A stretch of DNA of 64,000 bases from Nitrospira sp. (GTDB taxonomy: Bacteria; Nitrospirota; Nitrospiria; Nitrospirales; Nitrospiraceae). Under the pieces are notes generated by a model. The model did not search any database and had not been told where the DNA came from. It saw only the letters and a program-made list of their open reading frames with translations. The stretch lies in NCBI GenBank assembly GCA_022226935.1, contig CP092081.1:1833820-1897819 (forward strand), read 5' to 3'. Every line of letters starts with the position of its first letter. Within the stretch, counting starts at the first letter, position 1. This document shows, piece after piece, positions 1-64,000 of this stretch. A program made the translations under genes and the position numbers.

Positions 1-281
1 TGAAAGTCACCGGCCATATAATGCACGCGCCGCGACACCGCCTGCCAGACGGACTGATCAACTTTTTCGGACAGATACTCGGGCATGATTCGATCCAGCT
101 TCGCGCGGAATTCTTCCGTCGTCATCTCCGAACGGTCCAAGCCCACGATGGCAAATCCTTCGGGGAGAAAACGCCCCGCCATCAGGTTGTAGAGGGCAGG
201 CAGCAACTTCCGCTTGGCAAGGTCGCCATCGATGCCAAAAATGATCATGACGCAGGGCGTGCGCAGTTGTGCAAGGTCCAT
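1..281 (-). CDS. zwf: Glucose-6-phosphate 1-dehydrogenase, N-terminal fragment
   Basis: The first 93 codons of a protein whose remainder lies left of the window. Seen: after MDLAQLRTPC comes a nucleotide-binding segment FGIDGDLAKRKLLPAL, close to the family's FGASGDLTKRKL, followed by a region matching the G6PD N-terminus (EFRAKLDRIMPEYLSEK). Known: the enzyme oxidises glucose-6-phosphate to 6-phosphogluconolactone with NAD(P)+, opening the oxidative pentose phosphate pathway in the cytosol. ATG at 281-279 has a weak AGGA upstream. Oddity: the usual A-S before GDL in the dinucleotide-binding loop is I-D here. Family is confident; cofactor choice and full length cannot be seen. Confidence 0.85.
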   Translation of the reverse strand, partial: MDLAQLRTPCVMIIFGIDGDLAKRKLLPALYNLMAGRFLPEGFAIVGLDRSEMTTEEFRAKLDRIMPEYLSEKVDQSVWQAVSRRVHYMAGDF

Positions 282-513
282 AGCAGGATCCTGATTTATA
301 TCCGAGTTTGTTGTGGGGACATACGGTATCCTGCCTGATCCCTCCCCTAACCGCAACCACGGCACCGGCTCGTCGTCGTTTTTTGTGCGGCCGTCGTGGA
401 ATCTGACACAGGATCGTGCGGATCCGCTCATGCGGCGGGAAAGGTGATGACGAGGGGAACGGCGCACAGGTGTGCGAAGGCAACGCGCATGTGATTGACG
501 GCGAGCGGCGGCA

Positions 514-834
514 CTAGTTGTTCTGGGTCCGCTTCAACCAGTCGATGAACCGCTGCAAGCGCCCATGCTCTTCGTCATGCACATGCACGAACACCAGGCC
601 GAAGCCCGTGGCATTCGTCCACCGCACTTCAGCCACTTCGACTGTCAGCGGTTCATAGGGCGAAGGTAATTGCACCTGCAACGACAAATTGGCGCGCATG
701 GGAAGCGACTCTTCGCTCGTGACATGGCAGCCATCTTTGGAAAGACTGGTGATCATCCCGCTTCCGTCGATGGCCTGGCCGGAGAACGTGAGCGGTACTT
801 TTATTTCATAACGTGGCGTATCGCGGCGCTCCAC
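514..834 (-). CDS. PilZ domain protein
   Basis: A 106-residue stand-alone PilZ domain. Seen: the N-terminal ERRDTPRYEI supplies the RxxxR-type c-di-GMP contact, followed by a DGSGMI-SLSKDGCHV stretch matching the D/NxSxxG motif, then beta strands ending in VAEVRWTNATGFGLVFV. Known: PilZ domains bind cyclic-di-GMP and alter motility, exopolysaccharide or partner enzymes. The start is GTG with AAAGG five bases upstream. It is divergent from a second PilZ gene across about 350 bases, and the two share architecture, suggesting paralogues. Partner and output are unknown. Confidence 0.8.
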   Translation of the reverse strand: MERRDTPRYEIKVPLTFSGQAIDGSGMITSLSKDGCHVTSEESLPMRANLSLQVQLPSPYEPLTVEVAEVRWTNATGFGLVFVHVHDEEHGRLQRFIDWLKRTQNN

Positions 835-1182
835 AGAAGCCTTTCATCTGATCGTTGGCACAGCGGTGAGTCGTGCACGCGTCCGGAGATGGATACGCTC
901 TTCTGTCCATGAAATCAACCGCCTTTCGCCATGAGAGGTCGGCTCAGGCTGGTCTCTCCTGCTTGCCAATCCAATGGCCTATGCGTGCCGGCTGAAAAAT
1001 CCGGACGCTGCCGTGGGCGGTTCCCTGGAGGCCATTGCCGCCAGAGGAACTCCTAAGACGTTTCTCGTTTGGCCGACAAATGGATCGATTTCCCAGCCTT
1101 TCCGGCTAAAGTTCGGGAAATACCCTACCGAAAAGGTCTATATGCCCTCAGAAACAGAGGGCCAAGGCAAGGAGGCCTTCAC
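835..1182. other. Intergenic region between two divergent PilZ genes
   Basis: About 350 bases separate the two PilZ starts. No coding sequence, tRNA or strong repeat is recognised. It probably carries two divergent promoters and long leaders. No convincing -35/-10 pair stands out, so no promoter is called. Confidence 0.5.
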
Positions 1183-1545
1183 ATGGACACGGATCTTCGT
1201 TCATCCGCTCGCGTCACCGTGACCTATCCCGTCCGCCTTTCCGGCGACTCGATGATCGGCCAAGGCACGGTCGTCAATCTCTCCGCCCCTGGTTGTGCCA
1301 TCGAAACGACCCTTCCCGTCCGGCCCGGCGATTACCTCGAATTACACGTCATGGCTCCGGACCAGGCGCGACCGCTGAATGTGGGGCTCGCGAAGGTGCG
1401 CTGGACCACTGAACAGAAAGCAGGTGTCGAGTTCATTCGCGTGCGTCGGGACGAACAGAGCCGCCTGCAACGATTGATCGGCCGGGTCCTCGAAGAGTCC
1501 ACCGTCGGACATGATGGAGACAAGCAGGAACTGACGGCGGCCTAA
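1183..1545 (+). CDS. PilZ domain protein
   Basis: A 120-residue PilZ protein. Seen: RSSARVTVTYPVRLSG is a variant of the RxxxR segment, NLSAPGCAIET is the second ligand-binding motif, and the barrel ends with VRWTTEQKAGVEFIRV. The open frame runs further upstream, but ATG at 1183 follows an AAGGAGG seven bases away, which fixes the start. Known: PilZ domains are c-di-GMP receptors. The basic first-motif pattern is weaker than in the divergent neighbour, so binding should not be assumed. A short inverted repeat follows the stop; the next gene is convergent. Confidence 0.78.
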   Translation: MDTDLRSSARVTVTYPVRLSGDSMIGQGTVVNLSAPGCAIETTLPVRPGDYLELHVMAPDQARPLNVGLAKVRWTTEQKAGVEFIRVRRDEQSRLQRLIGRVLEESTVGHDGDKQELTAA

Positions 1546-1637
1546 TCAGGCATGGCCTGAAGGTCGGGAACTGCCGCCGGAACGTCTCTCACATATTACG
1601 GGGATGTTCGGTTCAGTGGAAGAAACTTGAAGCGGGG

Positions 1638-3029
1638 CTAGTGCCCGCCAGGATCCCCGGCAGGATTCGCCATCCGCTTGACGATGATCTTCCGCCCCAC
1701 GGTCATGAGGGTAAAGGAAATCCCGAAAGCGATCGGAACAAAAATCGCCGTAGCCACGTTGGCATTCTTCACCCATCCCATCTCGTAACAGGCCTTCAGC
1801 ACATAGCTGCCCAACCCCGTGAGATAGTACGTGATGACGATCACGGACAGACTTTCCACCGTGCGCTGCAGAATCGCCTGCGCCCGCGTCGTGGAATCCA
1901 CGCTGGCCAGCAACTTCATATTCTGATCCTGCAACTGGATATTCTGCTCCTGCAGCCGCAACTCGATGTGCGTGCGCAACACCGCCACGGTCGCTTCAAA
2001 ATCCTTCTCCATGGCATCGATACGGCGGAGCAACTGCTGGTATCCGTCGGTGACCCCGGTGATTTTCCAACTGACATATTCCGAAATTTGGCGCAGCGGA
2101 GGGTAGGGCCGCTCCTGTAACGCGATCAGGTTGCTCTGCACGATGCGGTCGTACGGCACCGAGGCCGAGAGCCGGTATCGCATCGACTCCGCCAACCGGC
2201 TCACCTGCAACAGGTCCTGGGTGAGCACCGTCAGCCATTTTTGCATCGTCGGTGGATTCGTGCCGCCCAATTGCTCGATCAACACGGCCCGCTGATAGAG
2301 GTGCCGCTGCTCATAGTCATGGATTTGATCGACCGCCCGGGAGAACGCCTTCATCGGCAACATGACCAAGTGGTAATAATTTTCGATGGCGACGATCGTA
2401 TCGACAATCTTCGCGACCTGTTGCCGAAGCGCCTGCTCCGAGGTGGAGCAAATCAGGTACCGTTCTCGATCGAATTCATCGGGCGTGAAGCTCGTCACCG
2501 CCACGATCTCGTCTCCCAGAATGCGGCTCCCATACACCATGGCGCCGGGAAGCCTCGCCGGCAGTTCTCGCTCAAGCGGTAACTCTTGCGGCAGGAACAA
2601 CAGATCGAGCGCATTCACGCGCAGGCCGAGGGGGCAGAACGGCATCTGATAGCCGGGAAACGTGATCGGTCCGAAATCGAGAGGCGTGTTCGAGTCCCCC
2701 ACCACGTGCCAGACCTGATAGCTGTAGTACTCCGTGTGCGCTTCCCACACGACAACGAGACGATCGCCGTTGGGCGCGGTCTTGAACCCGTAACCGAACC
2801 GCTCCTCGATGGCCCCTTCCGAAATCTCGAGCGCCTGGAGCAGATGCTGAAACTCCCGCCGGCTATTGGGGCGTTCTACGGGCGGATTGGCCATCCGGTA
2901 AGCGACATGGTGAATGTGCGCCGGCACCCCGAGCCATTGCGGCAGGTACTGCTTGTTCGATTGGTGAATCCGGTTCAAAAATCCCGGTGGGCGGGAATGC
3001 GTTCCGGTAGACTCGACGGCGTCCGCCAT
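1638..3029 (-). CDS. DUF3422 family membrane-anchored protein
   Basis: A 463-residue protein resembling the DUF3422 family, whose function is unknown. Seen: a soluble N-terminal half containing conserved-looking VWEAHTEYYSYQVW and RFGYGFKTAPNGDRLVVVWEA-type segments, a helical middle with probable coiled coil (about residues 300-370, rich in Q, L and E), and two hydrophobic helices near the C-terminus (about 390-420 and 425-450), followed by a basic tail. The start ATG has AGGGG six bases upstream. This resembles a cytoplasmic sensor domain tethered by a C-terminal hairpin. It faces the PilZ gene convergently and is otherwise isolated. Confidence 0.7.
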   Translation of the reverse strand: MADAVESTGTHSRPPGFLNRIHQSNKQYLPQWLGVPAHIHHVAYRMANPPVERPNSRREFQHLLQALEISEGAIEERFGYGFKTAPNGDRLVVVWEAHTEYYSYQVWHVVGDSNTPLDFGPITFPGYQMPFCPLGLRVNALDLLFLPQELPLERELPARLPGAMVYGSRILGDEIVAVTSFTPDEFDRERYLICSTSEQALRQQVAKIVDTIVAIENYYHLVMLPMKAFSRAVDQIHDYEQRHLYQRAVLIEQLGGTNPPTMQKWLTVLTQDLLQVSRLAESMRYRLSASVPYDRIVQSNLIALQERPYPPLRQISEYVSWKITGVTDGYQQLLRRIDAMEKDFEATVAVLRTHIELRLQEQNIQLQDQNMKLLASVDSTTRAQAILQRTVESLSVIVITYYLTGLGSYVLKACYEMGWVKNANVATAIFVPIAFGISFTLMTVGRKIIVKRMANPAGDPGGH

Positions 3030-3152
3030 ATCACCCCTGTCTCCAACTGAAGCCAGCGCAGGACACAGCTGCGCCTCCCCACGCCGGCCGCACGGTGCGA
3101 CGAGACCGGCATCGGAGACAGACGGCAGAGGCGAATGGAACGGACCTCGTCA

Positions 3153-3317
3153 TTACTCGTCTTCCTCTTCGATATCTTCGATACCTTCGTAGCTGACATC
3201 GCCTTCGTGGATGGACGACGCCATCTTTTCGCAGGCTGATTCAATAATCTCTTCGGCCTCCTCGGGTGAGTCGGCTGAAATCAAAAACTTCACGGTAATC
3301 CCAAAGCGCTGGTTCAC
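3153..3317 (-). CDS. Small acidic protein of unknown function
   Basis: About 54 residues ending in a very acidic tail (YEGIEDIEEEDE). The body (FGITVKFLISADSPEEAEEIIESACEKM) reads as a beta strand then an amphipathic helix, like half of a small alpha/beta fold. Start choice: an AAGGAG lies one base before the ATG at 3323 but seven bases before the in-frame GTG at 3317, so GTG is preferred. It lies just upstream of the DUF3422 gene on the same strand, 123 bases away. No family is recognised. Confidence 0.55.
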   Translation of the reverse strand: MNQRFGITVKFLISADSPEEAEEIIESACEKMASSIHEGDVSYEGIEDIEEEDE

Positions 3318-3603
3318 AATCATACTCCTTCGGCGAAATAGGCGGCAGAACGTCTGTCGCCTGCTGAGGCTCAATACCATAAGCTCCCGCGTATTGTCAC
3401 CCTTCTGTCGCAGGATCGGAAAACGGCATCTGATTCACCGGCCCTGACACCTGTCAGAAAATCAGAAAGAAGGCTTCTCTGGAATGGGCCTCAAGGCCTA
3501 TCAAGATCAAGGTGGCCGTCTCTCGTGGATTGAGATGATGCGACAAAAAATGTGCGGGAAGAGCGGATGGTAGGGGAAGGCGCCGACTGGCCGAAGCCTG
3601 GCC

Positions 3604-3628
3604 CCGGCGCCCCAGGGGCGGGCGCCGG
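3604..3628. terminator. GC-rich hairpin downstream of the Pal gene
   Basis: Arms CCGGCGCC (3604-3611) and GGCGCCGG (3621-3628) form a perfect 8-bp stem with a 9-base loop, starting about 10 bases past the stop of the lipoprotein gene. There is no T-tract on the minus-strand side, so it may be a weak terminator or a 3'-end stabiliser. The rest of 3324-3638 shows no gene. Confidence 0.4.
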
Positions 3629-3638
3629 AGACTCTCGC

Positions 3639-4379
3639 CTATTTGCGCAGCAACATATGGCCGCGCCGATTCTGCTGATAACAGACCTCGTCATGGTCGG
3701 CACAAAAGGGACGATCCTTGCCGTAGGAGACAATCGCCACCTGCTTGGCACTGACGCCCATGTCGATCAAGAAACTTCTGGCCGCCTTGGCGCGCTTCTC
3801 ACCGAGCACGAGATTGTAATCATGGGTGCCGCGTTCATCGCAGTGCCCGGAGATCTTGAGGAGGGCCTTCGGATTCTCCTTCAGCCAAGCGGCGTTGACG
3901 GACAACGAGGCCACGGCATCATTGTCCGACACGTTATAGCGGTCATACCCGTAGAACACATCCTTGAGGCCGGCTTCCATGGCGGCCGCTTCCTCGCGGC
4001 GAATTTCTGCGGCCCACTTTTGGTCCCGCTCATTCGACACCAGCATGTTGCCGATGTTGCTCCGGTTCAATCGCTCTTCACCGGCAATCTGCCCGTTCAC
4101 CAGAGGGGAAAATCCGCGCAACTTGCCGCCCTCCGCTTCTGCTGAGTCGTTCTGTCCACCCAGTGAGGGATACTGTCCATCACGTCCCGAACCGCCGCTG
4201 CTTCCATATCCGCCCGACGCGCCGCCCGATCCGTCGGAGGACGCCGACAAGGATGAACCCGAATTGGTGGCCTCGTCCGAGCCAGACTGAAACCACTTCA
4301 TGCCGCTACAGCCCGGTGCCGTTAACAGGACCATTGCCATTCCGCCTAACATCAGCTGTGACGCGCCACGGTACTTCAT
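3639..4379 (-). CDS. pal: Peptidoglycan-associated lipoprotein (Pal/OmpA C-terminal domain)
   Basis: A 246-residue lipoprotein. Seen: a signal peptide ending in the lipobox LTAPGC (Cys about residue 24), a Gly/Ser-rich linker to about residue 75, and a C-terminal OmpA-like domain (about 135-246) with the Pal hallmarks DVFYGYDRYNVSD, ISGHCDERGTHDYNLVLGE and RAKAARSFLIDMGV. Known: Pal sits in the outer membrane and binds peptidoglycan, usually with TolA/TolB during envelope constriction. No tol genes lie beside it here. ATG has AAGGAG nine bases upstream. The Gly/Ser linker is longer than in E. coli Pal. Confidence 0.85.
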   Translation of the reverse strand: MKYRGASQLMLGGMAMVLLTAPGCSGMKWFQSGSDEATNSGSSLSASSDGSGGASGGYGSSGGSGRDGQYPSLGGQNDSAEAEGGKLRGFSPLVNGQIAGEERLNRSNIGNMLVSNERDQKWAAEIRREEAAAMEAGLKDVFYGYDRYNVSDNDAVASLSVNAAWLKENPKALLKISGHCDERGTHDYNLVLGEKRAKAARSFLIDMGVSAKQVAIVSYGKDRPFCADHDEVCYQQNRRGHMLLRK

Positions 4380-4913
4380 GAACCTTGCTCCTTGCGAGGG
4401 GGTGTAACCTGTGCTGTTCGTAACAAATATAGCACCGGCCTCGATTTACGCAGGATTTCGCGGAGAGGCGCCAAAAATCGCTGTTATTACGAGTGGGTAC
4501 ACAGACAGTGGTCGCGGGAACTTGCTGTGGGCAAGCATGGAAAACAGCAGAATTTCAGGTGTTCTGAGAAGGCAACCGCCAAGAACATGGCCGGCAGTTT
4601 GCACAGGTTAAGACCAGCAACTAAACGCAGGGACGGAGTGAGTTTGAAGCGTTGAACGGGAGGTTGAGACCAGGATAGCTATGTAGCGGGGTAGTGGGCG
4701 TGGAACTTCGGCTGCATTCGTCGAGGTGGTGCGTCCTGAGGAAAGAAACTTCGAACTCCTTTTGATGTCTTTGCGTAATGGCAGGGCAGCCTTGACCATC
4801 TGCGGCGAACTTAAATATTCCGTAGCACTCGGAATTAGATTACTCAGACATTCTCTGCTCTAGTAGAATTCATCCTACGGCTTTCAGCCAGAAACCGACG
4901 TTGCCGCCAGTCC
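4380..4913. other. AT-richer gene-poor stretch with a decayed tRNA-Arg fragment
   Basis: About 530 bases without a credible gene on either strand. Base composition is visibly lower in GC than the flanks. It contains a degenerate copy of the tRNA-Arg 3' end (separate entry). It probably represents the left part of a decayed insertion next to tRNA-Arg. Confidence 0.5.
4702..4759 (-). repeat. Degenerate copy of the tRNA-Arg 3' end and its flank
   Basis: The stretch aligns with 5591-5644, covering the 3' end of tRNA-Arg(TCG) plus about 25 bases beyond it. Matching blocks include TTCGGCTGC, TGGTGCG and a GAAC near the end, with scattered substitutions and one or two small gaps; by eye roughly three quarters of positions agree over the first 40 bases. 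It looks like a decayed attachment-site repeat or a remnant of a duplicated tRNA. Confidence 0.5.
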
Positions 4914-5390
4914 GTGTACCCTAATAATTATTCGATGTTGAGTTCAAGCCAATGCCGTCCAGCCAAGCCAGAAGATTTAGACGCAGTAGCTTATGTATGG
5001 CGCGAAAGTGCGAAGCTTGCTGACGGTGTTGCGCCCGAGATTCCGTCCCTATCGGCTCTACGAGAACGTATCAATTCTGAATTGGCGAGTGATTGGTCGC
5101 TCTGGGTAGCTACACTTGATCGTGAAGTGGTGGGCATGCTTGCGTTAAAAAAATCAGATGCGATCGTGGATCAGCTGTTCATTCTGCCCTCAGCTCAGCG
5201 GCGCGGATTGGGCAAGCTGCTTCTTGGGCAAGCCATGAAGGAAATGCCGAACGGCTTCACATTGAGAACAGCCGCAGCAAATGCCGGCGCGCGAGCATTC
5301 TATGAGAAAATTGGTCTGAAATTGCTGTCCGTCGGTAAGCATCCTCGAGACGGTTATGCGGTCTGCTTCTACGGCTGGAAGGTGCGCTAG
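4914..5390 (+). CDS. GNAT family N-acetyltransferase
   Basis: A 158-residue single-domain acetyltransferase. Seen: motif A is present as DQLFILPSAQRRGLGKLLLGQAM, with the R/QxxGxG/A acetyl-CoA loop (QRRGLG), and motif B as ANAGARAFYEKIGL. The substrate cannot be predicted. The longest start is GTG at 4914; ATG at 4935 is an alternative, and neither has a clear ribosome-binding site. Codon and base composition are more AT-rich than the neighbours, and the gene lies between tRNA-Arg and a decayed copy of its 3' end, so acquisition by transfer is likely. Confidence 0.75.
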   Translation: MYPNNYSMLSSSQCRPAKPEDLDAVAYVWRESAKLADGVAPEIPSLSALRERINSELASDWSLWVATLDREVVGMLALKKSDAIVDQLFILPSAQRRGLGKLLLGQAMKEMPNGFTLRTAAANAGARAFYEKIGLKLLSVGKHPRDGYAVCFYGWKVR

Positions 5391-5590
5391 GGATCGATTT
5401 CAGACTCTAGCACTATCATGCATGGGCCAGAAAATATTGAAGATCGCTTACTGTGATCCTGGTGCCTTGGACTCATAGAAAAGAGCTTGAAATGTCGGCA
5501 TACCACTGGCTCTTGTTAGCTCCCATCTTCATGGATGGTTGATCAACGTCAGTTGAATTAGGGTGACTGCGCAGCGGCTGTGACAAAGCG

Positions 5591-5644
5591 GGAATTTCGG
5601 CTGCCTTGTGGCGAGATGGTGCGCCCGGAGGGACTTGAACCCCC
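5591..5644 (-). repeat. tRNA-Arg 3' end, intact partner of the degenerate copy
   Basis: This is the intact member of the repeat pair with 4702-4759, made of the last 28 bases of the tRNA gene (including CCA) and the adjoining 3' flank. The pair brackets about 830 bases that include the GNAT gene. Confidence 0.5.
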
Positions 5645-5693
5645 AACCCTCGGATCCGAAGTCCGATGCTCTATCCAATTGAGCTACGGGCGC
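5617..5693 (-). tRNA. tRNA-Arg (anticodon TCG)
   Basis: A complete cloverleaf of 77 bases including an encoded CCA. The acceptor stem GCGCCCG pairs with CGGGCGC. The anticodon stem TCGGA/TCCGA encloses loop CTTCGGA with anticodon TCG, reading CGA codons. The T-arm carries TTCAAGT. It is the last gene of the trmI-SDR-aroE-aroK run on this strand but has its own promoter. Confidence 0.95.
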
Positions 5694-5701
5694 GCGCGGG
5701 G

Positions 5702-5731
5702 ATTAAAACCATGTTATTGAGGGGAAGTCAA
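5702..5731 (-). promoter_or_regulatory. Sigma-70-type promoter of tRNA-Arg
   Basis: On the minus strand TTGACT (5731-5726) and TTTAAT (5707-5702) are separated by 18 bases, and the -10 box ends 8 bases before the mature tRNA. The other two tRNA genes in the window have the same 18-base spacing. Confidence 0.6.
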
Positions 5732-5777
5732 GAAACGCACGAGGCACCTACTCGTTTCAGCCGCAGACTCAGCCGGC

Positions 5778-6296
5778 TCACTGGCCTGACTCACGCGGCA
5801 TCAGCCGGAGAATGCGTTCGGCCACCTCTGCCGTGGAGACGCCGTCGGTCGCGACCACATGGGCGGCGGCTGCCTGATACTTGGGTGTCCGTTCAGCCAA
5901 CACGTCACGGATTTCTTCGGTGAAGGACTTTGTGCCCGTCAGCGACGGCCGCTGGGTGTCGCCACCGATCCGGCGAGTAATTGTTTCGACGGTCGCGGTG
6001 AGCCAGACCAGCATGCCGTTCTTTTGCAACACCGCTACATTCTCGGGCCGGAGAATGGCACCGCCACCGGTGTCGATGATCAGCTGATCTCGCGAGGCAA
6101 CATCGCGGCAGACGGCCGACTCCAAATCCCGAAAATGATCCCACCCGAATTGTTTGACGATTTCAGGCACAGAGAGGTTTGCGCGCTTGACGATCTCGGC
6201 ATCCGTCGAGACCAGGGTGCGCCCGAGTTTTCTCGCCAACAGTTTGCCGACCGTGCTCTTGCCGGTTCCGCGATAGCCGATCAGTACCAGATTCAT
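5778..6296 (-). CDS. aroK: Shikimate kinase
   Basis: About 172 residues, the usual AroK length. Seen: Walker A GYRGTGKST near the N-terminus, the shikimate-binding TDAEIV and FRDLES segments, a TGGGAILRPEN motif and the lid region RPSLTG. Known: it phosphorylates shikimate at O3 using ATP, step five of chorismate synthesis in the cytosol. The frame extends 8 codons further (to 6320), but starting at MNLVLIGYRG matches the family; neither start has a strong ribosome-binding site. It follows aroE by 66 bases on the same strand. Confidence 0.92.
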   Translation of the reverse strand: MNLVLIGYRGTGKSTVGKLLARKLGRTLVSTDAEIVKRANLSVPEIVKQFGWDHFRDLESAVCRDVASRDQLIIDTGGGAILRPENVAVLQKNGMLVWLTATVETITRRIGGDTQRPSLTGTKSFTEEIRDVLAERTPKYQAAAAHVVATDGVSTAEVAERILRLMPRESGQ

Positions 6297-6362
6297 AGGA
6301 GGTTCCAGGCCGAAAACCATGTAGTTGGTGCCAGAGCGTGCGCGCGGAGAGGAACCGATTCG

Positions 6363-7217
6363 TTAGACAAAGCGCGACTCCAATACCTGCCGCATGATGT
6401 CGACGGGAGCCGGCTGCTTCGTCCACAGTTCGAATTGCAGCACGGCTTGATTGAGAAACATCTCGAGGCCCGAAATGGTCCGGCACCCGCCGGCCTTCGC
6501 TTCCTGGAGCAGCTTGGTTTCGCGCGGGTTGTAGACGATATCCATCACCGTGAGTTCCGGCCTGAACAGATTGGCGGGCACGCAGGAGTCATCGACCTTG
6601 GGCGACATGCCGACCGGCGTGCAATGAATCAGCGTGCGGACGTGAGGAACCCAGTTGCGGAGCATGTCCAGCGTCAGCGGACCATCTTCGACGGGCACGC
6701 CCGTCTTGTCGCGCAGATCCTTCACCAGCTTCTGCCGCTCCGCGTCTTCGATCCCGAGAATGGTCATCCCCGCAAGGCCCGTCCCGGTGGCCAATGCAAA
6801 CGCAATGGCGCGAGCGGCCCCGCCGGAGCCCAGAATCAACACCCGATGCCCGTCGAGCAGCGCGCCCCCCTCTTTCAAGGCCCGCAGCGCTCCCGATGCA
6901 TCCGTATTGTAGCCTTTGAGTTTTCCCTCTTCGGCCACGATGGTATTGATCGCGCCGATGTGTTTGGCCGTGGGTTCCACTTCGTCCAGGAACGGAATGG
7001 CCGCCACCTTGTGCGGAATCGTCACGCTGAATCCCCGCGCATTCCCCATGGCTCGTATGCCTTTCAACGCGTCCCCGAGGGCTTCCACGCGAAAGGCCAG
7101 ATAGACGAGATCCAGCCCCATTTTCTGAAAGGCGGCATTGTGGATCGCCGGCGACAGCGAGTGCTCGACCGGGTTCCCGATGATACCGCACCATTGTGTG
7201 TGGGGTGTAATGTCCAT
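6363..7217 (-). CDS. aroE: Shikimate dehydrogenase
   Basis: 284 residues. Seen: the shikimate-binding NPVEHSLSPAIHNAAF near the N-terminus with SLSP, catalytic Lys in NVTIPHK-type FSVTIPHKVAA, an NADP-binding ILGSGGAARAIAFAL loop, and the C-terminal GLEMFLNQAVLQFELWT. Known: it reduces 3-dehydroshikimate to shikimate with NADPH. It precedes aroK; most of the remaining shikimate genes present in the window lie around 26-32 kb, so the pathway is split. AGGAA lies upstream of the ATG. Confidence 0.95.
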   Translation of the reverse strand: MDITPHTQWCGIIGNPVEHSLSPAIHNAAFQKMGLDLVYLAFRVEALGDALKGIRAMGNARGFSVTIPHKVAAIPFLDEVEPTAKHIGAINTIVAEEGKLKGYNTDASGALRALKEGGALLDGHRVLILGSGGAARAIAFALATGTGLAGMTILGIEDAERQKLVKDLRDKTGVPVEDGPLTLDMLRNWVPHVRTLIHCTPVGMSPKVDDSCVPANLFRPELTVMDIVYNPRETKLLQEAKAGGCRTISGLEMFLNQAVLQFELWTKQPAPVDIMRQVLESRFV

Positions 7218-7280
7218 ATGCGATGTTCCTGCTTCGCGCGCGATGATATCTCCGCCCTGTCCGACGCGGGAGACTGCCGA

Positions 7281-8042
7281 CTATCCCTTACTGATGGTCA
7301 TGCCGCCATCGATCGGAAAGGTGCCGCCGGTGACCCAACTCGACTCGTCGGAGGCCAGATACAGCACCATTTTGGCGACTTCCTCGGGCTTTCCGGGCCG
7401 GCGAATAGCGTACTGCGCCATGATGGGTTCCAGGCTGGCAGGATTTGCCATGAGCGGTGCCGCCATCGGCGTGTCGACCAACCCGGGGTTCACCGCATTG
7501 CACCGAATGTTGTCTGACGCGTAATCGACGGCCAAAGATCGGGTCAACGCATCCAACCCGCCTTTGGATGCGGCATAGGCCGATAGCCCGCGAATGCCGA
7601 TCAGGCTGGCCACGGTGGAAATATTGATGATCGCCCCTCCGCCGCTCTTGATGATTTCGGGTATCGCCGCTCGCGTCATCCGGAATACGCCCGTTAGATT
7701 GATATCCAACACCTTTGCCCAGGTGGCATCGTCCGTCTCGTGGAGCCGCTTGCCGAAATCGCCGATGCCGGCATTGTTGACCAGAATGTGTACTTTGCCG
7801 AACGTGCGCGTGGTCTGCGCGACCACGTCCTGCACATGGGCTTCATCCGTGACGGACCCGACGACGGCGAGCGCTCGCCCCCCGTTCACCCCGATGCCCT
7901 TCACGACGCGGTCGAGTTCTTCTTTGCGGCGACCGGTGACGACGACGTGTGCCCCTTCATCTGCAAACAATTTGGCAATGGCCTCGCCGATCCCCGCATT
8001 GCCACCGGTAATGATGGCCACTTTCCCTTGTAACCGATTCAT
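7281..8042 (-). CDS. Short-chain dehydrogenase/reductase (SDR) family oxidoreductase
   Basis: 253 residues, a classical SDR. Seen: TGGNAGIGEA (TGxxxGxG cofactor loop, residues about 13-20), NNAG, catalytic Ser in INISTVAS, the YAASK active-site pair and the C-terminal GGTFPIDGG. R-R after the second strand (VTGRRKEE) suggests NADP(H). Known: such enzymes range from FabG to sugar and polyol dehydrogenases, so the substrate is not assignable from sequence. Its ATG overlaps the stop of the upstream methyltransferase gene by four bases, implying translational coupling. Confidence 0.85.
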   Translation of the reverse strand: MNRLQGKVAIITGGNAGIGEAIAKLFADEGAHVVVTGRRKEELDRVVKGIGVNGGRALAVVGSVTDEAHVQDVVAQTTRTFGKVHILVNNAGIGDFGKRLHETDDATWAKVLDINLTGVFRMTRAAIPEIIKSGGGAIINISTVASLIGIRGLSAYAASKGGLDALTRSLAVDYASDNIRCNAVNPGLVDTPMAAPLMANPASLEPIMAQYAIRRPGKPEEVAKMVLYLASDESSWVTGGTFPIDGGMTISKG

Positions 8043-8917
8043 GCCGTTGCGTCCTCCCCCTCCTGCTGCTCATCGTCTTTCTCGGCGGACTCTTCCGTAT
8101 CGACGGTCCTGTTCGGACGGGACCACCAACCTTCTTCGACTTTTCTCGCCACGGTCAAAAACCCCGAGTGCGCCACCATCCGATGGTCAGGGCGGACACT
8201 GCGTCCCTGGATCGACCAGGTGCGCAGCAAGGTCTCAAAGGTTTCGATATTGCCGAACACCGACGTGCGTTCCAGCGCGTCAACAGTTTGCATGACCTGC
8301 GGGATGGTGGGCACAAAGCTCAAATAAATGCCGCCGGAGCGCAAGACCTTCGCCGCATGCGGCACGACCTGCCAGGGTTCGGGCAAATCCAGCACGAGGC
8401 GATCGAAGGGGCGGCCGTCTTCGAGAAGGTCGATGCCCTCATAGGCATTCTTTCTCATGGGCATCAGGGTGGACACGGGCCCCATGTAGCGTTCGATATT
8501 CGTCAGGGCTGTCCGGGCGAAGTCATCACGGGCTTCATAGGTCACGACCAATCCGGTCGGGCCCACCGCGCGTAACAAGGCCATCGTGAGCGCGCCGGAG
8601 CCGGTTCCGGCTTCGAACACCCGGGCGCCGGGATACACATCCGCCCACATGGGAATCAACGACAAATCCTTGGGGTACAACACCTGCGCCCCGCGGGGCA
8701 TTTTGAGGACGTACTCGCCGAAGGTCGGCCGCAAAGCCAGGAATCGCTTGCCTTTCGACAGGGTGACGATCGACCCGTCGGGCTTGCCGATCAACTCGTC
8801 GTGCGCGATCGTTTCGCCGCTGAAGTGATAGATATCCCCGGCCTTCAAGGTCAGCGCGTACTGCCGGCCCTTCTTGTCGACCAGATGAACGCGTTCCCCG
8901 TTTTGTAGTTGTGACAT
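8039..8917 (-). CDS. trmI: tRNA (adenine-58-N1)-methyltransferase TrmI-type
   Basis: About 292 residues. Seen: an N-terminal beta domain (GERVHLVDKKGRQYALTL), then a Rossmann methyltransferase with the SAM-binding VFEAGTGSGALTMALLRAVG and the catalytic-region DLPEPW, characteristic of TrmI. Known: it methylates N1 of A58 in the T-loop of tRNAs using S-adenosylmethionine, stabilising them. The tail is acidic (EESAEKDDEQQEGED). The longer start at 8944 is possible; MSQLQNGERV is preferred by family length. First gene of the run toward aroK and tRNA-Arg. Confidence 0.9.
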   Translation of the reverse strand: MSQLQNGERVHLVDKKGRQYALTLKAGDIYHFSGETIAHDELIGKPDGSIVTLSKGKRFLALRPTFGEYVLKMPRGAQVLYPKDLSLIPMWADVYPGARVFEAGTGSGALTMALLRAVGPTGLVVTYEARDDFARTALTNIERYMGPVSTLMPMRKNAYEGIDLLEDGRPFDRLVLDLPEPWQVVPHAAKVLRSGGIYLSFVPTIPQVMQTVDALERTSVFGNIETFETLLRTWSIQGRSVRPDHRMVAHSGFLTVARKVEEGWWSRPNRTVDTEESAEKDDEQQEGEDATA

Positions 8918-9001
8918 AGGTCGGCATTCTAGGAGATGGCCCACGCGTTTTCAACCGAACCGCCGTCGGCGCAGCATCTCGCACGCTGACCAAGCGCACC
9001 C

Positions 9002-9029
9002 TTGACAGTTCAGCGAGCAGCCCTATCTC
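9002..9029 (+). promoter_or_regulatory. Candidate promoter upstream of the sigma factor gene
   Basis: TTGACA (9002-9007) is followed after 16 bases by TATCTC (9024-9029), about 175 bases before the sigma-factor start. The -35 is perfect and the -10 is weak. The intergenic span 8918-9202 holds no gene. Confidence 0.35.
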
Positions 9030-9202
9030 AATTGGGAAAGAATCTGAACGGCTGCGTGCCTTCGTAGTATGACCAAGGACGGCCGGAGAGTGGAACGAAA
9101 CTACGAATCCTTTTTCCTCCTTTGGTCTCTTACAGAGATGAGGGGATCTTCTTCAAGGTTTCCGTAGCCAACCATCCCCAGGACGGGGAAGAGGGGTGAC
9201 AC

Positions 9203-10462
9203 ATGATAAAACACGCAATTGCGATTCAAGACGATACAGATCCGACGGCGGTGACCGTCGAAGTCGACCCGGACGCCGATGATGCGGAAGCCAGTACGTT
9301 GTTGGACAGCATCGCGCAGGGCGACCAACCTGAGGCGGACACCGAAGAAGCGGCTCCTGAAAAACCGTTGCGTTCGGCGTCGTCCCCATTTCTTTTGGAA
9401 TCGTTGTATTTTCGTTCATTCGGCGAACGGGGACTGCTGGAACGGGATGAAGAAATCGAACTGGCCAAGCAACTGGACCTCGGCACGCGGCAGATTCGCC
9501 AGACCCTTCTGCAAGCGGTAAAAGCCTGCGCGGGATTGAGGCGTGTTGACGAGGTGAGCGAACACATTCAGACATTGCAGACGGTGCGGCGACTCAGCGG
9601 CCTGTCGGCCACGGCGCTCAATCAAGCAGATCGGGCGCTGGAACACCTGCTTTTAGACAGCACAGCCGGAGTCAAAGTCCCGGCAGCGGTACGAAAAGAG
9701 CTGGCAGCCTGCCTAGCCACACTGCGCAGTTCACGCGTCACGCTGGAAACAGCGAAAGACGAGTTGGTGCGCTGCAACCTTCGGCTGGTCGTCAATGTCG
9801 CGAAGCACTACACGGGACGAGGCCTCACCCTGCTGGATCTGGTGCAGGAAGGCAATATCGGCCTGATGAAAGCCGCCGAGCGCTACCAGCATCGCAAGGG
9901 ATTTAAATTCAGCACCTATGCCACCTGGTGGATCCGGCAAGGCATTACCCGTTCTCTGGCCGATCAATCGCGCACCATCAGGATTCCGGTGCACCAGACG
10001 GAAGCGTCGAATCGCATTCTCCGGGCTTCGCGCCGGCTCGTGCAGCAATTGGGTCGCCAGCCGCGCCTGGAAGAAGTCGCATCGCTGATGCGGATGCGGC
10101 CCGATCGTCTGCATGAAACGATGCAGGCGTTTCAGGAGCCGGTGGCGCTGGAGCATCAGGTCGGTGATGGCGGAACGGAACTCGGTGAACTTCTGCCGGA
10201 CCAGCAGGCGGTCCCGCCCGATGCCCACGTGAATCGCACGGAACTCACCCGCGAGATGGACCGTATTCTCGGGACGTTAACGCCCAGAGAACAAACGGTG
10301 ATCCGGCTGCGATTCGGCATCGGCGAAGATCAAGCCCGGACACTTGAGCAGGTAGGGCAACATCTGTCGGTCACGCGCGAACGGATTCGACAGATCGAAG
10401 CCAAAGCCTTGAAGAAGCTCAAGACCCCCATGGTCAAGGAAATGTTTGCCGCGCTGAAGTAG
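9203..10462 (+). CDS. RNA polymerase sigma factor, sigma-70 family (RpoD-like)
   Basis: 419 residues. Seen: an acidic N-terminus (to about residue 55), region 1.2 (LYFRSFGERGLLERDEEIELAKQL), region 2 with DLVQEGNIGLMKAAERY and the -10-binding FSTYATWWIRQGITRSLADQSRTIRIPVH, region 3, and region 4 with a helix-turn-helix (TLEQVGQHLSVTRERIRQIEAKAL). Known: such factors direct core polymerase to TTGACA/TATAAT promoters. It lacks the long region 1.1 and large non-conserved insert of a typical RpoD, so a group 2 or RpoS-like role is as likely as housekeeping. ATG follows AGAGGGG. A strong terminator lies right behind it. Confidence 0.85.
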   Translation: MIKHAIAIQDDTDPTAVTVEVDPDADDAEASTLLDSIAQGDQPEADTEEAAPEKPLRSASSPFLLESLYFRSFGERGLLERDEEIELAKQLDLGTRQIRQTLLQAVKACAGLRRVDEVSEHIQTLQTVRRLSGLSATALNQADRALEHLLLDSTAGVKVPAAVRKELAACLATLRSSRVTLETAKDELVRCNLRLVVNVAKHYTGRGLTLLDLVQEGNIGLMKAAERYQHRKGFKFSTYATWWIRQGITRSLADQSRTIRIPVHQTEASNRILRASRRLVQQLGRQPRLEEVASLMRMRPDRLHETMQAFQEPVALEHQVGDGGTELGELLPDQQAVPPDAHVNRTELTREMDRILGTLTPREQTVIRLRFGIGEDQARTLEQVGQHLSVTRERIRQIEAKALKKLKTPMVKEMFAALK

Positions 10463-10488
10463 CCACGTACACGTCACGAGAGCGCGAG

Positions 10489-10521
10489 ACGGGCGAGGCC
10501 TCGGCCTCGCCCGTTTTGTTT
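10489..10521 (+). terminator. Rho-independent terminator after the sigma factor gene
   Basis: Arms ACGGGCGAGGC (10489-10499) and GCCTCGCCCGT (10504-10514) form a perfect 11-bp stem with a 4-base loop, followed by TTTGTTTT. It isolates the sigma gene from the htrA operon. Confidence 0.9.
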
Positions 10522-10583
10522 TGCGCGCGCTTTCGCCGTACGTGCGAGTGTGAGAGAATGCGCCGGCGGAGGATCGACTTCCC

Positions 10584-11660
10584 ATGGTAACAGGCTCCTA
10601 CAGTCCAGGCGCATCATCCAGATGCAGCCTGACTCGTCCACCGGTCTGGCGCATGCTTTCGGTCGTCCTGTGTAGTCTCACGCTGACGGTATTCGGGGTG
10701 GCGCCCCGGGAAGCCGGTGCCGCTTCGTTGACCGAACTTCCGGTGCCCACCGTCGTGTCGAAAGTCCGCCCGTCGGTGGTAACCGTGCTGACACGCGGAA
10801 TCCCCCAGGGAGGCTCGCAGCATGGGGCGCCCTCGGGGTCCGGCTCCGGCATCATTCTCGACACCAACGGCTATATCCTCACCAACAACCACCTGGTTCA
10901 GGGCGTGACCAGTGTCGTGGTGGGATTATCCACGGGCCGGCTGACGCCCGGTCGTGTCGTCGCCCGTGATTTTCTCCTGGATCTCGCCCTTATCAGGATT
11001 ACCGCGCCCGATCTCGTACCCGCCGAATTCAGCCAGCGCACCACCCTCGAGATTGGAGAAACCGTCATCGCCATCGGCAACCCGCTGGCCTTGAAGGGAG
11101 GCTCCACCGTGACCGTTGGTGTCATCAGCGCGCTGGACCGTTCAGTCCTGACGCCGGAAGGGGAAACCCTCTACAATTTGCTGCAAACGGATGCCGCCAT
11201 CAACCCGGGAAACAGCGGCGGCCCCTTGGTCGATCGTTTCGGCCAGGTCGTCGGAATCAATGTCGCGATTGCCCCGTCGGCTCAGGCCATCAGTTACGCC
11301 ATCGCTATCGAAGCCATGACGGCCCATATCGAATCGATGATGGCCCGAGGTTCCGTTGCGCGGCCTGACCTGGGATTGATTCCGCTGACCATCACCCCAA
11401 GCGTGGCGGCGAGTTTTGATCTGGAGAGCGACCGTGGCATCCTCGCCTTGCAGGTGGACCAGGCCAAACCAGCCGGACAGGCTGGATTGCAGTCCGGGGA
11501 TGTGGTGACGGCCATTGATAACCGCCCGCTCTACAACATGGGAGATTTTTGGCATGCCATCGAGTACGCCAATGGGCAGATGGCGTTCCAGGTCGCGACG
11601 CAAGGCAAAGCCGGCACGGCCACGATCATCATTTCACGACCCAGCCTGCCACGGCCGTAA
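10584..11660 (+). CDS. HtrA/DegP-like serine protease with one PDZ domain
   Basis: 358 residues. Seen: a basic N-terminus with one hydrophobic segment (about 24-47, signal or anchor), a trypsin-like domain with His103 (NNHLV), Asp133 (LLDLALIRI) and Ser211 (PGNSGGPLV), then a single PDZ domain from about residue 250 to 355. Known: HtrA proteins degrade or refold damaged envelope proteins in the periplasm. It starts an apparent operon with lipB (3 bases later) and glutamate dehydrogenase. One PDZ resembles DegS-type architecture, but no RseA system is in view. The triad is intact. Confidence 0.88.
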   Translation: MVTGSYSPGASSRCSLTRPPVWRMLSVVLCSLTLTVFGVAPREAGAASLTELPVPTVVSKVRPSVVTVLTRGIPQGGSQHGAPSGSGSGIILDTNGYILTNNHLVQGVTSVVVGLSTGRLTPGRVVARDFLLDLALIRITAPDLVPAEFSQRTTLEIGETVIAIGNPLALKGGSTVTVGVISALDRSVLTPEGETLYNLLQTDAAINPGNSGGPLVDRFGQVVGINVAIAPSAQAISYAIAIEAMTAHIESMMARGSVARPDLGLIPLTITPSVAASFDLESDRGILALQVDQAKPAGQAGLQSGDVVTAIDNRPLYNMGDFWHAIEYANGQMAFQVATQGKAGTATIIISRPSLPRP

Positions 11661-11663
11661 GCC

Positions 11664-12497
11664 ATGAGCCTCGATCGTCTCATCCATGATGCAGCTGCCG
11701 CGCCGGTCGCAGGCCACGCGGCCGCTGAACGCAGCGAGGCGCCACGACCCGCAACGTTAGTTTGCGGCGCGGCGATGCCGTATGACGAAGCTTGGAACCT
11801 GCAACGAGCCTGCCGCGCCGAACGAGCCGCCGACCGTTACCACGACCTGCTTCTGCTGATCGAGCATCCTTCCGTGTATACCCTGGGACGCACGACACAG
11901 GACCGGCATTGGCCGGGAGAAGATCAGCTCCATCGAGACACCGGCATCCCCGTCATCCGGACAGAGCGCGGCGGCTCGATAACGTACCATGGGCCGGGAC
12001 AGGTGGTCGGTTATCCCATCCTCCGACTGACCGATTACTGTGCGGGCCCCAAAGCCTACGTCCGCCGGCTGGAAGAGGTGTTGATCGATACGCTGGCCGA
12101 GTCGGGTATCACCGCCCATCGGTGTGAAGGCCTGCCGGGGGTATGGGTGGACGGCGACCGCCCGTTTAAAATCGCCTCGATCGGCGTGCGTATTTCCCAA
12201 GGCATTACCACGCACGGCTTCGCCTTGAATGTCTGCCCTGACCTGGAACCCTTTTCTCACATCGTTCCCTGCGGCATTTCCGATTGCCGAGTCACATCCA
12301 TGGCGGCCCTCATGAACATTACGCCCGATCTCCACGTCGTGCAGCAACAGATTGCCGCACACTTTGCCGCACGGTTTCAGCTCACGTGGACGGAGACCGT
12401 GGCTCTTGAACAGCTCGCGGCTAGGCTGGAACAACCGGACCGCAATCTTGTCCCTCCATCCATTCATGCGCCAGCCAACCCCAGAGGAGCGCCCTGA
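11664..12497 (+). CDS. lipB: Lipoyl(octanoyl) transferase
   Basis: 277 residues. Seen: IEHPSVYTLGRTT, the signature RGGSITYHGPGQVVGYPIL, catalytic-site Lys in FKIASIGVRI and Cys in HIVPCGI. Known: LipB moves octanoyl from acyl carrier protein to lipoyl domains of 2-oxoacid dehydrogenases and GcvH, before LipA inserts sulfur. It carries about 30 extra residues before the family core (AHAAAERSEAPRP region), so a later start may be used. It sits 3 bases after htrA, and its stop overlaps the next gene's ATG in TGATG. Confidence 0.93.
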   Translation: MSLDRLIHDAAAAPVAGHAAAERSEAPRPATLVCGAAMPYDEAWNLQRACRAERAADRYHDLLLLIEHPSVYTLGRTTQDRHWPGEDQLHRDTGIPVIRTERGGSITYHGPGQVVGYPILRLTDYCAGPKAYVRRLEEVLIDTLAESGITAHRCEGLPGVWVDGDRPFKIASIGVRISQGITTHGFALNVCPDLEPFSHIVPCGISDCRVTSMAALMNITPDLHVVQQQIAAHFAARFQLTWTETVALEQLAARLEQPDRNLVPPSIHAPANPRGAP

Positions 12498-13753
12498 TGA
12501 CTGAACTGAACACCCACACCTTCCGTTTGGCCGTCGCCCAATTCAACGAAGCGGCCGAAGCGATGCATTTGGATACCAACCTGCGCGAACGGCTGAAACT
12601 TCCGCAGCGCTCGCTCATCGTCAGCGTGCCGGTCCGGATGGATGATGGGCGCGTGGAAGTCTTCACGGGATACCGCGTCCAGCACGATACGGCTCGTGGT
12701 CCTTCGAAAGGCGGCATCCGGTACCATCCAGAGGTGAATTTAGGCGAAGTCGCCGCCCTCTCCATGTGGATGACGTGGAAATGCGCCTTGGCCGACCTGC
12801 CCTACGGCGGCGCCAAAGGCGGCGTACGGGTCGATCCCAAACAATTGAGCCGCGCGGAACTCCAACGCCTCACGAGACGCTACGCGGCAGAGATTTTCCC
12901 CCTCATCGGCCCGGATAAGGACGTGCCCGCGCCTGACGTCGGGACCGATCAACAGGTGATGGCCTGGATCATGGACACCTATAGCCAACAAGTCGGCTAT
13001 GCGGTGCAAGGCGTCGTTACGGGAAAGCCCTTGTCCATCGGCGGCAGCTTAGGACGAGAAGAAGCGACCGGTCGTGGTGTGGTCTATGTGACCCTGGAAG
13101 CCCTCCAACACTTGAAGCTGGATGTCTCAAAAGCCACGGTCGCGATTCAGGGGTTCGGCAACGTGGGTTCCCATACGGCTCGCATCATGCAACAGGCCGG
13201 CGCGCAGGTGATTGCGGTGAGCGACGTGAGCGGCGGGCTCTACAACCCCAAGGGCCTCGATATCCCGGAACTGCTGCGTCGCTACCACGAGAACCATGAG
13301 CCCCTACACGACATCAAGTTGGGCGACATGATTACTAATGAAGAATTGCTTCAGCTGGACTGCACCGTGCTGGTTCCTGCCGCCCTGTCCGAACAAATCA
13401 CCGACGCCAACGCGGCGAAATTGCGTTGCCGCATTCTGGCAGAAGGCGCAAATGGGCCCACGACGCTGGAGGCCGATCGCATCCTGACCGATAAGGGAGT
13501 CTTCATCATTCCCGATATTTTGGCCAACTCGGGCGGTGTGATCGTGTCGTATTTTGAATGGGTGCAGGACGTGCAGCGCTTCTTCTGGAAAGCGAAGGAC
13601 ATTCAAGACCGGTTACAAGACATCATCACGAGCGCCTTCCATAGAACCCTGCACTTTTCGCTCGAACGGCGAACAACGATGCGGATGGCGGCGCTCATGT
13701 CCGGCATCGACAAGGTGGCCCAGGCCCATCTCCAACGCGGGCTCTATCCGTAG
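12497..13753 (+). CDS. Glu/Leu/Phe/Val dehydrogenase (probable glutamate dehydrogenase)
   Basis: 418 residues, the short hexameric class. Seen: GPSKGGIRYHP, catalytic Lys in PYGGAKGGVRVDP, the GPDKDVPAPDVGTD region, and a Rossmann loop IQGFGNVGSHTARIM. Known: interconverts glutamate and 2-oxoglutarate plus ammonium with NAD(P), linking carbon and nitrogen metabolism in the cytosol. The acidic residue typical of NAD preference at the end of the second strand is not obvious, so cofactor is left open. Coupled to lipB by overlapping stop and start codons. Confidence 0.9.
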   Translation: MTELNTHTFRLAVAQFNEAAEAMHLDTNLRERLKLPQRSLIVSVPVRMDDGRVEVFTGYRVQHDTARGPSKGGIRYHPEVNLGEVAALSMWMTWKCALADLPYGGAKGGVRVDPKQLSRAELQRLTRRYAAEIFPLIGPDKDVPAPDVGTDQQVMAWIMDTYSQQVGYAVQGVVTGKPLSIGGSLGREEATGRGVVYVTLEALQHLKLDVSKATVAIQGFGNVGSHTARIMQQAGAQVIAVSDVSGGLYNPKGLDIPELLRRYHENHEPLHDIKLGDMITNEELLQLDCTVLVPAALSEQITDANAAKLRCRILAEGANGPTTLEADRILTDKGVFIIPDILANSGGVIVSYFEWVQDVQRFFWKAKDIQDRLQDIITSAFHRTLHFSLERRTTMRMAALMSGIDKVAQAHLQRGLYP

Positions 13754-13785
13754 GCCCTGTCTATGCTGAACCTGCGATTCACAGC

Positions 13786-14172
13786 ATGACCCGATACATC
13801 CTCGCCGCGATTGCCGGCATGTGGATGGCCGACGGCCTCGCGTTATTGGGCGCCCCTCTGCTTGTCATCCGGCGCTTGCAGGAGTCCCTCGACCACAGTC
13901 CGCAGTTGCTTCGCTGGCAAGCGATTGGAATCGGCCTCGGCATCATTCTGCTGCTGTGGTCGACCCCGCTACCCTATCAACCGCTCTGGTGGGCGACCGG
14001 CGGTGCCATGGTCATGAAAAGCGGCTTCTTGATGTGGGGCCCGGCCGCCTGGCGAACGCCTCTGTTGAGTTGGTGCTTCACGCGCGAGGCAGTTGACTAC
14101 AGATTTTTCGGTCTGTGGCTCTGTACGCTTGCCGTCCTCCTCCTGCATGCGTTAGGGTTGCTGCACGGGTAA
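13786..14172 (+). CDS. Small integral membrane protein of unknown function
   Basis: 128 residues with three or four hydrophobic helices (about 5-25, 45-62, 68-88 and 106-126) separated by short loops. No family is recognised. It lies 32 bases after the dehydrogenase gene on the same strand, so it may be cotranscribed with htrA-lipB-gdh. No catalytic or metal-binding motif is visible. Confidence 0.6.
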   Translation: MTRYILAAIAGMWMADGLALLGAPLLVIRRLQESLDHSPQLLRWQAIGIGLGIILLLWSTPLPYQPLWWATGGAMVMKSGFLMWGPAAWRTPLLSWCFTREAVDYRFFGLWLCTLAVLLLHALGLLHG

Positions 14173-14209
14173 CGCTTCGCCCCCGCTTCACCTTGGCCGG
14201 TACCATCAT

Positions 14210-14503
14210 ATGAGTCATCAATCCATCGCCTCTCTCTGGGAAGAGCATAGCCGCGACGGCTGGCCTCAATTTTCCAGCCCCAATGAAGGCCAGTTGATGA
14301 CGTTGGATACCGTGATCGGCGGATGCGCAGTGTTTTATCTCGACGGCCAACCGGAGATGGATCGCCACCGTCTTGCGATCCTTGAGGATTGTGTGGCCGA
14401 TCTCGATGGCCTTCTGGAAGACTTATCGGAGGAGAGCTTGGGCTATTTCCAGCGCCTTCGCCGGCTGGCGACCGCCCTCGTAGACGTCGGCCGGCAGCCA
14501 TAA
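14210..14503 (+). CDS. Hypothetical protein
   Basis: 97 residues. Seen: a WEEHSRDGWPQFSSPNEGQLMTLDTVIGGCAVFYLDG N-terminal part that reads as alpha/beta, then an acidic helix (ILEDCVADLDGLLEDLSEE) and a final helix YFQRLRRLATAL. Not recognised as a known family. It closes the plus-strand run that begins with htrA and is followed directly by two tandem hairpins. Confidence 0.55.
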   Translation: MSHQSIASLWEEHSRDGWPQFSSPNEGQLMTLDTVIGGCAVFYLDGQPEMDRHRLAILEDCVADLDGLLEDLSEESLGYFQRLRRLATALVDVGRQP

Positions 14504-14513
14504 CTCTCTGCCT

Positions 14514-14544
14514 GTCCTCGGGCGAGGACCGGCCCTAAGGCCGG
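14514..14544. terminator. Tandem hairpins between convergent genes
   Basis: GTCCTCG/CGAGGAC (14514-14529) and CCGGCC/GGCCGG with loop CTAA (14529-14544) are two adjacent inverted repeats between a plus-strand stop and a minus-strand stop. There is no T-run, so termination strength is uncertain. Confidence 0.5.
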
Positions 14545-14561
14545 ACCCCGCCGTCGCTCAT

Positions 14562-15038
14562 CTACGGCACCTCGACGATATCCTTCTTCATCGGACCAAG
14601 TAATGCGAGAAGCTCGCCCTTCTCCCCCGCGGGCACATTGAACTTATCGAGCGCGGCCACCAGGTCCTGGACCAACGCCCCGAAGTCTGCGGAACTGATC
14701 TGCATGCCCAGGTGCGTCGCCTTCATCTCGCGCCCTTGATATCGGCAAGGCCCGCCCGTTGCCTGGCAGACCTGATCAACGAGATGCCCCTTCAACCTGG
14801 GAATGTCGGTGGTCGCAAAACGGTTGTTGATCCGTCCATCTGCCGCGACATTCGCCACAAATTGGTCGACCACCGCCGTAATCGCGGGCTTGCCGCCCAA
14901 GCGTTCGTACAACGACTTCGCCATGGGCGCGGCCACTGCCGAGCGCTGAGTCTCGCTTACCCCTCCCGTGTCGGCGCATCCGCCCGACAGCGCCAGGGCC
15001 CCCAAGAGCATCACTCCCATCCCGTATTTCGATACCAT
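14562..15038 (-). CDS. Group 1 truncated haemoglobin with a lipoprotein signal
   Basis: 158 residues. Seen: an N-terminal signal with lipobox LSGGC (Cys about residue 21), then a globin of about 115 residues beginning SLYERLGGKPAITAVVDQFV, the classical truncated-haemoglobin start, with a candidate proximal His in KATHLGMQIS. Known: such globins bind O2, NO or nitrite and act in NO detoxification or redox signalling, usually in the cytosol. Here the lipobox predicts membrane anchoring outside the cytosol. ATG has a perfect AAGGAGG. Divergent from a LysR regulator, which may control it. Confidence 0.85.
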   Translation of the reverse strand: MVSKYGMGVMLLGALALSGGCADTGGVSETQRSAVAAPMAKSLYERLGGKPAITAVVDQFVANVAADGRINNRFATTDIPRLKGHLVDQVCQATGGPCRYQGREMKATHLGMQISSADFGALVQDLVAALDKFNVPAGEKGELLALLGPMKKDIVEVP

Positions 15039-15135
15039 CGCCCACCTCCTTAATGCTAAATGGCCGGTTGCCTGACCTCGCCGCGACAGGACATGCGAAG
15101 CGCTTTGTGCAGCGACATTCCGGTTGACGACTCAC

Positions 15136-15200
15136 CATAGGAGATCTATGATCTATTCGTCTAATATATTGTTTTCATAATTTTCATAGTCTATGACTAT
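15136..15200. promoter_or_regulatory. AT-rich divergent regulatory region with ATAG/CTAT inverted repeats
   Basis: Between the globin and LysR genes the sequence becomes very AT-rich and contains CATAG-N5-CTATG (15136-15150) and ATAGTC-TAT-GACTAT (15186-15200). LysR regulators typically bind imperfect inverted repeats of the T-N11-A class just upstream of their own gene, so these are candidate operators. Confidence 0.5.
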
Positions 15201-15218
15201 AGATAAGACGACCTAATT

Positions 15219-16160
15219 ATGGAACTGCGCCAACTGGAATATTTCATGGCCGTTGCGACGCACCAGAATTTCAGCCGCGCCGCGGAGCATGTGCATGTTT
15301 CCCAACCGTCGCTCTCGATTCAGATCGGCGGCCTTGAAAAAGAGCTCGGCACGCGCCTCTTCGACCGTCTCGGGAGAAAGGTTGTTCTGACGCAAGCAGG
15401 CGAGCTCTTTCAGGTACATGTAGAGCGGGCGTTGCGGGAAGTGGAGCAGGCGGAACAGGTGGTTCACGAGCTACTCGGGGCGAAACGCGGCCGTTTGGTC
15501 GTCGGCACGCTATCGACAGTCAATTCCTATCTGATTGCGCCGCTGGTCTCTCGATTCAAACAGCGCTTTCCCAACATCCATTTGCAGGTGCACGCCCAGC
15601 CCTCCTCCGAGATCGTCAACGGTCTGTTGACGAATCGCCTCGATATCGGAATTTGTCTACTCCCGCTGACCCACGCGCACGTCACCACCATTCCGCTGTT
15701 TGAGGAACGTCTCGCGCTCATCGCTCCCGCAACCATGAACATCGGGAAGCGCCGCGCGCGCATGCAGGACCTCGCACAGCTACCGTTGGTCCTGATGCCG
15801 GCTGATTATTGCCTGCGAAAAATGGTCGAATCAGAATGTGCGAAGGCGGGCGTTCACCCACAAGTGGTCCTGGAAATGACGTCGCCGGAAGGTATTCTTC
15901 AGGCGGTGGCGGAAGGAACCGGGGCCACGATCCTTCCCGAGCTCTACGTCAAATCCCGGCTGCCGGCGTCACAGCTTCAGGTCATTGATCTGTACGATCC
16001 CACACCTCGCCATACCGTCGGACTCGCGTACCTCACCAAACGGCATCGCGGCCAAGCGGCCGAAGAGTTCGCCGCGCTCTGCGAAACTACCATGCGGGAT
16101 CTACAGTCAGGATCCAATCTGTCTCTCCGAAACCGACGCCGCAAGCGGACAGCGGCCTGA
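15219..16160 (+). CDS. LysR family transcriptional regulator
   Basis: 313 residues. Seen: the N-terminal winged helix-turn-helix (MELRQLEYFMAVATHQNFSRAAEHVHVSQPSLSIQIGGLEKELG, split here: LxYF, SRAAE, SQPSLS), a linker helix with EVEQAEQVV, then a type 2 periplasmic-binding-like effector domain from about residue 90. Resembles the CynR/CbbR-like branch. Known: tetrameric regulators that usually control a divergent gene. The divergent gene here is the exported truncated haemoglobin. The effector is unknown. The C-terminus is basic (RNRRRKRTAA). Confidence 0.88.
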   Translation: MELRQLEYFMAVATHQNFSRAAEHVHVSQPSLSIQIGGLEKELGTRLFDRLGRKVVLTQAGELFQVHVERALREVEQAEQVVHELLGAKRGRLVVGTLSTVNSYLIAPLVSRFKQRFPNIHLQVHAQPSSEIVNGLLTNRLDIGICLLPLTHAHVTTIPLFEERLALIAPATMNIGKRRARMQDLAQLPLVLMPADYCLRKMVESECAKAGVHPQVVLEMTSPEGILQAVAEGTGATILPELYVKSRLPASQLQVIDLYDPTPRHTVGLAYLTKRHRGQAAEEFAALCETTMRDLQSGSNLSLRNRRRKRTAA

Positions 16161-16346
16161 CGCTTCAAATCAATTGCACGAGAGAGCCCAACTCCAAGCG
16201 TCTGCAGCCCGCAATAAGCACACTGCGACCTTGAAAGTCAGGCGGCCGCTTGGATAGAATGCCCTGTTGCCTGACCTCCCCTCTTTCATGTGACCGATAG
16301 TGGCGACCCAGTCAAATATTTCAGCATGGGCTTTAAGGAGGCATTC

Positions 16347-16877
16347 ATGATGCAGCGTACGCGGACGTTCACAGCCTTGATGACTATGCTGGGGTCCCTG
16401 TGCCTCGCTGCCATCGTCACTGCCGAACCCTATGAACTCAGCAAGAACGACGTGAGCGACCCGAAAGGAATCGCGAGCCAAGATGTGTCACTGTTCGGGA
16501 TCAAGCTGGGAGATGATGAAGCGAAGGCGCTCGACGGGCTAGTGAACGAAAAGATCCCCGGCATCAAGGCGGAACAAGAGGCCACCTTCATTTTCTTGCT
16601 CGATCAACGCAAACCGACTGGGCCAATGGCCGGCGTGCGGGTGCAAGATGGTAAAGTCGATCTCATCTTCATCAACAATCGTTTTGCGTTTAAAACGCGC
16701 GGCATCTTCCGCAATGTCCTCAACAGCGAAAGCCCGGACGATGTACGCAAGATCCTGGGCAAGGAAGATTATGGCGACGAGAACGTGATGGGCGCCATGC
16801 TGGCCTATGACAAACAGGGCTTCCAGGTGAATTATCTCGGGAAGGACGTCAACGTGGAGTTTTCACTCCCACACTGA
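16347..16877 (+). CDS. Exported protein of unknown function
   Basis: About 176 residues. Seen: a Sec signal peptide (MMQRTRTFTALMTMLGSLCL, cleavage near IVTAEP) and a soluble domain with GIKLGDDEAKALDGL and a strand-rich C-terminal half (VDLIFINNRFAFKTRG, FQVNYLGKDVNVEF). The GIxLGdsxxxV-like segment resembles small periplasmic repeats found in outer-membrane-associated proteins, but no family is assigned. Start: ATG at 16347 follows AAGGAGG by five bases; the longer frame from 16290 is not supported. Confidence 0.65.
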   Translation: MMQRTRTFTALMTMLGSLCLAAIVTAEPYELSKNDVSDPKGIASQDVSLFGIKLGDDEAKALDGLVNEKIPGIKAEQEATFIFLLDQRKPTGPMAGVRVQDGKVDLIFINNRFAFKTRGIFRNVLNSESPDDVRKILGKEDYGDENVMGAMLAYDKQGFQVNYLGKDVNVEFSLPH

Positions 16878-17043
16878 CCCATCACACAAGAATCCAGCTC
16901 AGTTCTCTCGAACGTTCCGTACGTTCAGCCCTTCAACTCCATCCGCCTCATGCCCCGTCGTCCTCGACAGGACGCACCCGTGCCCGCCTCGCTGACAACG
17001 AGACCGGCACAACCGACGTACCACCACTCATGGTGACAGGAAT

Positions 17044-17973
17044 TTATCGAGCCAGTGCGGCGCGGCTATCGCTCAAGCGCAAGCCGTAATTGATGAGGCT
17101 GGTCGCCGTATTCCAGCGACGCTTGGAGTTGAGGATCACAAGCAGCAGATCACTGCCGTCCTGGGAGACTTTCGCGATCAGGCAACGGCCGGCCTTTGAG
17201 GTGAAGCCCGTCTTCACCCCTTGCACCCCAGGAATTCGGCCAAGCAGCCGATTGGTAGTGCGCAGGACGTACGCGCGATGCTCATTGATCGGCATGATGA
17301 TTTCCCGCTCTTCGCGGACCAATTCTTTGAACACGGGATGATGCAACGCAATCTCGCTGAGCTTGGCGAGATCTTCGGCGGTCGAATAATGTTCCGGCGC
17401 ATCAAATCCGCAGGCATTACTGAAATGGGTATTGTGTAATTCGAGCGCCGCGGCCTTGGCATTCATGAGATCGACAAATCGGGCTTCGTCGCCGCCGACA
17501 TGCTCACTGGCCGCTAAGCAGGCATCGTTCGCGGAAACAATCAGCATCGCCTTGAGCAAATCTTCCAATCGGAATATTTGGCCCGTGCGCAGGCGCAGGT
17601 GCGTTTTATGGGCGCGGGCGGCCTTGGGGCTGACGGTCACTTCATCATCTAAATGGCCATATTCCAGGATCACCAAGGCGGACATGATTTTGGTGAGGCT
17701 CGCCGGGGACAGCCGCTTTTCGCTTTCAAACTGATAGAGCGTCGTACCCGTCTTCAATTCCTTCAGGAGAATGCTATGCGCCGGCACGTGCCGCCACCGC
17801 AGGCTGTGATGCGCTTGCTTAGCCGAGGGCACCGGTCTGGGATCGTACGGGACGGTAATGACCTCGTCATCCTCATCGTTGTCGATCGCTCGGGCTTGAC
17901 CAGTCCAGAGGGCGCCTACCAGGAACGAAATGACCATGGCAGCCACCGGCAACATTCGATGTGAACGGTTCAT
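17044..17973 (-). CDS. D-alanyl-D-alanine carboxypeptidase (peptidase S11)
   Basis: 309 residues. Seen: a signal peptide with cleavage near GQARA, and the three penicillin-binding motifs: SLTK (Ser92-Lys95), SAN (in LIVSANDAC) and KTG (in GVKTGFTSKAG). Known: low-molecular-weight penicillin-binding protein that trims the terminal D-Ala from periplasmic peptidoglycan stem peptides. It lacks the C-terminal beta domain and amphipathic anchor of E. coli DacA, so it is a short form. It lies just downstream of two small genes on the same strand. Confidence 0.9.
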   Translation of the reverse strand: MNRSHRMLPVAAMVISFLVGALWTGQARAIDNDEDDEVITVPYDPRPVPSAKQAHHSLRWRHVPAHSILLKELKTGTTLYQFESEKRLSPASLTKIMSALVILEYGHLDDEVTVSPKAARAHKTHLRLRTGQIFRLEDLLKAMLIVSANDACLAASEHVGGDEARFVDLMNAKAAALELHNTHFSNACGFDAPEHYSTAEDLAKLSEIALHHPVFKELVREEREIIMPINEHRAYVLRTTNRLLGRIPGVQGVKTGFTSKAGRCLIAKVSQDGSDLLLVILNSKRRWNTATSLINYGLRLSDSRAALAR

Positions 17974-18019
17974 GCGGAAGGTCTATGCTTTCTTGTGACG
18001 AGCAGAGGGATTCTGACGG

Positions 18020-18208
18020 TCACAGGGTATAGGTTTCTCGAACCTTCGTGCCACGCACGCTGCTGGCAATGACTTTGTGGAAAAACCGGAGCAGGTCGGC
18101 CAGATCGATCCAGAATCCGCAATTCAGGCAGCGTGCATAGAGTCGGCGATTCATGAGCGTGTAATGCCGCTCCACCATCATGAATCCTTTGCATTTCAGG
18201 CAGTGCAT
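18020..18208 (-). CDS. Small zinc-ribbon-like protein
   Basis: 62 residues. Seen: CLKC near the N-terminus (MHCLKCKGF) and CLNC in the middle (YARCLNCGFWIDL), a C2-C2 arrangement typical of small zinc ribbons, then a short helix. No function can be assigned. It lies 46 bases upstream of the carboxypeptidase gene on the same strand. A longer overlapping frame covers it, but the Cys pairs support this one. Confidence 0.55.
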   Translation of the reverse strand: MHCLKCKGFMMVERHYTLMNRRLYARCLNCGFWIDLADLLRFFHKVIASSVRGTKVRETYTL

Positions 18209-18286
18209 CGCCCGACCAGTGCCCCTTCGACACGATTGCGTAGACGTCTCGGCGCATCTCAGACCGATACCAACGTCGTCATGTGT

Positions 18287-18487
18287 TTAGCGGAGACGGT
18301 TGAGGATAAGGGCGAGGCAGCCGGCCAACAACCCACCCCCGAAGATCGTGGTACTGAAGGAAAGGATCGCGCCGGAACTTCCCGTCGGATTGGTCCCCGA
18401 CACCAGATCGCGTACCCCGCCTTGAACCATCAAGACTGCCAGCGTCGTCAGGCAGCCCATGCTAAACCACCACAAAAACGATCGCAC
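18287..18487 (-). CDS. Small membrane protein of unknown function
   Basis: 66 residues with two hydrophobic helices (about 5-25 and 40-62) joined by a Gly/Ser-rich loop (GTNPTGSSG), ending in a basic NRLR. No family recognised. It lies just upstream of the zinc-ribbon-like gene. Confidence 0.45.
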   Translation of the reverse strand: MRSFLWWFSMGCLTTLAVLMVQGGVRDLVSGTNPTGSSGAILSFSTTIFGGGLLAGCLALILNRLR

Positions 18488-18627
18488 GAGCCCCCGTGGT
18501 CTGATCGCTGAGATTGGCGCGGACCGTAATCCGGCGACCTTTTCGAACTCTATCCGAGCCCTACCGAGGTGTCAAGCAAACTGCCTGTCTCCTCTTCGGT
18601 TGTCGCGCCTGAAATCTGAATCGGTCG

Positions 18628-19827
18628 CTATTCCGTTTTGCTACTCGGCGGGATCTGCCCTTTCCTGCCGTGATGTAGAAACACCGAGACGCTGGCGGCG
18701 CCGTTATCGGCCGTCACGAGACCGGGCTCCTCCCCGTTGTCGGCCGACACCCGATAACTCGCCACGGCAAAGGGGCCGTTCTTCGTGCGGTAATTACGCG
18801 GCGGATAGTGAAAGGTGCCGTCGCCTCGCCCGAATAAAATGGAGAGGTCGGTAGACTGCAAATTGACGATCGCCACATCGTCGATGTGGTCGCCGTCGAA
18901 GTCATGGGCCACGCCGAAATTGGGGCTGGCATCTGCGCCGGAGTCCTTGCCCGGCTGGAAGGTCCCGTTGCCGTTGCCGAGAAAGGTGGTGAAACTATCC
19001 CCCTCGCCGTTGATGACCAGAAGATCGGGCAGGTGATCGTTGTTAAAGTCTGCGAAACTCACCCCCAATGGCCGCCGGCCGGTTTTGTAATCTTTGGGAT
19101 CGCGGAACGTCCCGTCGCCATTGCCGATCCATACGGAAACGGCGCTCAACATCGGTCCCCCGTTCGTCACCACTAAATCCGGCTTGCCGTCCTGATTGAG
19201 ATCGTTGAGCGCCACCGAGGTGGGGGTATCGCCATATTCATATTGCGGTCCCGGCCGAAATTCGCCGCGGGCGCTGCCCAGAAAAATCTTCACCTTGTCG
19301 TTGCGTAAGGCGACCGCTAAATCCGGATGCCCGTCGCCGTTGACGTCTTGGCTGGAGATGGACACCGGGGCTCGATGCACGGGGTACTGCGGGCCTTCAT
19401 CAAACTTGCCGTTGCCTCGCCCGAACAGGATGGAGATCTGATCCCCGCCTGAACAGGCCAGCGCCACGTCGAGCTGGTCATCATGGTTAAAATCATTGAG
19501 CGCGAGCGACCGCGGTTCCTGACATACCTTGACCTGAACCTGGTCTCGAAAGGTCCCATCGCCATTGCCGAACAGCAGCGAAATGGAGTTGCTCGAAATG
19601 TTGGTCGTGATGAGATCGGTGATTTGATCCCGATTGAAGTCGGCCGTCGTGACGGTCGTCGGGTTCTTGCCGACCGCATAACTTTCAAAGTAATAGAAGG
19701 GATCCGGCGGGACGTAGGGATCCGTTTTGGAGCAAGCGAAGAGGAGGGGCAAACCGGCTATGAGAGCCAGACCGACTCGATCGATCACCCGACTCTTGTT
19801 GGCATAGGTATTGATGGTCATCGCCAT
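18628..19827 (-). CDS. FG-GAP/VCBS repeat lipoprotein
   Basis: 399 residues. Seen: an N-terminal hydrophobic stretch ending LLFAC (lipobox, Cys about 32), then about seven repeats of the type xDFNxDxxxDLxxxxxxxxxxSxLxGNGDGTF. The DxNxDxxxD clusters are calcium-binding loops of FG-GAP beta-propeller blades (examples: DFNRDQITD, DFNHDDQLD, DVNGDGHPD, DLNQDGKPD, DFNNDHLPD, DFDGDHIDD). Known: such propellers bind ligands or partners at the cell surface. One seven-bladed propeller is the likely fold. It is monocistronic in appearance. Confidence 0.82.
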   Translation of the reverse strand: MAMTINTYANKSRVIDRVGLALIAGLPLLFACSKTDPYVPPDPFYYFESYAVGKNPTTVTTADFNRDQITDLITTNISSNSISLLFGNGDGTFRDQVQVKVCQEPRSLALNDFNHDDQLDVALACSGGDQISILFGRGNGKFDEGPQYPVHRAPVSISSQDVNGDGHPDLAVALRNDKVKIFLGSARGEFRPGPQYEYGDTPTSVALNDLNQDGKPDLVVTNGGPMLSAVSVWIGNGDGTFRDPKDYKTGRRPLGVSFADFNNDHLPDLLVINGEGDSFTTFLGNGNGTFQPGKDSGADASPNFGVAHDFDGDHIDDVAIVNLQSTDLSILFGRGDGTFHYPPRNYRTKNGPFAVASYRVSADNGEEPGLVTADNGAASVSVFLHHGRKGQIPPSSKTE

Positions 19828-20065
19828 CCCGGTGAAAAAAGCATGACATTCCTGCCACGTCCATGCTTCGCCGCTCCCAATTCTGCTGCGCTGAGCGGAG
19901 TATACAGAGCCCCCTCCGGCTTCGCAACGAAGTCCGGCGTCAGAGTTGCGGCTCGGACCTTGGTCGTGCTGCCCCCGAATGGGCTCCGGCGTCTAGGCCT
20001 TTCGCCCCTTTGAAAACTTGGAAAGCCTTAGGCTACAATGCGGCCCAAGTGTGGAGGAGGTGCTC

Positions 20066-20392
20066 ATGAGCAAGAAAGTTACGATTCCGTTGTCGATGTA
20101 TGGCGTCGCAGAAGTGCTGAAATGGTGTATTGATCGCAATAACGGCCGTGTGCCGGGAGTCGATACAGAAGGGTTCAAGCATATGCAGGCCCTGTTGGCC
20201 GAGAAGCCGACGTCGAACGACTATCTGGCGCTCGACCAGTTCTGGAAGAAACAAGTCCCATTGGAACTGACGGAAGACGAAGTTTCGACCATTGACCGTT
20301 GTCTCTACGACATTCCGAACTTCGATAACGAACCGCTGCCCCAGATTCGGCACAAATTCTGGCCCCAAGCAGCCGGCGTCGCGGCACACTAA
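20066..20392 (+). CDS. Hypothetical protein
   Basis: 108 residues, starting MSKKVTIPLSMYGVAEVLKW. The upstream in-frame extension is rejected because GGAGGAGG lies five bases before this ATG. The sequence is mostly helical, with conserved-looking YLALDQFWKKQVPLELTEDE and CLYDIPNFDN segments. No signal, membrane segment or known domain is recognised. Confidence 0.6.
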   Translation: MSKKVTIPLSMYGVAEVLKWCIDRNNGRVPGVDTEGFKHMQALLAEKPTSNDYLALDQFWKKQVPLELTEDEVSTIDRCLYDIPNFDNEPLPQIRHKFWPQAAGVAAH

Positions 20393-20736
20393 GCGACCAG
20401 GTCCCTTCTACTTCTCTCTTTTGGGAGATTCCACCCGCAGGCGTTCGACTTGCGGGTGGAATTCCACTCGACGTCTTCGCCCTCTAGCATCGGCAGCCGG
20501 TATACGCCTGAACGGAGCAATCCCATTTCTTAGCGTCAGCGCGCGTTTCCGGCACACCTCAATCATCCATCACGAGCGCCCAAAAGAGAGGCGGAAGTTG
20601 TGCATCGTCCGGCCATACGCATAGGCAACACTCTGCACAATCTGAATAGCGTACCTGAGCAGTTGGAGAGACGTGGAAAGAATGGAGAAGAATCGAGCCG
20701 CCCGGCTCCATCGAACCCAGGCGGCTTCGGTGATTG
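20393..20736. terminator. Convergent intergenic region with a long hairpin
   Basis: About 340 bases without a credible gene. At 20428-20462, ATTCCACCCGCA and TGCGGGTGGAAT form a perfect 12-bp stem with an 11-base loop. It lies 35 bases after the upstream plus-strand stop, with no T-run. It probably ends transcription or protects the 3' end of the plus-strand transcript. Confidence 0.5.
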
Positions 20737-21732
20737 TTACAGAGGCCCTTCGCCCTTGAGAAACTTTCTGAATCGCCCCATCAAATCGGCCCCTAATGTG
20801 CCGCCTTCAGGCTTCTTCACGTCGGGATCACTGAAGTGAGAACGAATTTCCTGCAACCGCTTTTCCGCCTGATCATTGCCCTGTAACCGCTTGGTCTTTT
20901 GGAGGGCCGTGTCAAAGGCATCAAACGTCAGCTCGTTATATCCAAATGACCGGATGCGCTTCACCGCCTTCATCATGGCTTGATTGCGGAATGTGGTGAG
21001 GTGCTCGGAATCGACCTCTTTCAACCCCAACTTGCGGGCGCGACGTTCGGCTGCCTTGCGAATCCCGCTGCGCACAAAATCGGGCGAGGTCTGCAGGCGT
21101 TTCCAGGCTTCGTCGCTCCAGGCCACGCGCTCCTGCGGGGCTTCCCACAACTGCACGGCGGTTTGCTCGTCGATTCTGGTCAAGCCCTTTTCCCGCGCCA
21201 TCTCCTCGGTATCATGGCGGATCATGTCGCTCACGAAATCCATGGCGATCGGCGGAGACTCTTTGATTTTCTGCTGCAAGAGCGCTAATGCCCCTTCGGT
21301 CCATTCCAGCGGAGTCGCTTCCCGCTCGCGAATCTCCCCTAAGGCTTCGACCTTCTCGAACAAATCGACATTGACCTCCATGTGACCGCCTTTGCGAGCG
21401 ATCTCGTCGGCGATTTGCTTGATCATCCCCCGCATGAACTCGGGCACCGCAGCCAGGCGCTCCTTGGCGGCAGCGGTCCAGGGCAGCTGCCCTTTGGCCA
21501 TTTGATCGGCCGCCTCTGCCATGCCTCCCTCACCACCCATGGTCCCCATCATCTGACCTTTGAACTGGTCGAGGATCTCTTCGGTGATTTCAGGATAGCC
21601 CAATTCACGTGCCTTCTTCTCGGCCAGGCGGCGGACCATTCCCCGCAAGAACATGGGCGCGCGCTCCATGCGTTTGAGCGCGCCGTCACTCCACCGCACC
21701 TCAGGGGCTGTTATATCGGACGACTCTGCCAC
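20737..21732 (-). CDS. Protein with four tandem PCP_red-type domains
   Basis: 331 residues built from repeats of about 50 residues resembling the C-terminal domain of ChlB/BchB (PCP_red). Seen copies start near residues 12 (VRWSDGALKRMERAPMFLR), 84 (LPWTAAAKERLAAVPEFMR), 141 (LEWTEGALALLQQKI, divergent, with an insertion) and 197 (VAWSDEAWKRLQTSPDFVR). Common pattern: W-S/T-x2-A-x3-L/M-x3-P-x-F-hydrophobic-R, then a helix with R/K-K-A and G-x2-x2-I/V. Known: in dark protochlorophyllide reductase this domain completes the substrate site. No bch/chl genes are present. It lies 13 bases after an HU/IHF gene. Confidence 0.75.
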   Translation of the reverse strand: MAESSDITAPEVRWSDGALKRMERAPMFLRGMVRRLAEKKARELGYPEITEEILDQFKGQMMGTMGGEGGMAEAADQMAKGQLPWTAAAKERLAAVPEFMRGMIKQIADEIARKGGHMEVNVDLFEKVEALGEIREREATPLEWTEGALALLQQKIKESPPIAMDFVSDMIRHDTEEMAREKGLTRIDEQTAVQLWEAPQERVAWSDEAWKRLQTSPDFVRSGIRKAAERRARKLGLKEVDSEHLTTFRNQAMMKAVKRIRSFGYNELTFDAFDTALQKTKRLQGNDQAEKRLQEIRSHFSDPDVKKPEGGTLGADLMGRFRKFLKGEGPL

Positions 21733-21745
21733 GGTATCACTCCTG

Positions 21746-22024
21746 TTACTTATTGAGTAATTCCTTCAGTTCCTTACCCGCCTTGAAGAATGGCACACGC
21801 TTGGCCGGCACCGCAACTGTCGCGCCGGTCTTCGGATTACGCCCTTCTTTCATGCGCCGTGCACGAAGACGGAAACTCCCGAATCCCCGAATCTCCGTCT
21901 TGTTGCCGTTTCGCAGAGAGTCCCGGATACAATCGAAAATCGTATTGACCACGATTTCCGCTTGCCGCTTCGTCAACGTGGTGACCTGCTCCGATACCCG
22001 CTCGATAATCTGCGCTTTGGTCAT
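21746..22024 (-). CDS. HU/IHF family DNA-binding protein
   Basis: 92 residues, full length for the family. Seen: helical dimerisation half (MTKAQIIERVSEQV), RGFGSFRLRARRMKEGRNPKTGATVAVPAKRVPFF-type arm region with the conserved RNPKTG and the intercalating Pro. Known: dimeric nucleoid proteins that bend DNA in replication, recombination and transcription. Features resemble IHF beta more than HU (C-terminal KELKELLNK). It follows sppA by 74 bases. A second HU gene lies at 46.3 kb. Confidence 0.9.
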   Translation of the reverse strand: MTKAQIIERVSEQVTTLTKRQAEIVVNTIFDCIRDSLRNGNKTEIRGFGSFRLRARRMKEGRNPKTGATVAVPAKRVPFFKAGKELKELLNK

Positions 22025-22098
22025 CGTCCCTCTCCTCGTGGGTGGGGCTTACCTACAGGTGAATTGCTGCGTTGCCATACCGATCATGCTCCGGCCGC

Positions 22099-22998
22099 TC
22101 AGAACGCCATCAGATATTTCAGTTTGACCCCGGTATCGAACTCCAGCTTGGGAAACACGGACGACCAACGTGATTCGATGAGGTCCCGGAATGAAAACCG
22201 CTTGCGCGGCTCGACGACTTTCGGCTCGCCTTCCATCCCCGCGATATCCGCCGCGATATGAATCGCGTCATCGAGATCGCCCAACTCGTCGATCAATCGC
22301 GCGTCTTTTGCCTGACGCCCGGTATAAATCCGGCCATCGGCCAATGGTTCCACATCGGACACATCCAGCGATCGCCCGTCTGCCACGGCCTGAATAAACT
22401 GCTGATGGACGTCATCCATCACGGCCTGCAACAGCTTGCGCTCTTCATCGCTCATCTTGCGCAAGGGCGATCCGACATCTTTGAAGCGCCCGCTCTTGAT
22501 AACCACGCCTTCGACCCCAACCTTTTTCATGAGGCCTTCGAAGTTCGCCATCTCCATAATCACGCCGATACTCCCCGTCAGGCTGCCGGGATTAGCAATG
22601 ATCCGGTCGGTAGCGGCCGCGATGTAATAGCCCCCTGACGCGGCGACCGTGCCCATGGAGGCGATGATGGCTTTATTACTTTTGTTTTTCACCCGCTTGA
22701 CGGCGTCGTGAATTTCCTGCGACGGCACGACACCGCCGCCGGGGCTATCGATACGCAACACGATCGCCTTCACCAGCGGATTCTCGCTGTAGTGCTTCAG
22801 TTCGCTGATGGTCGCTTGCGCGTCCAAGATCACGCCCTCGATGCGAATGAGGGCCACACGATCCTGGGTTGAGAAATCGAGGTCGGGGAGGAGCGCGTTC
22901 AAGAGAATCAACGCTCCCCCCACAATCACGACGGCCCAGAGGATACGGCGCAGTAGACTCCGCTGTGGCTTCCCCGCCGTGTCTGTTTGTGGGCCCAT
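22099..22998 (-). CDS. sppA: Signal peptide peptidase SppA
   Basis: 299 residues, the short SppA form. Seen: an N-terminal transmembrane helix (about 18-38), catalytic Ser in GTVAASGGYYIAAA and Lys in VVIKSGRFKDVGSP, plus RIDSPGGGVVPS. Known: a membrane-bound Ser/Lys protease that degrades cleaved signal peptides in the inner membrane. It lies 15 bases downstream of rpsA on the same strand, an arrangement consistent with one transcript. Confidence 0.92.
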   Translation of the reverse strand: MGPQTDTAGKPQRSLLRRILWAVVIVGGALILLNALLPDLDFSTQDRVALIRIEGVILDAQATISELKHYSENPLVKAIVLRIDSPGGGVVPSQEIHDAVKRVKNKSNKAIIASMGTVAASGGYYIAAATDRIIANPGSLTGSIGVIMEMANFEGLMKKVGVEGVVIKSGRFKDVGSPLRKMSDEERKLLQAVMDDVHQQFIQAVADGRSLDVSDVEPLADGRIYTGRQAKDARLIDELGDLDDAIHIAADIAGMEGEPKVVEPRKRFSFRDLIESRWSSVFPKLEFDTGVKLKYLMAF

Positions 22999-23013
22999 TC
23001 GGTCTCCCGACGT

Positions 23014-24729
23014 TTAGGCTTCGGAATCGCTCTGGTTCCGCTTCCGGCTTTGCTTGGCCGCGCGACCCAGGGTTTGGTCGATTCCGCCCTGCGAGGCATG
23101 GAACTCATCGACCTGGCGGCGATCGGAATCCAGCTGGTGATCGCGGAGGCTGAGCGCAATTTTCCGCTCGTCGCGATCCACCTTGATGATCTTCGCCGTG
23201 ACATCATCGCCCGGCTTGAACTTGTCTTCCATGCGCACGTTGGCATCCAAACCCACTTCACTGATGTGGATCAAGCCTTCCACATCCCCGTCCAGTTCGA
23301 TAAAGAGACCGAAATCAGCGATCTTGCTGACCTTGCCGGTAATGCTATCGCCGACTCGGTACTTGTTGGGAATCTGCTCTTCCCAGGGATCGCGGGACAA
23401 TTGCTTGTACCCCAGCGAAAGACGTTCCTTTTCCTTATCGATGCGAATCACGACGGCATCCACCTTCTGCCCCTTCTTGAAGAGCTCCGACGGATGTTTG
23501 ATGTGTTTCGTCCAAGACATGTCGGAAATGTGAATCAACCCATCGATGCCTTCTTCCAGTCCAACGAACGCGCCGAAATCGGTCAAGCTCTTCACCTTGC
23601 CTTCGATCCGCGTGCCGGCCGGGTACTTGGCTTCGATCATGTCCCAGGGATTCGGTGCCGTCTGCTTCATCCCCAAGGAAATCTTGCGGCTTCCCGGATC
23701 GATATTCAAGACGGCCGCTTCGACCTGATCACCCACCGACACCACACGCGATGGATGCCGCACTTCGTGCGTCCACGACATCTCGGACACGTGGACCAAG
23801 CCTTCCACGCCCGGCTCCAGTTCGACGAATGCGCCGTAATCGGTCAAGCTCACCACCCGCCCGCGTACGCGTGTCCCCACTGGATACTTCGCCGCGACGC
23901 CGGTCCAGGGATCCGCCGACTTCTGCTTGAGGCCCAGCGAGATACGGCCGGTTTCCCGATCATACTTCAGCACGGTGACTTCGACCTTGTCGCTCACCTG
24001 GAACAACTCGGACGGATGTCCCACACGGCCCCACGACATATCGGTGATGTGCAACAACCCGTCGATGCCGCCCAAATCGATGAACGCGCCGTAATCGGTG
24101 ATGTTCTTGACCGTGCCCTGAATCAACTGCCCTTCCTTCAGCGTGGACAAGGTCGTCTGGCGACGTCGATCGCGGGTTTCCTCCAGCAACACCCGTCGGG
24201 AGACCACCACATTGCCACGGCGATGATTGATCTTGATGATCTTCAGCGGGAAGGTTTTGCCGACCAACCCATCCAGATCGCGGACGGGATGCAAATCGAT
24301 CTGAGAACCGGGCAAGAACGCCTTGACGCCGATATCGACCATCATGCCGCCCTTGATGCGGGAAATGATCTTGCCTTCGATGCTTTTTTCTTCCTTGTGC
24401 AGCTTCTCCAATTCCTCCCAGATTTTCATCTTGTCGGCTTTTTCTTTGGAGAGCACCAGATTGCCGTCCGCGTCTTCGCATTCTTCGAGATACACCTGCA
24501 GGCGATCGCCCACTTTCAATTGCCCCAATTCTTCCTGCGAGAATTGGTCGGCGGGAATCATCCCTTCGGACTTATAGCCGATGTCGACGACGACTTTGTC
24601 TTTGCCGATCGCGACCACCATGCCCTCGGTGATGGTGCCTTCCTCAAAATTCCGGAAGGTCTCCTCATACATCGCCGCTAAGGCATCGCGGTCGAGCTTG
24701 GGTTCGCTTTGTGGTGTGGCAGTACTCAT
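23014..24729 (-). CDS. rpsA: 30S ribosomal protein S1
   Basis: 571 residues with six S1 OB-fold repeats. Seen: two divergent N-terminal repeats that bind the ribosome (EGTITEGMVVAIGKD, EGKIISRIKGGMMVD) and four canonical ones (ITDYGAFIDL, LTDYGAFVEL, LTDFGAFVGL, IADFGLFIEL), three of them followed by HI/HVSDMSW-type segments. Known: S1 brings mRNA to the 30S subunit. The C-terminal tail is basic and polar (RAAKQSRKRNQSDSEA). It sits between plsC and sppA, downstream of cmk, the order also known in proteobacteria (cmk-rpsA). Confidence 0.95.
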   Translation of the reverse strand: MSTATPQSEPKLDRDALAAMYEETFRNFEEGTITEGMVVAIGKDKVVVDIGYKSEGMIPADQFSQEELGQLKVGDRLQVYLEECEDADGNLVLSKEKADKMKIWEELEKLHKEEKSIEGKIISRIKGGMMVDIGVKAFLPGSQIDLHPVRDLDGLVGKTFPLKIIKINHRRGNVVVSRRVLLEETRDRRRQTTLSTLKEGQLIQGTVKNITDYGAFIDLGGIDGLLHITDMSWGRVGHPSELFQVSDKVEVTVLKYDRETGRISLGLKQKSADPWTGVAAKYPVGTRVRGRVVSLTDYGAFVELEPGVEGLVHVSEMSWTHEVRHPSRVVSVGDQVEAAVLNIDPGSRKISLGMKQTAPNPWDMIEAKYPAGTRIEGKVKSLTDFGAFVGLEEGIDGLIHISDMSWTKHIKHPSELFKKGQKVDAVVIRIDKEKERLSLGYKQLSRDPWEEQIPNKYRVGDSITGKVSKIADFGLFIELDGDVEGLIHISEVGLDANVRMEDKFKPGDDVTAKIIKVDRDERKIALSLRDHQLDSDRRQVDEFHASQGGIDQTLGRAAKQSRKRNQSDSEA

Positions 24730-24783
24730 GAAAGGTCCGTCCTCCGGCCTATGCCGGGTGCTGAGAGTGAAAAAATCCGAGTC

Positions 24784-25479
24784 TTACTCAGCGTTGCAAG
24801 ACTTGGCTGTCGGTCTGGCTTCTCGATCGTGAGAGGGTCCGGCCTGCGCCCGCCCGTCTCCTGGGTTCGGCACCTGTCCGAGCTCTGCAATCTTGGCCAT
24901 CACCGTACGACTGACATGTTGATAAAACACTTTGCCTTCCAACTGCGCGGCGTCTGCCGAGAAATCCAACGGTTCGCCATAGGTCACCGTCACGCGGCGA
25001 AATCTCGGCCACTTGGCGCCAGGAGGCAGCACCTCAAACGTCCCGCCGATATGCGCCGGCACCACACGGCATCCCGTCTGCGACACGATCACCCCGATCC
25101 CAGGCTTCCCCGGTTTCAAGGCCCCGGTCATCGTCCGCCCGCCCTCGGGGAAAATAGCCACCGCCTTTTCCTCTTTGATCAAGGCGACCGCTTTACTAAA
25201 GGCGTCCCGATCCAGGCGACCGATCCGTAACGGAATCCATCCCAACGCTTGCAGCAGGCCGTTGAGTAGCGGGATCGGAAAGAGATCATGCCGTCCCATG
25301 TACCAGACCCGCCTCGGAATTCCGCAGCCCAGCAACGGAATATCCAAGTAGCTGGCGTGGTTCGAGGCAATCAATACCCCGCCCTGCCGTGGCACCCTGC
25401 CGATGGTGCGATACCGGAAACAGATCCAGCCGATGATGCGAGAGAGGACCCACAAGAGGCCATACAGGGCGGAGCTCAC
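24784..25479 (-). CDS. plsC: Lysophospholipid (1-acyl-sn-glycerol-3-phosphate) acyltransferase
   Basis: 231 residues. Seen: the HX4D acyltransferase motif in SNHASYLDIPLLG and the second motif FPEGGRTMTG, plus a hydrophobic N-terminus. Known: PlsC adds the second acyl chain to make phosphatidic acid at the inner membrane. Its start overlaps the cmk stop by four bases (25476-25479), so translation is coupled. The cmk-plsC-rpsA order is seen in several bacterial groups. Confidence 0.88.
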   Translation of the reverse strand: MSSALYGLLWVLSRIIGWICFRYRTIGRVPRQGGVLIASNHASYLDIPLLGCGIPRRVWYMGRHDLFPIPLLNGLLQALGWIPLRIGRLDRDAFSKAVALIKEEKAVAIFPEGGRTMTGALKPGKPGIGVIVSQTGCRVVPAHIGGTFEVLPPGAKWPRFRRVTVTYGEPLDFSADAAQLEGKVFYQHVSRTVMAKIAELGQVPNPGDGRAQAGPSHDREARPTAKSCNAE

Positions 25480-26174
25480 AATCGCGCCGCGACCACAGCC
25501 ATCATGTGCGAGACGACCTCCTCCACCGGCATGCTCGACGTATCGAGCCGCTCCGCGTCGAGTGCGGGAATCAACGGCGCCACGGCGCGGGAACGGTCAC
25601 GATCATCGCGTCCCGTGAGGTCGCGCTTGGTCTGATCAAATTGAACCGAGTGCCCCGCCGCCACCAGTTCCCGATGCCGCCGCGTGGCTCGAACTTCTGC
25701 ATCGGCTTCGAGGAAAAACTTGACGTCGGCTTCCGGAAACACCCTGGTGCCGATGTCACGCCCTTCCGCCACGACACACCCTTCGGCACCGATCTGCCGT
25801 TGCACGGGCAACAGCCATTCGCGAACGGCCGGAATGGCCGAAACCATTGACGCGAGTGCGCTCACTGCCGGGGTTCGCAGCTCTCCGGTAATATCGCGCC
25901 CATTCAACAACACATGAGATTGTTCGGGGCCACAGGCCATCTGCAGAGTTGTCTTGGGAAGCAACGCGGCGATGGCAAGATGATCGTCAGGGCTGAGCCC
26001 CGCATTGTGGACTTTCCATGCAATGGCGCGATACAAAGCACCGGTATCCAAATACAGATATCCAAGCCGCAACGCTAGAAGCCGCGCAACCGTGCTCTTG
26101 CCCACGCCAGCCGGACCATCGATGGCGATGATCAAGCCACGTTTGCCACGGTTGGCGACACCGATCTCACCCAC
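25476..26174 (-). CDS. cmk: Cytidylate kinase
   Basis: 232 residues. Seen: Walker A IDGPAGVGKSTVARLLA, the CMP-binding YLDTGALYRAIAWK, the GRDITGELRTPAVS and EGRDIGTRVFPEADVKFFL segments and the lid DLTGRDDRDRSR. Known: phosphorylates CMP and dCMP using ATP. A short non-family N-terminal extension (MGEIGVANRGKRG) suggests a later start is possible. It lies 12 bases after aroA and overlaps plsC. Confidence 0.94.
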   Translation of the reverse strand: MGEIGVANRGKRGLIIAIDGPAGVGKSTVARLLALRLGYLYLDTGALYRAIAWKVHNAGLSPDDHLAIAALLPKTTLQMACGPEQSHVLLNGRDITGELRTPAVSALASMVSAIPAVREWLLPVQRQIGAEGCVVAEGRDIGTRVFPEADVKFFLEADAEVRATRRHRELVAAGHSVQFDQTKRDLTGRDDRDRSRAVAPLIPALDAERLDTSSMPVEEVVSHMMAVVAARL

Positions 26175-26186
26175 GCAATCCTCGCA

Positions 26187-27515
26187 CTATAGACGTTTCC
26201 CAGAATCAGTCAACAGTTCCAAAAGCTTACGATCAAAATTCGGGAACGAAGTCTCGATACAGGCCGTATTCTGAATCTGCGTCGCCTGCGTAGCAGTCAA
26301 CCCGCCGATCGCCACAGACATGGCGACACGATGATCGCCGTGACTTTCACAGATCGCTCCGGTAAGCGCCCCGTTGGCGCCCTGGCGTCCCAACCCTTGA
26401 ATGACCATACCGTCTGGCCGCTCTTCGATGCGCGCGCCCATCGCCCGCAACTCTTTCGCCATGGTGGCGATCCGATCGCTTTCCTTCACCCGCAGTTCCT
26501 CTGCGCCTGTCACCACCGTTTCGCCGTCAGCCACGGCTGCCGCCACACACAGGATGGGAAATTCATCGATGGTCTGAGGGATCTGCTCGGGTCCGATCCG
26601 TACGCCGCGGAGCGGTTTGGAGCGCACCCGCAAATCCGCTACCGGCTCCCCCGCCTCTTCCCGCGGATTCAGCACCTCGATATGCGCGCCCATCTGGCGC
26701 AGGATGTCGATCAGGCCGGTTCGCGTCGGATTCATCCCTACATTACGAATCGTGACATCGGAATCCGGAACAATGGAGCCTCCGACCAGAAAAAATGCCG
26801 CCGCCGAGAGGTCCCCGGGCACCACCACCGGCTTGCCGTTCCAACGAACCGACGGACGCCCTTCGATCCGGACTGTGCATCCGTCCCGCTCAAACGGAAT
26901 CCCGAAATAGGCGAACATGCGCTCGGTGTGATCACGCGAGAGACGCGGTTCTGAGATCGTCGTGAGACCGTCCGCATAGAGAGCCGCAAAGAGCAGTGAT
27001 GATTTGATCTGCGCGCTCGCCACCGGCGAGACATAAGACATGCCCTTGAGTCTGGTCCCGGTGATGGCCAAAGGCGCAAGTTCCCCGCCCTTCCGCCCCG
27101 CAATGGTCGCGCCCATCGCCCGCAACGGTTTGACGACCCGCCCCATGGGACGCCGCCTGATCGATTCATCTCCGGTAAGGACCGTAAAAAAATCCTGCCC
27201 CGCCAACAGTCCGGCCATCAAACGGATACCGGTTCCCGAATTGCCGCAATCGATGGGGCCGAACGGTTCCGTCAATCCCCACATGCCTTTGCCGTAGACC
27301 GTCAGCGAGTCCGGCGTCTCCTCGATCCGCACCCCCAGCGACTGGAAGGCGCGCATGGTATTCAAGCAATCTTCGCCGCGGCAATACTCCGTCACGGTGC
27401 TCGTTCCTTCGGCCAAGGCCGTGAGGATGATGGCCCGATGCGTGACGGACTTATCGCCCGGCACCGTGATGGTGCCCTTCAACGGGCGCCCTGGAGTGAT
27501 TGTTAACGAGGCCAT
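26187..27515 (-). CDS. aroA: 3-phosphoshikimate 1-carboxyvinyltransferase (EPSP synthase)
   Basis: 442 residues, full length. Seen: GDKSVTHRAIILTALAEG (phosphate-binding start), NSGTGIRLMAG, RRPMGRVVKPLRAMGA, and the C-terminal KESDRIATMAKELRAMG. Known: condenses shikimate-3-phosphate with phosphoenolpyruvate, step six of chorismate synthesis. Residues of the glyphosate-contact loop read GNSGTGIRL, with Gly after S-G-T replaced by G-T-G. It lies 6 bases after tyrA. Confidence 0.95.
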   Translation of the reverse strand: MASLTITPGRPLKGTITVPGDKSVTHRAIILTALAEGTSTVTEYCRGEDCLNTMRAFQSLGVRIEETPDSLTVYGKGMWGLTEPFGPIDCGNSGTGIRLMAGLLAGQDFFTVLTGDESIRRRPMGRVVKPLRAMGATIAGRKGGELAPLAITGTRLKGMSYVSPVASAQIKSSLLFAALYADGLTTISEPRLSRDHTERMFAYFGIPFERDGCTVRIEGRPSVRWNGKPVVVPGDLSAAAFFLVGGSIVPDSDVTIRNVGMNPTRTGLIDILRQMGAHIEVLNPREEAGEPVADLRVRSKPLRGVRIGPEQIPQTIDEFPILCVAAAVADGETVVTGAEELRVKESDRIATMAKELRAMGARIEERPDGMVIQGLGRQGANGALTGAICESHGDHRVAMSVAIGGLTATQATQIQNTACIETSFPNFDRKLLELLTDSGKRL

Positions 27516-27521
27516 CGCAAC

Positions 27522-28418
27522 TTAGGCCTTCCCCGTTGTCCGGGGGATGAGTTGTTCGCGTTCGTACTTGGCCTTGTCCAATTGCTTTTCAATTCCAGCC
27601 GCATCGCCGGTGGCAATCAGCCGTTTCAGCTCACCGAGATGCCGTTCATAGGTCTCGATCAACGACACGATGTTGTCTCGATTCCACAGGAATATGTCCC
27701 TCCACATTTCCGGCGAACTGGCAGCGATCCGGGTGGTGTCACGCAATCCACCACCGGAATGACCGGCCAAGTCCAGTTCCGGTACGCCATGGTCGCGGAC
27801 ATCCGCCAAGGCAGTCATCAAGGCAAAAGCCGCCACATGCGGAAGGTGGCTGACGGCACCGAGAATTTTATCGTGGAGAAAGGGATCCATCTCCAGCACA
27901 ATCGAACCCGCAAGCTCCCAGATTCGACGAACGACCTTCAGTGCCTCGGGATCTGTGTGGGTGGTTGGCGTCAGAATGCAGCGCGCACCGGAAAAAAGCG
28001 TCTCGGATCCGGCTGCCACCCCGGTCTTTTCTTTGCCGGCAATGGGATGGGCGCCGACGAATTTTACCCCCGACGGCATCAGGGCCTCGGCCCTGGTGAC
28101 TAATTCTCCCTTCACACTGCCGACATCGCTGACGATGGTATCGGGTTTGAGGCAACCGGCCCATTCCTGCAAATGTCGCTCATAGGTGTCCACCGGCGTG
28201 GCCAGCAGGACAAAGTCTGCCTGTTCGACGCCTTCGCGCGGATCAGCCACGTATCGATCGATGGCGCCGACCTCGACCGCCGTTTTCAGATTCTCCACGC
28301 GGCGGCCGATGCCGACGACCGAATCAGCCAGCTTCTGACGGCGCAGGATCATCCCCAGAGAGCCGCCGATGAGCCCGACTCCGATAATGGCCACGTGTTT
28401 GAAATGTGGTGTCGTCAT
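27522..28418 (-). CDS. tyrA: Prephenate dehydrogenase
   Basis: 298 residues. Seen: NAD-binding IIGVGLIGGSLGMIL, the catalytic His region FVGAHPIAGKEKTG, and VSHLPHVAAFALM plus GGLRDTTRIAASSPEMW. Known: oxidative decarboxylation of prephenate to 4-hydroxyphenylpyruvate. There is no fused chorismate mutase or ACT domain; mutase activity is supplied by the pheA product two genes upstream. Lies between aroF and aroA. Confidence 0.93.
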   Translation of the reverse strand: MTTPHFKHVAIIGVGLIGGSLGMILRRQKLADSVVGIGRRVENLKTAVEVGAIDRYVADPREGVEQADFVLLATPVDTYERHLQEWAGCLKPDTIVSDVGSVKGELVTRAEALMPSGVKFVGAHPIAGKEKTGVAAGSETLFSGARCILTPTTHTDPEALKVVRRIWELAGSIVLEMDPFLHDKILGAVSHLPHVAAFALMTALADVRDHGVPELDLAGHSGGGLRDTTRIAASSPEMWRDIFLWNRDNIVSLIETYERHLGELKRLIATGDAAGIEKQLDKAKYEREQLIPRTTGKA

Positions 28419-28472
28419 TGGATATTTCCCGGGTTCTCAGGACATTCCCAGGTCAACGTGTCGCCGCGATTC

Positions 28473-29486
28473 TTACAGCGTGCGATCAACGGCAGCAGCG
28501 ATCTTGCGCAAATCCCCCATCAGCTCTTTAAATTTCGACGGCCGGATGGATTCCTCTCCGTCGCACAGGGCACATTCGGGATTGGAGTGTACTTCGATCA
28601 ACAGCCCATCGGCTCCGGCGGCGATCGCGGCTTTGGACATCGGCGCCACCAAATCCCACTTGCCGGTGGCATGACTGGGATCAACGATGACGGGAAGATG
28701 GGAGAGATCCTTGAGCGTCGGGATGGCTGCGAGATCCAGCGTGTTCCGATACTGCGTTTCAAAGGTGCGGATGCCGCGCTCGCATAACATGACATTGCGA
28801 TTGCCGCGGGACATGATGTATTCCGCGGAAAGCAGAAACTCTTTGATGGTAGCCGAAAGGCCGCGCTTCAGCAGGACCGGCTTATCGTACGCGCCAACCT
28901 CCTTGAGCAACTCGAAGTTCTGCATGTTGCGGGCGCCGATTTGAATGATGTCGGCTTTTTCCAGAAAGAGTTCGATATCACGGGTATCGAGAATTTCGCT
29001 GACGACCGGCAGGCCGGTCTGCTTCTTGGCCTCCACCAAATAATCCAACCCCTCACGTCCCAATCCCTGGAACGAATAGGGCGAAGTACGCGGCTTATAC
29101 GCACCGCCTCGTAACACCGTCGCGCCGGCCGATTTGACTTCGTGAGCGATGCCCACGGTCAATTCCAAACGCTCGACCGCACAGGGACCGGCCATGATCG
29201 TAATTTTCTTGTCCCCGATCTTGACGCCGTTCACATCGATGATGGTGTTTTCTTTTTTAAACTCCCGGCTGACGAGCTTCCACGGAGCCAGAATCGGCAA
29301 CACACTCTCCACCCCGGGCAGAGCGGTCAACGGCTGATTGTGCAAGATCCGGTCGTCCCCGATCACTCCGATAATGGTCCGTTCTTGCCCGGCCGAGATG
29401 TGCGACTTCAACCCCAATTCCCGAAGCCGGTCGGTGATGTGATCGACTTCCCGCTCCGAAGCGTCAGGCTTCAAGACAATAATCAT
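28473..29486 (-). CDS. aroF: 3-deoxy-7-phosphoheptulonate synthase, type I-beta
   Basis: 337 residues. Seen: an N-terminal ACT-like (ferredoxin-like) domain of about 70 residues ([17 protein letters not shown]), then the barrel with [35 protein letters not shown] and [10 protein letters not shown]. Known: condenses PEP with erythrose-4-phosphate, the first shikimate-pathway step; the N-terminal domain mediates feedback by tyrosine or phenylalanine in related enzymes such as that of Thermotoga. Lies between hisC and tyrA. Confidence 0.95.
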
Positions 29487-29504
29487 GGTCTCGTCTCGCT
29501 TTCC

Positions 29505-30590
29505 TTATTGCGACGCGCGTGTGATGTCTTCCAGCGCGCTCAGGAACAATTGGTTTTCTTCCGGGAGGCCGATGGTCACCCGCAACATGCGGCCTTCGAT
29601 GTGACGCACGATGATGCCCTTGGCCAATAACGCGTCAAAGACTGCGCGGCCGTTTCTCCCGACATCGAAATAGAGAAAATTGGTTTCACTGGGCAAGGCC
29701 TCGAACCCCAGCCGCCGCAGACCGGCGCGCACCTTGTCCATTTCCACGTGATTGAGTGACCGGCTTGCCGCCACATGGGCTTCATCGTCCAGCGCCGCCA
29801 CTGCGGCTCGTTGCGCCATACTGTTGGCATTGAAGGGCGGACGGATGCGATTCAAGTAATTGGTGATTTCAGGGGTAGTGATGCCATACCCGATACGCAA
29901 GCCTGCTAATCCATAAATCTTGGAAAATGTCCGCAAGACGATGACAGGCCGTCCAGCCTTGACGTACCCGAGGGACTCGGGGAATTCCGGATGCCGCACA
30001 TATTCGTAATAGGCCTCATCAAATACGACCACGACATGGTCCGGCACCCGTTCCATGAGCGCTGCTACCTCTGCCTTGGTCGCCATGGTGCCGGTCGGGT
30101 TGTTGGGGTTACAGACAAAGAGCAACCTGGTCTTCTCGGTGATGGCCGCGGCCATGGCCGGCAAATCGTGATGCCAATGTTTCTGCGGCACTTCAACCGC
30201 GACCCCGTGCGCCGCCTTGACCTCCATTTTATAAATCACGAAGGTATGTTCGGCCATTACGGCCTCGTCTCCCGGCGACAAGAATGTTCGAGCGAGCAGT
30301 CCAAGGATTTCATCGGAGCCGTTTCCGAGTATGACCTGGTCCGGCGCAACCTTCCAACGTTCGGCCAAGGCTCCGCGCAAGCGGAACGCGCCGCCGTCTG
30401 GATAACGGTGCAAGGTCGGAACAGTCTCGGCCAGCACAGCCATGGCCTTCGGCGAGGGCCCGATCGGATTTTCGTTGGACGCCAGCTTCACCGCGCGCGG
30501 CAATCCCAACTCTCGCTGCAACTCTTCGATGGGTTTTCCTGGCACGTACGGCACGAGGGAAGCGATGTCGGGGTGTACCTTCAATGGCAT
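29505..30590 (-). CDS. hisC: Histidinol-phosphate aminotransferase family protein
   Basis: 361 residues, PLP fold type I. Seen: ASNENPIGPSPKAM, a TFSKIYGLAGLRIGYG segment with the PLP Lys, CNPNNPTGT, and DEAYYEY. Known: transfers an amino group from glutamate to imidazole-acetol phosphate; close relatives also transaminate phenylpyruvate and 4-hydroxyphenylpyruvate. Its position between pheA and aroF suggests it completes Phe and Tyr synthesis here, with histidine synthesis as a second role. No other his gene is nearby. Confidence 0.88.
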   Translation of the reverse strand: MPLKVHPDIASLVPYVPGKPIEELQRELGLPRAVKLASNENPIGPSPKAMAVLAETVPTLHRYPDGGAFRLRGALAERWKVAPDQVILGNGSDEILGLLARTFLSPGDEAVMAEHTFVIYKMEVKAAHGVAVEVPQKHWHHDLPAMAAAITEKTRLLFVCNPNNPTGTMATKAEVAALMERVPDHVVVVFDEAYYEYVRHPEFPESLGYVKAGRPVIVLRTFSKIYGLAGLRIGYGITTPEITNYLNRIRPPFNANSMAQRAAVAALDDEAHVAASRSLNHVEMDKVRAGLRRLGFEALPSETNFLYFDVGRNGRAVFDALLAKGIIVRHIEGRMLRVTIGLPEENQLFLSALEDITRASQ

Positions 30591-30606
30591 GGCGTAACTC
30601 GGACCT

Positions 30607-31683
30607 CTAGGAATAGGCGGGATACGACCCGAGAATCTTCATGAATAGACAGCGGCTCTTGACCTCTTCTGCCGCCTTTTTGACCCGCTCCTCGTCGATA
30701 TGGCCCTCGATATCGACAAAGAAAATGTATTCCCAGGCTTTGCGACGCGAGGGACGCGATTCGATCTTCGTCATGTTCAAGCCATGGGAGGCAAAAGGCC
30801 GCAATAAGTCGTACAGGGCGCCGACCTTGTCCTTGACCGACAGCATCAGCGATGTTTTGTCCCGGCCCGTTCGCTCCGGCGCCTTCTGTGACAGCACGAG
30901 AAAGCGGGTGAAGTTATTGATGTTGTCTTCGATTCTCGCCGTCACCACTTTCAAGCCATAAAGCTGGGATGCCAATTCCGACGCGATCGCGGCGGCCGAA
31001 GGATCATCCACCGACATTTCAGCGGCACGCGCGGTACTCGCCACTTCCGATACCGGCACGTGAGGCAAGTTGGTCTCCAGCCAATTTCGGCATTGCGCAA
31101 TGGCGTGGGGATGCGAATAGATGCGCGTGATGTCTGCCGCCACTCCGCTTTTTGACATGAGATGGTGCGCGACTTCCTGCAGCACTTCGCCGTAGATCAA
31201 CAGGTTGGAATCGACGAACATGTCGAGGGTGTGATTCACCACGCCTTCCGTCGTGTTCTCGATCGGCACCACGCCGAAATGGGCGCGGCCCCGTTCCACT
31301 TCGCTGAAGACCTCCTTAATGCTGTTGACGGGGATATACTGCGCAGAGGCCCCGAATTTTTGCATGCAGGCCATATGGGTAAACGTCGCCCTCGGTCCAA
31401 GGTAGGCGACCTTTTGAGGCCCCTCCAAGGATAACGAGGCCGACATGATTTCCCGGTACACCGCACGGATGGCCTCGGTAGGAAAGGGGCCGGTATTTTG
31501 TTTGCTGAGACGATCGAAAATCGCCGCTTCGCGCGCCGGCGTGTGCAAATTCGCCTCTGCGTCTTTCAGCTTTTTCAGCCGACCGATCTCAATGACCGAT
31601 TTCGAGCGCTCATTCAGGAGACGCAAAATCTGATCGTCGAGCCGATCGATTTGTTCGCGATGGACTTGCAAGTCATCAGACAT
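30607..31683 (-). CDS. pheA: Bifunctional chorismate mutase/prephenate dehydratase
   Basis: 358 residues. Seen: an AroQ-type mutase helix (REQIDRLDDQILRLLNERSKSVIEIGRLK, quoted in parts: REQIDRLDDQIL and LLNERSKSVIEIG), prephenate dehydratase with YLGPRATFTHMA and PIENTTEGVVNHTLD, and a C-terminal ACT domain (VKDKVGALYDLLRPFASHGLNMTKIESRPS region). Known: makes phenylpyruvate with Phe feedback through ACT. The frame extends upstream to 31800, but MSDDLQVHRE fits the family; AGGAGG lies 13 bases upstream. First gene of the aromatic run. Confidence 0.94.
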   Translation of the reverse strand: MSDDLQVHREQIDRLDDQILRLLNERSKSVIEIGRLKKLKDAEANLHTPAREAAIFDRLSKQNTGPFPTEAIRAVYREIMSASLSLEGPQKVAYLGPRATFTHMACMQKFGASAQYIPVNSIKEVFSEVERGRAHFGVVPIENTTEGVVNHTLDMFVDSNLLIYGEVLQEVAHHLMSKSGVAADITRIYSHPHAIAQCRNWLETNLPHVPVSEVASTARAAEMSVDDPSAAAIASELASQLYGLKVVTARIEDNINNFTRFLVLSQKAPERTGRDKTSLMLSVKDKVGALYDLLRPFASHGLNMTKIESRPSRRKAWEYIFFVDIEGHIDEERVKKAAEEVKSRCLFMKILGSYPAYS

Positions 31684-31821
31684 AACGGGGGGATTTCCTC
31701 CTCGCAGCAGACGTCCCTCACAAAGACGGGCTGCGAAACGAGTCCAAGCCGAAGGCCGCGCTTGGACAAGTGGGTATCCTACAGGAGCCACTGCGGGCAT
31801 TGCAAGGATAGGTCCGGTGAT

Positions 31822-32859
31822 TCAAGGAGTTGCGATCGAATCCGTCTCACCGGAAAAGGGGAGCAGGTCTTTCTGTTTCTTGAAATGCTCGTAGGCCAAT
31901 CTGGTCGCCTGGCGGCCGCGACCCGTGCGCTCCAGAAAGCCCGCCTGGATCAAATATGGTTCATAGACATCCTCCAGCGTGCCCTTATCCTCCTGCACCG
32001 CGGCGGCCAACGAATCAACCCCGACGGGACCACCGTTAAACTTTTCGATCACAGTCAGAAGCACCCGGCGGTCCATTTCATCCAGCCCCGCCGCATCGAC
32101 GGCCAACCACGCCAACGCATCCTGGGCCACTCGTTGAGTGATGCGGCCCCCGGCTTTGATCTGGGCATAATCCCGGATGCGTTTAATCAAACGATTGACG
32201 ATACGCGGCGTCCCCCGAGCCCGGCGTGCGATCTCAGCTGCCCCGGCCTCGTCGATGGGAATACTGAGCAACCCCGCTGAACGCGTGACGATCGAGGTCA
32301 GCTCCTGGGAGGAATAAAACTCCAGCCGGTGCACCAACCCGAACCGATCTCGCAGAGGGGAGGTCAACGCCCCGGCTCTGGTCGTGGCTCCGACCAGGGT
32401 AAACCGCGGCAATTCGAGTTTTACGGTCCTCGTCGAAGCACCCTGTCCGACCACCAGATCAAGCTGGTAATCCTCCATCGCCGGATAGAGCGCCTCTTCC
32501 ACCGACGCCGGCAATCGGTGAATCTCATCGATGAACAAGACATCGCGTTCCTGCAAATTGGTCAGAATCGCGGCCAGATCCCCGGCGTGGCTCAAGACCA
32601 GCCCGGACGTCGAGCGGATGGCCGATCCCATTTCCCTCGCGATGATGTGTGCAATGGTGGTCTTACCCAAGCCTGGTGGGCCGTAAAAAATCGCATGGTC
32701 CAAGGCCTCACCACGGCGCTTGGCCGCTTCGATGCAAATTTCCAGCGATTCCTTCATCCGGGGTTGCCCGACATACTCCCGCAAACTCTGCGGGCGCAGC
32801 GCTGCCTCGAGCCCGCGCTCGTCGTCGGTCAGTTGAGTGCTCACGGTACGGTCAGACAT
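31822..32859 (-). CDS. ruvB: Holliday junction branch migration DNA helicase RuvB
   Basis: 346 residues. Seen: Walker [17 protein letters not shown], Walker [12 protein letters not shown], sensor [17 protein letters not shown] and the winged-helix end ([27 protein letters not shown] in parts). Known: hexameric motor that drives branch migration with RuvA. The frame runs on to 32967, but MSDRTVSTQ follows GAGGGGG by five bases. It is separated from ruvA by a gene for a Cys-rich exported protein. Confidence 0.95.
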
Positions 32860-32888
32860 GGCAACCCCCTCGAAGAAACGGGCCTCGA

Positions 32889-33395
32889 CTATTTGGACTC
32901 TGGTGCGGGCCTGAATTTCGGCGGCGGCGGGGATGCACCCTGTCCAGGGGCAGCCATGCTCCCGCAATCAGGCGGGCACCGGACGCCTCCCTGGCTCGGA
33001 TCGGGCATACTGGCTCCCATTTGCTGCGATTGGCATTGTGACACCAGCCCGCCATCGACGGAGCCGCAACGCGAAGGCACATTCGATCGTCCGACCTCGC
33101 TATAGCCCTCAGGGCAGGAGCCGCAGACCGACAGCATGTTGCTGCCCAAAGGCACACATTGCACCAACACCGGATCGCCATCTTTGCATAACTCCGGCGC
33201 AGTGGTCCTCCCGGTGGTGGCGTATCCTTCCGGGCACGCCCCACAGGTCTTGCGGATACTTTTCGGCTCCTCCGTGCCATCGGCGGCGGAGATTCGTTCC
33301 GTCATCGAGACACAGAATAAAGCAGCCACTACGACTACCCCGGTCGCGATCCGCCACCAACAGCTTCTTCCTTGCGCACGTGTCATCATTGCCAT
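32889..33395 (-). CDS. Cys-rich exported protein with duplicated CPEGY motif
   Basis: 168 residues. Seen: a signal peptide or anchor (about residues 14-38, ending ERISAADG) and two repeats of a Cys-rich unit: [22 protein letters not shown] and [21 protein letters not shown] (each quoted up to its boundaries). About ten cysteines in all and a Pro/Gly-rich tail ([13 protein letters not shown]). No family is recognised. The Cys pairs suggest disulfides or metal binding outside the cytosol. Position between ruvA (3 bases away) and ruvB is unexpected for an exported protein. Confidence 0.6.
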
Positions 33396-33398
33396 GTG

Positions 33399-34007
33399 TC
33401 ACCCCTTGGCCAGGTCTTTGAGGGCTTCTCGAATCACCTGCTCCAACCCCTGCGTCATCACACCCGATTTTTCCACGCGCTTCAACGCCTCTTTCACATC
33501 CGGCTGCCGATAGCCGAGATTCACCAGCGCCGACAGGGCATCGTCATATATCGGGTTCGCGGATCGTCCAAGGCCATCGCCGGTCGGCTCGCCGGATGGA
33601 TGCAACTTTGCCACCTTGTCTTTGAGTTCGAGAGCAATCCTCGCCGCGGATTTCTTGCCGATGCCAGGGACGGTTGCCAACCTTTCAATATCGCCTGCCT
33701 GAATAGCAGTGAACAGGTCCGGCACGGAAAGCGTGGACAGGACGCTGAGCCCCAACTTCGGCCCGATACCCGAAATGCCGGTCAACAACAGAAAGGCTTC
33801 CTTCTCGGCGGCGGTGAGAAACCCGAACAACTGGATCGCGTCTTCCCGCACATGCGTATGGATGCTGAGCGTCACGGGCTCATGCTGATTCGGCAATGAA
33901 TAAAAGGTGCTGAGAGGAACCAACACCTCATAACCCACGCCATGGACATCGAGCGTGACTTGCGAGGGCGCCTTGAAGGCCACGAGGCCTGTCAGTAAGG
34001 CGATCAT
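33399..34007 (-). CDS. ruvA: Holliday junction branch migration protein RuvA
   Basis: 202 residues. Seen: N-terminal OB fold (MIALLTGLVAFK, VHGVGYEVLVP), tandem helix-hairpin-helix motifs (LLLTGISGIGPKLGLSVL, LATVPGIGKKSAARIALEL) and a C-terminal RuvB-binding helical domain (DALSALVNLGYRQPDVKEAL). Known: tetramers hold the four-way junction and load RuvB. No ruvC is found between yebC and ruvA, where many bacteria have it. Confidence 0.95.
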   Translation of the reverse strand: MIALLTGLVAFKAPSQVTLDVHGVGYEVLVPLSTFYSLPNQHEPVTLSIHTHVREDAIQLFGFLTAAEKEAFLLLTGISGIGPKLGLSVLSTLSVPDLFTAIQAGDIERLATVPGIGKKSAARIALELKDKVAKLHPSGEPTGDGLGRSANPIYDDALSALVNLGYRQPDVKEALKRVEKSGVMTQGLEQVIREALKDLAKG

Positions 34008-34088
34008 CTGATTAGTAGGAACGAGTGCTGCGGAGTGATTGGTGAATAGACTGCGTGTTCGTCGATACTCAGTGCCGAAACTCCCGGA

Positions 34089-34844
34089 TTACGCGGTGGC
34101 GGCGGCAACTTTCTCCATGACCTCGTCGGAGATGTCAAAGTTCGCATGGACCTTCTGCACATCGTCGTGCTCATCCAGAATTTCCATGAGTTTCAACATG
34201 TGTTCCGCGGCCTTTTCCTCCAACGCAATCGTATTCTGGGGAATGAAGTTTAATTCAGCAAGCGTATACTCGATTTTCGCATCGCTCAGCGCCTTCTTCA
34301 CGGCCTCAAAATCATGCGGGCTGGTCAGGACCTCGAAGGCCTTATCGCTGACCTTCACGTCTTCCGCACCGGCTTCCAGGGCAATGGTGAGAAGCGCATC
34401 TTCCTCGACCTTTCCCTTTTCAACGACCAAGACGCCTTTCTTATGGAATTGCCAGGCGACCGCCCCGGCTTCCGCCATGTTGCCGCCGTTTTTGGTCAGC
34501 AAACTGCGAATTTCGGCGACCGTGCGATTCCGGTTATCCGAGGTAATTTCCATCAAGACGGCGGTCCCGCCGGGACCATAACCCTCGAGCGTGAACTCTT
34601 CATAGGTCACGCCAGGCAACTCGCCGGTACCCCGCTGAATGGCCTTTTTCATGGTATCGCCGGGCATGTTGGCTTCTTTGGCCTTGGCAATAGCCAAGCG
34701 CAAGCGTGGATTCCCGTCGGGGTCCCCGCCGGACCGAGCCGCAATCGTCAACTCACGGATGATGCGCGTGAAGATCTTGCCGCGCTTGGCATCGACCGCC
34801 GATTTGTGCCGCTTGATTGTTGCCCAATGACTGTGGCCACCCAT
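34089..34844 (-). CDS. yebC: YebC/PmpR family DNA-binding regulatory protein
   Basis: 251 residues, full length. Seen: MGGHSHWATIKRHKSAVDAKRGKIF (the family start, with GHSxWxxIKxxK), RNPRLR-type PDGNPRLRLAIAKAKEANMP and YEGYGPGG-type LEGYGPGGTAVLMEITSDNRNRT. Known: long thought to be transcriptional regulators, with some members linked to translation of difficult peptides. Upstream of ruvA in the same direction, a conserved association. The spacing to ruvA is 81 bases. Confidence 0.94.
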   Translation of the reverse strand: MGGHSHWATIKRHKSAVDAKRGKIFTRIIRELTIAARSGGDPDGNPRLRLAIAKAKEANMPGDTMKKAIQRGTGELPGVTYEEFTLEGYGPGGTAVLMEITSDNRNRTVAEIRSLLTKNGGNMAEAGAVAWQFHKKGVLVVEKGKVEEDALLTIALEAGAEDVKVSDKAFEVLTSPHDFEAVKKALSDAKIEYTLAELNFIPQNTIALEEKAAEHMLKLMEILDEHDDVQKVHANFDISDEVMEKVAAATA

Positions 34845-34991
34845 GGCGACTCCTCTTTGCGTGCACAGACCTTGCTATGCATCAGGTCTATGACCGTGTA
34901 ACACCGGAATTAAAAATGTACAGCTAACATAGTCCCGACAAGGGTGTCAACGCGATGCCGGTGTCTGCGGTGCTGTCAAGCGGGGACTGCT

Positions 34992-35837
34992 TTACTCCGA
35001 ATAGAACAGCAGTTGCACTCCGATCACGAGGACCAGGCTCGCCCAGATGAGTTCCCAGTACGACCGTTCCGTCGCAAGCTGCCTCTGGCGCCAGCCGGAG
35101 ATCAACTTTGACGAGCCCGCAGTAATCGCCATAGTTCCCATCATGACATGATGCAGGGCAATTTTTTCGGCGGCGGGATGATCCCCGTGGGAATGTGCGA
35201 ACAACATGAGCCCGCCCACGACGGCAAATATCGGAAGCGGCACTGTCCACACCGCATGGTCGAACCAGCCAAGTCGACGCAGAAATTCGATGGTTCCCAC
35301 TGCAAAAGCCAGCACGCCATAGGTTTTATGCTGCAACACCTCCGGATCGGTCCCGAAGAATGTCTGCGCGAATGTCATCGACCCGATCGGCCAGGAATCA
35401 TGATCGCTCCAAATCAGGAGAAAGACGCCGGCCACACCCAGGGCCCCTGGAAGTAAAAAGCGCGTCCAGGCAAGGACCGGCCATCCCAGCGCCTGGCGCA
35501 ATTCACTCAGTCCGATTAGGACAAGAAACACGCCGGCTAGGTGATGATTGAATTCGGAATAGGCAATGCCTTCACGCGACCCTTCCCACTGAGGCCCCGA
35601 CGACGACTGTTCGTGATGGTGCCCGTGATCCTCGGCGGCGGTGGAATGACCGTGGTCAGCGGGCTCTGCCATGAGAGGAGGTGCGATCCAGGAGAAGATC
35701 GCGAAGCAACACAGGGCGACCAGCGCACACCAAGACCTGAGAAATCTCAGACAATAATTCGGTCGAGAGAGGAAAATCGGCGGGAATCGAACGGCCCATC
35801 CGGACTTCCGGACGGGCCGAGCACTCGTCTCACACAT
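34992..35837 (-). CDS. His-rich polytopic membrane protein of unknown function
   Basis: 281 residues. Seen: a hydrophobic N-terminal segment (about 32-57), a periplasmic-looking His-rich linker (DHGHSTAAEDHGHHHEQ), then about six membrane helices, with more His in HSHGDHPAAEKIALHH and DHDSW. The His clusters suggest metal binding or export (nickel, copper or zinc), but this is inference; no family is recognised. It starts 11 bases after the zinc-ribbon PCP_red gene, probably in one operon with Mrp. The exact start is uncertain. Confidence 0.6.
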   Translation of the reverse strand: MCETSARPVRKSGWAVRFPPIFLSRPNYCLRFLRSWCALVALCCFAIFSWIAPPLMAEPADHGHSTAAEDHGHHHEQSSSGPQWEGSREGIAYSEFNHHLAGVFLVLIGLSELRQALGWPVLAWTRFLLPGALGVAGVFLLIWSDHDSWPIGSMTFAQTFFGTDPEVLQHKTYGVLAFAVGTIEFLRRLGWFDHAVWTVPLPIFAVVGGLMLFAHSHGDHPAAEKIALHHVMMGTMAITAGSSKLISGWRQRQLATERSYWELIWASLVLVIGVQLLFYSE

Positions 35838-35848
35838 GCATTCGTCTA

Positions 35849-36604
35849 CTACATGAACTTCATGAACTTCTCTTTGGCTTCGTCCATGACTTGGGCGGTA
35901 ATCTCCACCAGACCTCGCTCCTTGGCGATCCGCTCGATTTCCCGCCGAGCCATGGGACGAATGAAGTCAGGGATATTATCCATGCGCTGCTCGGCATCTT
36001 TCGTCCACGCGATACCGTTGGGCGAATCGTTCTTGGAATCATCCATGACTTGCAACGTAATCGACTTATACCCATGCTTTCGCGCATAGGCCTCGACGCT
36101 GCTTTGCACCATCGGCTTCACGAAAGACGGCAACCGCTCCAACTTTTCCTTGGCATCCGCCGTCCAGGTAAATTCGCTCGCGCCGTTTCCATTCTGAGGT
36201 TTGCCGCTGGAGGTTAACCCCATCTCCGCGACCATCGCAGAGAACGGGCACCCACTCGAGGTCTTCTCGCCACCAGCCGCCGGGGCACTGGCCTTGGGTG
36301 CCGCCGTCGCCGGCTGGCCACCCTGAATTTTCTCATTCAAATAGGCTGCCATTTGCCCGGCGCCGGCCTGCGCTTCATCCTTGAGGGTTCCGCGAGTCAT
36401 CTCAAACGGTTCTGCGGTTTCCGTGCGCCCGCCCAGCTTGACACCCAGCGACGCGACCATTTGTGTTTCGCCGGGGTTAGTCACCATCGAAAACTTGGCT
36501 TCGCAGGATGGACAGCCGAAGAACACACCGAGTGAGCCTTCACCGGGTTTTTCGACCTTTTGAAACGTCATGTAGGTCTCACAGTTCAGGCAAACGAACT
36601 TCAT
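35849..36604 (-). CDS. Zinc-ribbon protein with two C-terminal PCP_red-type domains
   Basis: 251 residues. Seen: a zinc ribbon with Cys5, Cys8, Cys31 and Cys34 (VCLNC, GCPSC), a low-complexity Ala/Gly linker (about 85-120, with GCPFSAMVAEMG), and two PCP_red-type repeats: FTWTADAKEKLERLPSFVK and IAWTKDAEQRMDNIPDFIR, each followed by a basic helix and a GxxxIT segment. Known: the domain occurs at the C-terminus of ChlB/BchB. No chlorophyll genes are present. It lies 26 bases after an Mrp-type Fe-S ATPase gene and 11 bases before a His-rich membrane protein gene. Confidence 0.75.
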   Translation of the reverse strand: MKFVCLNCETYMTFQKVEKPGEGSLGVFFGCPSCEAKFSMVTNPGETQMVASLGVKLGGRTETAEPFEMTRGTLKDEAQAGAGQMAAYLNEKIQGGQPATAAPKASAPAAGGEKTSSGCPFSAMVAEMGLTSSGKPQNGNGASEFTWTADAKEKLERLPSFVKPMVQSSVEAYARKHGYKSITLQVMDDSKNDSPNGIAWTKDAEQRMDNIPDFIRPMARREIERIAKERGLVEITAQVMDEAKEKFMKFM

Positions 36605-36630
36605 AGGATCCCCCTTCCAGGCCGGTCCGC

Positions 36631-37557
36631 TTACAGCTTTTCCGCCAGGACTTTTTTGTAATCCAGCAACGATTGAATCCGCCCAACGATCTCCTGATAT
36701 TTCCGGATTGTCGGATAGTCGGGATCAAGGAGCGGCTGCCCCTTATCGAACGTTTTCGCGAGTGTGCGGTCGAAGGGAATGCGCCCCAGCAAGGGCAAAT
36801 CCAGCACCTCGCACATCGCCTCGGTATTCCCCTCAAACAGCTCGTTTTCGGCGCCGCAGGAGGGACACCGATATTCGCTCATATTTTCGACGATACCCAA
36901 CACCCGGATCCCCATATCCCTGGCGTAGGTCACCGATTTCTGCACCACATCAGACGCGACTTCAGAGGGCGTCGTCACCACGATCGCCCCGGCCAGATCC
37001 GGAATAAACCCGGCAATGACCGGCGGCTTGTCCGCAGCCGCTCCCGGAGGCAAGTCGGCCAGGAGATAATCCAGATCGCCCCAAATCACGTCGGCGAGGA
37101 ATTCACGGATCACGTTCATTTCCATCAAGCCCAGCCAGACCGGGCTCAAGTCCATGGGCCCCTTCCACCGAACGGGCGAGGCATCGTCCAGGAAAAAATC
37201 CATCGACGCGACCTTGATCCCCAGCGGCCCGACTGGAGGCTGAGCTCCTTCTGGCGTCATGGTCAACGACTGGCCATGCAGACCCATCATGCGTGGGACG
37301 CAGGGCCCGTTCAAATCGACGTCGAGCAATCCAACCTTCGCCCCCTGGCGCGCGAATGCCAAGGCAAGATTCACGGTCGTCATGCTTTTCCCGACTCCGC
37401 CCTTGCCGCTCATCACCACCAGTTTCTGCTTGATGCCGGCCATTCGAGCCTGCACCTGCTTCATCTGCGCGGTAATCTGCTGCACGACTTTGGCGTCATC
37501 GGAATACTGGAGTTTTGTCAGGATCGACTTGAGATCCTTCCCGGCAGCCATGGTCAT
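36631..37557 (-). CDS. Mrp/NBP35-type iron-sulfur carrier P-loop ATPase
   Basis: 308 residues. Seen: deviant Walker A SGKGGVGKSMTTVNLA (about residues 50-58 for the loop), LLDVDLNGPCVPRMMGL, LADLPPGAAAD, and the metal-binding CPSC near the C-terminal third (YRCPSCGAEN). Known: Mrp/ApbC proteins bind and transfer [4Fe-4S] clusters. The N-terminal DUF59 domain of longer Mrp proteins is absent. It heads a likely operon with the zinc-ribbon PCP_red protein and the His-rich membrane protein. Confidence 0.88.
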   Translation of the reverse strand: MTMAAGKDLKSILTKLQYSDDAKVVQQITAQMKQVQARMAGIKQKLVVMSGKGGVGKSMTTVNLALAFARQGAKVGLLDVDLNGPCVPRMMGLHGQSLTMTPEGAQPPVGPLGIKVASMDFFLDDASPVRWKGPMDLSPVWLGLMEMNVIREFLADVIWGDLDYLLADLPPGAAADKPPVIAGFIPDLAGAIVVTTPSEVASDVVQKSVTYARDMGIRVLGIVENMSEYRCPSCGAENELFEGNTEAMCEVLDLPLLGRIPFDRTLAKTFDKGQPLLDPDYPTIRKYQEIVGRIQSLLDYKKVLAEKL

Positions 37558-37635
37558 GAAAAACCCTCGAAATTGTTGATGAAGGACGCTACCACAGGGG
37601 TTTCGGTGGAGTCAAACCGCCTCCAGACGCCTTCG

Positions 37636-39483
37636 TCAGATCGAATATTGAATGTTCGATTTGGTCCCGGACGGCTGGATCAGCACGCCGCGCTTCTTTA
37701 ACTCCTCAATGATTTGGCGGGCAGCGGCGTCGAAATCCTGCGGCCCGGCAAAATGCAAGTCGGTATTCGGCGGCGGCTCTTCACCGGCTCTGCTCATATG
37801 CACGGCTATCACCGGTGCCGGTTGAACCAAGGTCCGTATCATCTCGGCCATGCGCTGATAGTTGATCCCGAAGGTTTTGCTGGTCGAGACGACTATCAGC
37901 CCCGTGTCGATCAACAACCGGGCGACCTCGCCATATCGGCGTACCCGCTCGGACGCAAATGACGGGTCTGCGGCCGATAAATCCGCATCCAACCCCTGCA
38001 GCAGATTTTCACCTTCCAACAAATAGGCATGCCGGCTATCAGCGACCAGCAAGGCTTCCACCCGCCGCGCCAGAAACGTCTTACCGGTCTGGGCCGAGCC
38101 AGTAAAGAGCACAATGGCCGCGCGGTGCCCATACTGCAGCGCCCGGTCTTCAGGCCGGACGTCACCCGTGAGCCAGGCATATTCCCGCTGCCGTGCCTCT
38201 TCCCGCAGACCTTCCTGTTCGTCGTGCACCAATTCGGTGATGATGCCGCCTCCGGAGATGTCATATTCGTCCACCAGCACGAAGCGGCCTGTCGATTCGA
38301 AGGAGGACGAGAGGTCAAAGGCGAGCGGAGATTTCACCCGCAGGGTCAATTCGGCGACTTGATTCCGGGCCACCGATTGGCTCTCCTGCAACTGCGCCAA
38401 GTCAGCGGTGTCGATAATCCGATGGATGACTGCCACCTCGCAGGCCACCTCCCGAGTGGCCAAACGCAATACATACTTCCGGCCCTTCTCCAGAGGGCGC
38501 CGGCCCATCCAGAACAAATTCACACGGACCGCTGTCGAGACCAGCGGGACCGAATCTCGATGCGACGCAATTTCCCCACGCTCCACAAAGATTTGTTCGT
38601 CGAGTGTAATGCCGACGGATTGCCCGGCCTGCGCCTCGCTCGGAGGCGGCTCGACATTGAATCCTTCAATGGATTGCACCACCGCGGTTTTGTTCGACGG
38701 AGAGAACACGAGCTGATCGCCGACCTTCAAACGTCCCGCCGTAATACGCCCGGCGAGAATTCTTCGTGCATCAAACTTATAGACATCCTGGAGCGGAAAG
38801 CGCAGTGGCTGCTCTGAACGGACCTGCTCCTTCTTAAACAGTGCCAGGGTCTCCAGGACAGTGGGGCCTTGGTACCAGTTCATATGGCTGCTGCGCATCG
38901 CGATGTTGTCACCCATCTTGGCGCTGACGGGAATCATCTGCTGTGGCACCGCCCTGAACTGCCCTAAGAATTCCCGATATTCCTTCTCGATCCCGTCGAA
39001 CACATCTTGCCGATAACCGACCAGATCCATCTTGTTGACGACGACAGCGAATTGCGTCACGCCCAACAGGGACAGCAGGTATCCATGTTTCTTCGATTGC
39101 TCACGCACACCCTCCAGGGCGTCGATCAACAAGAGCGCGGCTTCGGCCCGGGCGGCGCCCGAAATCATATTCTTCAAAAATTCCTTATGCCCCGGCGCGT
39201 CGATGATGATGTATTGCCGCCCGTTCCAGATGAAGAACGTGCGCGCCGTATCGATCGTGATGCCTTGCTCCTGTTCTTCCAAAAACGCATCAAACAGGAA
39301 GGCGTACTCGAACTCTTTGCCCTGCTGCCGGCAGATAGCCTGCACCTTTTCCAATTTCCCCTCGGGCAATGAGCCGGTGTCGGCATAGAGCCTTCCCACC
39401 AGCGTGGATTTCCCGTGGTCGACATGGCCCACAATGACGATATTGAGGCTCTCTTGCGGCTTGGTCTGGTCGTGCTGTGTCAT
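37636..39483 (-). CDS. cysN: Sulfate adenylyltransferase GTPase subunit with a degenerate APS-kinase domain (CysN-CysC-like)
   Basis: 615 residues. Seen: an EF-Tu-like GTPase (GHVDHGKST at 19-27, [13 protein letters not shown]), beta-barrel domains to about 430, and a C-terminal APS-kinase-like domain from about 455. In that domain the P-loop is GSAQTGKT (462-469), but the kinase DGDN motif is EGEN, the FISP loop reads VSTSKTFG, and the lid region is shortened. Known: with CysD it makes APS from ATP and sulfate. The last domain may no longer make PAPS. Follows cysD by 75 bases. Confidence 0.88.
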
Positions 39484-39558
39484 AGAATTACTCGTGCAGT
39501 GGAACTTTCGTTTCTCAATTTTTCTGATGCCGGCAGCCGGGCGACTGAGACACCGGAC

Positions 39559-40356
39559 TTACATGTAGCCCTTCTTGCGCAGCATCTCCATCCCACGCCC
39601 CGCATCCTGCGCGCGTCCGGCCCGTTCGGCCACCGTGCTCTTGCGCAGCTCGACAATGATCTCATCAACCGTCTTCGCGGTCGACTTGATGGGCATGGTG
39701 CAGGGAGCGCAGCCAAGGCTGCGATACCGTGTGCCATCTCCCCTGTCGAGATACAGATCCATGAAGGGAATGTTTTCGTGCTTGATGTATTCCCAGATAT
39801 TGATTTCGGTCCAATCGAGAAGGGGATGGATCCGGATATGCGTCCCCGGGGGGAAAGTCGTCTTGAACTGATCCCACAATTCAGGGGGCTGGTCGCGGAA
39901 ATCCCAATCGCCGTGTTTGTCACGGGGAGAAAAATATCGTTCTTTTGCCCTGGTGCTGTCCTCGTCCGCACGAACACCGAGGATAATGCCGGTATAGCCC
40001 TTCTCCTCAACGAGATTCTTCATGGCGTTTGTTTTCAAGGCCGTACAGCAGACATCCCGCCCCAGCGTATGATTCATCCCAGCGGCCAAGGCCTCCTTGT
40101 TCTGGCCTACCACCAGATTGAGCCGCCATTCACGCGCAATCCGGTCACGATATTCGATCATCGCCGGAATCTTGTAACTCGTATCCACGTGAAGCAAGGG
40201 AAAGGGCACATGCCCGAAAAAGGCCTTGCGGGCGAGCCACAGCAAGACAGTCGAATCCTTCCCCATCGACCACAGCATGGCGAGGTGGTTGAAGTGCTTA
40301 TAGGCTTCGCGAAGAATGTAGACGCTTTGGTCTTCAAGTTGACGCAAATGTTTCAT
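39559..40356 (-). CDS. cysD: Sulfate adenylyltransferase subunit 2
   Basis: 265 residues, slightly short. Seen: the PP-loop-type [51 protein letters not shown] and the C-terminal GxCxxxxxS-type [24 protein letters not shown]. Known: the adenylyl-transferring subunit of the CysDN heterodimer. Its ATG overlaps the stop of the TrpD-like gene by four bases. Lies immediately upstream of cysN. Confidence 0.94.
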
Positions 40357-41441
40357 GATTCACACTCGTGTATTGATGCGGACAGGCCGACCTTCGATCC
40401 CGCTGCTGCTTCCGACCCTGCTCCCGCGATCAGTTCTGCCAATTTAGCCTTCGCTCGCCCCGACTCCAAGGCGCTACGGGCAGCCGCCAGATTCCCCGTG
40501 ATCGACGTGCCCTTTCCAGCCGCGTAAAGCAACATGGCGGCATTCAGCAAGACCCAGTCTCGCTGCCCGCCCTGGATCTCGTTGGCGACCAATCGCTTGA
40601 TCAGATCGGCTTCCCGTTCGCGCTGCTCCACTGGGAAGCCCGCCATTTCGCGGAAGGTCGCCATGGCCAACCCGGCATCCTTGGGTTGAAAGGTAAAGGG
40701 CGTGATGCGTTCGTCTTTGAGTTCCAACAGGCGGGTTGAGTTGCCGATCGACAGTTCCGGATCCCCTTCGACGCCGCGGATCACCAGCGCGCGGGGACAA
40801 CTCAGCATCCGCAAGGCCTCGATCGTTTTCTCGAAATAAGGCGGATGCGACAAGCCGATCACCTGGGACGTGGCCCGGGCCGGATTGAGCATTCTCGCCA
40901 CCGGATGGAAGAAATTGCGCACGCCCAATTCCTGCCGCATTTCGAGAAACCGGCTTACCGGCGGGTGATACAGCGCCAGATCGAGATACGCGAACCCTTT
41001 CTTCTCCAATTCAGGGCCGACGAGCTTGGCAGTCTGATCCGTCGGGATACCGAGGAGCTTGAGGACCGAGGACACGCCGCGCCGATCAGCCGGTCCGTCC
41101 ACGCCATGAAGCAACACCACCGCACCGGCCGCCGCCGCAATGATCGCGGCGGGCACAATGGCGTGAAACGTGTCCCGCTTTCCCGCATAGACCGGCACAT
41201 CCACGACTCCCAGTCCGGAACGAACCGGCACAGGAGGAACATATTGTCTGGCGGTGGCGGTGAACGCAGCCAATTCCGTGACCGACTCGGACTTGAATCG
41301 CATGGCCGTCAGAAACGCGCCGATTTGAGCCTGCGTGGCAGTCCCTTCGATCATCAGGCGCATGGCCTGCTTGGCTTCTTCCCAGGTGAGATCCTTAGAG
41401 GTCTTTTGACCTTTGGCGACTTTCGCGAGCAGATGTTGCAT
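40353..41441 (-). CDS. Anthranilate phosphoribosyltransferase-like protein (TrpD2/YbiB type)
   Basis: 362 residues with the nucleoside-phosphorylase class III fold: helical N-terminal domain ([31 protein letters not shown]) and an alpha/beta core. The TrpD signatures are altered: the GTGGD...NIST loop reads [19 protein letters not shown], and KHGNR is [12 protein letters not shown]. Such changes also occur in E. coli YbiB, a DNA-binding TrpD relative without transferase activity. Its ATGA overlap with cysD and position after cysH imply a link to sulfur assimilation or its control. True TrpD activity is unlikely. Confidence 0.75.
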
Positions 41442-41482
41442 GTGGTGGTAGTAACCTTGTCTGTCTCAGGGTGACGATGACG

Positions 41483-42211
41483 TTATTTGTGCAGTCCGCA
41501 TTCGGTCTTGCCGAAATTTTTCCACCGACCGGAACGCGGATCGTCTCCCGGCAGGACGGGCGCGGTGCAATGCGTGCAACCGATGCTGGGATAATTGCGG
41601 TCGTGCAAGATGTTGTACGGCACTTCGTGGAGCTGAATATACGTCCACACCTGCTCCGTACTCCAGGTGGCTAAAGGGTTCACTTTGACGAGATTGAATT
41701 TCTTGTCCCACTCAATCAGCCCGGCATTGGCCCGGGTCGGTGCCTGATCCCGCCTGATTCCGGTGATCCACGCACTGTACCGGCCGAGAATACGGGTCAA
41801 TGGCTCGATCTTTCTCAGCTCACAGCACTGATCGGGCTTGCTGGCCCACAAGGCCGCTCCATGTTGGGCAGCCTGCTGCTCCGGCGTCAAGAGCGATTTC
41901 ATCTGGATCACCTGCGCCGGTTTCAGCCCATACCGCGCCACAATGCGGTCGCGCACATCGAACGTTTCAGGAAATAGAAAATCGGTATCGAGGTAGAACA
42001 GGGGCGCCTCCGGATCGATTCGATGCACCATATCGACCAACGCCACATCTTCCGCCCCGAAACTGCAGGCAAGCACGATCCGCCCCTGATATGTCTTCAA
42101 GGCATATTCCAGCAAGTCCCACGGCTGCTTGGCTTCGAATGAGTCACTGAGGGTTTTCAACGCCTCATCCGTCGGACGAGTCATGGACGACATTCCATCT
42201 TTGATTTCCAT
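41483..42211 (-). CDS. cysH: Adenylylsulfate (APS) reductase, assimilatory, Fe-S type
   Basis: About 242 residues. Seen: VLACSFGAEDVALVDM, the LDTDFLFPETF region, the Fe-S cysteines QCC (DQCCELRK) and CTHC (SIGCTHCTAP), GIRRDQAPTRAN, and the catalytic tail ECGLH. Known: the CC/CxxC set carries a [4Fe-4S] cluster and marks enzymes that reduce APS directly, rather than the PAPS-specific E. coli type. This fits the degenerate kinase domain of CysN. The start is uncertain: frame extends to 42253 and ATGs at 42211, 42193 and 42184 lack a clear ribosome-binding site. Confidence 0.92.
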   Translation of the reverse strand: MEIKDGMSSMTRPTDEALKTLSDSFEAKQPWDLLEYALKTYQGRIVLACSFGAEDVALVDMVHRIDPEAPLFYLDTDFLFPETFDVRDRIVARYGLKPAQVIQMKSLLTPEQQAAQHGAALWASKPDQCCELRKIEPLTRILGRYSAWITGIRRDQAPTRANAGLIEWDKKFNLVKVNPLATWSTEQVWTYIQLHEVPYNILHDRNYPSIGCTHCTAPVLPGDDPRSGRWKNFGKTECGLHK

Positions 42212-42319
42212 CTGACCTATGAGAGCGGTGAGACTGATCCTCTCTGCGCGCATCGGCCGAGCACCGTTTCATCGTGCGCGGTCTGCGAGCGGAAGGATCA
42301 GTTCACCGATCTCCCTTTC

Positions 42320-44800
42320 TTACCCCTCGACCTTTTCCACCAAAATTTTGAAATGTTTGGCCTCGGGCTCCAATGGGCCTTCTGCAAGAATCTTGTGCCC
42401 ATCGTTCCGTAAACTCATCGGCACATTCCGGATCGGTTCGCCGGCATCGAGCCAGACTTCGAGCTGTTCGCCGTTGTCCATCATCTCCAATTTCAATTTG
42501 GTCTTCACATAATTCATCGGACAAGCGACGCCGCGTAGATCATAGACCGGCGCGGTCGCCACGGGACTCGCCGGTTCCACTTTCGGAGCCGGAGTCGGGA
42601 TCACATCTTCTTTCACCTGCGCCAACTTCAAGTCCTTGCCCATTTGTTCGGTGGCTGCCCGGCACACCGAGAGAAACCGCTTGGCAAACGCCATCTTGTC
42701 ATTCGCCGCCTCGGCCGTGGCATCTTTTGATCCCAAATCACCGACTTGCGCGCCGAGATTTTGATACGTAGTCGAGACGATGCCCTTGCTCGCCAAGCGC
42801 GCGTCGAACTCTTGGAACGTCTCGGCATCGGTCGCCGGATCGATCCCTTCGGTGACCAACAATCCTTTGGCCGCCGCCAACACGGCACGGTAAGACTTAT
42901 TCACCGAAAGAGCGTACTGATGCTTCTCCACGAGCAGTTTCGCCTGGTAGAGTTCCTGATCGGCCTCCAGCATACGGTCATCGATCATCTCCAAGGCTCC
43001 GCCTGCGCACTCACCGGGCCCCAAATCCTCCAACACAAATTCGGCCTCGCCTTCCCAGTCATAGTAATAGGTCGGATCCTGGTCGTACGGCGGAACGATC
43101 GTATAGGGAATGAGTTCGTCCTTGAGGACGTTTTTCCCGACCCGACCGATAAACGATTGAAGGTTCTCGCTCGGCTTCCGATCCCGACGGTAGATATCGA
43201 CCAAATGCCGCACAGCCGCGGGAACACTCTTCGCCGGCAATTTGACCACCAATTGCCCGATTTTCGGCGTGCCGTCCACATGCCCCCCGAGATGCAGTTC
43301 ATAGTGCGGAGCCGTGTGTTCGCCGAGGCGTTTGCCCACCCCATGCAACCCGATCGTAGAGATATGATGCTGGGCGCAGGAGTTATGGCAGCCGCTGATC
43401 TTAACGCTGACATCACGCAGGTCTTCAGGCACCTGACCGGCAGGAAACACTTCCGCCAACGCACGTGCCATGCCTTTTGACGAGGTGATCCCCAACCCGC
43501 AGGTATCCGTGCCCGGGCAGGCAATGATGTCCTCCACGAGCTCGGCGCCGGGATCACCCAAGCTATGCGCCACCAGCTCCGCATGAAACGCAGCGAGACG
43601 GTCCTCCGGCATCCACCGAATGATCATGTTCTGATTGATGGTGGTCCGGATGTTTCCATTGGAATACCGTTCGGCCAAATCGGCCACCACCCACATTTGT
43701 TCGCCCGTCAAATCGCCCATGGGCAACTTGATGGCCGCCGCAGCAAATCCCGCTTGCCGTTGAGGCACGACATTGGTCCGCTTCCAAGCCTCGAACGCTG
43801 ATTCGGCCCCATGGCGCGATGCGGCGCCGTTTCCATTCCCATTTCCATTCGTGCTGCTCGGCGCTTTCGTCGGCATCAACAGCGGCGGCGTATCGGCATA
43901 CTCCAGCAGCTTGATCGGTTCGTGCGTCGGCACTGCATAGCCCATAGCCGCGTAGGCCGCTTCCCAGCGACGTTTGAATTCGTCGAATCCGAGCTTCTCG
44001 ATGACGAACTTCATGCGGGCTTTGTTCCGATTCTTACGGTTGCCTAAGGTATCGAACACTTTGATCACCGCCTCGATGGTCGGCAGCAATTCGTCCATCG
44101 GCGTAAATTCCCGCAACACTTGCGCCATGCGCGGGGTCGACCCTAGGCCCCCGCCCGCCACCATCTTGAATCCAAGGGTTCCATCCGCCCGCTTCGCCGC
44201 GAGCAAGCCGATGTCGTGAATGGGCGTGAGGGCGCAATCCTGCCGGCAGCCTGAGAGCGCGATCTTGAACTTCCGCGGAAGACTCTGGTTCAGCGGATTA
44301 CGCAGCAGATGGTAGGCAACGGTTTTGGCATAGGGCGTCACATCGAACACTTCGCCCTGGCAGACGCCTGCCAAATGGCATGCCGTCACGTTACGCACCG
44401 TGTTGGCGCACGCTTCACGCGTGGTCAACCCCACTGCAGCCAATTGGCGCATCATCTCGGGCACGTGCCTAAGCTCCACGAAATGCAGCTGAATGTCCTG
44501 ACGCGTCGTGACATGACCCACGCCGGTGGCGAACTGGTCGGCCAGTTCGGCGACTCGTCGCAACTGATTGGCCGTGAGCCCACCGAACGGAATTTTGATC
44601 CGGAACATCTGCACGCCCGGCTGGCGCTGCCCATAAATGCCGTACTGCAGTCGGAAGGGCTTGAAGATGTCCGTCGAGAGATCGCCGGCTAAAACCCGTT
44701 GGGCTTCGGCTTCGAACGTCTCGATTTCTTCGACAATATGGGCGGGAATGGGATCGGTCTTCACTGCTGGGCGCAGAGCTTCTGTATGAGAACCTATCAT
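42320..44800 (-). CDS. Sulfite/nitrite reductase (sirohaem-Fe-S) fused to HEPN-like and TusA domains
   Basis: 826 residues, far longer than the usual 500-600. Seen: two ferredoxin-type half-domains; TTRQDIQLHF and TINQNMIIRW; the sirohaem-[4Fe-4S] cysteines in CPGTDTC and GCHNSC; then a helical segment (about 640-740, LYQAKLLVEKHQYALSVNKSYRAVLAAAK in parts) resembling a HEPN-like domain; and a TusA domain (753-826) with DLRGVACPMN and Cys760. Known: the core makes a six-electron reduction of sulfite to sulfide. The operon context argues for sulfite rather than nitrite. TusA domains carry persulfide sulfur. Confidence 0.88.
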   Translation of the reverse strand: MIGSHTEALRPAVKTDPIPAHIVEEIETFEAEAQRVLAGDLSTDIFKPFRLQYGIYGQRQPGVQMFRIKIPFGGLTANQLRRVAELADQFATGVGHVTTRQDIQLHFVELRHVPEMMRQLAAVGLTTREACANTVRNVTACHLAGVCQGEVFDVTPYAKTVAYHLLRNPLNQSLPRKFKIALSGCRQDCALTPIHDIGLLAAKRADGTLGFKMVAGGGLGSTPRMAQVLREFTPMDELLPTIEAVIKVFDTLGNRKNRNKARMKFVIEKLGFDEFKRRWEAAYAAMGYAVPTHEPIKLLEYADTPPLLMPTKAPSSTNGNGNGNGAASRHGAESAFEAWKRTNVVPQRQAGFAAAAIKLPMGDLTGEQMWVVADLAERYSNGNIRTTINQNMIIRWMPEDRLAAFHAELVAHSLGDPGAELVEDIIACPGTDTCGLGITSSKGMARALAEVFPAGQVPEDLRDVSVKISGCHNSCAQHHISTIGLHGVGKRLGEHTAPHYELHLGGHVDGTPKIGQLVVKLPAKSVPAAVRHLVDIYRRDRKPSENLQSFIGRVGKNVLKDELIPYTIVPPYDQDPTYYYDWEGEAEFVLEDLGPGECAGGALEMIDDRMLEADQELYQAKLLVEKHQYALSVNKSYRAVLAAAKGLLVTEGIDPATDAETFQEFDARLASKGIVSTTYQNLGAQVGDLGSKDATAEAANDKMAFAKRFLSVCRAATEQMGKDLKLAQVKEDVIPTPAPKVEPASPVATAPVYDLRGVACPMNYVKTKLKLEMMDNGEQLEVWLDAGEPIRNVPMSLRNDGHKILAEGPLEPEAKHFKILVEKVEG

Positions 44801-44850
44801 AACGACCTCGTCGGTTCGGAAATAATGTGCTGGCGCATCATGCGGAAGTT

Positions 44851-45303
44851 TCAGATGTGATACATCAATGTATGTTGCTCATCGAGGGCCCGCTGACGTT
44901 TGGCCAACTCCTCGACGGTGACGTCGGATAACACACTCAATTCCGCCCGTTTGACACGATCCCACAGATGCGCGAGCAGAGCCTCTTGCTTGGATGCTCG
45001 CGAAGACGTCTGTTTCGGAGCGGCGTCTCCGTTCGTCGTGAGCAGCGGGCCTTCCAAGGCATCGAGGATGTCCGCCACAGAAAGCTCCGAGGGTTTTCGG
45101 CTTAACACGTACCCGCCCTGCGCTCCGCGTTGACTCGTCACGACTCCTGCTTTCTTCATCGCATGCAGCACCTGCTCCAGAAAGCGGGCCGGGATTGCCT
45201 GGCGTTTGGCAATCGATTTGGCGCACACAGGATGCTCGGCATGGTGAAGCGCGAGATCTACGGCAGCAATGATCCCATAAGTGGCTCTAAGGCTAACCTT
45301 CAT
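44851..45303 (-). CDS. Rrf2 family transcriptional regulator
   Basis: 150 residues. Seen: MKVSLRATYGIIAAVDLALHH, the winged helix with KSIAKRQAIPARFLEQVLHAMKKAG and GGYVLSRKPSELSVADILDALEG. Only one Cys (in PVCAK) is present and the three-Cys cluster of IscR/NsrR is missing, so it is probably not an Fe-S sensor; CymR, the cysteine-metabolism repressor of Bacillus, is of the same Cys-poor kind. It lies just upstream of the sulfite reductase gene on the same strand, so it likely controls the sulfate operon. Confidence 0.88.
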   Translation of the reverse strand: MKVSLRATYGIIAAVDLALHHAEHPVCAKSIAKRQAIPARFLEQVLHAMKKAGVVTSQRGAQGGYVLSRKPSELSVADILDALEGPLLTTNGDAAPKQTSSRASKQEALLAHLWDRVKRAELSVLSDVTVEELAKRQRALDEQHTLMYHI

Positions 45304-45642
45304 TTTCGACTATTCCGATGGGGATTCATGAACGTCTATACCTTGCGCCCCTCTTTCCTGTCAAGTCTGGCGCCGCGTCCTTGGTTGGTGGCTATTGCAG
45401 ATGCCCCGCTCGCCCACAACATTCATCTGACAATTGCTCATGGCTGTCGCTGCAAAGACACATCGGCTCCATCGGAAGGCGCTCGCTTGCTCTCGCGGCT
45501 GGATCGGTGAGCGACTTCCCTCCCCGCGCCATTCGCTGCGTTGACACCCCACGACCCATCCAAACTGCGGCAGATTTTTCGTCATTGACATCATCTGGGG
45601 CCTGAGCAATAATCCCGCCCTCTTCTTCCTCGGTACCTTCTC
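45304..45642. other. Divergent intergenic region, no gene
   Basis: About 340 bases between the Rrf2 gene and the Fis-type regulator gene. No coding region is credible. It carries the promoter at 45585-45613 and presumably the promoter of the sulfate operon in the opposite direction, which could not be placed. Confidence 0.5.
45585..45613 (+). promoter_or_regulatory. Strong sigma-70-type promoter of the Fis-type regulator gene
   Basis: TTGACA (45585-45590), a 17-base spacer and AATAAT (45608-45613) lie 30 bases before the start codon. A good match to consensus with optimal spacing. Confidence 0.65.
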
Positions 45643-46227
45643 ATGACGCTGCGCTCATCAACATTTAATATCCTCTTGCTCAGTACAGACAGCGAGATCC
45701 AGTCACACTACAAGGACCTTTTCGGTGAGCAGGCGATTACGATTGGCCGGGAAGGCCCATCGCTGCAAAAGGATCTGACGAAGCGCGACTACGACGCCGT
45801 CATCATCGAATCGAAGCTGGCCGCCGCGGCAGACCTGGGTAAATTGCTGACGGGAATCGATTCTTCACGGACCCTGCTCTTGGTGGGATCGCGCACTGTG
45901 CTGAAACGCACGGCGTCTGCGCTGCAGGCATCCAAGGCGCCTAAGGCTGAATCGCCTCCGTCCAACGGCAAAGGACAAGCCTTGTGCCTGGATTCCTATC
46001 TCGAACACAAGGTCGGTGATTTCGTCAAAGGCATGCGGAACGGCTCCGGAAAAAATCTCCACCCGATGCTGATCGCCGCGGTCGAACGTCCGTTGATTCT
46101 GCTGACTTTGCGGGAGACCAAAGGCAACCAGATCCAAGCCGCCGAACTCCTTGGCCTGAATCGCAACACGCTGAGAAAAAAGATTCTCGATCTGGACATC
46201 CCCGTCAAACGCGCCAGGGCAAGCTAG
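45643..46227 (+). CDS. Fis-type helix-turn-helix regulator with receiver-like N-terminus
   Basis: 194 residues. Seen: an N-terminal domain of about 110 residues that resembles a decayed response-regulator receiver (FNILLLSTDSEIQSHY, DYDAVIIESKLAA, LLLVGSRTVLKRT); the site of phosphoryl-acceptor Asp is not conserved. The C-terminus is a Fis/NtrC-type DNA-binding region (LRETKGNQIQAAELLGLNRNTLRKKILDL in parts). Known: such HTHs bind bent DNA as dimers. There is no AAA+ domain, so it does not directly activate sigma-54. It precedes an HU gene. Confidence 0.75.
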   Translation: MTLRSSTFNILLLSTDSEIQSHYKDLFGEQAITIGREGPSLQKDLTKRDYDAVIIESKLAAAADLGKLLTGIDSSRTLLLVGSRTVLKRTASALQASKAPKAESPPSNGKGQALCLDSYLEHKVGDFVKGMRNGSGKNLHPMLIAAVERPLILLTLRETKGNQIQAAELLGLNRNTLRKKILDLDIPVKRARAS

Positions 46228-46320
46228 AGCACCGACGGCTGAGTCGCACCTCATCAAAGGCGTCGCAGGGACGCCCATGCATCACATCCACAGGTCGCCA
46301 ACCACCAACGGAGGGACGCA

Positions 46321-46593
46321 ATGACCAAGGAAGAATTGATTGCACAAATGGCGAACAGTGCCGGTATCACCAAGGTTGCCGCAACGGTCGCACTCGAAGC
46401 CTTCACCGGAGCAGTCACCACGTCGCTCAAGAAGGGGAAACGCGTGACGCTGGTCAATTTCGGCACCTTCACGATTTCAAAGCGCAAGGCCAGGATGGGG
46501 CGCAATCCGCGGACCGGCGAAGCATTGAAAATTCCCGCCGCCCGCATTCCGAAGTTCTCGGCCGGCAAGGAACTGAAGGCAGCAGTCAAATAA
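46321..46593 (+). CDS. hup: HU family DNA-binding protein
   Basis: 90 residues. Seen: MTKEELIAQMANSAGITKVAA, VTLVNFGTFTISKRKAR, the arm GRNPRTGEALKIPA and the end PKFSAGKELKAAVK. Known: dimeric nucleoid protein. Closer to HU than the 22-kb relative. ATG follows GGAGGGACGCA. It lies about 130 bases before tRNA-Val. Confidence 0.93.
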   Translation: MTKEELIAQMANSAGITKVAATVALEAFTGAVTTSLKKGKRVTLVNFGTFTISKRKARMGRNPRTGEALKIPAARIPKFSAGKELKAAVK

Positions 46594-46684
46594 CGAGTCG
46601 GCAGACTCCCGGACGGCCCCACGGGACATGACGCGATTGCGTGGCTCGCGCACAGAGAAACACCCGTCTTGCCATCGCGTTTCC

Positions 46685-46714
46685 TTGACACCTTTGGTAG
46701 GCCTGTATTAGCAT
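46685..46714 (+). promoter_or_regulatory. Sigma-70-type promoter of tRNA-Val
   Basis: TTGACA (46685-46690), an 18-base spacer and TAGCAT (46709-46714), 11 bases before the tRNA 5' end. Confidence 0.65.
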
Positions 46715-46725
46715 CGCCGATCGAT

Positions 46726-46800
46726 AGGCGCGTAGCTCAGGGGGAGAGCGCTACCTTGACACGGTAGAGGTCGACGGTTCAAGACCGTCCGCGCCTACCA
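46726..46800 (+). tRNA. tRNA-Val (anticodon GAC)
   Basis: 75 bases including encoded CCA. Acceptor AGGCGCG pairs with CGCGCCT. Anticodon stem CTACC/GGTAG encloses loop TTGACAC with anticodon GAC. T-arm GACGG-TTCAAGA-CCGTC. Upstream of thrS, with about 20 bases between. Confidence 0.95.
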
Positions 46801-46822
46801 TTTTCGTTCGTTCACGAAGTTC

Positions 46823-48844
46823 GTGATCCGATTACCGGCAATGGGGTGGTCGGCACGACGTTGTATTTTTTTGGCAGGATTGACCGGAGTGGCCTCACAG
46901 CTCATTCACATCACCTTTCCTGACGGAACTCGAAAACAAGTACCAACAGGATGCACCGTCCGAGAGGCCTTAACCCCACAGGGCGGCCGCCTCGACGGGA
47001 AAATCCTGGCCGCCAAAGTCAACGGCGTGCCGATGGACTTGTTTCACGCCTTGGAGCAAGACGCAACCGTCGAACCCTTGACCTTTGAATCGGCCGAGGG
47101 ACGAGAGGTCTACCGCCACAGCAGCACCCACATCATGGCTCAAGCCGTCAAGGAAGTGTTCCCGAGCGCGCAACTCACAATCGGTCCGGCGCTCGAAGAC
47201 GGGTTCTATTACGATTTTGCGTTCGACCGACCGTTCACCCCGGAAGACCTGGAAAAGATCGAAGCCCGCGCCATTGAGATCACCAAGCGTGGCCTGACTG
47301 TCAGCCGTAGTGAACTATCCAAAGAAGACGCGATCAAATTTTTTCAGGACCGCGGAGAAGCGTACAAGGTCGAACTGATCAAGAGCTTCGAAGACGGTTC
47401 CCCGATTTCCCTTTACCGCCAGGGAGAATTCGTTGATCTCTGCCGCGGGCCGCATCTTCCCACTACCAGCTACGTGGGTGCCTTCAAGCTCCTCTCGACC
47501 GGCGGCGCCTATTGGCGCGGCGACGAACGCAATCCCATGCTCCAGCGGGTCTACGGCACTTCGTTCCCCACGAAAAAAGAACTTGATGCCCATCTGGCGA
47601 AACTCGAAGAGATCAAGCGTCGTGACCATCGCAAACTCGGGAAAGAGCTCGACCTCATCACGATTCAAGACGAAATCGGTCCCGGCTTGGTCCTCTGGCA
47701 TCCCAAAGGCTCGCTGATCCGCCTGCTCATCGAAAATTTCTGGCGAGAGCAGCATATCAAGGACGGATACGACCTGGTCTATTCCCCGCATGTCGCCAGA
47801 CTCGATCTCTGGAAAACCAGCGGCCACGTCGACTACTACCGCGAAAATATGTTTGCCGCGATGAAACTGGAAGGCAGCGAATATCAGCTCAAGCCGATGA
47901 ACTGCCCCTTCCATATCATGATCTACAAATCTCACTTGCGCAGCTATCGGGATTTGCCGATCCGGTACGGAGAATTGGGAACCGTGTATCGGTACGAACG
48001 AACCGGCGTGTTACATGGCCTCCTGCGGGTCCGCGGCTTTACCCAAGATGACGCCCATTTGTTCTGTCGTCCCGATCAGATCGAAGCCGAAGTCAGCCGC
48101 GTGCTGGACTTTACCTTTTTCGTCCTCGGCACCTTCGGATTCACGGAATTTGAAATCTATCTTTCGACCCGGCCCGAGAAATCGGTCGGCTCGGATGAGA
48201 ACTGGACCATCGCGACGAATGCCTTGGAGGCAGCGCTGAAGAGCCGGAACGTGGCCTATCAGGTGGATCCCGGCGAAGGCGTCTTCTACGGCCCGAAAAT
48301 CGACATCAAGATCAAAGATGTCTTGGGTCGTTCCTGGCAATGTTCGACGGTTCAGGTCGATTTCAACAATCCCGAACGTTTCAAGCTGGCTTATACCGGC
48401 GAAGACGGTAAACACCACCAGCCCATTATGATTCATCGCGCGCTCATGGGTTCGATTGAGCGCTTCTTTGGCATTTTGATCGAGCACTATGCCGGCGCCT
48501 TCCCGACGTGGCTGGCTCCGGTTCAAGCAGTGGTGCTGACGATTACCGACCATCAGCAGGAATTCGCGGCAAAAGTCGTCTCCACCCTCAAGAGCCACGG
48601 ATACCGGGTCGAGGCGGATCTCCGCAATGAGAAAATCGGGTTTAAAATCCGGGAAGCAGAAAAGAACAAGATCCCTTACATGCTGGTCGTGGGGGACAAA
48701 GAAGTACAGAGCGGCATGGTGGCGGTTCGCGGGCGGAGCGGCGCAAACCATGGAACCATGCCGGTCGAACAATTCCTGGAACTCATTCGCACAGACACCA
48801 ATCACGCATTGCGCGACACTGCAACCCACTCACAAACGAGGTGA
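46823..48844 (+). CDS. thrS: Threonyl-tRNA synthetase
   Basis: Up to 673 residues. Seen: N-terminal TGS domain (ITFPDGTRKQVPTGCTVREAL), editing domain with HSSTHIMAQAV and the later Cys/His site (VDLCRGPHLP), class II core with motif 2 RYERTGVLHGLLRVRGFTQDDAH in parts and motif 3 HRALMGSIERF, and the anticodon domain. Known: charges tRNA-Thr and clears Ser-tRNA-Thr. The first 20 residues are not typical of the family; a GTG at 46889 (VASQLIHITF) is a good alternative start. Its stop is one codon before infC. Confidence 0.95.
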   Translation: MIRLPAMGWSARRCIFLAGLTGVASQLIHITFPDGTRKQVPTGCTVREALTPQGGRLDGKILAAKVNGVPMDLFHALEQDATVEPLTFESAEGREVYRHSSTHIMAQAVKEVFPSAQLTIGPALEDGFYYDFAFDRPFTPEDLEKIEARAIEITKRGLTVSRSELSKEDAIKFFQDRGEAYKVELIKSFEDGSPISLYRQGEFVDLCRGPHLPTTSYVGAFKLLSTGGAYWRGDERNPMLQRVYGTSFPTKKELDAHLAKLEEIKRRDHRKLGKELDLITIQDEIGPGLVLWHPKGSLIRLLIENFWREQHIKDGYDLVYSPHVARLDLWKTSGHVDYYRENMFAAMKLEGSEYQLKPMNCPFHIMIYKSHLRSYRDLPIRYGELGTVYRYERTGVLHGLLRVRGFTQDDAHLFCRPDQIEAEVSRVLDFTFFVLGTFGFTEFEIYLSTRPEKSVGSDENWTIATNALEAALKSRNVAYQVDPGEGVFYGPKIDIKIKDVLGRSWQCSTVQVDFNNPERFKLAYTGEDGKHHQPIMIHRALMGSIERFFGILIEHYAGAFPTWLAPVQAVVLTITDHQQEFAAKVVSTLKSHGYRVEADLRNEKIGFKIREAEKNKIPYMLVVGDKEVQSGMVAVRGRSGANHGTMPVEQFLELIRTDTNHALRDTATHSQTR

Positions 48845-48847
48845 CCT

Positions 48848-49354
48848 ATCGTCCCTAAATTACGTGTAAACCGGGAAATCAGGATTCGGGAAGTTCGTGT
48901 CATCGGTCCTGACGGCGAGCAATTGGGAATACTGCCGACCGTAGAGGCATTCAATAAGGCACAAGAAGGGGGTTACGATCTCGTTGAGGTCGCCCCGACT
49001 TCGCAGCCTCCGGTTTGCCGTATCATGGACTATGGGAAATATAAGTTCGAGCTCAGCAAAAAGGATCACCAGAGCCGGCGGCACCAGAAATCCACCCAGG
49101 TCAAAGAGATCAAGCTGAGACCGCGCACGGACAAACATGATCTCGAGATCAAAATCCGCCAGATCAAAGAATTTCTGGCCGATGGAAATAAGACCAAGGT
49201 GACTCTCACGTATCGCGGGCGTGAGATGGCCAATCAGGAAATGGGTCGCACGATGATGACGAGTGTGATTCAGCAGTGCACGGAAGCGGGAACCGTCGAG
49301 TTTGCGCCGAGGATGGAAGGGCGGAGCCTCATTATGATTTTGGCTCCCAAATAG
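48848..49354 (+). CDS. infC: Translation initiation factor IF-3, with an ATC start codon
   Basis: 168 residues. Seen: RVNREIRIREVRVIGPDGEQLGIL, GYDLVEVAPTSQPPVCRIMDYGKYKFE in parts, and the C-terminal KEIKLRPRTDKHDLEIK. The frame contains no ATG, GTG or TTG before the conserved N-terminus: the thrS stop TGA (48842-48844) is in the same frame, leaving only CCT-ATC-GTC-CCT. ATC at 48848 follows GAGGTG by four bases. Known: infC uses rare non-canonical starts (AUU in E. coli) so that IF-3 represses its own translation. Part of thrS-infC-rpmI-rplT. Confidence 0.93.
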   Translation: MVPKLRVNREIRIREVRVIGPDGEQLGILPTVEAFNKAQEGGYDLVEVAPTSQPPVCRIMDYGKYKFELSKKDHQSRRHQKSTQVKEIKLRPRTDKHDLEIKIRQIKEFLADGNKTKVTLTYRGREMANQEMGRTMMTSVIQQCTEAGTVEFAPRMEGRSLIMILAPK

Positions 49355-49387
49355 TGCGCACGACGCACACAAGGAAGGAATGAGAGT

Positions 49388-49585
49388 ATGAAGATGAAGA
49401 TGAAAACCCACAGCGGCGCGAAGAAGCGGTTCAAGCGCACAGGCACCGGCAAATTGGTTCGCCGGAAGGCCGGCGGTCGGCATTTGCTGACCGGCAAGCC
49501 GCGCGACCGCAAGCGGAACCTGAAGGGGGCCACGGATGTCTCCTCCGCCTCGACGCCCGCGTTGAACAAATTACTTCCGCAGTAA
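49388..49585 (+). CDS. rpmI: 50S ribosomal protein L35
   Basis: 65 residues. Seen: KMKTHSGAKKRFKRTGTGKLVRRKAG, HLLTGKPRDRKRNL and the C-terminal basic helix. Three in-frame ATGs (49388, 49394, 49400) are close together; the first is nearest an AAGGAATGAGAG stretch. Between infC and rplT as in most bacteria. Confidence 0.94.
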   Translation: MKMKMKTHSGAKKRFKRTGTGKLVRRKAGGRHLLTGKPRDRKRNLKGATDVSSASTPALNKLLPQ

Positions 49586-49628
49586 CGATGATTGTGCCGT
49601 GAACAGGATCTGAAAGGAGTAGCATCCC

Positions 49629-49997
49629 ATGCCTCGTACAAAAGGTGGTCCGAAAACCAGACAGCGGCGAAAGAAGCGCCTAAAACTGGCGAAAGGCCAG
49701 TATGGCGCCAAAAGCCGGCTGTTCCGAACAGCAACCGAATCAGTGGATAAAGGGCAGGCTTACGCGTACTCAGGGCGGAAGCAGCGGAAACGCGATTTCC
49801 GCCAGCTCTGGATCGCGCGCATCAGCGCTGCGACCCGCTTGCATGGCATCGCGTATAGCCGATTCATGAACGCCCTGAAGAAGGCGAATATCTTATTGGA
49901 TCGGAAAGTACTGTCCGATATGGCAATCCGGGATATGGCGGGATTTGAGAAGCTCGTCGGGGTTGCCAAGCAGCAGCTCGCCACTGCCGCGAGCTAA
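49629..49997 (+). CDS. rplT: 50S ribosomal protein L20
   Basis: 122 residues. Seen: MPRTKGGPKTRQRRKKRLKLAKG, FRTATESVDKGQAYAYSGRKQRKRDFRQLWIARI in parts and the C-terminal KVLSDMAIRDM. Known: assembly protein that binds 23S rRNA and, in some bacteria, its own operon leader. AAAGGAG lies upstream of the ATG. The operon ends here at a strong hairpin rather than continuing into pheST. Confidence 0.96.
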   Translation: MPRTKGGPKTRQRRKKRLKLAKGQYGAKSRLFRTATESVDKGQAYAYSGRKQRKRDFRQLWIARISAATRLHGIAYSRFMNALKKANILLDRKVLSDMAIRDMAGFEKLVGVAKQQLATAAS

Positions 49998-50015
49998 CGG
50001 GTACGCCTCATAGTT

Positions 50016-50056
50016 CGTGACGGGAAGATCCTAATCGAACGGATTTTCCCGTCACG
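50016..50056. terminator. Bidirectional terminator hairpin between rplT and pheT
   Basis: CGTGACGGGAA (50016-50026) pairs with TTCCCGTCACG (50046-50056), extended inward by GATCC/GGATT (one G-T pair) to a 16-bp stem with a 9-base loop. The right arm contains the pheT stop codon. AA and TT runs in the arms could serve either direction. Confidence 0.7.
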
Positions 50057-51770
50057 CTTCATCCAGCAGTCGATCGATTTCCAACTCTAGCGCAACTGCC
50101 GGCACACCAATCTGCCACTGTTCTAACACTTCGGGATGCAGCTCCCCGAGCAGTCCGATGGCTTGTCCATTCAGCATGATTCTTCCTGCCCTGCCCTCAA
50201 GGAACGACGGGTGAGGGACCGGCTCCAACGTAAAAGAACGGTCCAAATAATAGAGCAGCAAATCGAGGCAGGAATGAATTTCCGAGAAGTGCGCCCCGGC
50301 ATGGGCAATGACCGCCCCTAACACCGTGATCGTCCGAGATCCGACATCGGCGCGGGCATCGGGCACCGCCACTTCCCCGACCTCGAACATCCGATGCGGA
50401 TAAAACGCCCGGCTTGAATTCGTCTCCACCTGCAACAACGAAGGGGTGATCCACTGGCGCAAGCAGGAATAGCTGAGCGACATGACATTATCCACTTCCA
50501 CGACTTTCGCCCACTCGCTGCCATCCAAGCGCATGCGTGTGCAAAAATCCTGGTGCGACCCCATGATGTTGGAAATGATCTCCTGAAACTCCATCCCCAC
50601 CATGAGATGACGAACCCGGTCGGCCATTTGCTCCAACCGGGACAGTCCTCCCACCGTGAACTGCGACGGCATGACTGGAGCAAACCGTGCATAGCCCTGA
50701 CTGATCGCCACATCCTCCACCACATCGACAGTATGCAGCAGGTCGTTGCGATACGGCGGCAACTGCACAGCCACCTTGAGGCCGGCTGATTTCACCGTGT
50801 AGCCATAAGACTTGAGCGCTGTGGTGACTTCTTTGCTACCCAACGCTTCTCCCAGCGCGGCTTCGATGGCCTTGAGCGGAATCGACCGCGGCGCGCCGAA
50901 ATCGATCGGCGTCTGCCAGCGTTTGCCGAAGGGAGTTTTCACCGGCGACTGAATTTCAACCGGCGCAATGACGGCTCCGCGGTCGGCAAGGTTCGCGGCA
51001 AAAATGTTCAATGTCAGCGCGACCATGTGAAGATCAGTCCCGGTCACCTCTACGAACAGGTGATCGTCTCCTACCTGCACTTCGCCGATTTCGCGGCTAT
51101 TGATGATCGGAGGAAACGACAAGACTTGCCCCTTGGCATCACGCAGGATCGGCAATCGATCGTGGCCGCTGACGATGCCGCCATACTCCACGCCTTTAGG
51201 ATGGACCATCAGAATCTCGCGCAACGTCATCACCGTTTCCATGCCCAGCGGCATGAATCGCACGTCATCCGGCTTCACCAGATCATACGATACGGGAAAG
51301 GCAATCGGCGCCAGACGATAGAGGCCGATAGACACCGACCGGCGTTTGCGCCCGAAAATATCCGCCAGTTTTTCCTGCGTCTGGATCAGTTGCGCCAGAC
51401 CGGATGCCGTCACGCGATAACCGATCGCCGTACAGGCTGCCACATAGGGACGCACCTGCTCCAGTCCCGGTGCCACGACGAGTTTTCCGGCCACGCGTTT
51501 CTGCTTCTTGAAGAAGGGATAGGTACTCGCCGCGCCCTGCTGCTTGGTCCTGATCTGCCGCGCGATCCCTTCGCAACACCACAAATCCGGCCGGTTGCTG
51601 TCCTGCAACTCAATGCGTAATTCACCGGTCTCGGGATTGTGCCCTTTTAATTCACCTTTCACCAACATCAGCCATTGCTCAAGCTGGTCGATCGAAATAC
51701 GGGACGCCGTTTCGTCCGGCCCGGCAATCAACGCCTCGAGATCGTCTCGTTGTAGGGAAATGGTGGGCAT
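50052..51770 (-). CDS. pheT: Phenylalanyl-tRNA synthetase beta subunit, archaeal/eukaryotic type
   Basis: 572 residues; bacterial PheT is about 800. Seen: MPTISLQRDDLEALI, SIDQLEQWLMLVKGELKG, IELQDSNRPDLWCCEGIARQIR in parts and a B3/B4-like and B5 core; missing are the bacterial N-terminal EMAP-like tRNA-binding domain and the C-terminal anticodon-binding FDX-ACB domain. This is the archaeal architecture. Known: with PheS it forms an (alpha-beta)2 enzyme that charges tRNA-Phe. It lies 12 bases after pheS and converges on rplT. Confidence 0.9.
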   Translation of the reverse strand: MPTISLQRDDLEALIAGPDETASRISIDQLEQWLMLVKGELKGHNPETGELRIELQDSNRPDLWCCEGIARQIRTKQQGAASTYPFFKKQKRVAGKLVVAPGLEQVRPYVAACTAIGYRVTASGLAQLIQTQEKLADIFGRKRRSVSIGLYRLAPIAFPVSYDLVKPDDVRFMPLGMETVMTLREILMVHPKGVEYGGIVSGHDRLPILRDAKGQVLSFPPIINSREIGEVQVGDDHLFVEVTGTDLHMVALTLNIFAANLADRGAVIAPVEIQSPVKTPFGKRWQTPIDFGAPRSIPLKAIEAALGEALGSKEVTTALKSYGYTVKSAGLKVAVQLPPYRNDLLHTVDVVEDVAISQGYARFAPVMPSQFTVGGLSRLEQMADRVRHLMVGMEFQEIISNIMGSHQDFCTRMRLDGSEWAKVVEVDNVMSLSYSCLRQWITPSLLQVETNSSRAFYPHRMFEVGEVAVPDARADVGSRTITVLGAVIAHAGAHFSEIHSCLDLLLYYLDRSFTLEPVPHPSFLEGRAGRIMLNGQAIGLLGELHPEVLEQWQIGVPAVALELEIDRLLDEA

Positions 51771-51782
51771 GATGTGATGATC

Positions 51783-53327
51783 CTAAAAACTTCCCCGCAT
51801 AGTGCGAATGAATTCCAAATCCGCCGAGAAGAGGTCGCGGATATCATGGATGCCCAACGCCACCATCGCCATGCGATCCAGCCCGAGCCCCCAGGCAATG
51901 ACCGGCACCGAAACCCCGAGCGGCGTCGTCACTTCAGGCCGGAACAATCCTGCGCCGCCCAATTCCATCCAGCCCAGTTTCGGGTGGCGCACATGCATTT
52001 CGACTGAAGGCTCGGTGAATGGGAAATAGGCCGGAAGAAATTTTACTTCCTTGGCCTGCGCCACTTCGCGGGCGAACAGATTCAACAATCCCAACAACGT
52101 TCGGAAGTTGATATCCGAACCCAAGACGATCCCTTCGACCTGGAAAAAATCGGTCGCATGCGTGGCATCCACCTGGTCGTAGCGAAAACAGCGGGCGATG
52201 GAGAAGTATTTTCCCGGCACCGACGGGCTCGTCGCCAGCCTGCGCGCAGAGACCGCCGTCCCTTGGCTCCGCAATACCAACCGCCTAGCTCGCTCCGCAT
52301 CGAACTGATATCCCCAGCCGGTTGATCCTGCCCTCGCTCCATTTTCGTGGACCTGCGTCACGTTCGTCAGATACGGCTCGGCGATGTCGCGGGCATGGGT
52401 CGGGTTTTTCACAAAATACACGTCGTGGATATCCCGCGCCGGGTGAAACTGCGGCATGAACAACGCGTCCATGTTCCAGAACTCGGTCTCCACGAGCGTC
52501 CCGCGCATTTCCTGGAACCCCATGCTGACCAGTTTGAGTTTCACGAGATCCAGGAATTCTCGATACGGATGCCGTTTTCCCGCCGCAATCCTCGGGGCCC
52601 GCAGACTGATCGTATATTTCCGGAACTGCTTCGTCCGCCAGGCGCCTTCCTTAAGAAGCTCAGGCGTCAATTGCGAGACTTCCTCCGCGACACCGTCACG
52701 CGACAGTTGATCAGCCACCTCCTGGCCGGAAGGCGTCAGCAGAAACGATCGGGTCACTCGCTCATCCACACGGAAAGGCTCGCGCGCGTTTCCACGCTTG
52801 ACCGCATGTTGTTGAAGCACCGCCCGGAGCGGCTCCGCAAAGGTTTGTAACTCACGTTGTCCGCTCCGCAATTCTTGCAGCAGCGCGCGCATCGCCTCCG
52901 CCGTGGGGCTGTTCCGACCGGTGCTTTCAATACAGCCGCCCTGCACAATGAGAATGGCGCCTTCTTTCTTGAGAGTCCCGACCGCCTTGCTGACATCCGA
53001 CGGTTCAAGTGCTTCTTTGGCCTGAATGTCTTGGATCGTCAGACGCTTTCCAGTCTGTCCGGCTTCACGCGCCGCCGACAGCACGCGTTCAATCGGCGCG
53101 TACTTCTCGAAAAATACCTCACCGATCGGTGTCAACGACGCGATGTACGCCACCGTTTCGGCATGCACGGCAATCAAGGATTTGGCCAAGAGCCATTCGA
53201 CGGCCATGCTTAACTGCGAGGGTTCCAGCCCGGTGGAGTCCGCAAGGTGATCGAGCGTGGAGGGCGAGCCAGGCTGCGGAGCCAATGCCAGCAGCACTTT
53301 GCTTTCGAGAGGATGAAGATTATCCAT
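51783..53327 (-). CDS. pheS: Phenylalanyl-tRNA synthetase alpha subunit, archaeal/eukaryotic type
   Basis: 514 residues; bacterial PheS is about 330-350. Seen: N-terminal winged-helix domains (LHPLESKVLLAL, LSMAVEWLLAKSLI, LTPIGEVFFEKYAPIE) as in archaeal and eukaryotic PheS, then a class II core with motif 2-like YFSIARCFRYDQVDATHATDF in parts, MELGGAGLFRPEV and GLGLDRMAM. Also WGYQFDAERARRLVL. Bacterial PheS starts instead with a coiled coil. It follows rpe by 27 bases. Confidence 0.9.
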   Translation of the reverse strand: MDNLHPLESKVLLALAPQPGSPSTLDHLADSTGLEPSQLSMAVEWLLAKSLIAVHAETVAYIASLTPIGEVFFEKYAPIERVLSAAREAGQTGKRLTIQDIQAKEALEPSDVSKAVGTLKKEGAILIVQGGCIESTGRNSPTAEAMRALLQELRSGQRELQTFAEPLRAVLQQHAVKRGNAREPFRVDERVTRSFLLTPSGQEVADQLSRDGVAEEVSQLTPELLKEGAWRTKQFRKYTISLRAPRIAAGKRHPYREFLDLVKLKLVSMGFQEMRGTLVETEFWNMDALFMPQFHPARDIHDVYFVKNPTHARDIAEPYLTNVTQVHENGARAGSTGWGYQFDAERARRLVLRSQGTAVSARRLATSPSVPGKYFSIARCFRYDQVDATHATDFFQVEGIVLGSDINFRTLLGLLNLFAREVAQAKEVKFLPAYFPFTEPSVEMHVRHPKLGWMELGGAGLFRPEVTTPLGVSVPVIAWGLGLDRMAMVALGIHDIRDLFSADLEFIRTMRGSF

Positions 53328-53354
53328 GAATGACGGTGCGAGCAGATGCCTCTT

Positions 53355-54062
53355 CTATCGTTGGGCAGCTAGACTTCTACCGGTACGTGGCGGTGCGACA
53401 CGACCGGCTCTGAGCGCCGTAATGGCCGCAGCATAATTATGCTCGGAAAAGACCGCTGATCCTGCCACCAACACGTCGGCGCCTGCCGCGAGTATGGATT
53501 CCGCGTTGTCCGGTTTCACGCCCCCGTCTACTTCCAAGAGCGCATGGCTTTGGGTGCGGTCGATCAGCGCTCGGACCTCGGCGATTTTTCGTAAGGACGA
53601 AGGAATAAATTTTTGTCCCCCGAAACCCGGGTTCACCGACATGATGAGGATGAGATCGGCGTCGCTCACGATTTCGGACAGGGTGATTGCTGGTGTGGCA
53701 GGGTTCAAGGTGACCCCGGCCTTCGCACCGTGGTCCTTGATCACCTGCACCGTCCGATGCAGGTGAGGGCAGGTTTCCACATGAACCGTGAGATAGTTTG
53801 CGCCGGCCTCGGCAAACTCTCCGATGAACGCATCCGGATTGGTCATCATCAGATGCACGTCCAACGGCAGGCTGGTGACTTTTCTCAAGGCTTCAACCAC
53901 CGGGGGCCCGATCGTCAAGTTCGGCACAAAGTGACCATCCATCACATCGACGTGCAACCAGTCGGCACCCGCCTCTTCGACTTTGGCGACCTCTTCGGCC
54001 AGGCGGGCAAAATCTGCCGACAGAATGGACGGGGCTATGCAGACGGTCCTGCCGGTCATCAC
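53355..54062 (-). CDS. rpe: Ribulose-phosphate 3-epimerase
   Basis: 235 residues. Seen: APSILSADFARL, HVDVMDGHFVPNLTIGP, VHLMMTNPD, MSVNPGFGGQKFIP and LEVDGGVKPDN, the metal-binding TIM-barrel residues of the family. Known: interconverts ribulose- and xylulose-5-phosphate. The C-terminus carries about ten extra basic residues. Its ATG overlaps the rsmB stop by four bases. In the fmt-rsmB-rpe run. Confidence 0.94.
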   Translation of the reverse strand: MMTGRTVCIAPSILSADFARLAEEVAKVEEAGADWLHVDVMDGHFVPNLTIGPPVVEALRKVTSLPLDVHLMMTNPDAFIGEFAEAGANYLTVHVETCPHLHRTVQVIKDHGAKAGVTLNPATPAITLSEIVSDADLILIMSVNPGFGGQKFIPSSLRKIAEVRALIDRTQSHALLEVDGGVKPDNAESILAAGADVLVAGSAVFSEHNYAAAITALRAGRVAPPRTGRSLAAQR

Positions 54063-55561
54063 TCGACCCTCCGCAGACGGGCGGCAAAAAACGCATCCAT
54101 GTTATTCCTGTTGGCCATCGTAGACAGATCCCCTCGCGGGGTCAGAAACGGCAGACCGGCTGGGGGCAACCAGGGCGCGACCGAGTCGCGCTGAAATTCA
54201 CGATGAGACTGACAAAACTCGTCGATGACCGACTCGGTCTCTTCCGGTTCAATCGAGCAGGTACTATAGACCAACACTCCATCAGGCCGCAAGAGACGAC
54301 TCGTCGCGACGAGCAGGTCCAGCTGCACCTGTCGATGTTGCGCGATGGAGTCCGGCGTCTTGTACCACTTGGCTTCTGGGTGACGCCGCAGTACGCCAAG
54401 GCCGCTGCACGGCGCATCGAGTAAAATCCGATCGAACGGGCGCGACCACACCTCAGATGACGGAGCCGATATGCCCCGCTCTCCCGGCCCCGCCTCAGTC
54501 TCCATCAGCCGTCGCATGTCACCCGCGACTGGCGTGACGATCGTTACGCCCAGGCGCCGGCAATTGTCCATCACCCGGTCCAGACGTGACGCGACTCTAT
54601 CGACCGCGATGATTGCCCCTCGATTGTTCATGAGCGCCGCGATATGCGTCGCTTTGCCGCCAGGCGCGGCACAGGCGTCCAACACACGGTGTCCCGGCTG
54701 GAGGTCCAAGAGCAACGGCACAAGTTGCCCTGCTTCATCTTCGACATAAAAATGTCCTGCCCCGTATCCAGGGAGGTCGACGACTGGACCGGTGCGGCCT
54801 AGTTGAATGCCGACTTCGCTGATCGACGTGGACGCGGCTTCGACATGCGCCGTGCCCAAGTCAGCCAGGAGCGACGCTCGCGTAGTTCGAAGCCGGTTGA
54901 CGCGAAGTGTGAGTGGAGGAACCTCCACCGAAGCTCGGCACAAGACTTCGGCTCGCTCTGCCCCCCACTGCCCACACCAGCGCTCCACGAGCCACATTGG
55001 GCATGAGTACCGGACAGCCAGTGCCTCGATAGGATCCTTCGCGAGATCCGGCCATTCCGGAGGCGACGTTCGCAGCATGGCCCGCAGCACGGCATTGACG
55101 AATCCACTCCAATCGCGCCCTAGGCGCCGGCGCAGCTGTTTCGTCATCTGCACCGATTCGTTCACTGCTGCTGAGGCCGGCACTCGATCCAAGTACAGCA
55201 CTTGATACGCGCCCAGGCGCAACATGGTTTGCACGAGAGTAGGAAGTTTGGCGATACGCCGATCAGACAAGAGGCCTAGACGCCAATCCAGCGTTGCGCG
55301 ATACCGCAACACACCGCGCACGAGTTCCACCATAAAGGCCCGGTCGCGGAGATCGAGCCCGGCCTTCGCAGAAACCTGATCGAACAAGTCATCAGCCAAC
55401 GAGCCGGCTTCGTCGATGGCCACTAGCGCCTTGACGGCGGCATGCCGCCCGGGGGAGACGGCGTGGCCGGATGACGCTGGTTGCGGATCAGTTCCCATGG
55501 GCAGCAGACATGAACATTGCTGGAAATCGTGAATGGAATGCGCGCGCCCGCTCTGGGTCAC
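54059..55561 (-). CDS. rsmB: 16S rRNA (cytosine-967-C5)-methyltransferase
   Basis: Up to 500 residues. Seen: an N-terminal NusB-like RNA-binding domain (about 30-170), PLTLRVNRLR, SAM site VLDACAAPGGKATHIAAL, and catalytic cysteines in DAPCSGLGVLRRHPEAKW and YSTCSIEPEE. Known: methylates C967 of 16S rRNA. Starting at GTG 55561 overlaps the fmt stop in GTGA; an ATG 21 codons later is the alternative. The sun/rsmB-rpe-fmt grouping is common. Confidence 0.92.
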   Translation of the reverse strand: MTQSGRAHSIHDFQQCSCLLPMGTDPQPASSGHAVSPGRHAAVKALVAIDEAGSLADDLFDQVSAKAGLDLRDRAFMVELVRGVLRYRATLDWRLGLLSDRRIAKLPTLVQTMLRLGAYQVLYLDRVPASAAVNESVQMTKQLRRRLGRDWSGFVNAVLRAMLRTSPPEWPDLAKDPIEALAVRYSCPMWLVERWCGQWGAERAEVLCRASVEVPPLTLRVNRLRTTRASLLADLGTAHVEAASTSISEVGIQLGRTGPVVDLPGYGAGHFYVEDEAGQLVPLLLDLQPGHRVLDACAAPGGKATHIAALMNNRGAIIAVDRVASRLDRVMDNCRRLGVTIVTPVAGDMRRLMETEAGPGERGISAPSSEVWSRPFDRILLDAPCSGLGVLRRHPEAKWYKTPDSIAQHRQVQLDLLVATSRLLRPDGVLVYSTCSIEPEETESVIDEFCQSHREFQRDSVAPWLPPAGLPFLTPRGDLSTMANRNNMDAFFAARLRRVE

Positions 55562-56508
55562 GCCTGCGGCGGCGGAACAGCGTGCAGCCTGATGCCTTCG
55601 GTCACACGATGGCCTGCCAGGTATTGCGCCACCGTCATCCGGCGGCTATTGGATGGTTGGATGTCGAGAATCTGAATGGTTCCGGCCCCGGTCGCCACAT
55701 CGATGCGGTCTTTCGTCACCTTCGTGACGGTGCCGGCAGCTGCTTGCGGAGATTCCTCGCCGACCGACACGCGACAGAGAATCCAGCGCTCACCATTTAC
55801 ATACGTATACGCGCCGGGCCAAGGCGAAAGCCCCCGCACACGGTTCGCGATCTCTGTGGCCGGCAGCGTCCAATCGATGAGGCCATCTTCCTTCTTCAGC
55901 AATGGCGCCATGGTCGCCTGAGAATCATCCTGTCGTTCCGGCGTCAGTGTCCCCGCCTCCAGACGACGCAGGGTCTCGACCAGCAACCGTCCGCCAACAT
56001 CCGCAAGTCGAGGGGCCAGTGTGCCGGCCGTATCGTCCGGACGGATTTCCACGATCTCACGCAGCAGCATATCCCCGGTGTCCATGCCTTCCGCCATGAA
56101 CATGGTTGTGATGCCGGTTTCTCGTTCACCTCGGATAATGGCCCATTGCACAGGACCAGCCCCGCGATACTTCGGCAAGAGCGACCCATGTACATTGATG
56201 CAGCCTCGCGGCGGCATCGTCAGGACGGCCGGTGGCAGGATGCGGCCGAAGGCAGTCACCGCAATGACATCCGGCTTCCACTCGCGTAACGCGGCGAGAA
56301 AAGCCGGATCCTTCATCTTCAGAGGCTGGAGCACCGGAATGCCCTCGCGCTGGCAGACGACTTTCACCGGGGAAGGAATGACCTCCTGCCCACGGCCCTT
56401 CGGGCGATCCGGCTGGGTCACCACCCCGACGACCTGAGCATCGGACTTCAGCAACGCCTCCAATGAGGGCACGGCGAAGTCGGGCGTTCCCATGAATACG
56501 ATACGCAT
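55558..56508 (-). CDS. fmt: Methionyl-tRNA formyltransferase
   Basis: 316 residues. Seen: FMGTPDFAVPSLEALL, the catalytic Asn-His-Asp region with NVHGSLLPKYRGAGPVQWAI and GMDTGDMLL, and a C-terminal OB-type domain. Known: formylates Met-tRNA-fMet using 10-formyltetrahydrofolate. The initiator tRNA gene lies divergently 87 bases away. No def gene is next to it. It heads fmt-rsmB-rpe-pheS-pheT. Confidence 0.94.
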   Translation of the reverse strand: MRIVFMGTPDFAVPSLEALLKSDAQVVGVVTQPDRPKGRGQEVIPSPVKVVCQREGIPVLQPLKMKDPAFLAALREWKPDVIAVTAFGRILPPAVLTMPPRGCINVHGSLLPKYRGAGPVQWAIIRGERETGITTMFMAEGMDTGDMLLREIVEIRPDDTAGTLAPRLADVGGRLLVETLRRLEAGTLTPERQDDSQATMAPLLKKEDGLIDWTLPATEIANRVRGLSPWPGAYTYVNGERWILCRVSVGEESPQAAAGTVTKVTKDRIDVATGAGTIQILDIQPSNSRRMTVAQYLAGHRVTEGIRLHAVPPPQA

Positions 56509-56560
56509 GCTCTGGCTTTATCATTCTCCCCTCGCGAATGCAATTCTCGTCGCGGCTTCC

Positions 56561-56590
56561 TTGACTCTCGTTTCACACGCCTGTTAGTAT
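56561..56590 (+). promoter_or_regulatory. Sigma-70-type promoter of tRNA-fMet
   Basis: TTGACT (56561-56566), 18-base spacer, TAGTAT (56585-56590), five bases before the tRNA 5' end. Confidence 0.65.
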
Positions 56591-56595
56591 CCGGT

Positions 56596-56672
<77 letters not shown>

Positions 56673-56690
56673 ACGTAACTCATGACTTTC

Positions 56691-56728
56691 AAAGGGGTTG
56701 TCCGGTGTTCAACGGACAGCCCTTTTTT
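56691..56728 (+). terminator. Rho-independent terminator after tRNA-fMet
   Basis: GGGTTGTCCG pairs with CGGACAGCCC (one G-T pair), loop of about eight bases, followed by TTTTTT (56723-56728). It ends the tRNA transcript and may also receive the integrase transcript from the other side. Confidence 0.8.
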
Positions 56729-56776
56729 CTTTCCCCGCACCAATTGTCCGCGTTTTGTCCGTGTTCTCGCCCCTCT

Positions 56777-58033
56777 TCAGCCTACAGAGCCTGCACGCAA
56801 CGAGATAATCGGCGGCATTGTCGGAAGCGTTTGCACGTACGCGTCCGTTTTCAGCACTGCCTGACGAATATCGTCTTCATTGATAATGTTGTACCGGTCG
56901 AACACGTTTCGGGTTCGGTGCCCGCTGATCTTCATCGCAACCGCGGGATCCACCCCGGCGCGCACCATGTTTCTTACGGCCGTACGCCTCAAATCGTAGA
57001 TCAGCTTTCCAGCAATACCCACCTCTCGGCACGCTCGATTCCAAACCTTTCGGAAGTCCCCGAACGGCTTCCCGCCCCGATGGAAGATCAAAGCGCAGTC
57101 CAGCCGCCTAGCCTGCACACGTCGCTCAATGATCGTCCGCACCTCACCGGCCAATGCAATGACCCTTCCTCGTCGCGTCTTTGCGTCTCGCGCGTGGAGG
57201 CGAAGAGTCCAGGTTTCTCGGTCCAGCGTGTCCCATGTCAGCGCACGGATCTCTCCCGGCCTCATGCCGGTTCGATAGAACCAATCACAGAAATCCTTCA
57301 CGTCACTATCCCGCAGCCGGTCGAGGACAGCCTGGAAATCTCCTCGCTCGAAGAAGCCCTGCCTCGCATTGTTCTCTGGAAGGGAGGTGAATACCGGAAT
57401 GGTCGTCAACACCTGAGCCTCAACCGCCAAGGCGAATGCTCGTCTCAACCCTTCCAACTCCCGATTAACGGTTGCAGGCTGGGCGCCCTCTACTTGCCTG
57501 GAGGCGATGTAGCTCCGCAGTCGATCGGGCGTCACCGCAAGAGCACGATCCATCGCGAAGAATTTCCGAATGTGGGCGAGATGCGAGCGAAGTTGAGGCA
57601 AGGACTTCCGACCGTGAATGACATAGTCCTGCTCGAGACTCTGAAGCAGCTCGTCGATTGTGATTCGCTCTTGTCGAGGCCCTTGAAACCGCTGACCACC
57701 TCTGCGGGCGACAATAATCTCCTCCAAGCGGCTCTTCAGTTTTTTGCGCGCGTCCTTCTCAGTTGCTCCACCCGGCTCTCTATGCTCGATACTCTTCCCG
57801 TCTTTGGGAGCGTAATAGCTAATCCAAAATTGACCGCCACGTTGAAACACTCGCCCGCTTCCTCGCGGACTCTTCGTGGGAACCTTCTTGGGATGCTCTG
57901 CCGGCCACTGGGGAGATTGTTCGCTGATGAGGTCGGACAGCACAGGAAGGGTCTTGGCCAGGTCGGGCGCAATCTGTCTAAGCCGCTCAACTGCTTCCCT
58001 GTATGTCTGTTGAGGATTGACGAGGATATCCAT
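56777..58033 (-). CDS. int: Site-specific tyrosine recombinase (phage-type integrase)
   Basis: 418 residues. Seen: an arm-binding-like N-terminal region (GSGRVFQRGGQFWISYYAP), a SAM-like core-binding domain (about 125-215) and the catalytic domain with Arg258 (TGMRPGEIRAL), Lys285 (AKTRRGR), Arg349 (YDLRRTAVRN), His372 (SGH) and nucleophile Tyr381 (FDRYNI). The usual first His of HxxR is Tyr346. Known: catalyses integration and excision. ATG has TAAGGAGG nine bases upstream, which starts right at the stop of the RHH gene. Confidence 0.9.
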   Translation of the reverse strand: MDILVNPQQTYREAVERLRQIAPDLAKTLPVLSDLISEQSPQWPAEHPKKVPTKSPRGSGRVFQRGGQFWISYYAPKDGKSIEHREPGGATEKDARKKLKSRLEEIIVARRGGQRFQGPRQERITIDELLQSLEQDYVIHGRKSLPQLRSHLAHIRKFFAMDRALAVTPDRLRSYIASRQVEGAQPATVNRELEGLRRAFALAVEAQVLTTIPVFTSLPENNARQGFFERGDFQAVLDRLRDSDVKDFCDWFYRTGMRPGEIRALTWDTLDRETWTLRLHARDAKTRRGRVIALAGEVRTIIERRVQARRLDCALIFHRGGKPFGDFRKVWNRACREVGIAGKLIYDLRRTAVRNMVRAGVDPAVAMKISGHRTRNVFDRYNIINEDDIRQAVLKTDAYVQTLPTMPPIISLRAGSVG

Positions 58034-58044
58034 AGCACTCCTCC

Positions 58045-58176
58045 TTACTTCGCGGCCTTCCTCAGATGTGCTTCTAACGCGGCAATGATCACAGAGCGCA
58101 GATCCGACCGATCATCCATCGCTCGAATCTTTGCTTTGCGCCACAGCTCTTCCGGCAGTTCAACGGTTGTTTTCAC
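58045..58176 (-). CDS. Ribbon-helix-helix (CopG/Arc-type) DNA-binding protein
   Basis: 43 residues from the GTG start, or 53 from an ATG at 58206. Seen: KTTVELPEELWRKAKIRAMD, a beta strand and two helices typical of RHH repressors (strand residues K-T-T-V). The GTG is preferred: AAAGGGG lies five bases upstream, whereas the ATG would sit at the transcription start predicted from the promoter. Known: RHH dimers bind operators, often as antitoxins or element repressors. It lies 11 bases upstream of the integrase gene and may set its level. Confidence 0.7.
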   Translation of the reverse strand: MKTTVELPEELWRKAKIRAMDDRSDLRSVIIAALEAHLRKAAK

Positions 58177-58214
58177 GGCGTCCCCTTTCTTTCGTTCAGG
58201 CTTCATGCCTCAAC

Positions 58215-58250
58215 TCTATACGGTTATACGCGTTGCTGTCAATACAGCAA
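58215..58250 (-). promoter_or_regulatory. Promoter of the RHH-integrase unit with a palindromic operator over the -35 box
   Basis: On the minus strand TTGACA (58242-58237) and TATAGA (58220-58215) are separated by 16 bases. The -35 lies inside a perfect inverted repeat TTGCTGT-N4-ACAGCAA (58233-58250). A repressor bound there would block transcription of the RHH and integrase genes. Confidence 0.6.
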
Positions 58251-58267
58251 TATGGTAATGCCTCAGT

Positions 58268-58303
58268 TGTCGGGTGAATGCCCGCTGTCGGGTGAATGCC
58301 CGC
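58268..58303. repeat. Two tandem copies of an 18-bp unit
   Basis: TGTCGGGTGAATGCCCGC occurs twice in direct succession (58268-58285 and 58286-58303), between the stop of the HTH gene and the RHH promoter. Each unit contains CGGG-N6-CCCG. Possible protein-binding or hairpin element. Confidence 0.7.
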
Positions 58304-58305
58304 TC

Positions 58306-58647
58306 TTACTTGCCCTGTCGATTTCGGATGTATTTCTGAATGCCGAGTTTCGAGAAGCGAAGTTGTTTGGGGGCAGGCCGAACGGTGAAGGGCAGCTCAT
58401 CGGCGTGGCGGTAGAGATAATCTCTCGTCATGCCGAGCATACTCGCCGCTTCATCAACCAGCAGAAGACGGTCTTCCCCTCCCTCCTCACGACGAGTGTC
58501 CGGAGACATTCCCACGAAGAGCCGACTCAGCAAGACCGTTTGCAAGCTCGCCATTTGTGCTAACAGCATAGCGGCAGCATGCGGGGGAAGATTTGTCGCT
58601 TGCTCCGGATGAGCAGCCAAATCATTGAGAGTTGGAATGGATATCAT
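58306..58647 (-). CDS. Helix-turn-helix protein, AlpA/excisionase-like
   Basis: 113 residues. Seen: a helical N-terminal half (MISIPTLNDLAAHPEQATNL) and a C-terminal MerR-like/HTH_17 domain: LLLVDEAASMLGMTRDYLYRHADELPFTV in parts, then QLRFSKLGIQKYI. Known: such domains occur in excisionases and AlpA-type activators of integrases in prophages and satellites. A TTG at 58653 would add two residues; ATG at 58647 is chosen. It lies between the unknown duplicated-domain gene and the RHH-integrase unit. Confidence 0.68.
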   Translation of the reverse strand: MISIPTLNDLAAHPEQATNLPPHAAAMLLAQMASLQTVLLSRLFVGMSPDTRREEGGEDRLLLVDEAASMLGMTRDYLYRHADELPFTVRPAPKQLRFSKLGIQKYIRNRQGK

Positions 58648-58666
58648 CGGCAATTCCGCAATAGCT

Positions 58667-59206
58667 TCAGGCGTTTCCCATCAGCTCAAGAGAAAGCCTC
58701 AAGGTCTTCGCGCGCGCCATCAATTCGGCCCGAAACAGTGTCACTAGCTTTTCCGGATTTGTCGGCTCGTACTGGCGAGTATGCCGAAAATAGGCACGCA
58801 TCCCTTCAGGTGAACATTCTCGAAGTGCACATATGATCTCCCCCGGCGTCATCTCTGATGCCACATGCTGAAACCGTCCGATCAGCACTTCGTCGGAGAC
58901 TTCTTGAGGGAGCGGTACCATTCCTGAGCCCCCCGCTATCCCCTGAAGCGCCGTCAGCGTTTGCAGTCGGGCCACAAGTTCCGCCTTCAGCAGGCGCCAG
59001 GTTCGAGCGGGATCCGGGGGCAACGGAAGATTTCTACGTTCCAAGTTCTCTACCATGTGCTCAGCCGATCCATGCGCGAGGAGATGTAAGACTTGCTCGC
59101 GAGACATCGCTTCAGCCCATTCTCGAAACGTGGCGGACAGCGCCTCGTCAGATTCATCCTGAGATTGCGAGAGTTGCTCGCCTTGCAAGTTGCTTGTAAT
59201 TTCCAA
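58667..59206 (-). CDS. Element protein made of two related 65-residue units
   Basis: 179 residues, TTG start with GAGGTG five bases upstream. Seen: an internal duplication: DEALSATFREWAEAMSREQV...TWRLLKAELVARLQTL (about 20-85) and DEVLIGRFQHVASEMTPGEI...KLVTLFRAELMARAKTL (about 106-170). Shared positions include D-E-x-L, F-x3-A-x-x-M, and L-x-x-A/R-x-x-ELxAR-x-x-TL. Mostly helical; no family recognised. It starts 12 bases after the preceding gene. Confidence 0.6.
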   Translation of the reverse strand: MEITSNLQGEQLSQSQDESDEALSATFREWAEAMSREQVLHLLAHGSAEHMVENLERRNLPLPPDPARTWRLLKAELVARLQTLTALQGIAGGSGMVPLPQEVSDEVLIGRFQHVASEMTPGEIICALRECSPEGMRAYFRHTRQYEPTNPEKLVTLFRAELMARAKTLRLSLELMGNA

Positions 59207-59217
59207 GGTGCACCTCG

Positions 59218-59958
59218 TCAGTATTGTAGGTGAGGAGACGTGAAGAAATTGTCCCAGGATTGCGGCTGGCTTCTCCGCTGATCGTTCTGCGATTGGATCC
59301 GGGCAAGTTTTTCAGCGATTGGGCCCCGGATTGAGGCGTCCACGCCGGCCGACAGCGCTGGCTGCCCAAGGCCGCTCAACACGTCGCCAAGGTAGTTCTC
59401 CCACGGTGCCGTCGCGTTCAATCCCTGGAAGGCGTCGTACCCGATCTGAGGCGTAGCAGAGAGGCCCGGCGTGTAGGTCGGCAGCGCGCTGATCGCAAAC
59501 CGCTGGTTGCTCGCCGCCATGTCCGCATTCTTCTGGTTCACGTCCCGGATCATCTTGGCTTTGTTGGCCGCAAGATTTTGCCCGAGTTGCCGAGTCGCCC
59601 GATCGTATCGACCAGGGGTGTAGACGTTGCCCCCGCCAGAATTCTTGCCCACGGCAGAATTCGCGGTGATGCGCGACAGATCCGCGAGACCCTGCCCGTA
59701 ATCCTCATTGACGTCATCCTTCATGCCGCGGAGCAAATCCTCGTCGTACCCGGACTTGCCCTCCGAGTAGGTCATGAGCTTGTCGCGAATCGGACTGGTC
59801 GCATTCAGGAACTTCTCGCGCTCCCGATTCTGGTAGTCGATGAACATCTGGGCGGCCTTGCGAGCTGCCTTCGCTTGTGAGTCCCCCCCAAACGCCTTGG
59901 AGATACCGCCCCCCACCACGCCAAGACCACCAAGCCCCGCCATAATCATTGCCGGCAT
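59218..59958 (-). CDS. Gly-rich, phage internal-virion-like protein
   Basis: 246 residues. Seen: a Gly-rich hydrophobic N-terminus (MPAMIMAGLGGLGVVGGGI), a charged helical stretch (AARKAAQMFIDYQNREREK), a Ser/Gly region (GKNSGGGNVYTPGRYDRATRQL) and a C-terminal low-complexity part. A hydrophobic Gly-rich start plus helices is common in DNA-ejection/internal virion proteins, but no specific family is asserted. Start at 59958 follows GGGAGG by five bases; the longer frame to 60060 is rejected. In the replication module it could also be a membrane-associated factor. Confidence 0.5.
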   Translation of the reverse strand: MPAMIMAGLGGLGVVGGGISKAFGGDSQAKAARKAAQMFIDYQNREREKFLNATSPIRDKLMTYSEGKSGYDEDLLRGMKDDVNEDYGQGLADLSRITANSAVGKNSGGGNVYTPGRYDRATRQLGQNLAANKAKMIRDVNQKNADMAASNQRFAISALPTYTPGLSATPQIGYDAFQGLNATAPWENYLGDVLSGLGQPALSAGVDASIRGPIAEKLARIQSQNDQRRSQPQSWDNFFTSPHLQY

Positions 59959-60004
59959 ACTTGCCTCCCGAGGTTCAGGTTTAGGTTGGTTTTGCCTTTG
60001 GTAG

Positions 60005-60796
60005 TCAGCACGTTGTTTTCCCTCGCTGAGATTTCCAATCGAATACGAGCACCTGACCACCGTCTCGGAGCCGATCCATCACACGGTCTCCGAGGAGGTG
60101 CCCGCATTCAGCTGGGGTCAAATTGCCGATAAGGATGGTTGGACGAGGAACGTTGTATCGACAATTGAAGAGATCCGAGAATAAGACTGTCTCTGCAACG
60201 CTCCCAAACTGAACCCCTACTTCGTCGACGACCAAAAGCGGAACTTCTGTGAGTCGCTCCATCGCCTGCGACTCCGTCTCGCATGAATCAGAAGTCCACG
60301 TTGTCTTAATCCGTCGTAGAAGTGAAGACATGGTGAAGTAGCGCGCTGCCCGCCTACCGTAGGTTTCTAGCCAATAGTTCACAAGTGCCGCACCAAGCAT
60401 CGTCTTGGCAGTTCCGACATTTCCGCAAAGGAGTAAACCCGTGCTGGTTCTCCAACCGCTCTCCACAAAGTGTCGCAACTGATTGCCAACCTGTTGCTGT
60501 GATGGCGTAAGTTCATGGAAATCAGTCAAGCGAGAGTGAACATATCGTTGAGGCACACCAGCTTGAAGCCGCACGCTTGTTAGCACCTCACGCCGTTCAG
60601 CTTCCTCATGTTGTCTTTTCAGCTCCTGTCTCGCCTTCTCGCACAAGGGACAGATTCCGGGGACGGTAATTTGCCTACCAGCCATGGGAATGGTCTCGGT
60701 CGGAATAGGCCTATCGTGTTGGTCACAGTACGAATCAGAAGGCTCCAACTCTGTAATCTTTTCCTTCAAAACCGGCATGCAGACTAACTTTTTCAT
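60005..60796 (-). CDS. DnaC/IstB-like AAA+ helicase loader
   Basis: 263 residues. Seen: Cys24/His27 and Cys49/Cys52 (YCDQH, GICPLC), a possible zinc site; Walker A GNVGTAKT (125-132); Walker B PLLVVDEVGVQ; sensor region PTILIGNLT and box VII-like DRVMDRLRDGG. Known: loads the replicative helicase at an origin. The start overlaps the 3' end of the replication gene by 62 bases; ATG has AAGGAG seven bases upstream. Confidence 0.85.
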   Translation of the reverse strand: MKKLVCMPVLKEKITELEPSDSYCDQHDRPIPTETIPMAGRQITVPGICPLCEKARQELKRQHEEAERREVLTSVRLQAGVPQRYVHSRLTDFHELTPSQQQVGNQLRHFVESGWRTSTGLLLCGNVGTAKTMLGAALVNYWLETYGRRAARYFTMSSLLRRIKTTWTSDSCETESQAMERLTEVPLLVVDEVGVQFGSVAETVLFSDLFNCRYNVPRPTILIGNLTPAECGHLLGDRVMDRLRDGGQVLVFDWKSQRGKTTC

Positions 60797-61508
60797 TGAG
60801 GTCTCCTTTCGTCACTTGCTCAGGTTCCAGCCAATCACGCCACGGCTCTATGTCTTTGTCTTTTCGCAGCCAACGGTGAAGATCAGGAATTCCAATGCCA
60901 TCCTTGACCCTCTGACTCTTCGCATAGTTCCGAGCAGCGACGAGGACGAGCTGTCGGTCTCCTCGTGCAAGTTTTTCAAATTTTTTCCGAGCCTCTGCCT
61001 TGCCCACGCGCTTCCCATGCCGCGCTGGGTAGAGTTTCCATAGTTCCTCGAATTCCACCTCTACCGCCGGAGGCATATGTGTCTTATTGGGAGTAGGTAC
61101 GGTAAGGCTCGGAGTAGGAATGGTTAGGAGGGGATCTTGATCCGCTCCCGTGGCGGGAACGGATGAGTCCCCTTTTTGTTCCTGCCTTCTGTTATATTTC
61201 CACCAGTTAGGGGCCTCCAAAACGAGTGGCGAACCGTCAGCCGCTTCTTCGAGAACCCGTAGCCAACCGTTGGCGGTCATCCAGCCGATCTGCCGCGAAA
61301 CATTGGCCACTGACTGGCGAACCATTCGCGAGAGCGTAGCCAACCAGTCGCCACTGAGCCGCCACCGGTTCCCCGACTTGTCTAAAAGCACCAAAATTTG
61401 GATTAAGGTTCGTAAGGAGCGCTCTCCGAACGTGGTTGTGAACTCCCACACTTCAGGGTCAGAATTGAGGTCCTGTGAGCAGTGAAAATAGCGTTTAGGA
61501 GCTGGCAT
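60735..61508 (-). CDS. Phage-type replication protein with winged-helix N-terminus
   Basis: 257 residues. Seen: a winged-helix-like N-terminal domain (RTLIQILVLLDKSGNRWRLSG, SVANVSRQIGWMTANGWL), a polar linker (TIPTPSLTVPTPNK) and a C-terminal region of the kind FEELWKLYPARHGKRVGKAEA...NYAKSQ...IPDLHRWLRKD found in phage DnaT/O-like proteins. Known: such proteins bind the origin and recruit DnaC/DnaB. Overlaps the loader gene and lies 1 base after the HTH gene's stop. Confidence 0.7.
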   Translation of the reverse strand: MPAPKRYFHCSQDLNSDPEVWEFTTTFGERSLRTLIQILVLLDKSGNRWRLSGDWLATLSRMVRQSVANVSRQIGWMTANGWLRVLEEAADGSPLVLEAPNWWKYNRRQEQKGDSSVPATGADQDPLLTIPTPSLTVPTPNKTHMPPAVEVEFEELWKLYPARHGKRVGKAEARKKFEKLARGDRQLVLVAARNYAKSQRVKDGIGIPDLHRWLRKDKDIEPWRDWLEPEQVTKGDLNEKVSLHAGFEGKDYRVGAF

Positions 61509-61509
61509 A

Positions 61510-61713
61510 TTATTTTTCCGTTACAGCCGGTTGACGTAACGCGGCGAGAACTTCATCAAGGCGAAACCGTATTCCTCGTCGAGTTCGACCTACACGGTAA
61601 AATGGAATGAGCCCAGCCGCAGCCATCGAATATGCCTGACGCCTTTTTAGGCCGCTCGCTTTCTCTAGCTGAGCAGCTCCCACCAACTGTCGTTCGCTCA
61701 GTTCTTGGTCCAT
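61510..61713 (-). CDS. Small helix-turn-helix protein
   Basis: 67 residues. Seen: MDQELSERQLVGAAQLEKASGLKRRQAY with a helix-turn-helix (LEKASGLKRRQAYSMAAAG) and a wing GLIPFYRVGRTRRGIRFRLDEV, like excisionase/MerR-type regulators. Start at 61713 follows GGAGGAG by five bases; the longer frame is rejected. First gene of the replication module. Confidence 0.65.
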   Translation of the reverse strand: MDQELSERQLVGAAQLEKASGLKRRQAYSMAAAGLIPFYRVGRTRRGIRFRLDEVLAALRQPAVTEK

Positions 61714-61904
61714 AAAGCTCCTCCGATACATTTCTTGACTGTGGTGACATTCTCTGCACCTTGTTGTGCCACATGCTGTCGCCATAGACGAATGCAAAGA
61801 ACGACGAAAAAACTTCATAAATCGCATTCGTTGACAGTGAAGAAAGTGTGGAAACTAGCCAGGGGAGAGGATTTTATGGGACTGAAGGTTCCCGCAAATT
61901 GGAG

Positions 61905-62654
61905 TTAGAAATTCGACTTCGCCTGACGAAGTGCCTTGCGGGCTTCTGCGTGGAGCACCTTACGAGGCGAGGGAGGAGAGTGCTTCTGAATCCTTGCGAG
62001 ACGTTTGGTCAGTAGGCGAGCTATTAGTATGTCACGGCGAGTGGTTTGTTGAATTCTATGAAATGCCTTGCTAATTCCACTGCCGGAAACACCGTGCCCG
62101 AATAGATCGAACCAGCCGACTAGATCGCTCCATGCATACGTCCCCATATGCTTCCGTGAGGATGCTTTTGTGTGTTTAAAAAAAGGAGCGATATTCCAAA
62201 CGATCCAGTCCCGGGCGCTCATATGCCCCGGTTTCGGATAGATTGCCTCGCGGGCAAGCGACTGTTGGCAATCCCTAACTTCTTCCTCTAAGGCACGAAT
62301 CGACAGTGCATTGCGTATCCGTTGAAGGTGTTTCTCAACCATTTCCTTCGCATGCTTCACTGCCGAAAACTGTTCGTCGGAGAAATGCTCCAAGCTTGCG
62401 GCGCATTCATTTAATTCTCGATCAATCACCCGCCATTCTGTTGAGGCGTTTCCCAAGTAGCGGAATGGCCCATAAGGATCTAGAATCTTTCTAACTTTCA
62501 AAACTGCTACCCGTTTTTCTTCTAGCCGTCGCCGCTTGTCTTCGTTTTGAATCCATTGCTCTGTGAAAATAGTGAGGCCGTGGACTTCCTCTTCCGACCA
62601 CTCGAAGCAATTTTGAGCTTCGCGAATTTCATCCATAATCGCTGGCTTAGGCAT
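61905..62654 (-). CDS. Hypothetical helical element protein
   Basis: 249 residues. Seen: a basic, mostly helical protein with acidic/basic coiled-coil-like stretches (EDKRRRLEEKRVAVLKVRKIL, FSAVKHAKEMVEKHLQRIRNAL), an aromatic patch (MGTYAWSDLVGWFDLFGHGVSG) and a very basic tail (KVLHAEARKALRQAKSNF). No family recognised. ATG follows AGGAGG by four bases; an upstream extension to 62729 would run through a structured region and is rejected. 61714-61904 holds no credible gene. Confidence 0.55.
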   Translation of the reverse strand: MPKPAIMDEIREAQNCFEWSEEEVHGLTIFTEQWIQNEDKRRRLEEKRVAVLKVRKILDPYGPFRYLGNASTEWRVIDRELNECAASLEHFSDEQFSAVKHAKEMVEKHLQRIRNALSIRALEEEVRDCQQSLAREAIYPKPGHMSARDWIVWNIAPFFKHTKASSRKHMGTYAWSDLVGWFDLFGHGVSGSGISKAFHRIQQTTRRDILIARLLTKRLARIQKHSPPSPRKVLHAEARKALRQAKSNF

Positions 62655-62688
62655 GCCGCCTCCTGTGCGCGGGTCCTGAAGGGAGGAT

Positions 62689-62745
62689 GAGGCACGGGCG
62701 CCAGGAACGCCCGCCGGCTGGGTGATCAAGCCCAGCCGTTGCCTC
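62689..62745. other. Possible three-way-junction RNA/DNA structure in the intergenic leader
   Basis: GAGGCA (62689-62694) pairs with TGCCTC (62740-62745). Enclosed are CGGGCG/CGCCCG (7-base loop) and GGCTGGG/CCCAGCC (8-base loop containing GATC), with two bases at each of two junctions. All three stems are perfect. On the minus strand it lies about 35 bases before the start codon of the 62654 gene. Confidence 0.45.
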
Positions 62746-62758
62746 TCAGATCAGGTTC

Positions 62759-63847
62759 TTAGACAGCACGAAGATCGGCTTGTTTGCCGAAAGCGGATCC
62801 GGATTTATTACCACTTCCCTTCAATCCAACAATCGTCAGACCAAAGACCAACTCTTCAATTTCTTCTCGAGAAATGCGTAGATCTTCTGCAATGTCACCT
62901 TTCGATAAACCTTCTTCTCTTAGAGCCTTGAAGACCTTGGCAAGAACCTGAGAGTTTTCGCGTGTCGCCTCCTCCGGCTCACTCTTCCGATATCCTCTCT
63001 TGGCAATTTCAATTGCGAGGATACGATACTGCCATTCTGTCACCAGATTTAATGTGCGCAGACGATAGGCTAGGGCGGCTACTGACACGATCCAACGCTT
63101 CTTCAGCTTAATAAGAAGCTCCACCGTAGGATGCCGTATCGAATTCGTCCGAACGCTGGCAGGAGGCATAAGGAACGCCGATGCAAAAGCATTGGCTTCG
63201 CGTTCTGCCTTTTGTCCTTGGGGAGCACCATGGCGATGCATTACCAGGTGTCCCAATTCGTGCGCAGCGTCGAAACGACTATGCTCGGCGGACTTGTTCG
63301 TATTTAGAAACACGAATGGTGTATTGTCCCGCCACATTGAAAAGGCATCAATATCCGCAGCATCCAGGGCTAACGAAAATACCCTCACGCCTTTGGACTC
63401 AAGCAGATGAACCATGTTCTTGATCGTCAGTTCACCTAGACTCCACTCCCTGCGGAGTTCGATCGCAACGCTCTCAGGGTTGCCGTTCCTGCCGAGGTCA
63501 GGGACATCCGCAGGAGGTAAGGAGAACCGTTCATCAATCCAGCGATTAATGAGCAGTGCAAATGCCCCCGCACTCAATGCGGCATCTCGTTGACCTGCCG
63601 TCCTACGGGATAGCGCACGAAAACTCGCACTATCTGGAGAGAGCTCTTCAATATCTTCGCCGAAAAAGAATTGGGTGGGAAATCTGAGGCGGCGCCCAAG
63701 TTGTACTAACTTCTCTTCATCGGGACAGAATTCACCGGATTCATAGGCTGTAACGGATCGCGGATCAACAGATAATTGCGACGCCAGATCTCGTTGAGTG
63801 AGCCCACGTCGCTTACGAGCAAGCGTTAACCGTTTAGGATTGAACAT
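62759..63847 (-). CDS. XRE repressor fused to an ImmA/IrrE metallopeptidase
   Basis: 362 residues. Seen: N-terminal HTH (TLARKRRGLTQRDLASQLSVDPRSVTAYE in parts, about 5-36), a middle linker, an M78-type metallopeptidase with HELGH (196-200) plus a downstream Glu in AEREANAFASAFLMP, and a C-terminal region with another helix-turn-helix-like GLSKGDIAEDLRISREEIEEL. Known: ImmA/IrrE enzymes cleave element repressors after DNA damage (ICEBs1 ImmA-ImmR) or act as DNA-damage responders. The fusion suggests a self-contained switch. It lies 6 bases after the next gene's stop. Confidence 0.85.
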   Translation of the reverse strand: MFNPKRLTLARKRRGLTQRDLASQLSVDPRSVTAYESGEFCPDEEKLVQLGRRLRFPTQFFFGEDIEELSPDSASFRALSRRTAGQRDAALSAGAFALLINRWIDERFSLPPADVPDLGRNGNPESVAIELRREWSLGELTIKNMVHLLESKGVRVFSLALDAADIDAFSMWRDNTPFVFLNTNKSAEHSRFDAAHELGHLVMHRHGAPQGQKAEREANAFASAFLMPPASVRTNSIRHPTVELLIKLKKRWIVSVAALAYRLRTLNLVTEWQYRILAIEIAKRGYRKSEPEEATRENSQVLAKVFKALREEGLSKGDIAEDLRISREEIEELVFGLTIVGLKGSGNKSGSAFGKQADLRAV

Positions 63848-63853
63848 AGTTAT

Positions 63854-64000
63854 TTATTCCGCTGCCCGACGAAGAACATCAATGTGGATTTCTGGTCCTG
63901 TGGAAGGCTCGACTTCAACAACAACATCGTCTAAAGGAATCGAGCGCAGAAGGATTCGCTCCTGCCATCCGTTAATGAAACCGCCGGGACCCATTGATGA
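63854..64000 (-). CDS. Unknown protein, C-terminal fragment
   Basis: About 48 residues, cut by the window edge. Seen: MGPGGFINGWQERILLRSIPLDDVVVEVEP and the end TGPEIHIDVLRRAAE. The coding frame ends in TAA 6 bases before the XRE-ImmA start, so the two are probably cotranscribed. An ATG lies within the window near the right edge, but the frame is open beyond. Family not recognised. Confidence 0.5.
   Translation of the reverse strand, partial: SSMGPGGFINGWQERILLRSIPLDDVVVEVEPSTGPEIHIDVLRRAAE

Follow-up and report, generated by a model that had tools for sequence, protein, structure and literature searches.

The phenylalanyl-tRNA synthetase (PheRS) encoded in the stretch of Nitrospira sp. DNA analysed here (the window: 64,000 nucleotides, contig CP092081.1, assembly GCA_022226935.1) belongs to the archaeal/eukaryotic type in both subunits, and it is the only PheRS found in the genome. 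Our results support displacement of the native bacterial enzyme by an archaeal-type pair in Nitrospirota, a swap that is old and clade-wide and not local to the source genome, and the enzyme was replaced without tRNA-Phe becoming archaeal. Taken as a whole, this account (a sole, archaeal-type PheRS, acquired jointly as two genes, with loss of the native pair and a tRNA of bacterial identity) is one in which we place high confidence. In textbooks, PheRS serves as a marker of the divide between bacteria and archaea.

The PheRS pair and its surroundings

Around the pair, the window reads:

46823..48844, forward strand: thrS, heading the canonical thrS-infC-rpmI-rplT run
48923..49354 as listed, forward strand: infC (IF-3), its true start probably further upstream
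49388..49585, forward strand: rpmI (L35)
49629..49997, forward strand: rplT (L20), followed in sister lineages by bacterial pheS-pheT
~50017..50055, between the converging rplT and pheT: 15-bp inverted repeat, folding into a hairpin on both strands
50052..51770, reverse strand: pheT, archaeal-type PheRS beta subunit, 572 aa, with B3/4 editing region, B5 and catalytic-like module
51783..53327, reverse strand: pheS, archaeal-type PheRS alpha subunit, 514 aa, with N-terminal winged-helix extension and class II core
53355..54062, reverse strand: rpe, ribulose-phosphate 3-epimerase, next upstream of pheS
54059..55561, reverse strand: rsmB, 16S rRNA methyltransferase, overlapping rpe by 4 bp
55558..56508, reverse strand: fmt, methionyl-tRNA formyltransferase, heading the run that closes with pheS-pheT

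Coordinates and lengths of PheS and PheT given in a preliminary description of this DNA are the same in the ORF list, and both ORFs are intact. Its claim that pheST converges on infC-rpmI-rplT from another gene run also stands: infC-rpmI-rplT stops at 49997 on the forward strand and the end of pheT lies 54 bp off on the reverse strand. Genes of the fmt-rsmB-rpe-pheS-pheT run are separated by small gaps or overlap, and the inverted repeat at 50017..50055 is probably a two-way terminator. GC3 is the same in pheS and pheT as in the neighbouring genes, which fits an old transfer.

Both ends of this neighbourhood hold features of their own. No in-frame ATG, GTG or TTG lies between the thrS stop and 48923, while a conserved IF-3 N-terminus is readable from 48848 (48848-49354, forward strand); infC probably starts at AUC at 48848, which recalls E. 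coli, where the infC start is AUU. Beside fmt, a tRNA-Met (cat) is followed by a phage-integrase family gene (56777-58033, reverse strand) and by unassigned ORFs beyond (region 56596-58033), probably an integrated element.

Assignment of the pair to the archaeal/eukaryotic type is confirmed by NCBIfam models. PheS scores 581.9 bits against NF003210 (cut-off 350) and PheT 465.2 bits against TIGR00471 pheT_arch (cut-off 282.65), and PheT does not reach the bacterial model TIGR00472 pheT_bact (106.2 bits, cut-off 402.65). The general PheS model TIGR00468 is also passed by PheS, over the catalytic core only, and the PheS-related ligase SrmL (NF051887, cut-off 300 bits) is not reached (84 bits). 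The window pair has neither a beta subunit of ~800 aa above the TIGR00472 cut-off nor an rplT-pheS-pheT operon, the marks of a bacterial PheRS.

Domain layout agrees with this assignment. In PheT, Pfam finds nothing but B5 and the CLM domain, with no match to EMAP/tRNA_bind or FDX-ACB, and the 572-aa protein stops at the CLM; in PheS it finds the class II core only, together with weak N-terminal winged-helix matches (MarR_2 and DUF2582, both below their own cut-offs). Residues 1-210 of PheS are modelled confidently as helical and winged-helix-like in the predicted structure, and a fold search matches the PheS model near full-length to the human alpha subunit (3l4g_C), matches that are supportive only, the model being moderate overall (pLDDT 72.7). 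In archaeal/eukaryotic-type PheRS, the N-terminal extension of alpha consists of DNA-binding-like winged-helix domains and beta is without the C-terminal anticodon-binding domain B8 (PMC3275996); the EMAP-like B2 domain is likewise missing from beta of this type. The preliminary description was therefore right on the winged-helix N-terminus of PheS, on the absence of the bacterial EMAP-like and FDX-ACB ends from PheT, and on the overall architecture.

By sequence and by fold, the solved structures nearest to the pair are those of cytosolic PheRS from human and other eukaryotes and of a Pyrococcus beta fragment. The P. horikoshii fragment (2cxi) and human PheRS (3l4g) share with the window pair domain layout, family-model match and editing-site residues; the window PheT is ~35% identical to its Pyrococcus counterpart and 27% identical to the human one. 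Sasaki et al. are reported to place L202, S211, D234 and T236 at the editing site of P. horikoshii PheT: L202, S211 and T236 are identical in the window PheT and D234 is changed to E, a change seen in nearly all bacterial members of archaeal-type PheT. An Asn equivalent to N217, an editing-site residue of P. horikoshii PheT (PMC3275996), is invariant.

The source genome is closed, a single contig of 4,229,538 bases (4.23 Mb), 99.4% complete, and is closest to Ca. Nitrospira defluvii, with which it shares 95% identity in the ThrS-InfC-RplT proteins. Genome-wide, the window PheS is the only strong PheS-core match, no bacterial PheT above the TIGR00472 cut-off is present, and a search for bacterial pheS/pheT returned no second PheRS, an outcome named in the preliminary description as support for displacement. 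Neither of the two results that it had named as counting against displacement appeared: no intact bacterial pheST elsewhere, and no nesting of these proteins in bacterial PheRS. Another PF01409 match, of 19.8 bits, was considered as a second PheS and rejected, its sequence reading as a 418-aa histidyl-tRNA synthetase. Contamination or mis-binning was rejected in view of the single contig and of the same layout in dozens of genomes.

The vacated rplT site across Nitrospirota

Among 246 Nitrospirota genomes, PheT scores above the archaeal cut-off in 139 and above the bacterial one in 95, and none in the families listed carries both types. The archaeal type is found in every family of the window's class and in six families outside it (f11, f12, f15, f18, f19 and f36); bacterial-type families include f25. 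In 16 bacterial-type families (f14, f16, f20, f21, f23-f27, f29-f34 and f38), rplT is immediately followed on its own strand by bacterial pheS-pheT, which usually closes a full thrS-infC-rpmI-rplT-pheS-pheT run; in archaeal-type lineages the bacterial pair is missing from this position. This synteny supports loss of native pheST at the window site, exactly where sister lineages keep that pair. The preliminary description had proposed horizontal replacement of native pheST with loss at this site; both parts are supported by the single copy in the genome and by the vacated site as compared with sister lineages, and the event predates the source genome.

The convergent layout is widespread. For archaeal-type cases with both genes on the same contig, among the best matches listed, rplT and pheT converge within <10 kb in 71 of 74, with a median gap of 147 bp, across families f1, f2, f7, f8, f12, f18 and f19, and pheT is mostly the tail of a (fmt-rsmB-)rpe-pheS-pheT run. 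Linkage of pheS to rpe, mostly with rsmB and fmt as well, is found in most archaeal-type Nitrospirota loci.

On a ThrS+InfC+RplT tree, four changes of PheRS type are needed, three of them forced by supported branches, and bacterial-type f16 and f23 are placed beside archaeal-type f15. With at least three forced changes, a single clean swap is too simple a history: events within the phylum, whether gains, losses or internal transfers, number more than one, and a single simple gain does not fit.

Bacterial PheT of most bacterial-type Nitrospirota families is ~690-720 aa long (e.g. loci L042, L055 and L057). These proteins match TIGR00472 only from position ~157, so that they seem to lack the N-terminal part in which the EMAP-like B2 domain lies; PheT of f13 and f16 is full-length.

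Relatives in other phyla and the origin of the pair

Archaeal-type PheRS is known in Spirochaetaceae (Borrelia, Treponema and Spirochaeta; PMC3191353), where, according to PMC2939571, Woese et al. were the first to notice it. There, too, alpha and beta are archaeal-type and of similar size, were gained together, and the bacterial enzyme is absent; as in Nitrospirota, other members of Spirochaetota keep the bacterial type. The spirochaete precedent named in the preliminary description is reproduced in our sample, where 27 of 149 genomes carry archaeal-type PheT. A scan of named genomes also found it in Latescibacterota (18 of 64 genomes in the latescibacterial sample), in MAGs labelled Planctomycetes, Deltaproteobacteria and Armatimonadetes, and in a single Gemmatimonadota-labelled MAG that is placed in the Latescibacterota group, a patchy distribution. 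Nitrospira is not mentioned in PMC3191353, and we found no description of archaeal-type PheRS in Nitrospirota in the open-licence literature, although database gene names may already be correct. The Nitrospirota case extends the swap already described for spirochaetes. It differs in gene context: no rplT or rpe neighbours turned up at the archaeal-type loci from other phyla, spirochaetes included.

PheT trees, with a 348-residue Pyrococcus PheT fragment as the one archaeal sequence and with two eukaryotic sequences, recover all Nitrospirota except f19 as a supported group (97; 95/95) and Spirochaetota as a group of their own (support 100), a separate and well-supported clade in the PheS tree as well. 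The divergent f19 PheT falls outside the other Nitrospirota, though a topology uniting it with them in one clade is not rejected (p-AU 0.458). The PheS tree agrees with the PheT trees in the main groups, as expected for joint transfer. One bacterial MAG, uncultured bacterium RUG13696 (L129), has a long-branched archaeal-type PheRS whose placement differs between PheT and PheS trees.

Family models and domain layout point to an archaeal donor. The gene pair may have reached Nitrospirota by way of another bacterium, e.g. a spirochaete or latescibacterial relative, having passed from archaea to bacteria once; we regard this variant of the replacement account as a serious contender, just short of probable. 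The archaeal-type PheTs of bacteria all fall in one group, separate from Pyrococcus (96/91, with that one archaeal fragment), and the best 80 loci of the genome collection include no archaeal one. However, the comparison is with a single archaeon, the list of 80 is ordered by similarity to the Nitrospirota query, and a clade of Spirochaetota plus the one Pyrococcus fragment is not rejected (p-AU 0.157), leaving room for separate transfers. Plasmid, phage and viral collections returned no archaeal sequences.

The pair may have come to face rplT by insertion at this site, or a neighbouring run may have been joined to it or inverted there. In genome G203 (f36), thrS-infC-rpmI-rplT-pheS-pheT lies on one strand with an archaeal-type pheS-pheT in the canonical position and direction, and flipping just those two genes would yield the window layout; an archaeal-type pheST that first entered the canonical operon, was then inverted in place toward rplT and joined rpe-rsmB-fmt is thus imaginable. 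We consider it unlikely: in the PheT tree, G203 does not branch at the base and has as its sister f15, where the genes are unlinked (two genomes have rplT and pheT apart), and the earlier-branching f11 has an rpe-linked pheST with rplT elsewhere. Repeat-like, hairpin-forming sequence in G203 (L158/L207), at ~2800-2900 between rplT and pheS and at ~4480-4660 between pheS and pheT, suggests a secondary rearrangement there.

The scatter of archaeal-type PheT over several bacterial phyla, in one group apart from the Pyrococcus fragment, could also reflect an early bacterial ancestor with both PheRS types and lineages that each kept one, with no transfer into Nitrospirota, but this is very improbable given that neither the 246 Nitrospirota genomes nor 12 further archaeal-type genomes (11 from other phyla, labelled or unknown, and one that carries a Nitrospinota label but groups with Nitrospirota) pair it with a bacterial PheT over the cut-off, and that two redundant essential enzymes would have had to persist side by side for very long before many parallel losses.

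tRNA-Phe and the probable course of the replacement

Replacement of the synthetase raises the matter of its tRNA. Of the tRNA-Phe determinants, G34, A35, A36 and A73 are common across life; yeast and Aeropyrum also use G20, and E. coli uses U20 and U59 (PMC9976931). Bacterial PheRS-tRNA pairs, according to PMC3275996, do not cross-react with archaeal ones. The source genome tRNA-Phe has U20 and U59. Over the 246 Nitrospirota genomes, position-20 patterns returned U20 in 187, C20 in 38 and the archaeal G20 in none; these patterns demand an exact GCTCAG...AGAGC D-stem and miss variants, and 21 genomes fit neither U20 nor C20. Unlike archaeal and eukaryotic cytosolic PheRS, the Nitrospira enzyme must use a tRNA-Phe without G20. 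Archaeal-type TyrRS and TrpRS of CPR are likewise archaeal-type synthetases in bacteria; their cognate tRNAs carry archaeal identity elements (PMC5370408), whereas Nitrospira tRNA-Phe keeps the bacterial letters.

C20 is confined to archaeal-type families, its 38 genomes falling in f1, f2, f5 and f10; of the 101 genomes of bacterial-type families, 97 have U20 and none has C20. The association of C20 with the archaeal type has a Fisher p of 3.6e-11, a value that ignores shared ancestry among few separate C20 lineages. Every matched tRNA-Phe of Spirochaetota has U20 and none C20, whichever PheRS is present, archaeal-type spirochaetes included, which indicates that the swap does not in general loosen position 20; the link between C20 and the archaeal type may be peculiar to Nitrospirota. 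We offer tentatively, and with slightly more doubt than belief, that the archaeal-type PheRS came to recognise a tRNA-Phe of bacterial identity, across the barrier between the two kinds of pair, and that position 20, once freed from the bacterial enzyme, drifted from U20 to C20. That tRNA-Phe has not become archaeal is a firmer point than this drift.

The 3′ part of tRNA-Phe recurs in the source genome as a perfect 50-bp copy with no surrounding tRNA (L188, G000:C1:4148304-4148353, and L189), ~433 kb from the true gene. It looks like a relic attachment site, and a similar partial copy is found in genome G237.

Under the replacement account, the ancestor of Nitrospiria and related Nitrospirota lineages would have gained both genes together, after which the native bacterial pair behind rplT would have been lost, leaving the acquired pair as the tail of the fmt-rsmB-rpe-pheS-pheT run that converges on rplT. 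Transcription of this operon would proceed from the fmt side and end at the 15-bp inverted repeat. As the sole PheRS of the organism, the products would form an alpha2beta2 tetramer in which alpha charges tRNA-Phe, the winged-helix domains of alpha contact the tRNA in place of the missing bacterial B8 domain, and beta strips Tyr from mischarged tRNA-Phe, an archaeal-type enzyme thus serving a tRNA of bacterial identity.

In the literature that we found, spirochaetes are the one bacterial exception named; to them can now be added a major lineage of nitrifiers, together with parts of other phyla. A conserved vacated site, together with sister lineages that hold the old operon, makes Nitrospirota a good natural experiment in the replacement of an essential enzyme, and the unchanged tRNA allows a direct test of how a PheRS of archaeal type can come to work on a bacterial tRNA-Phe.
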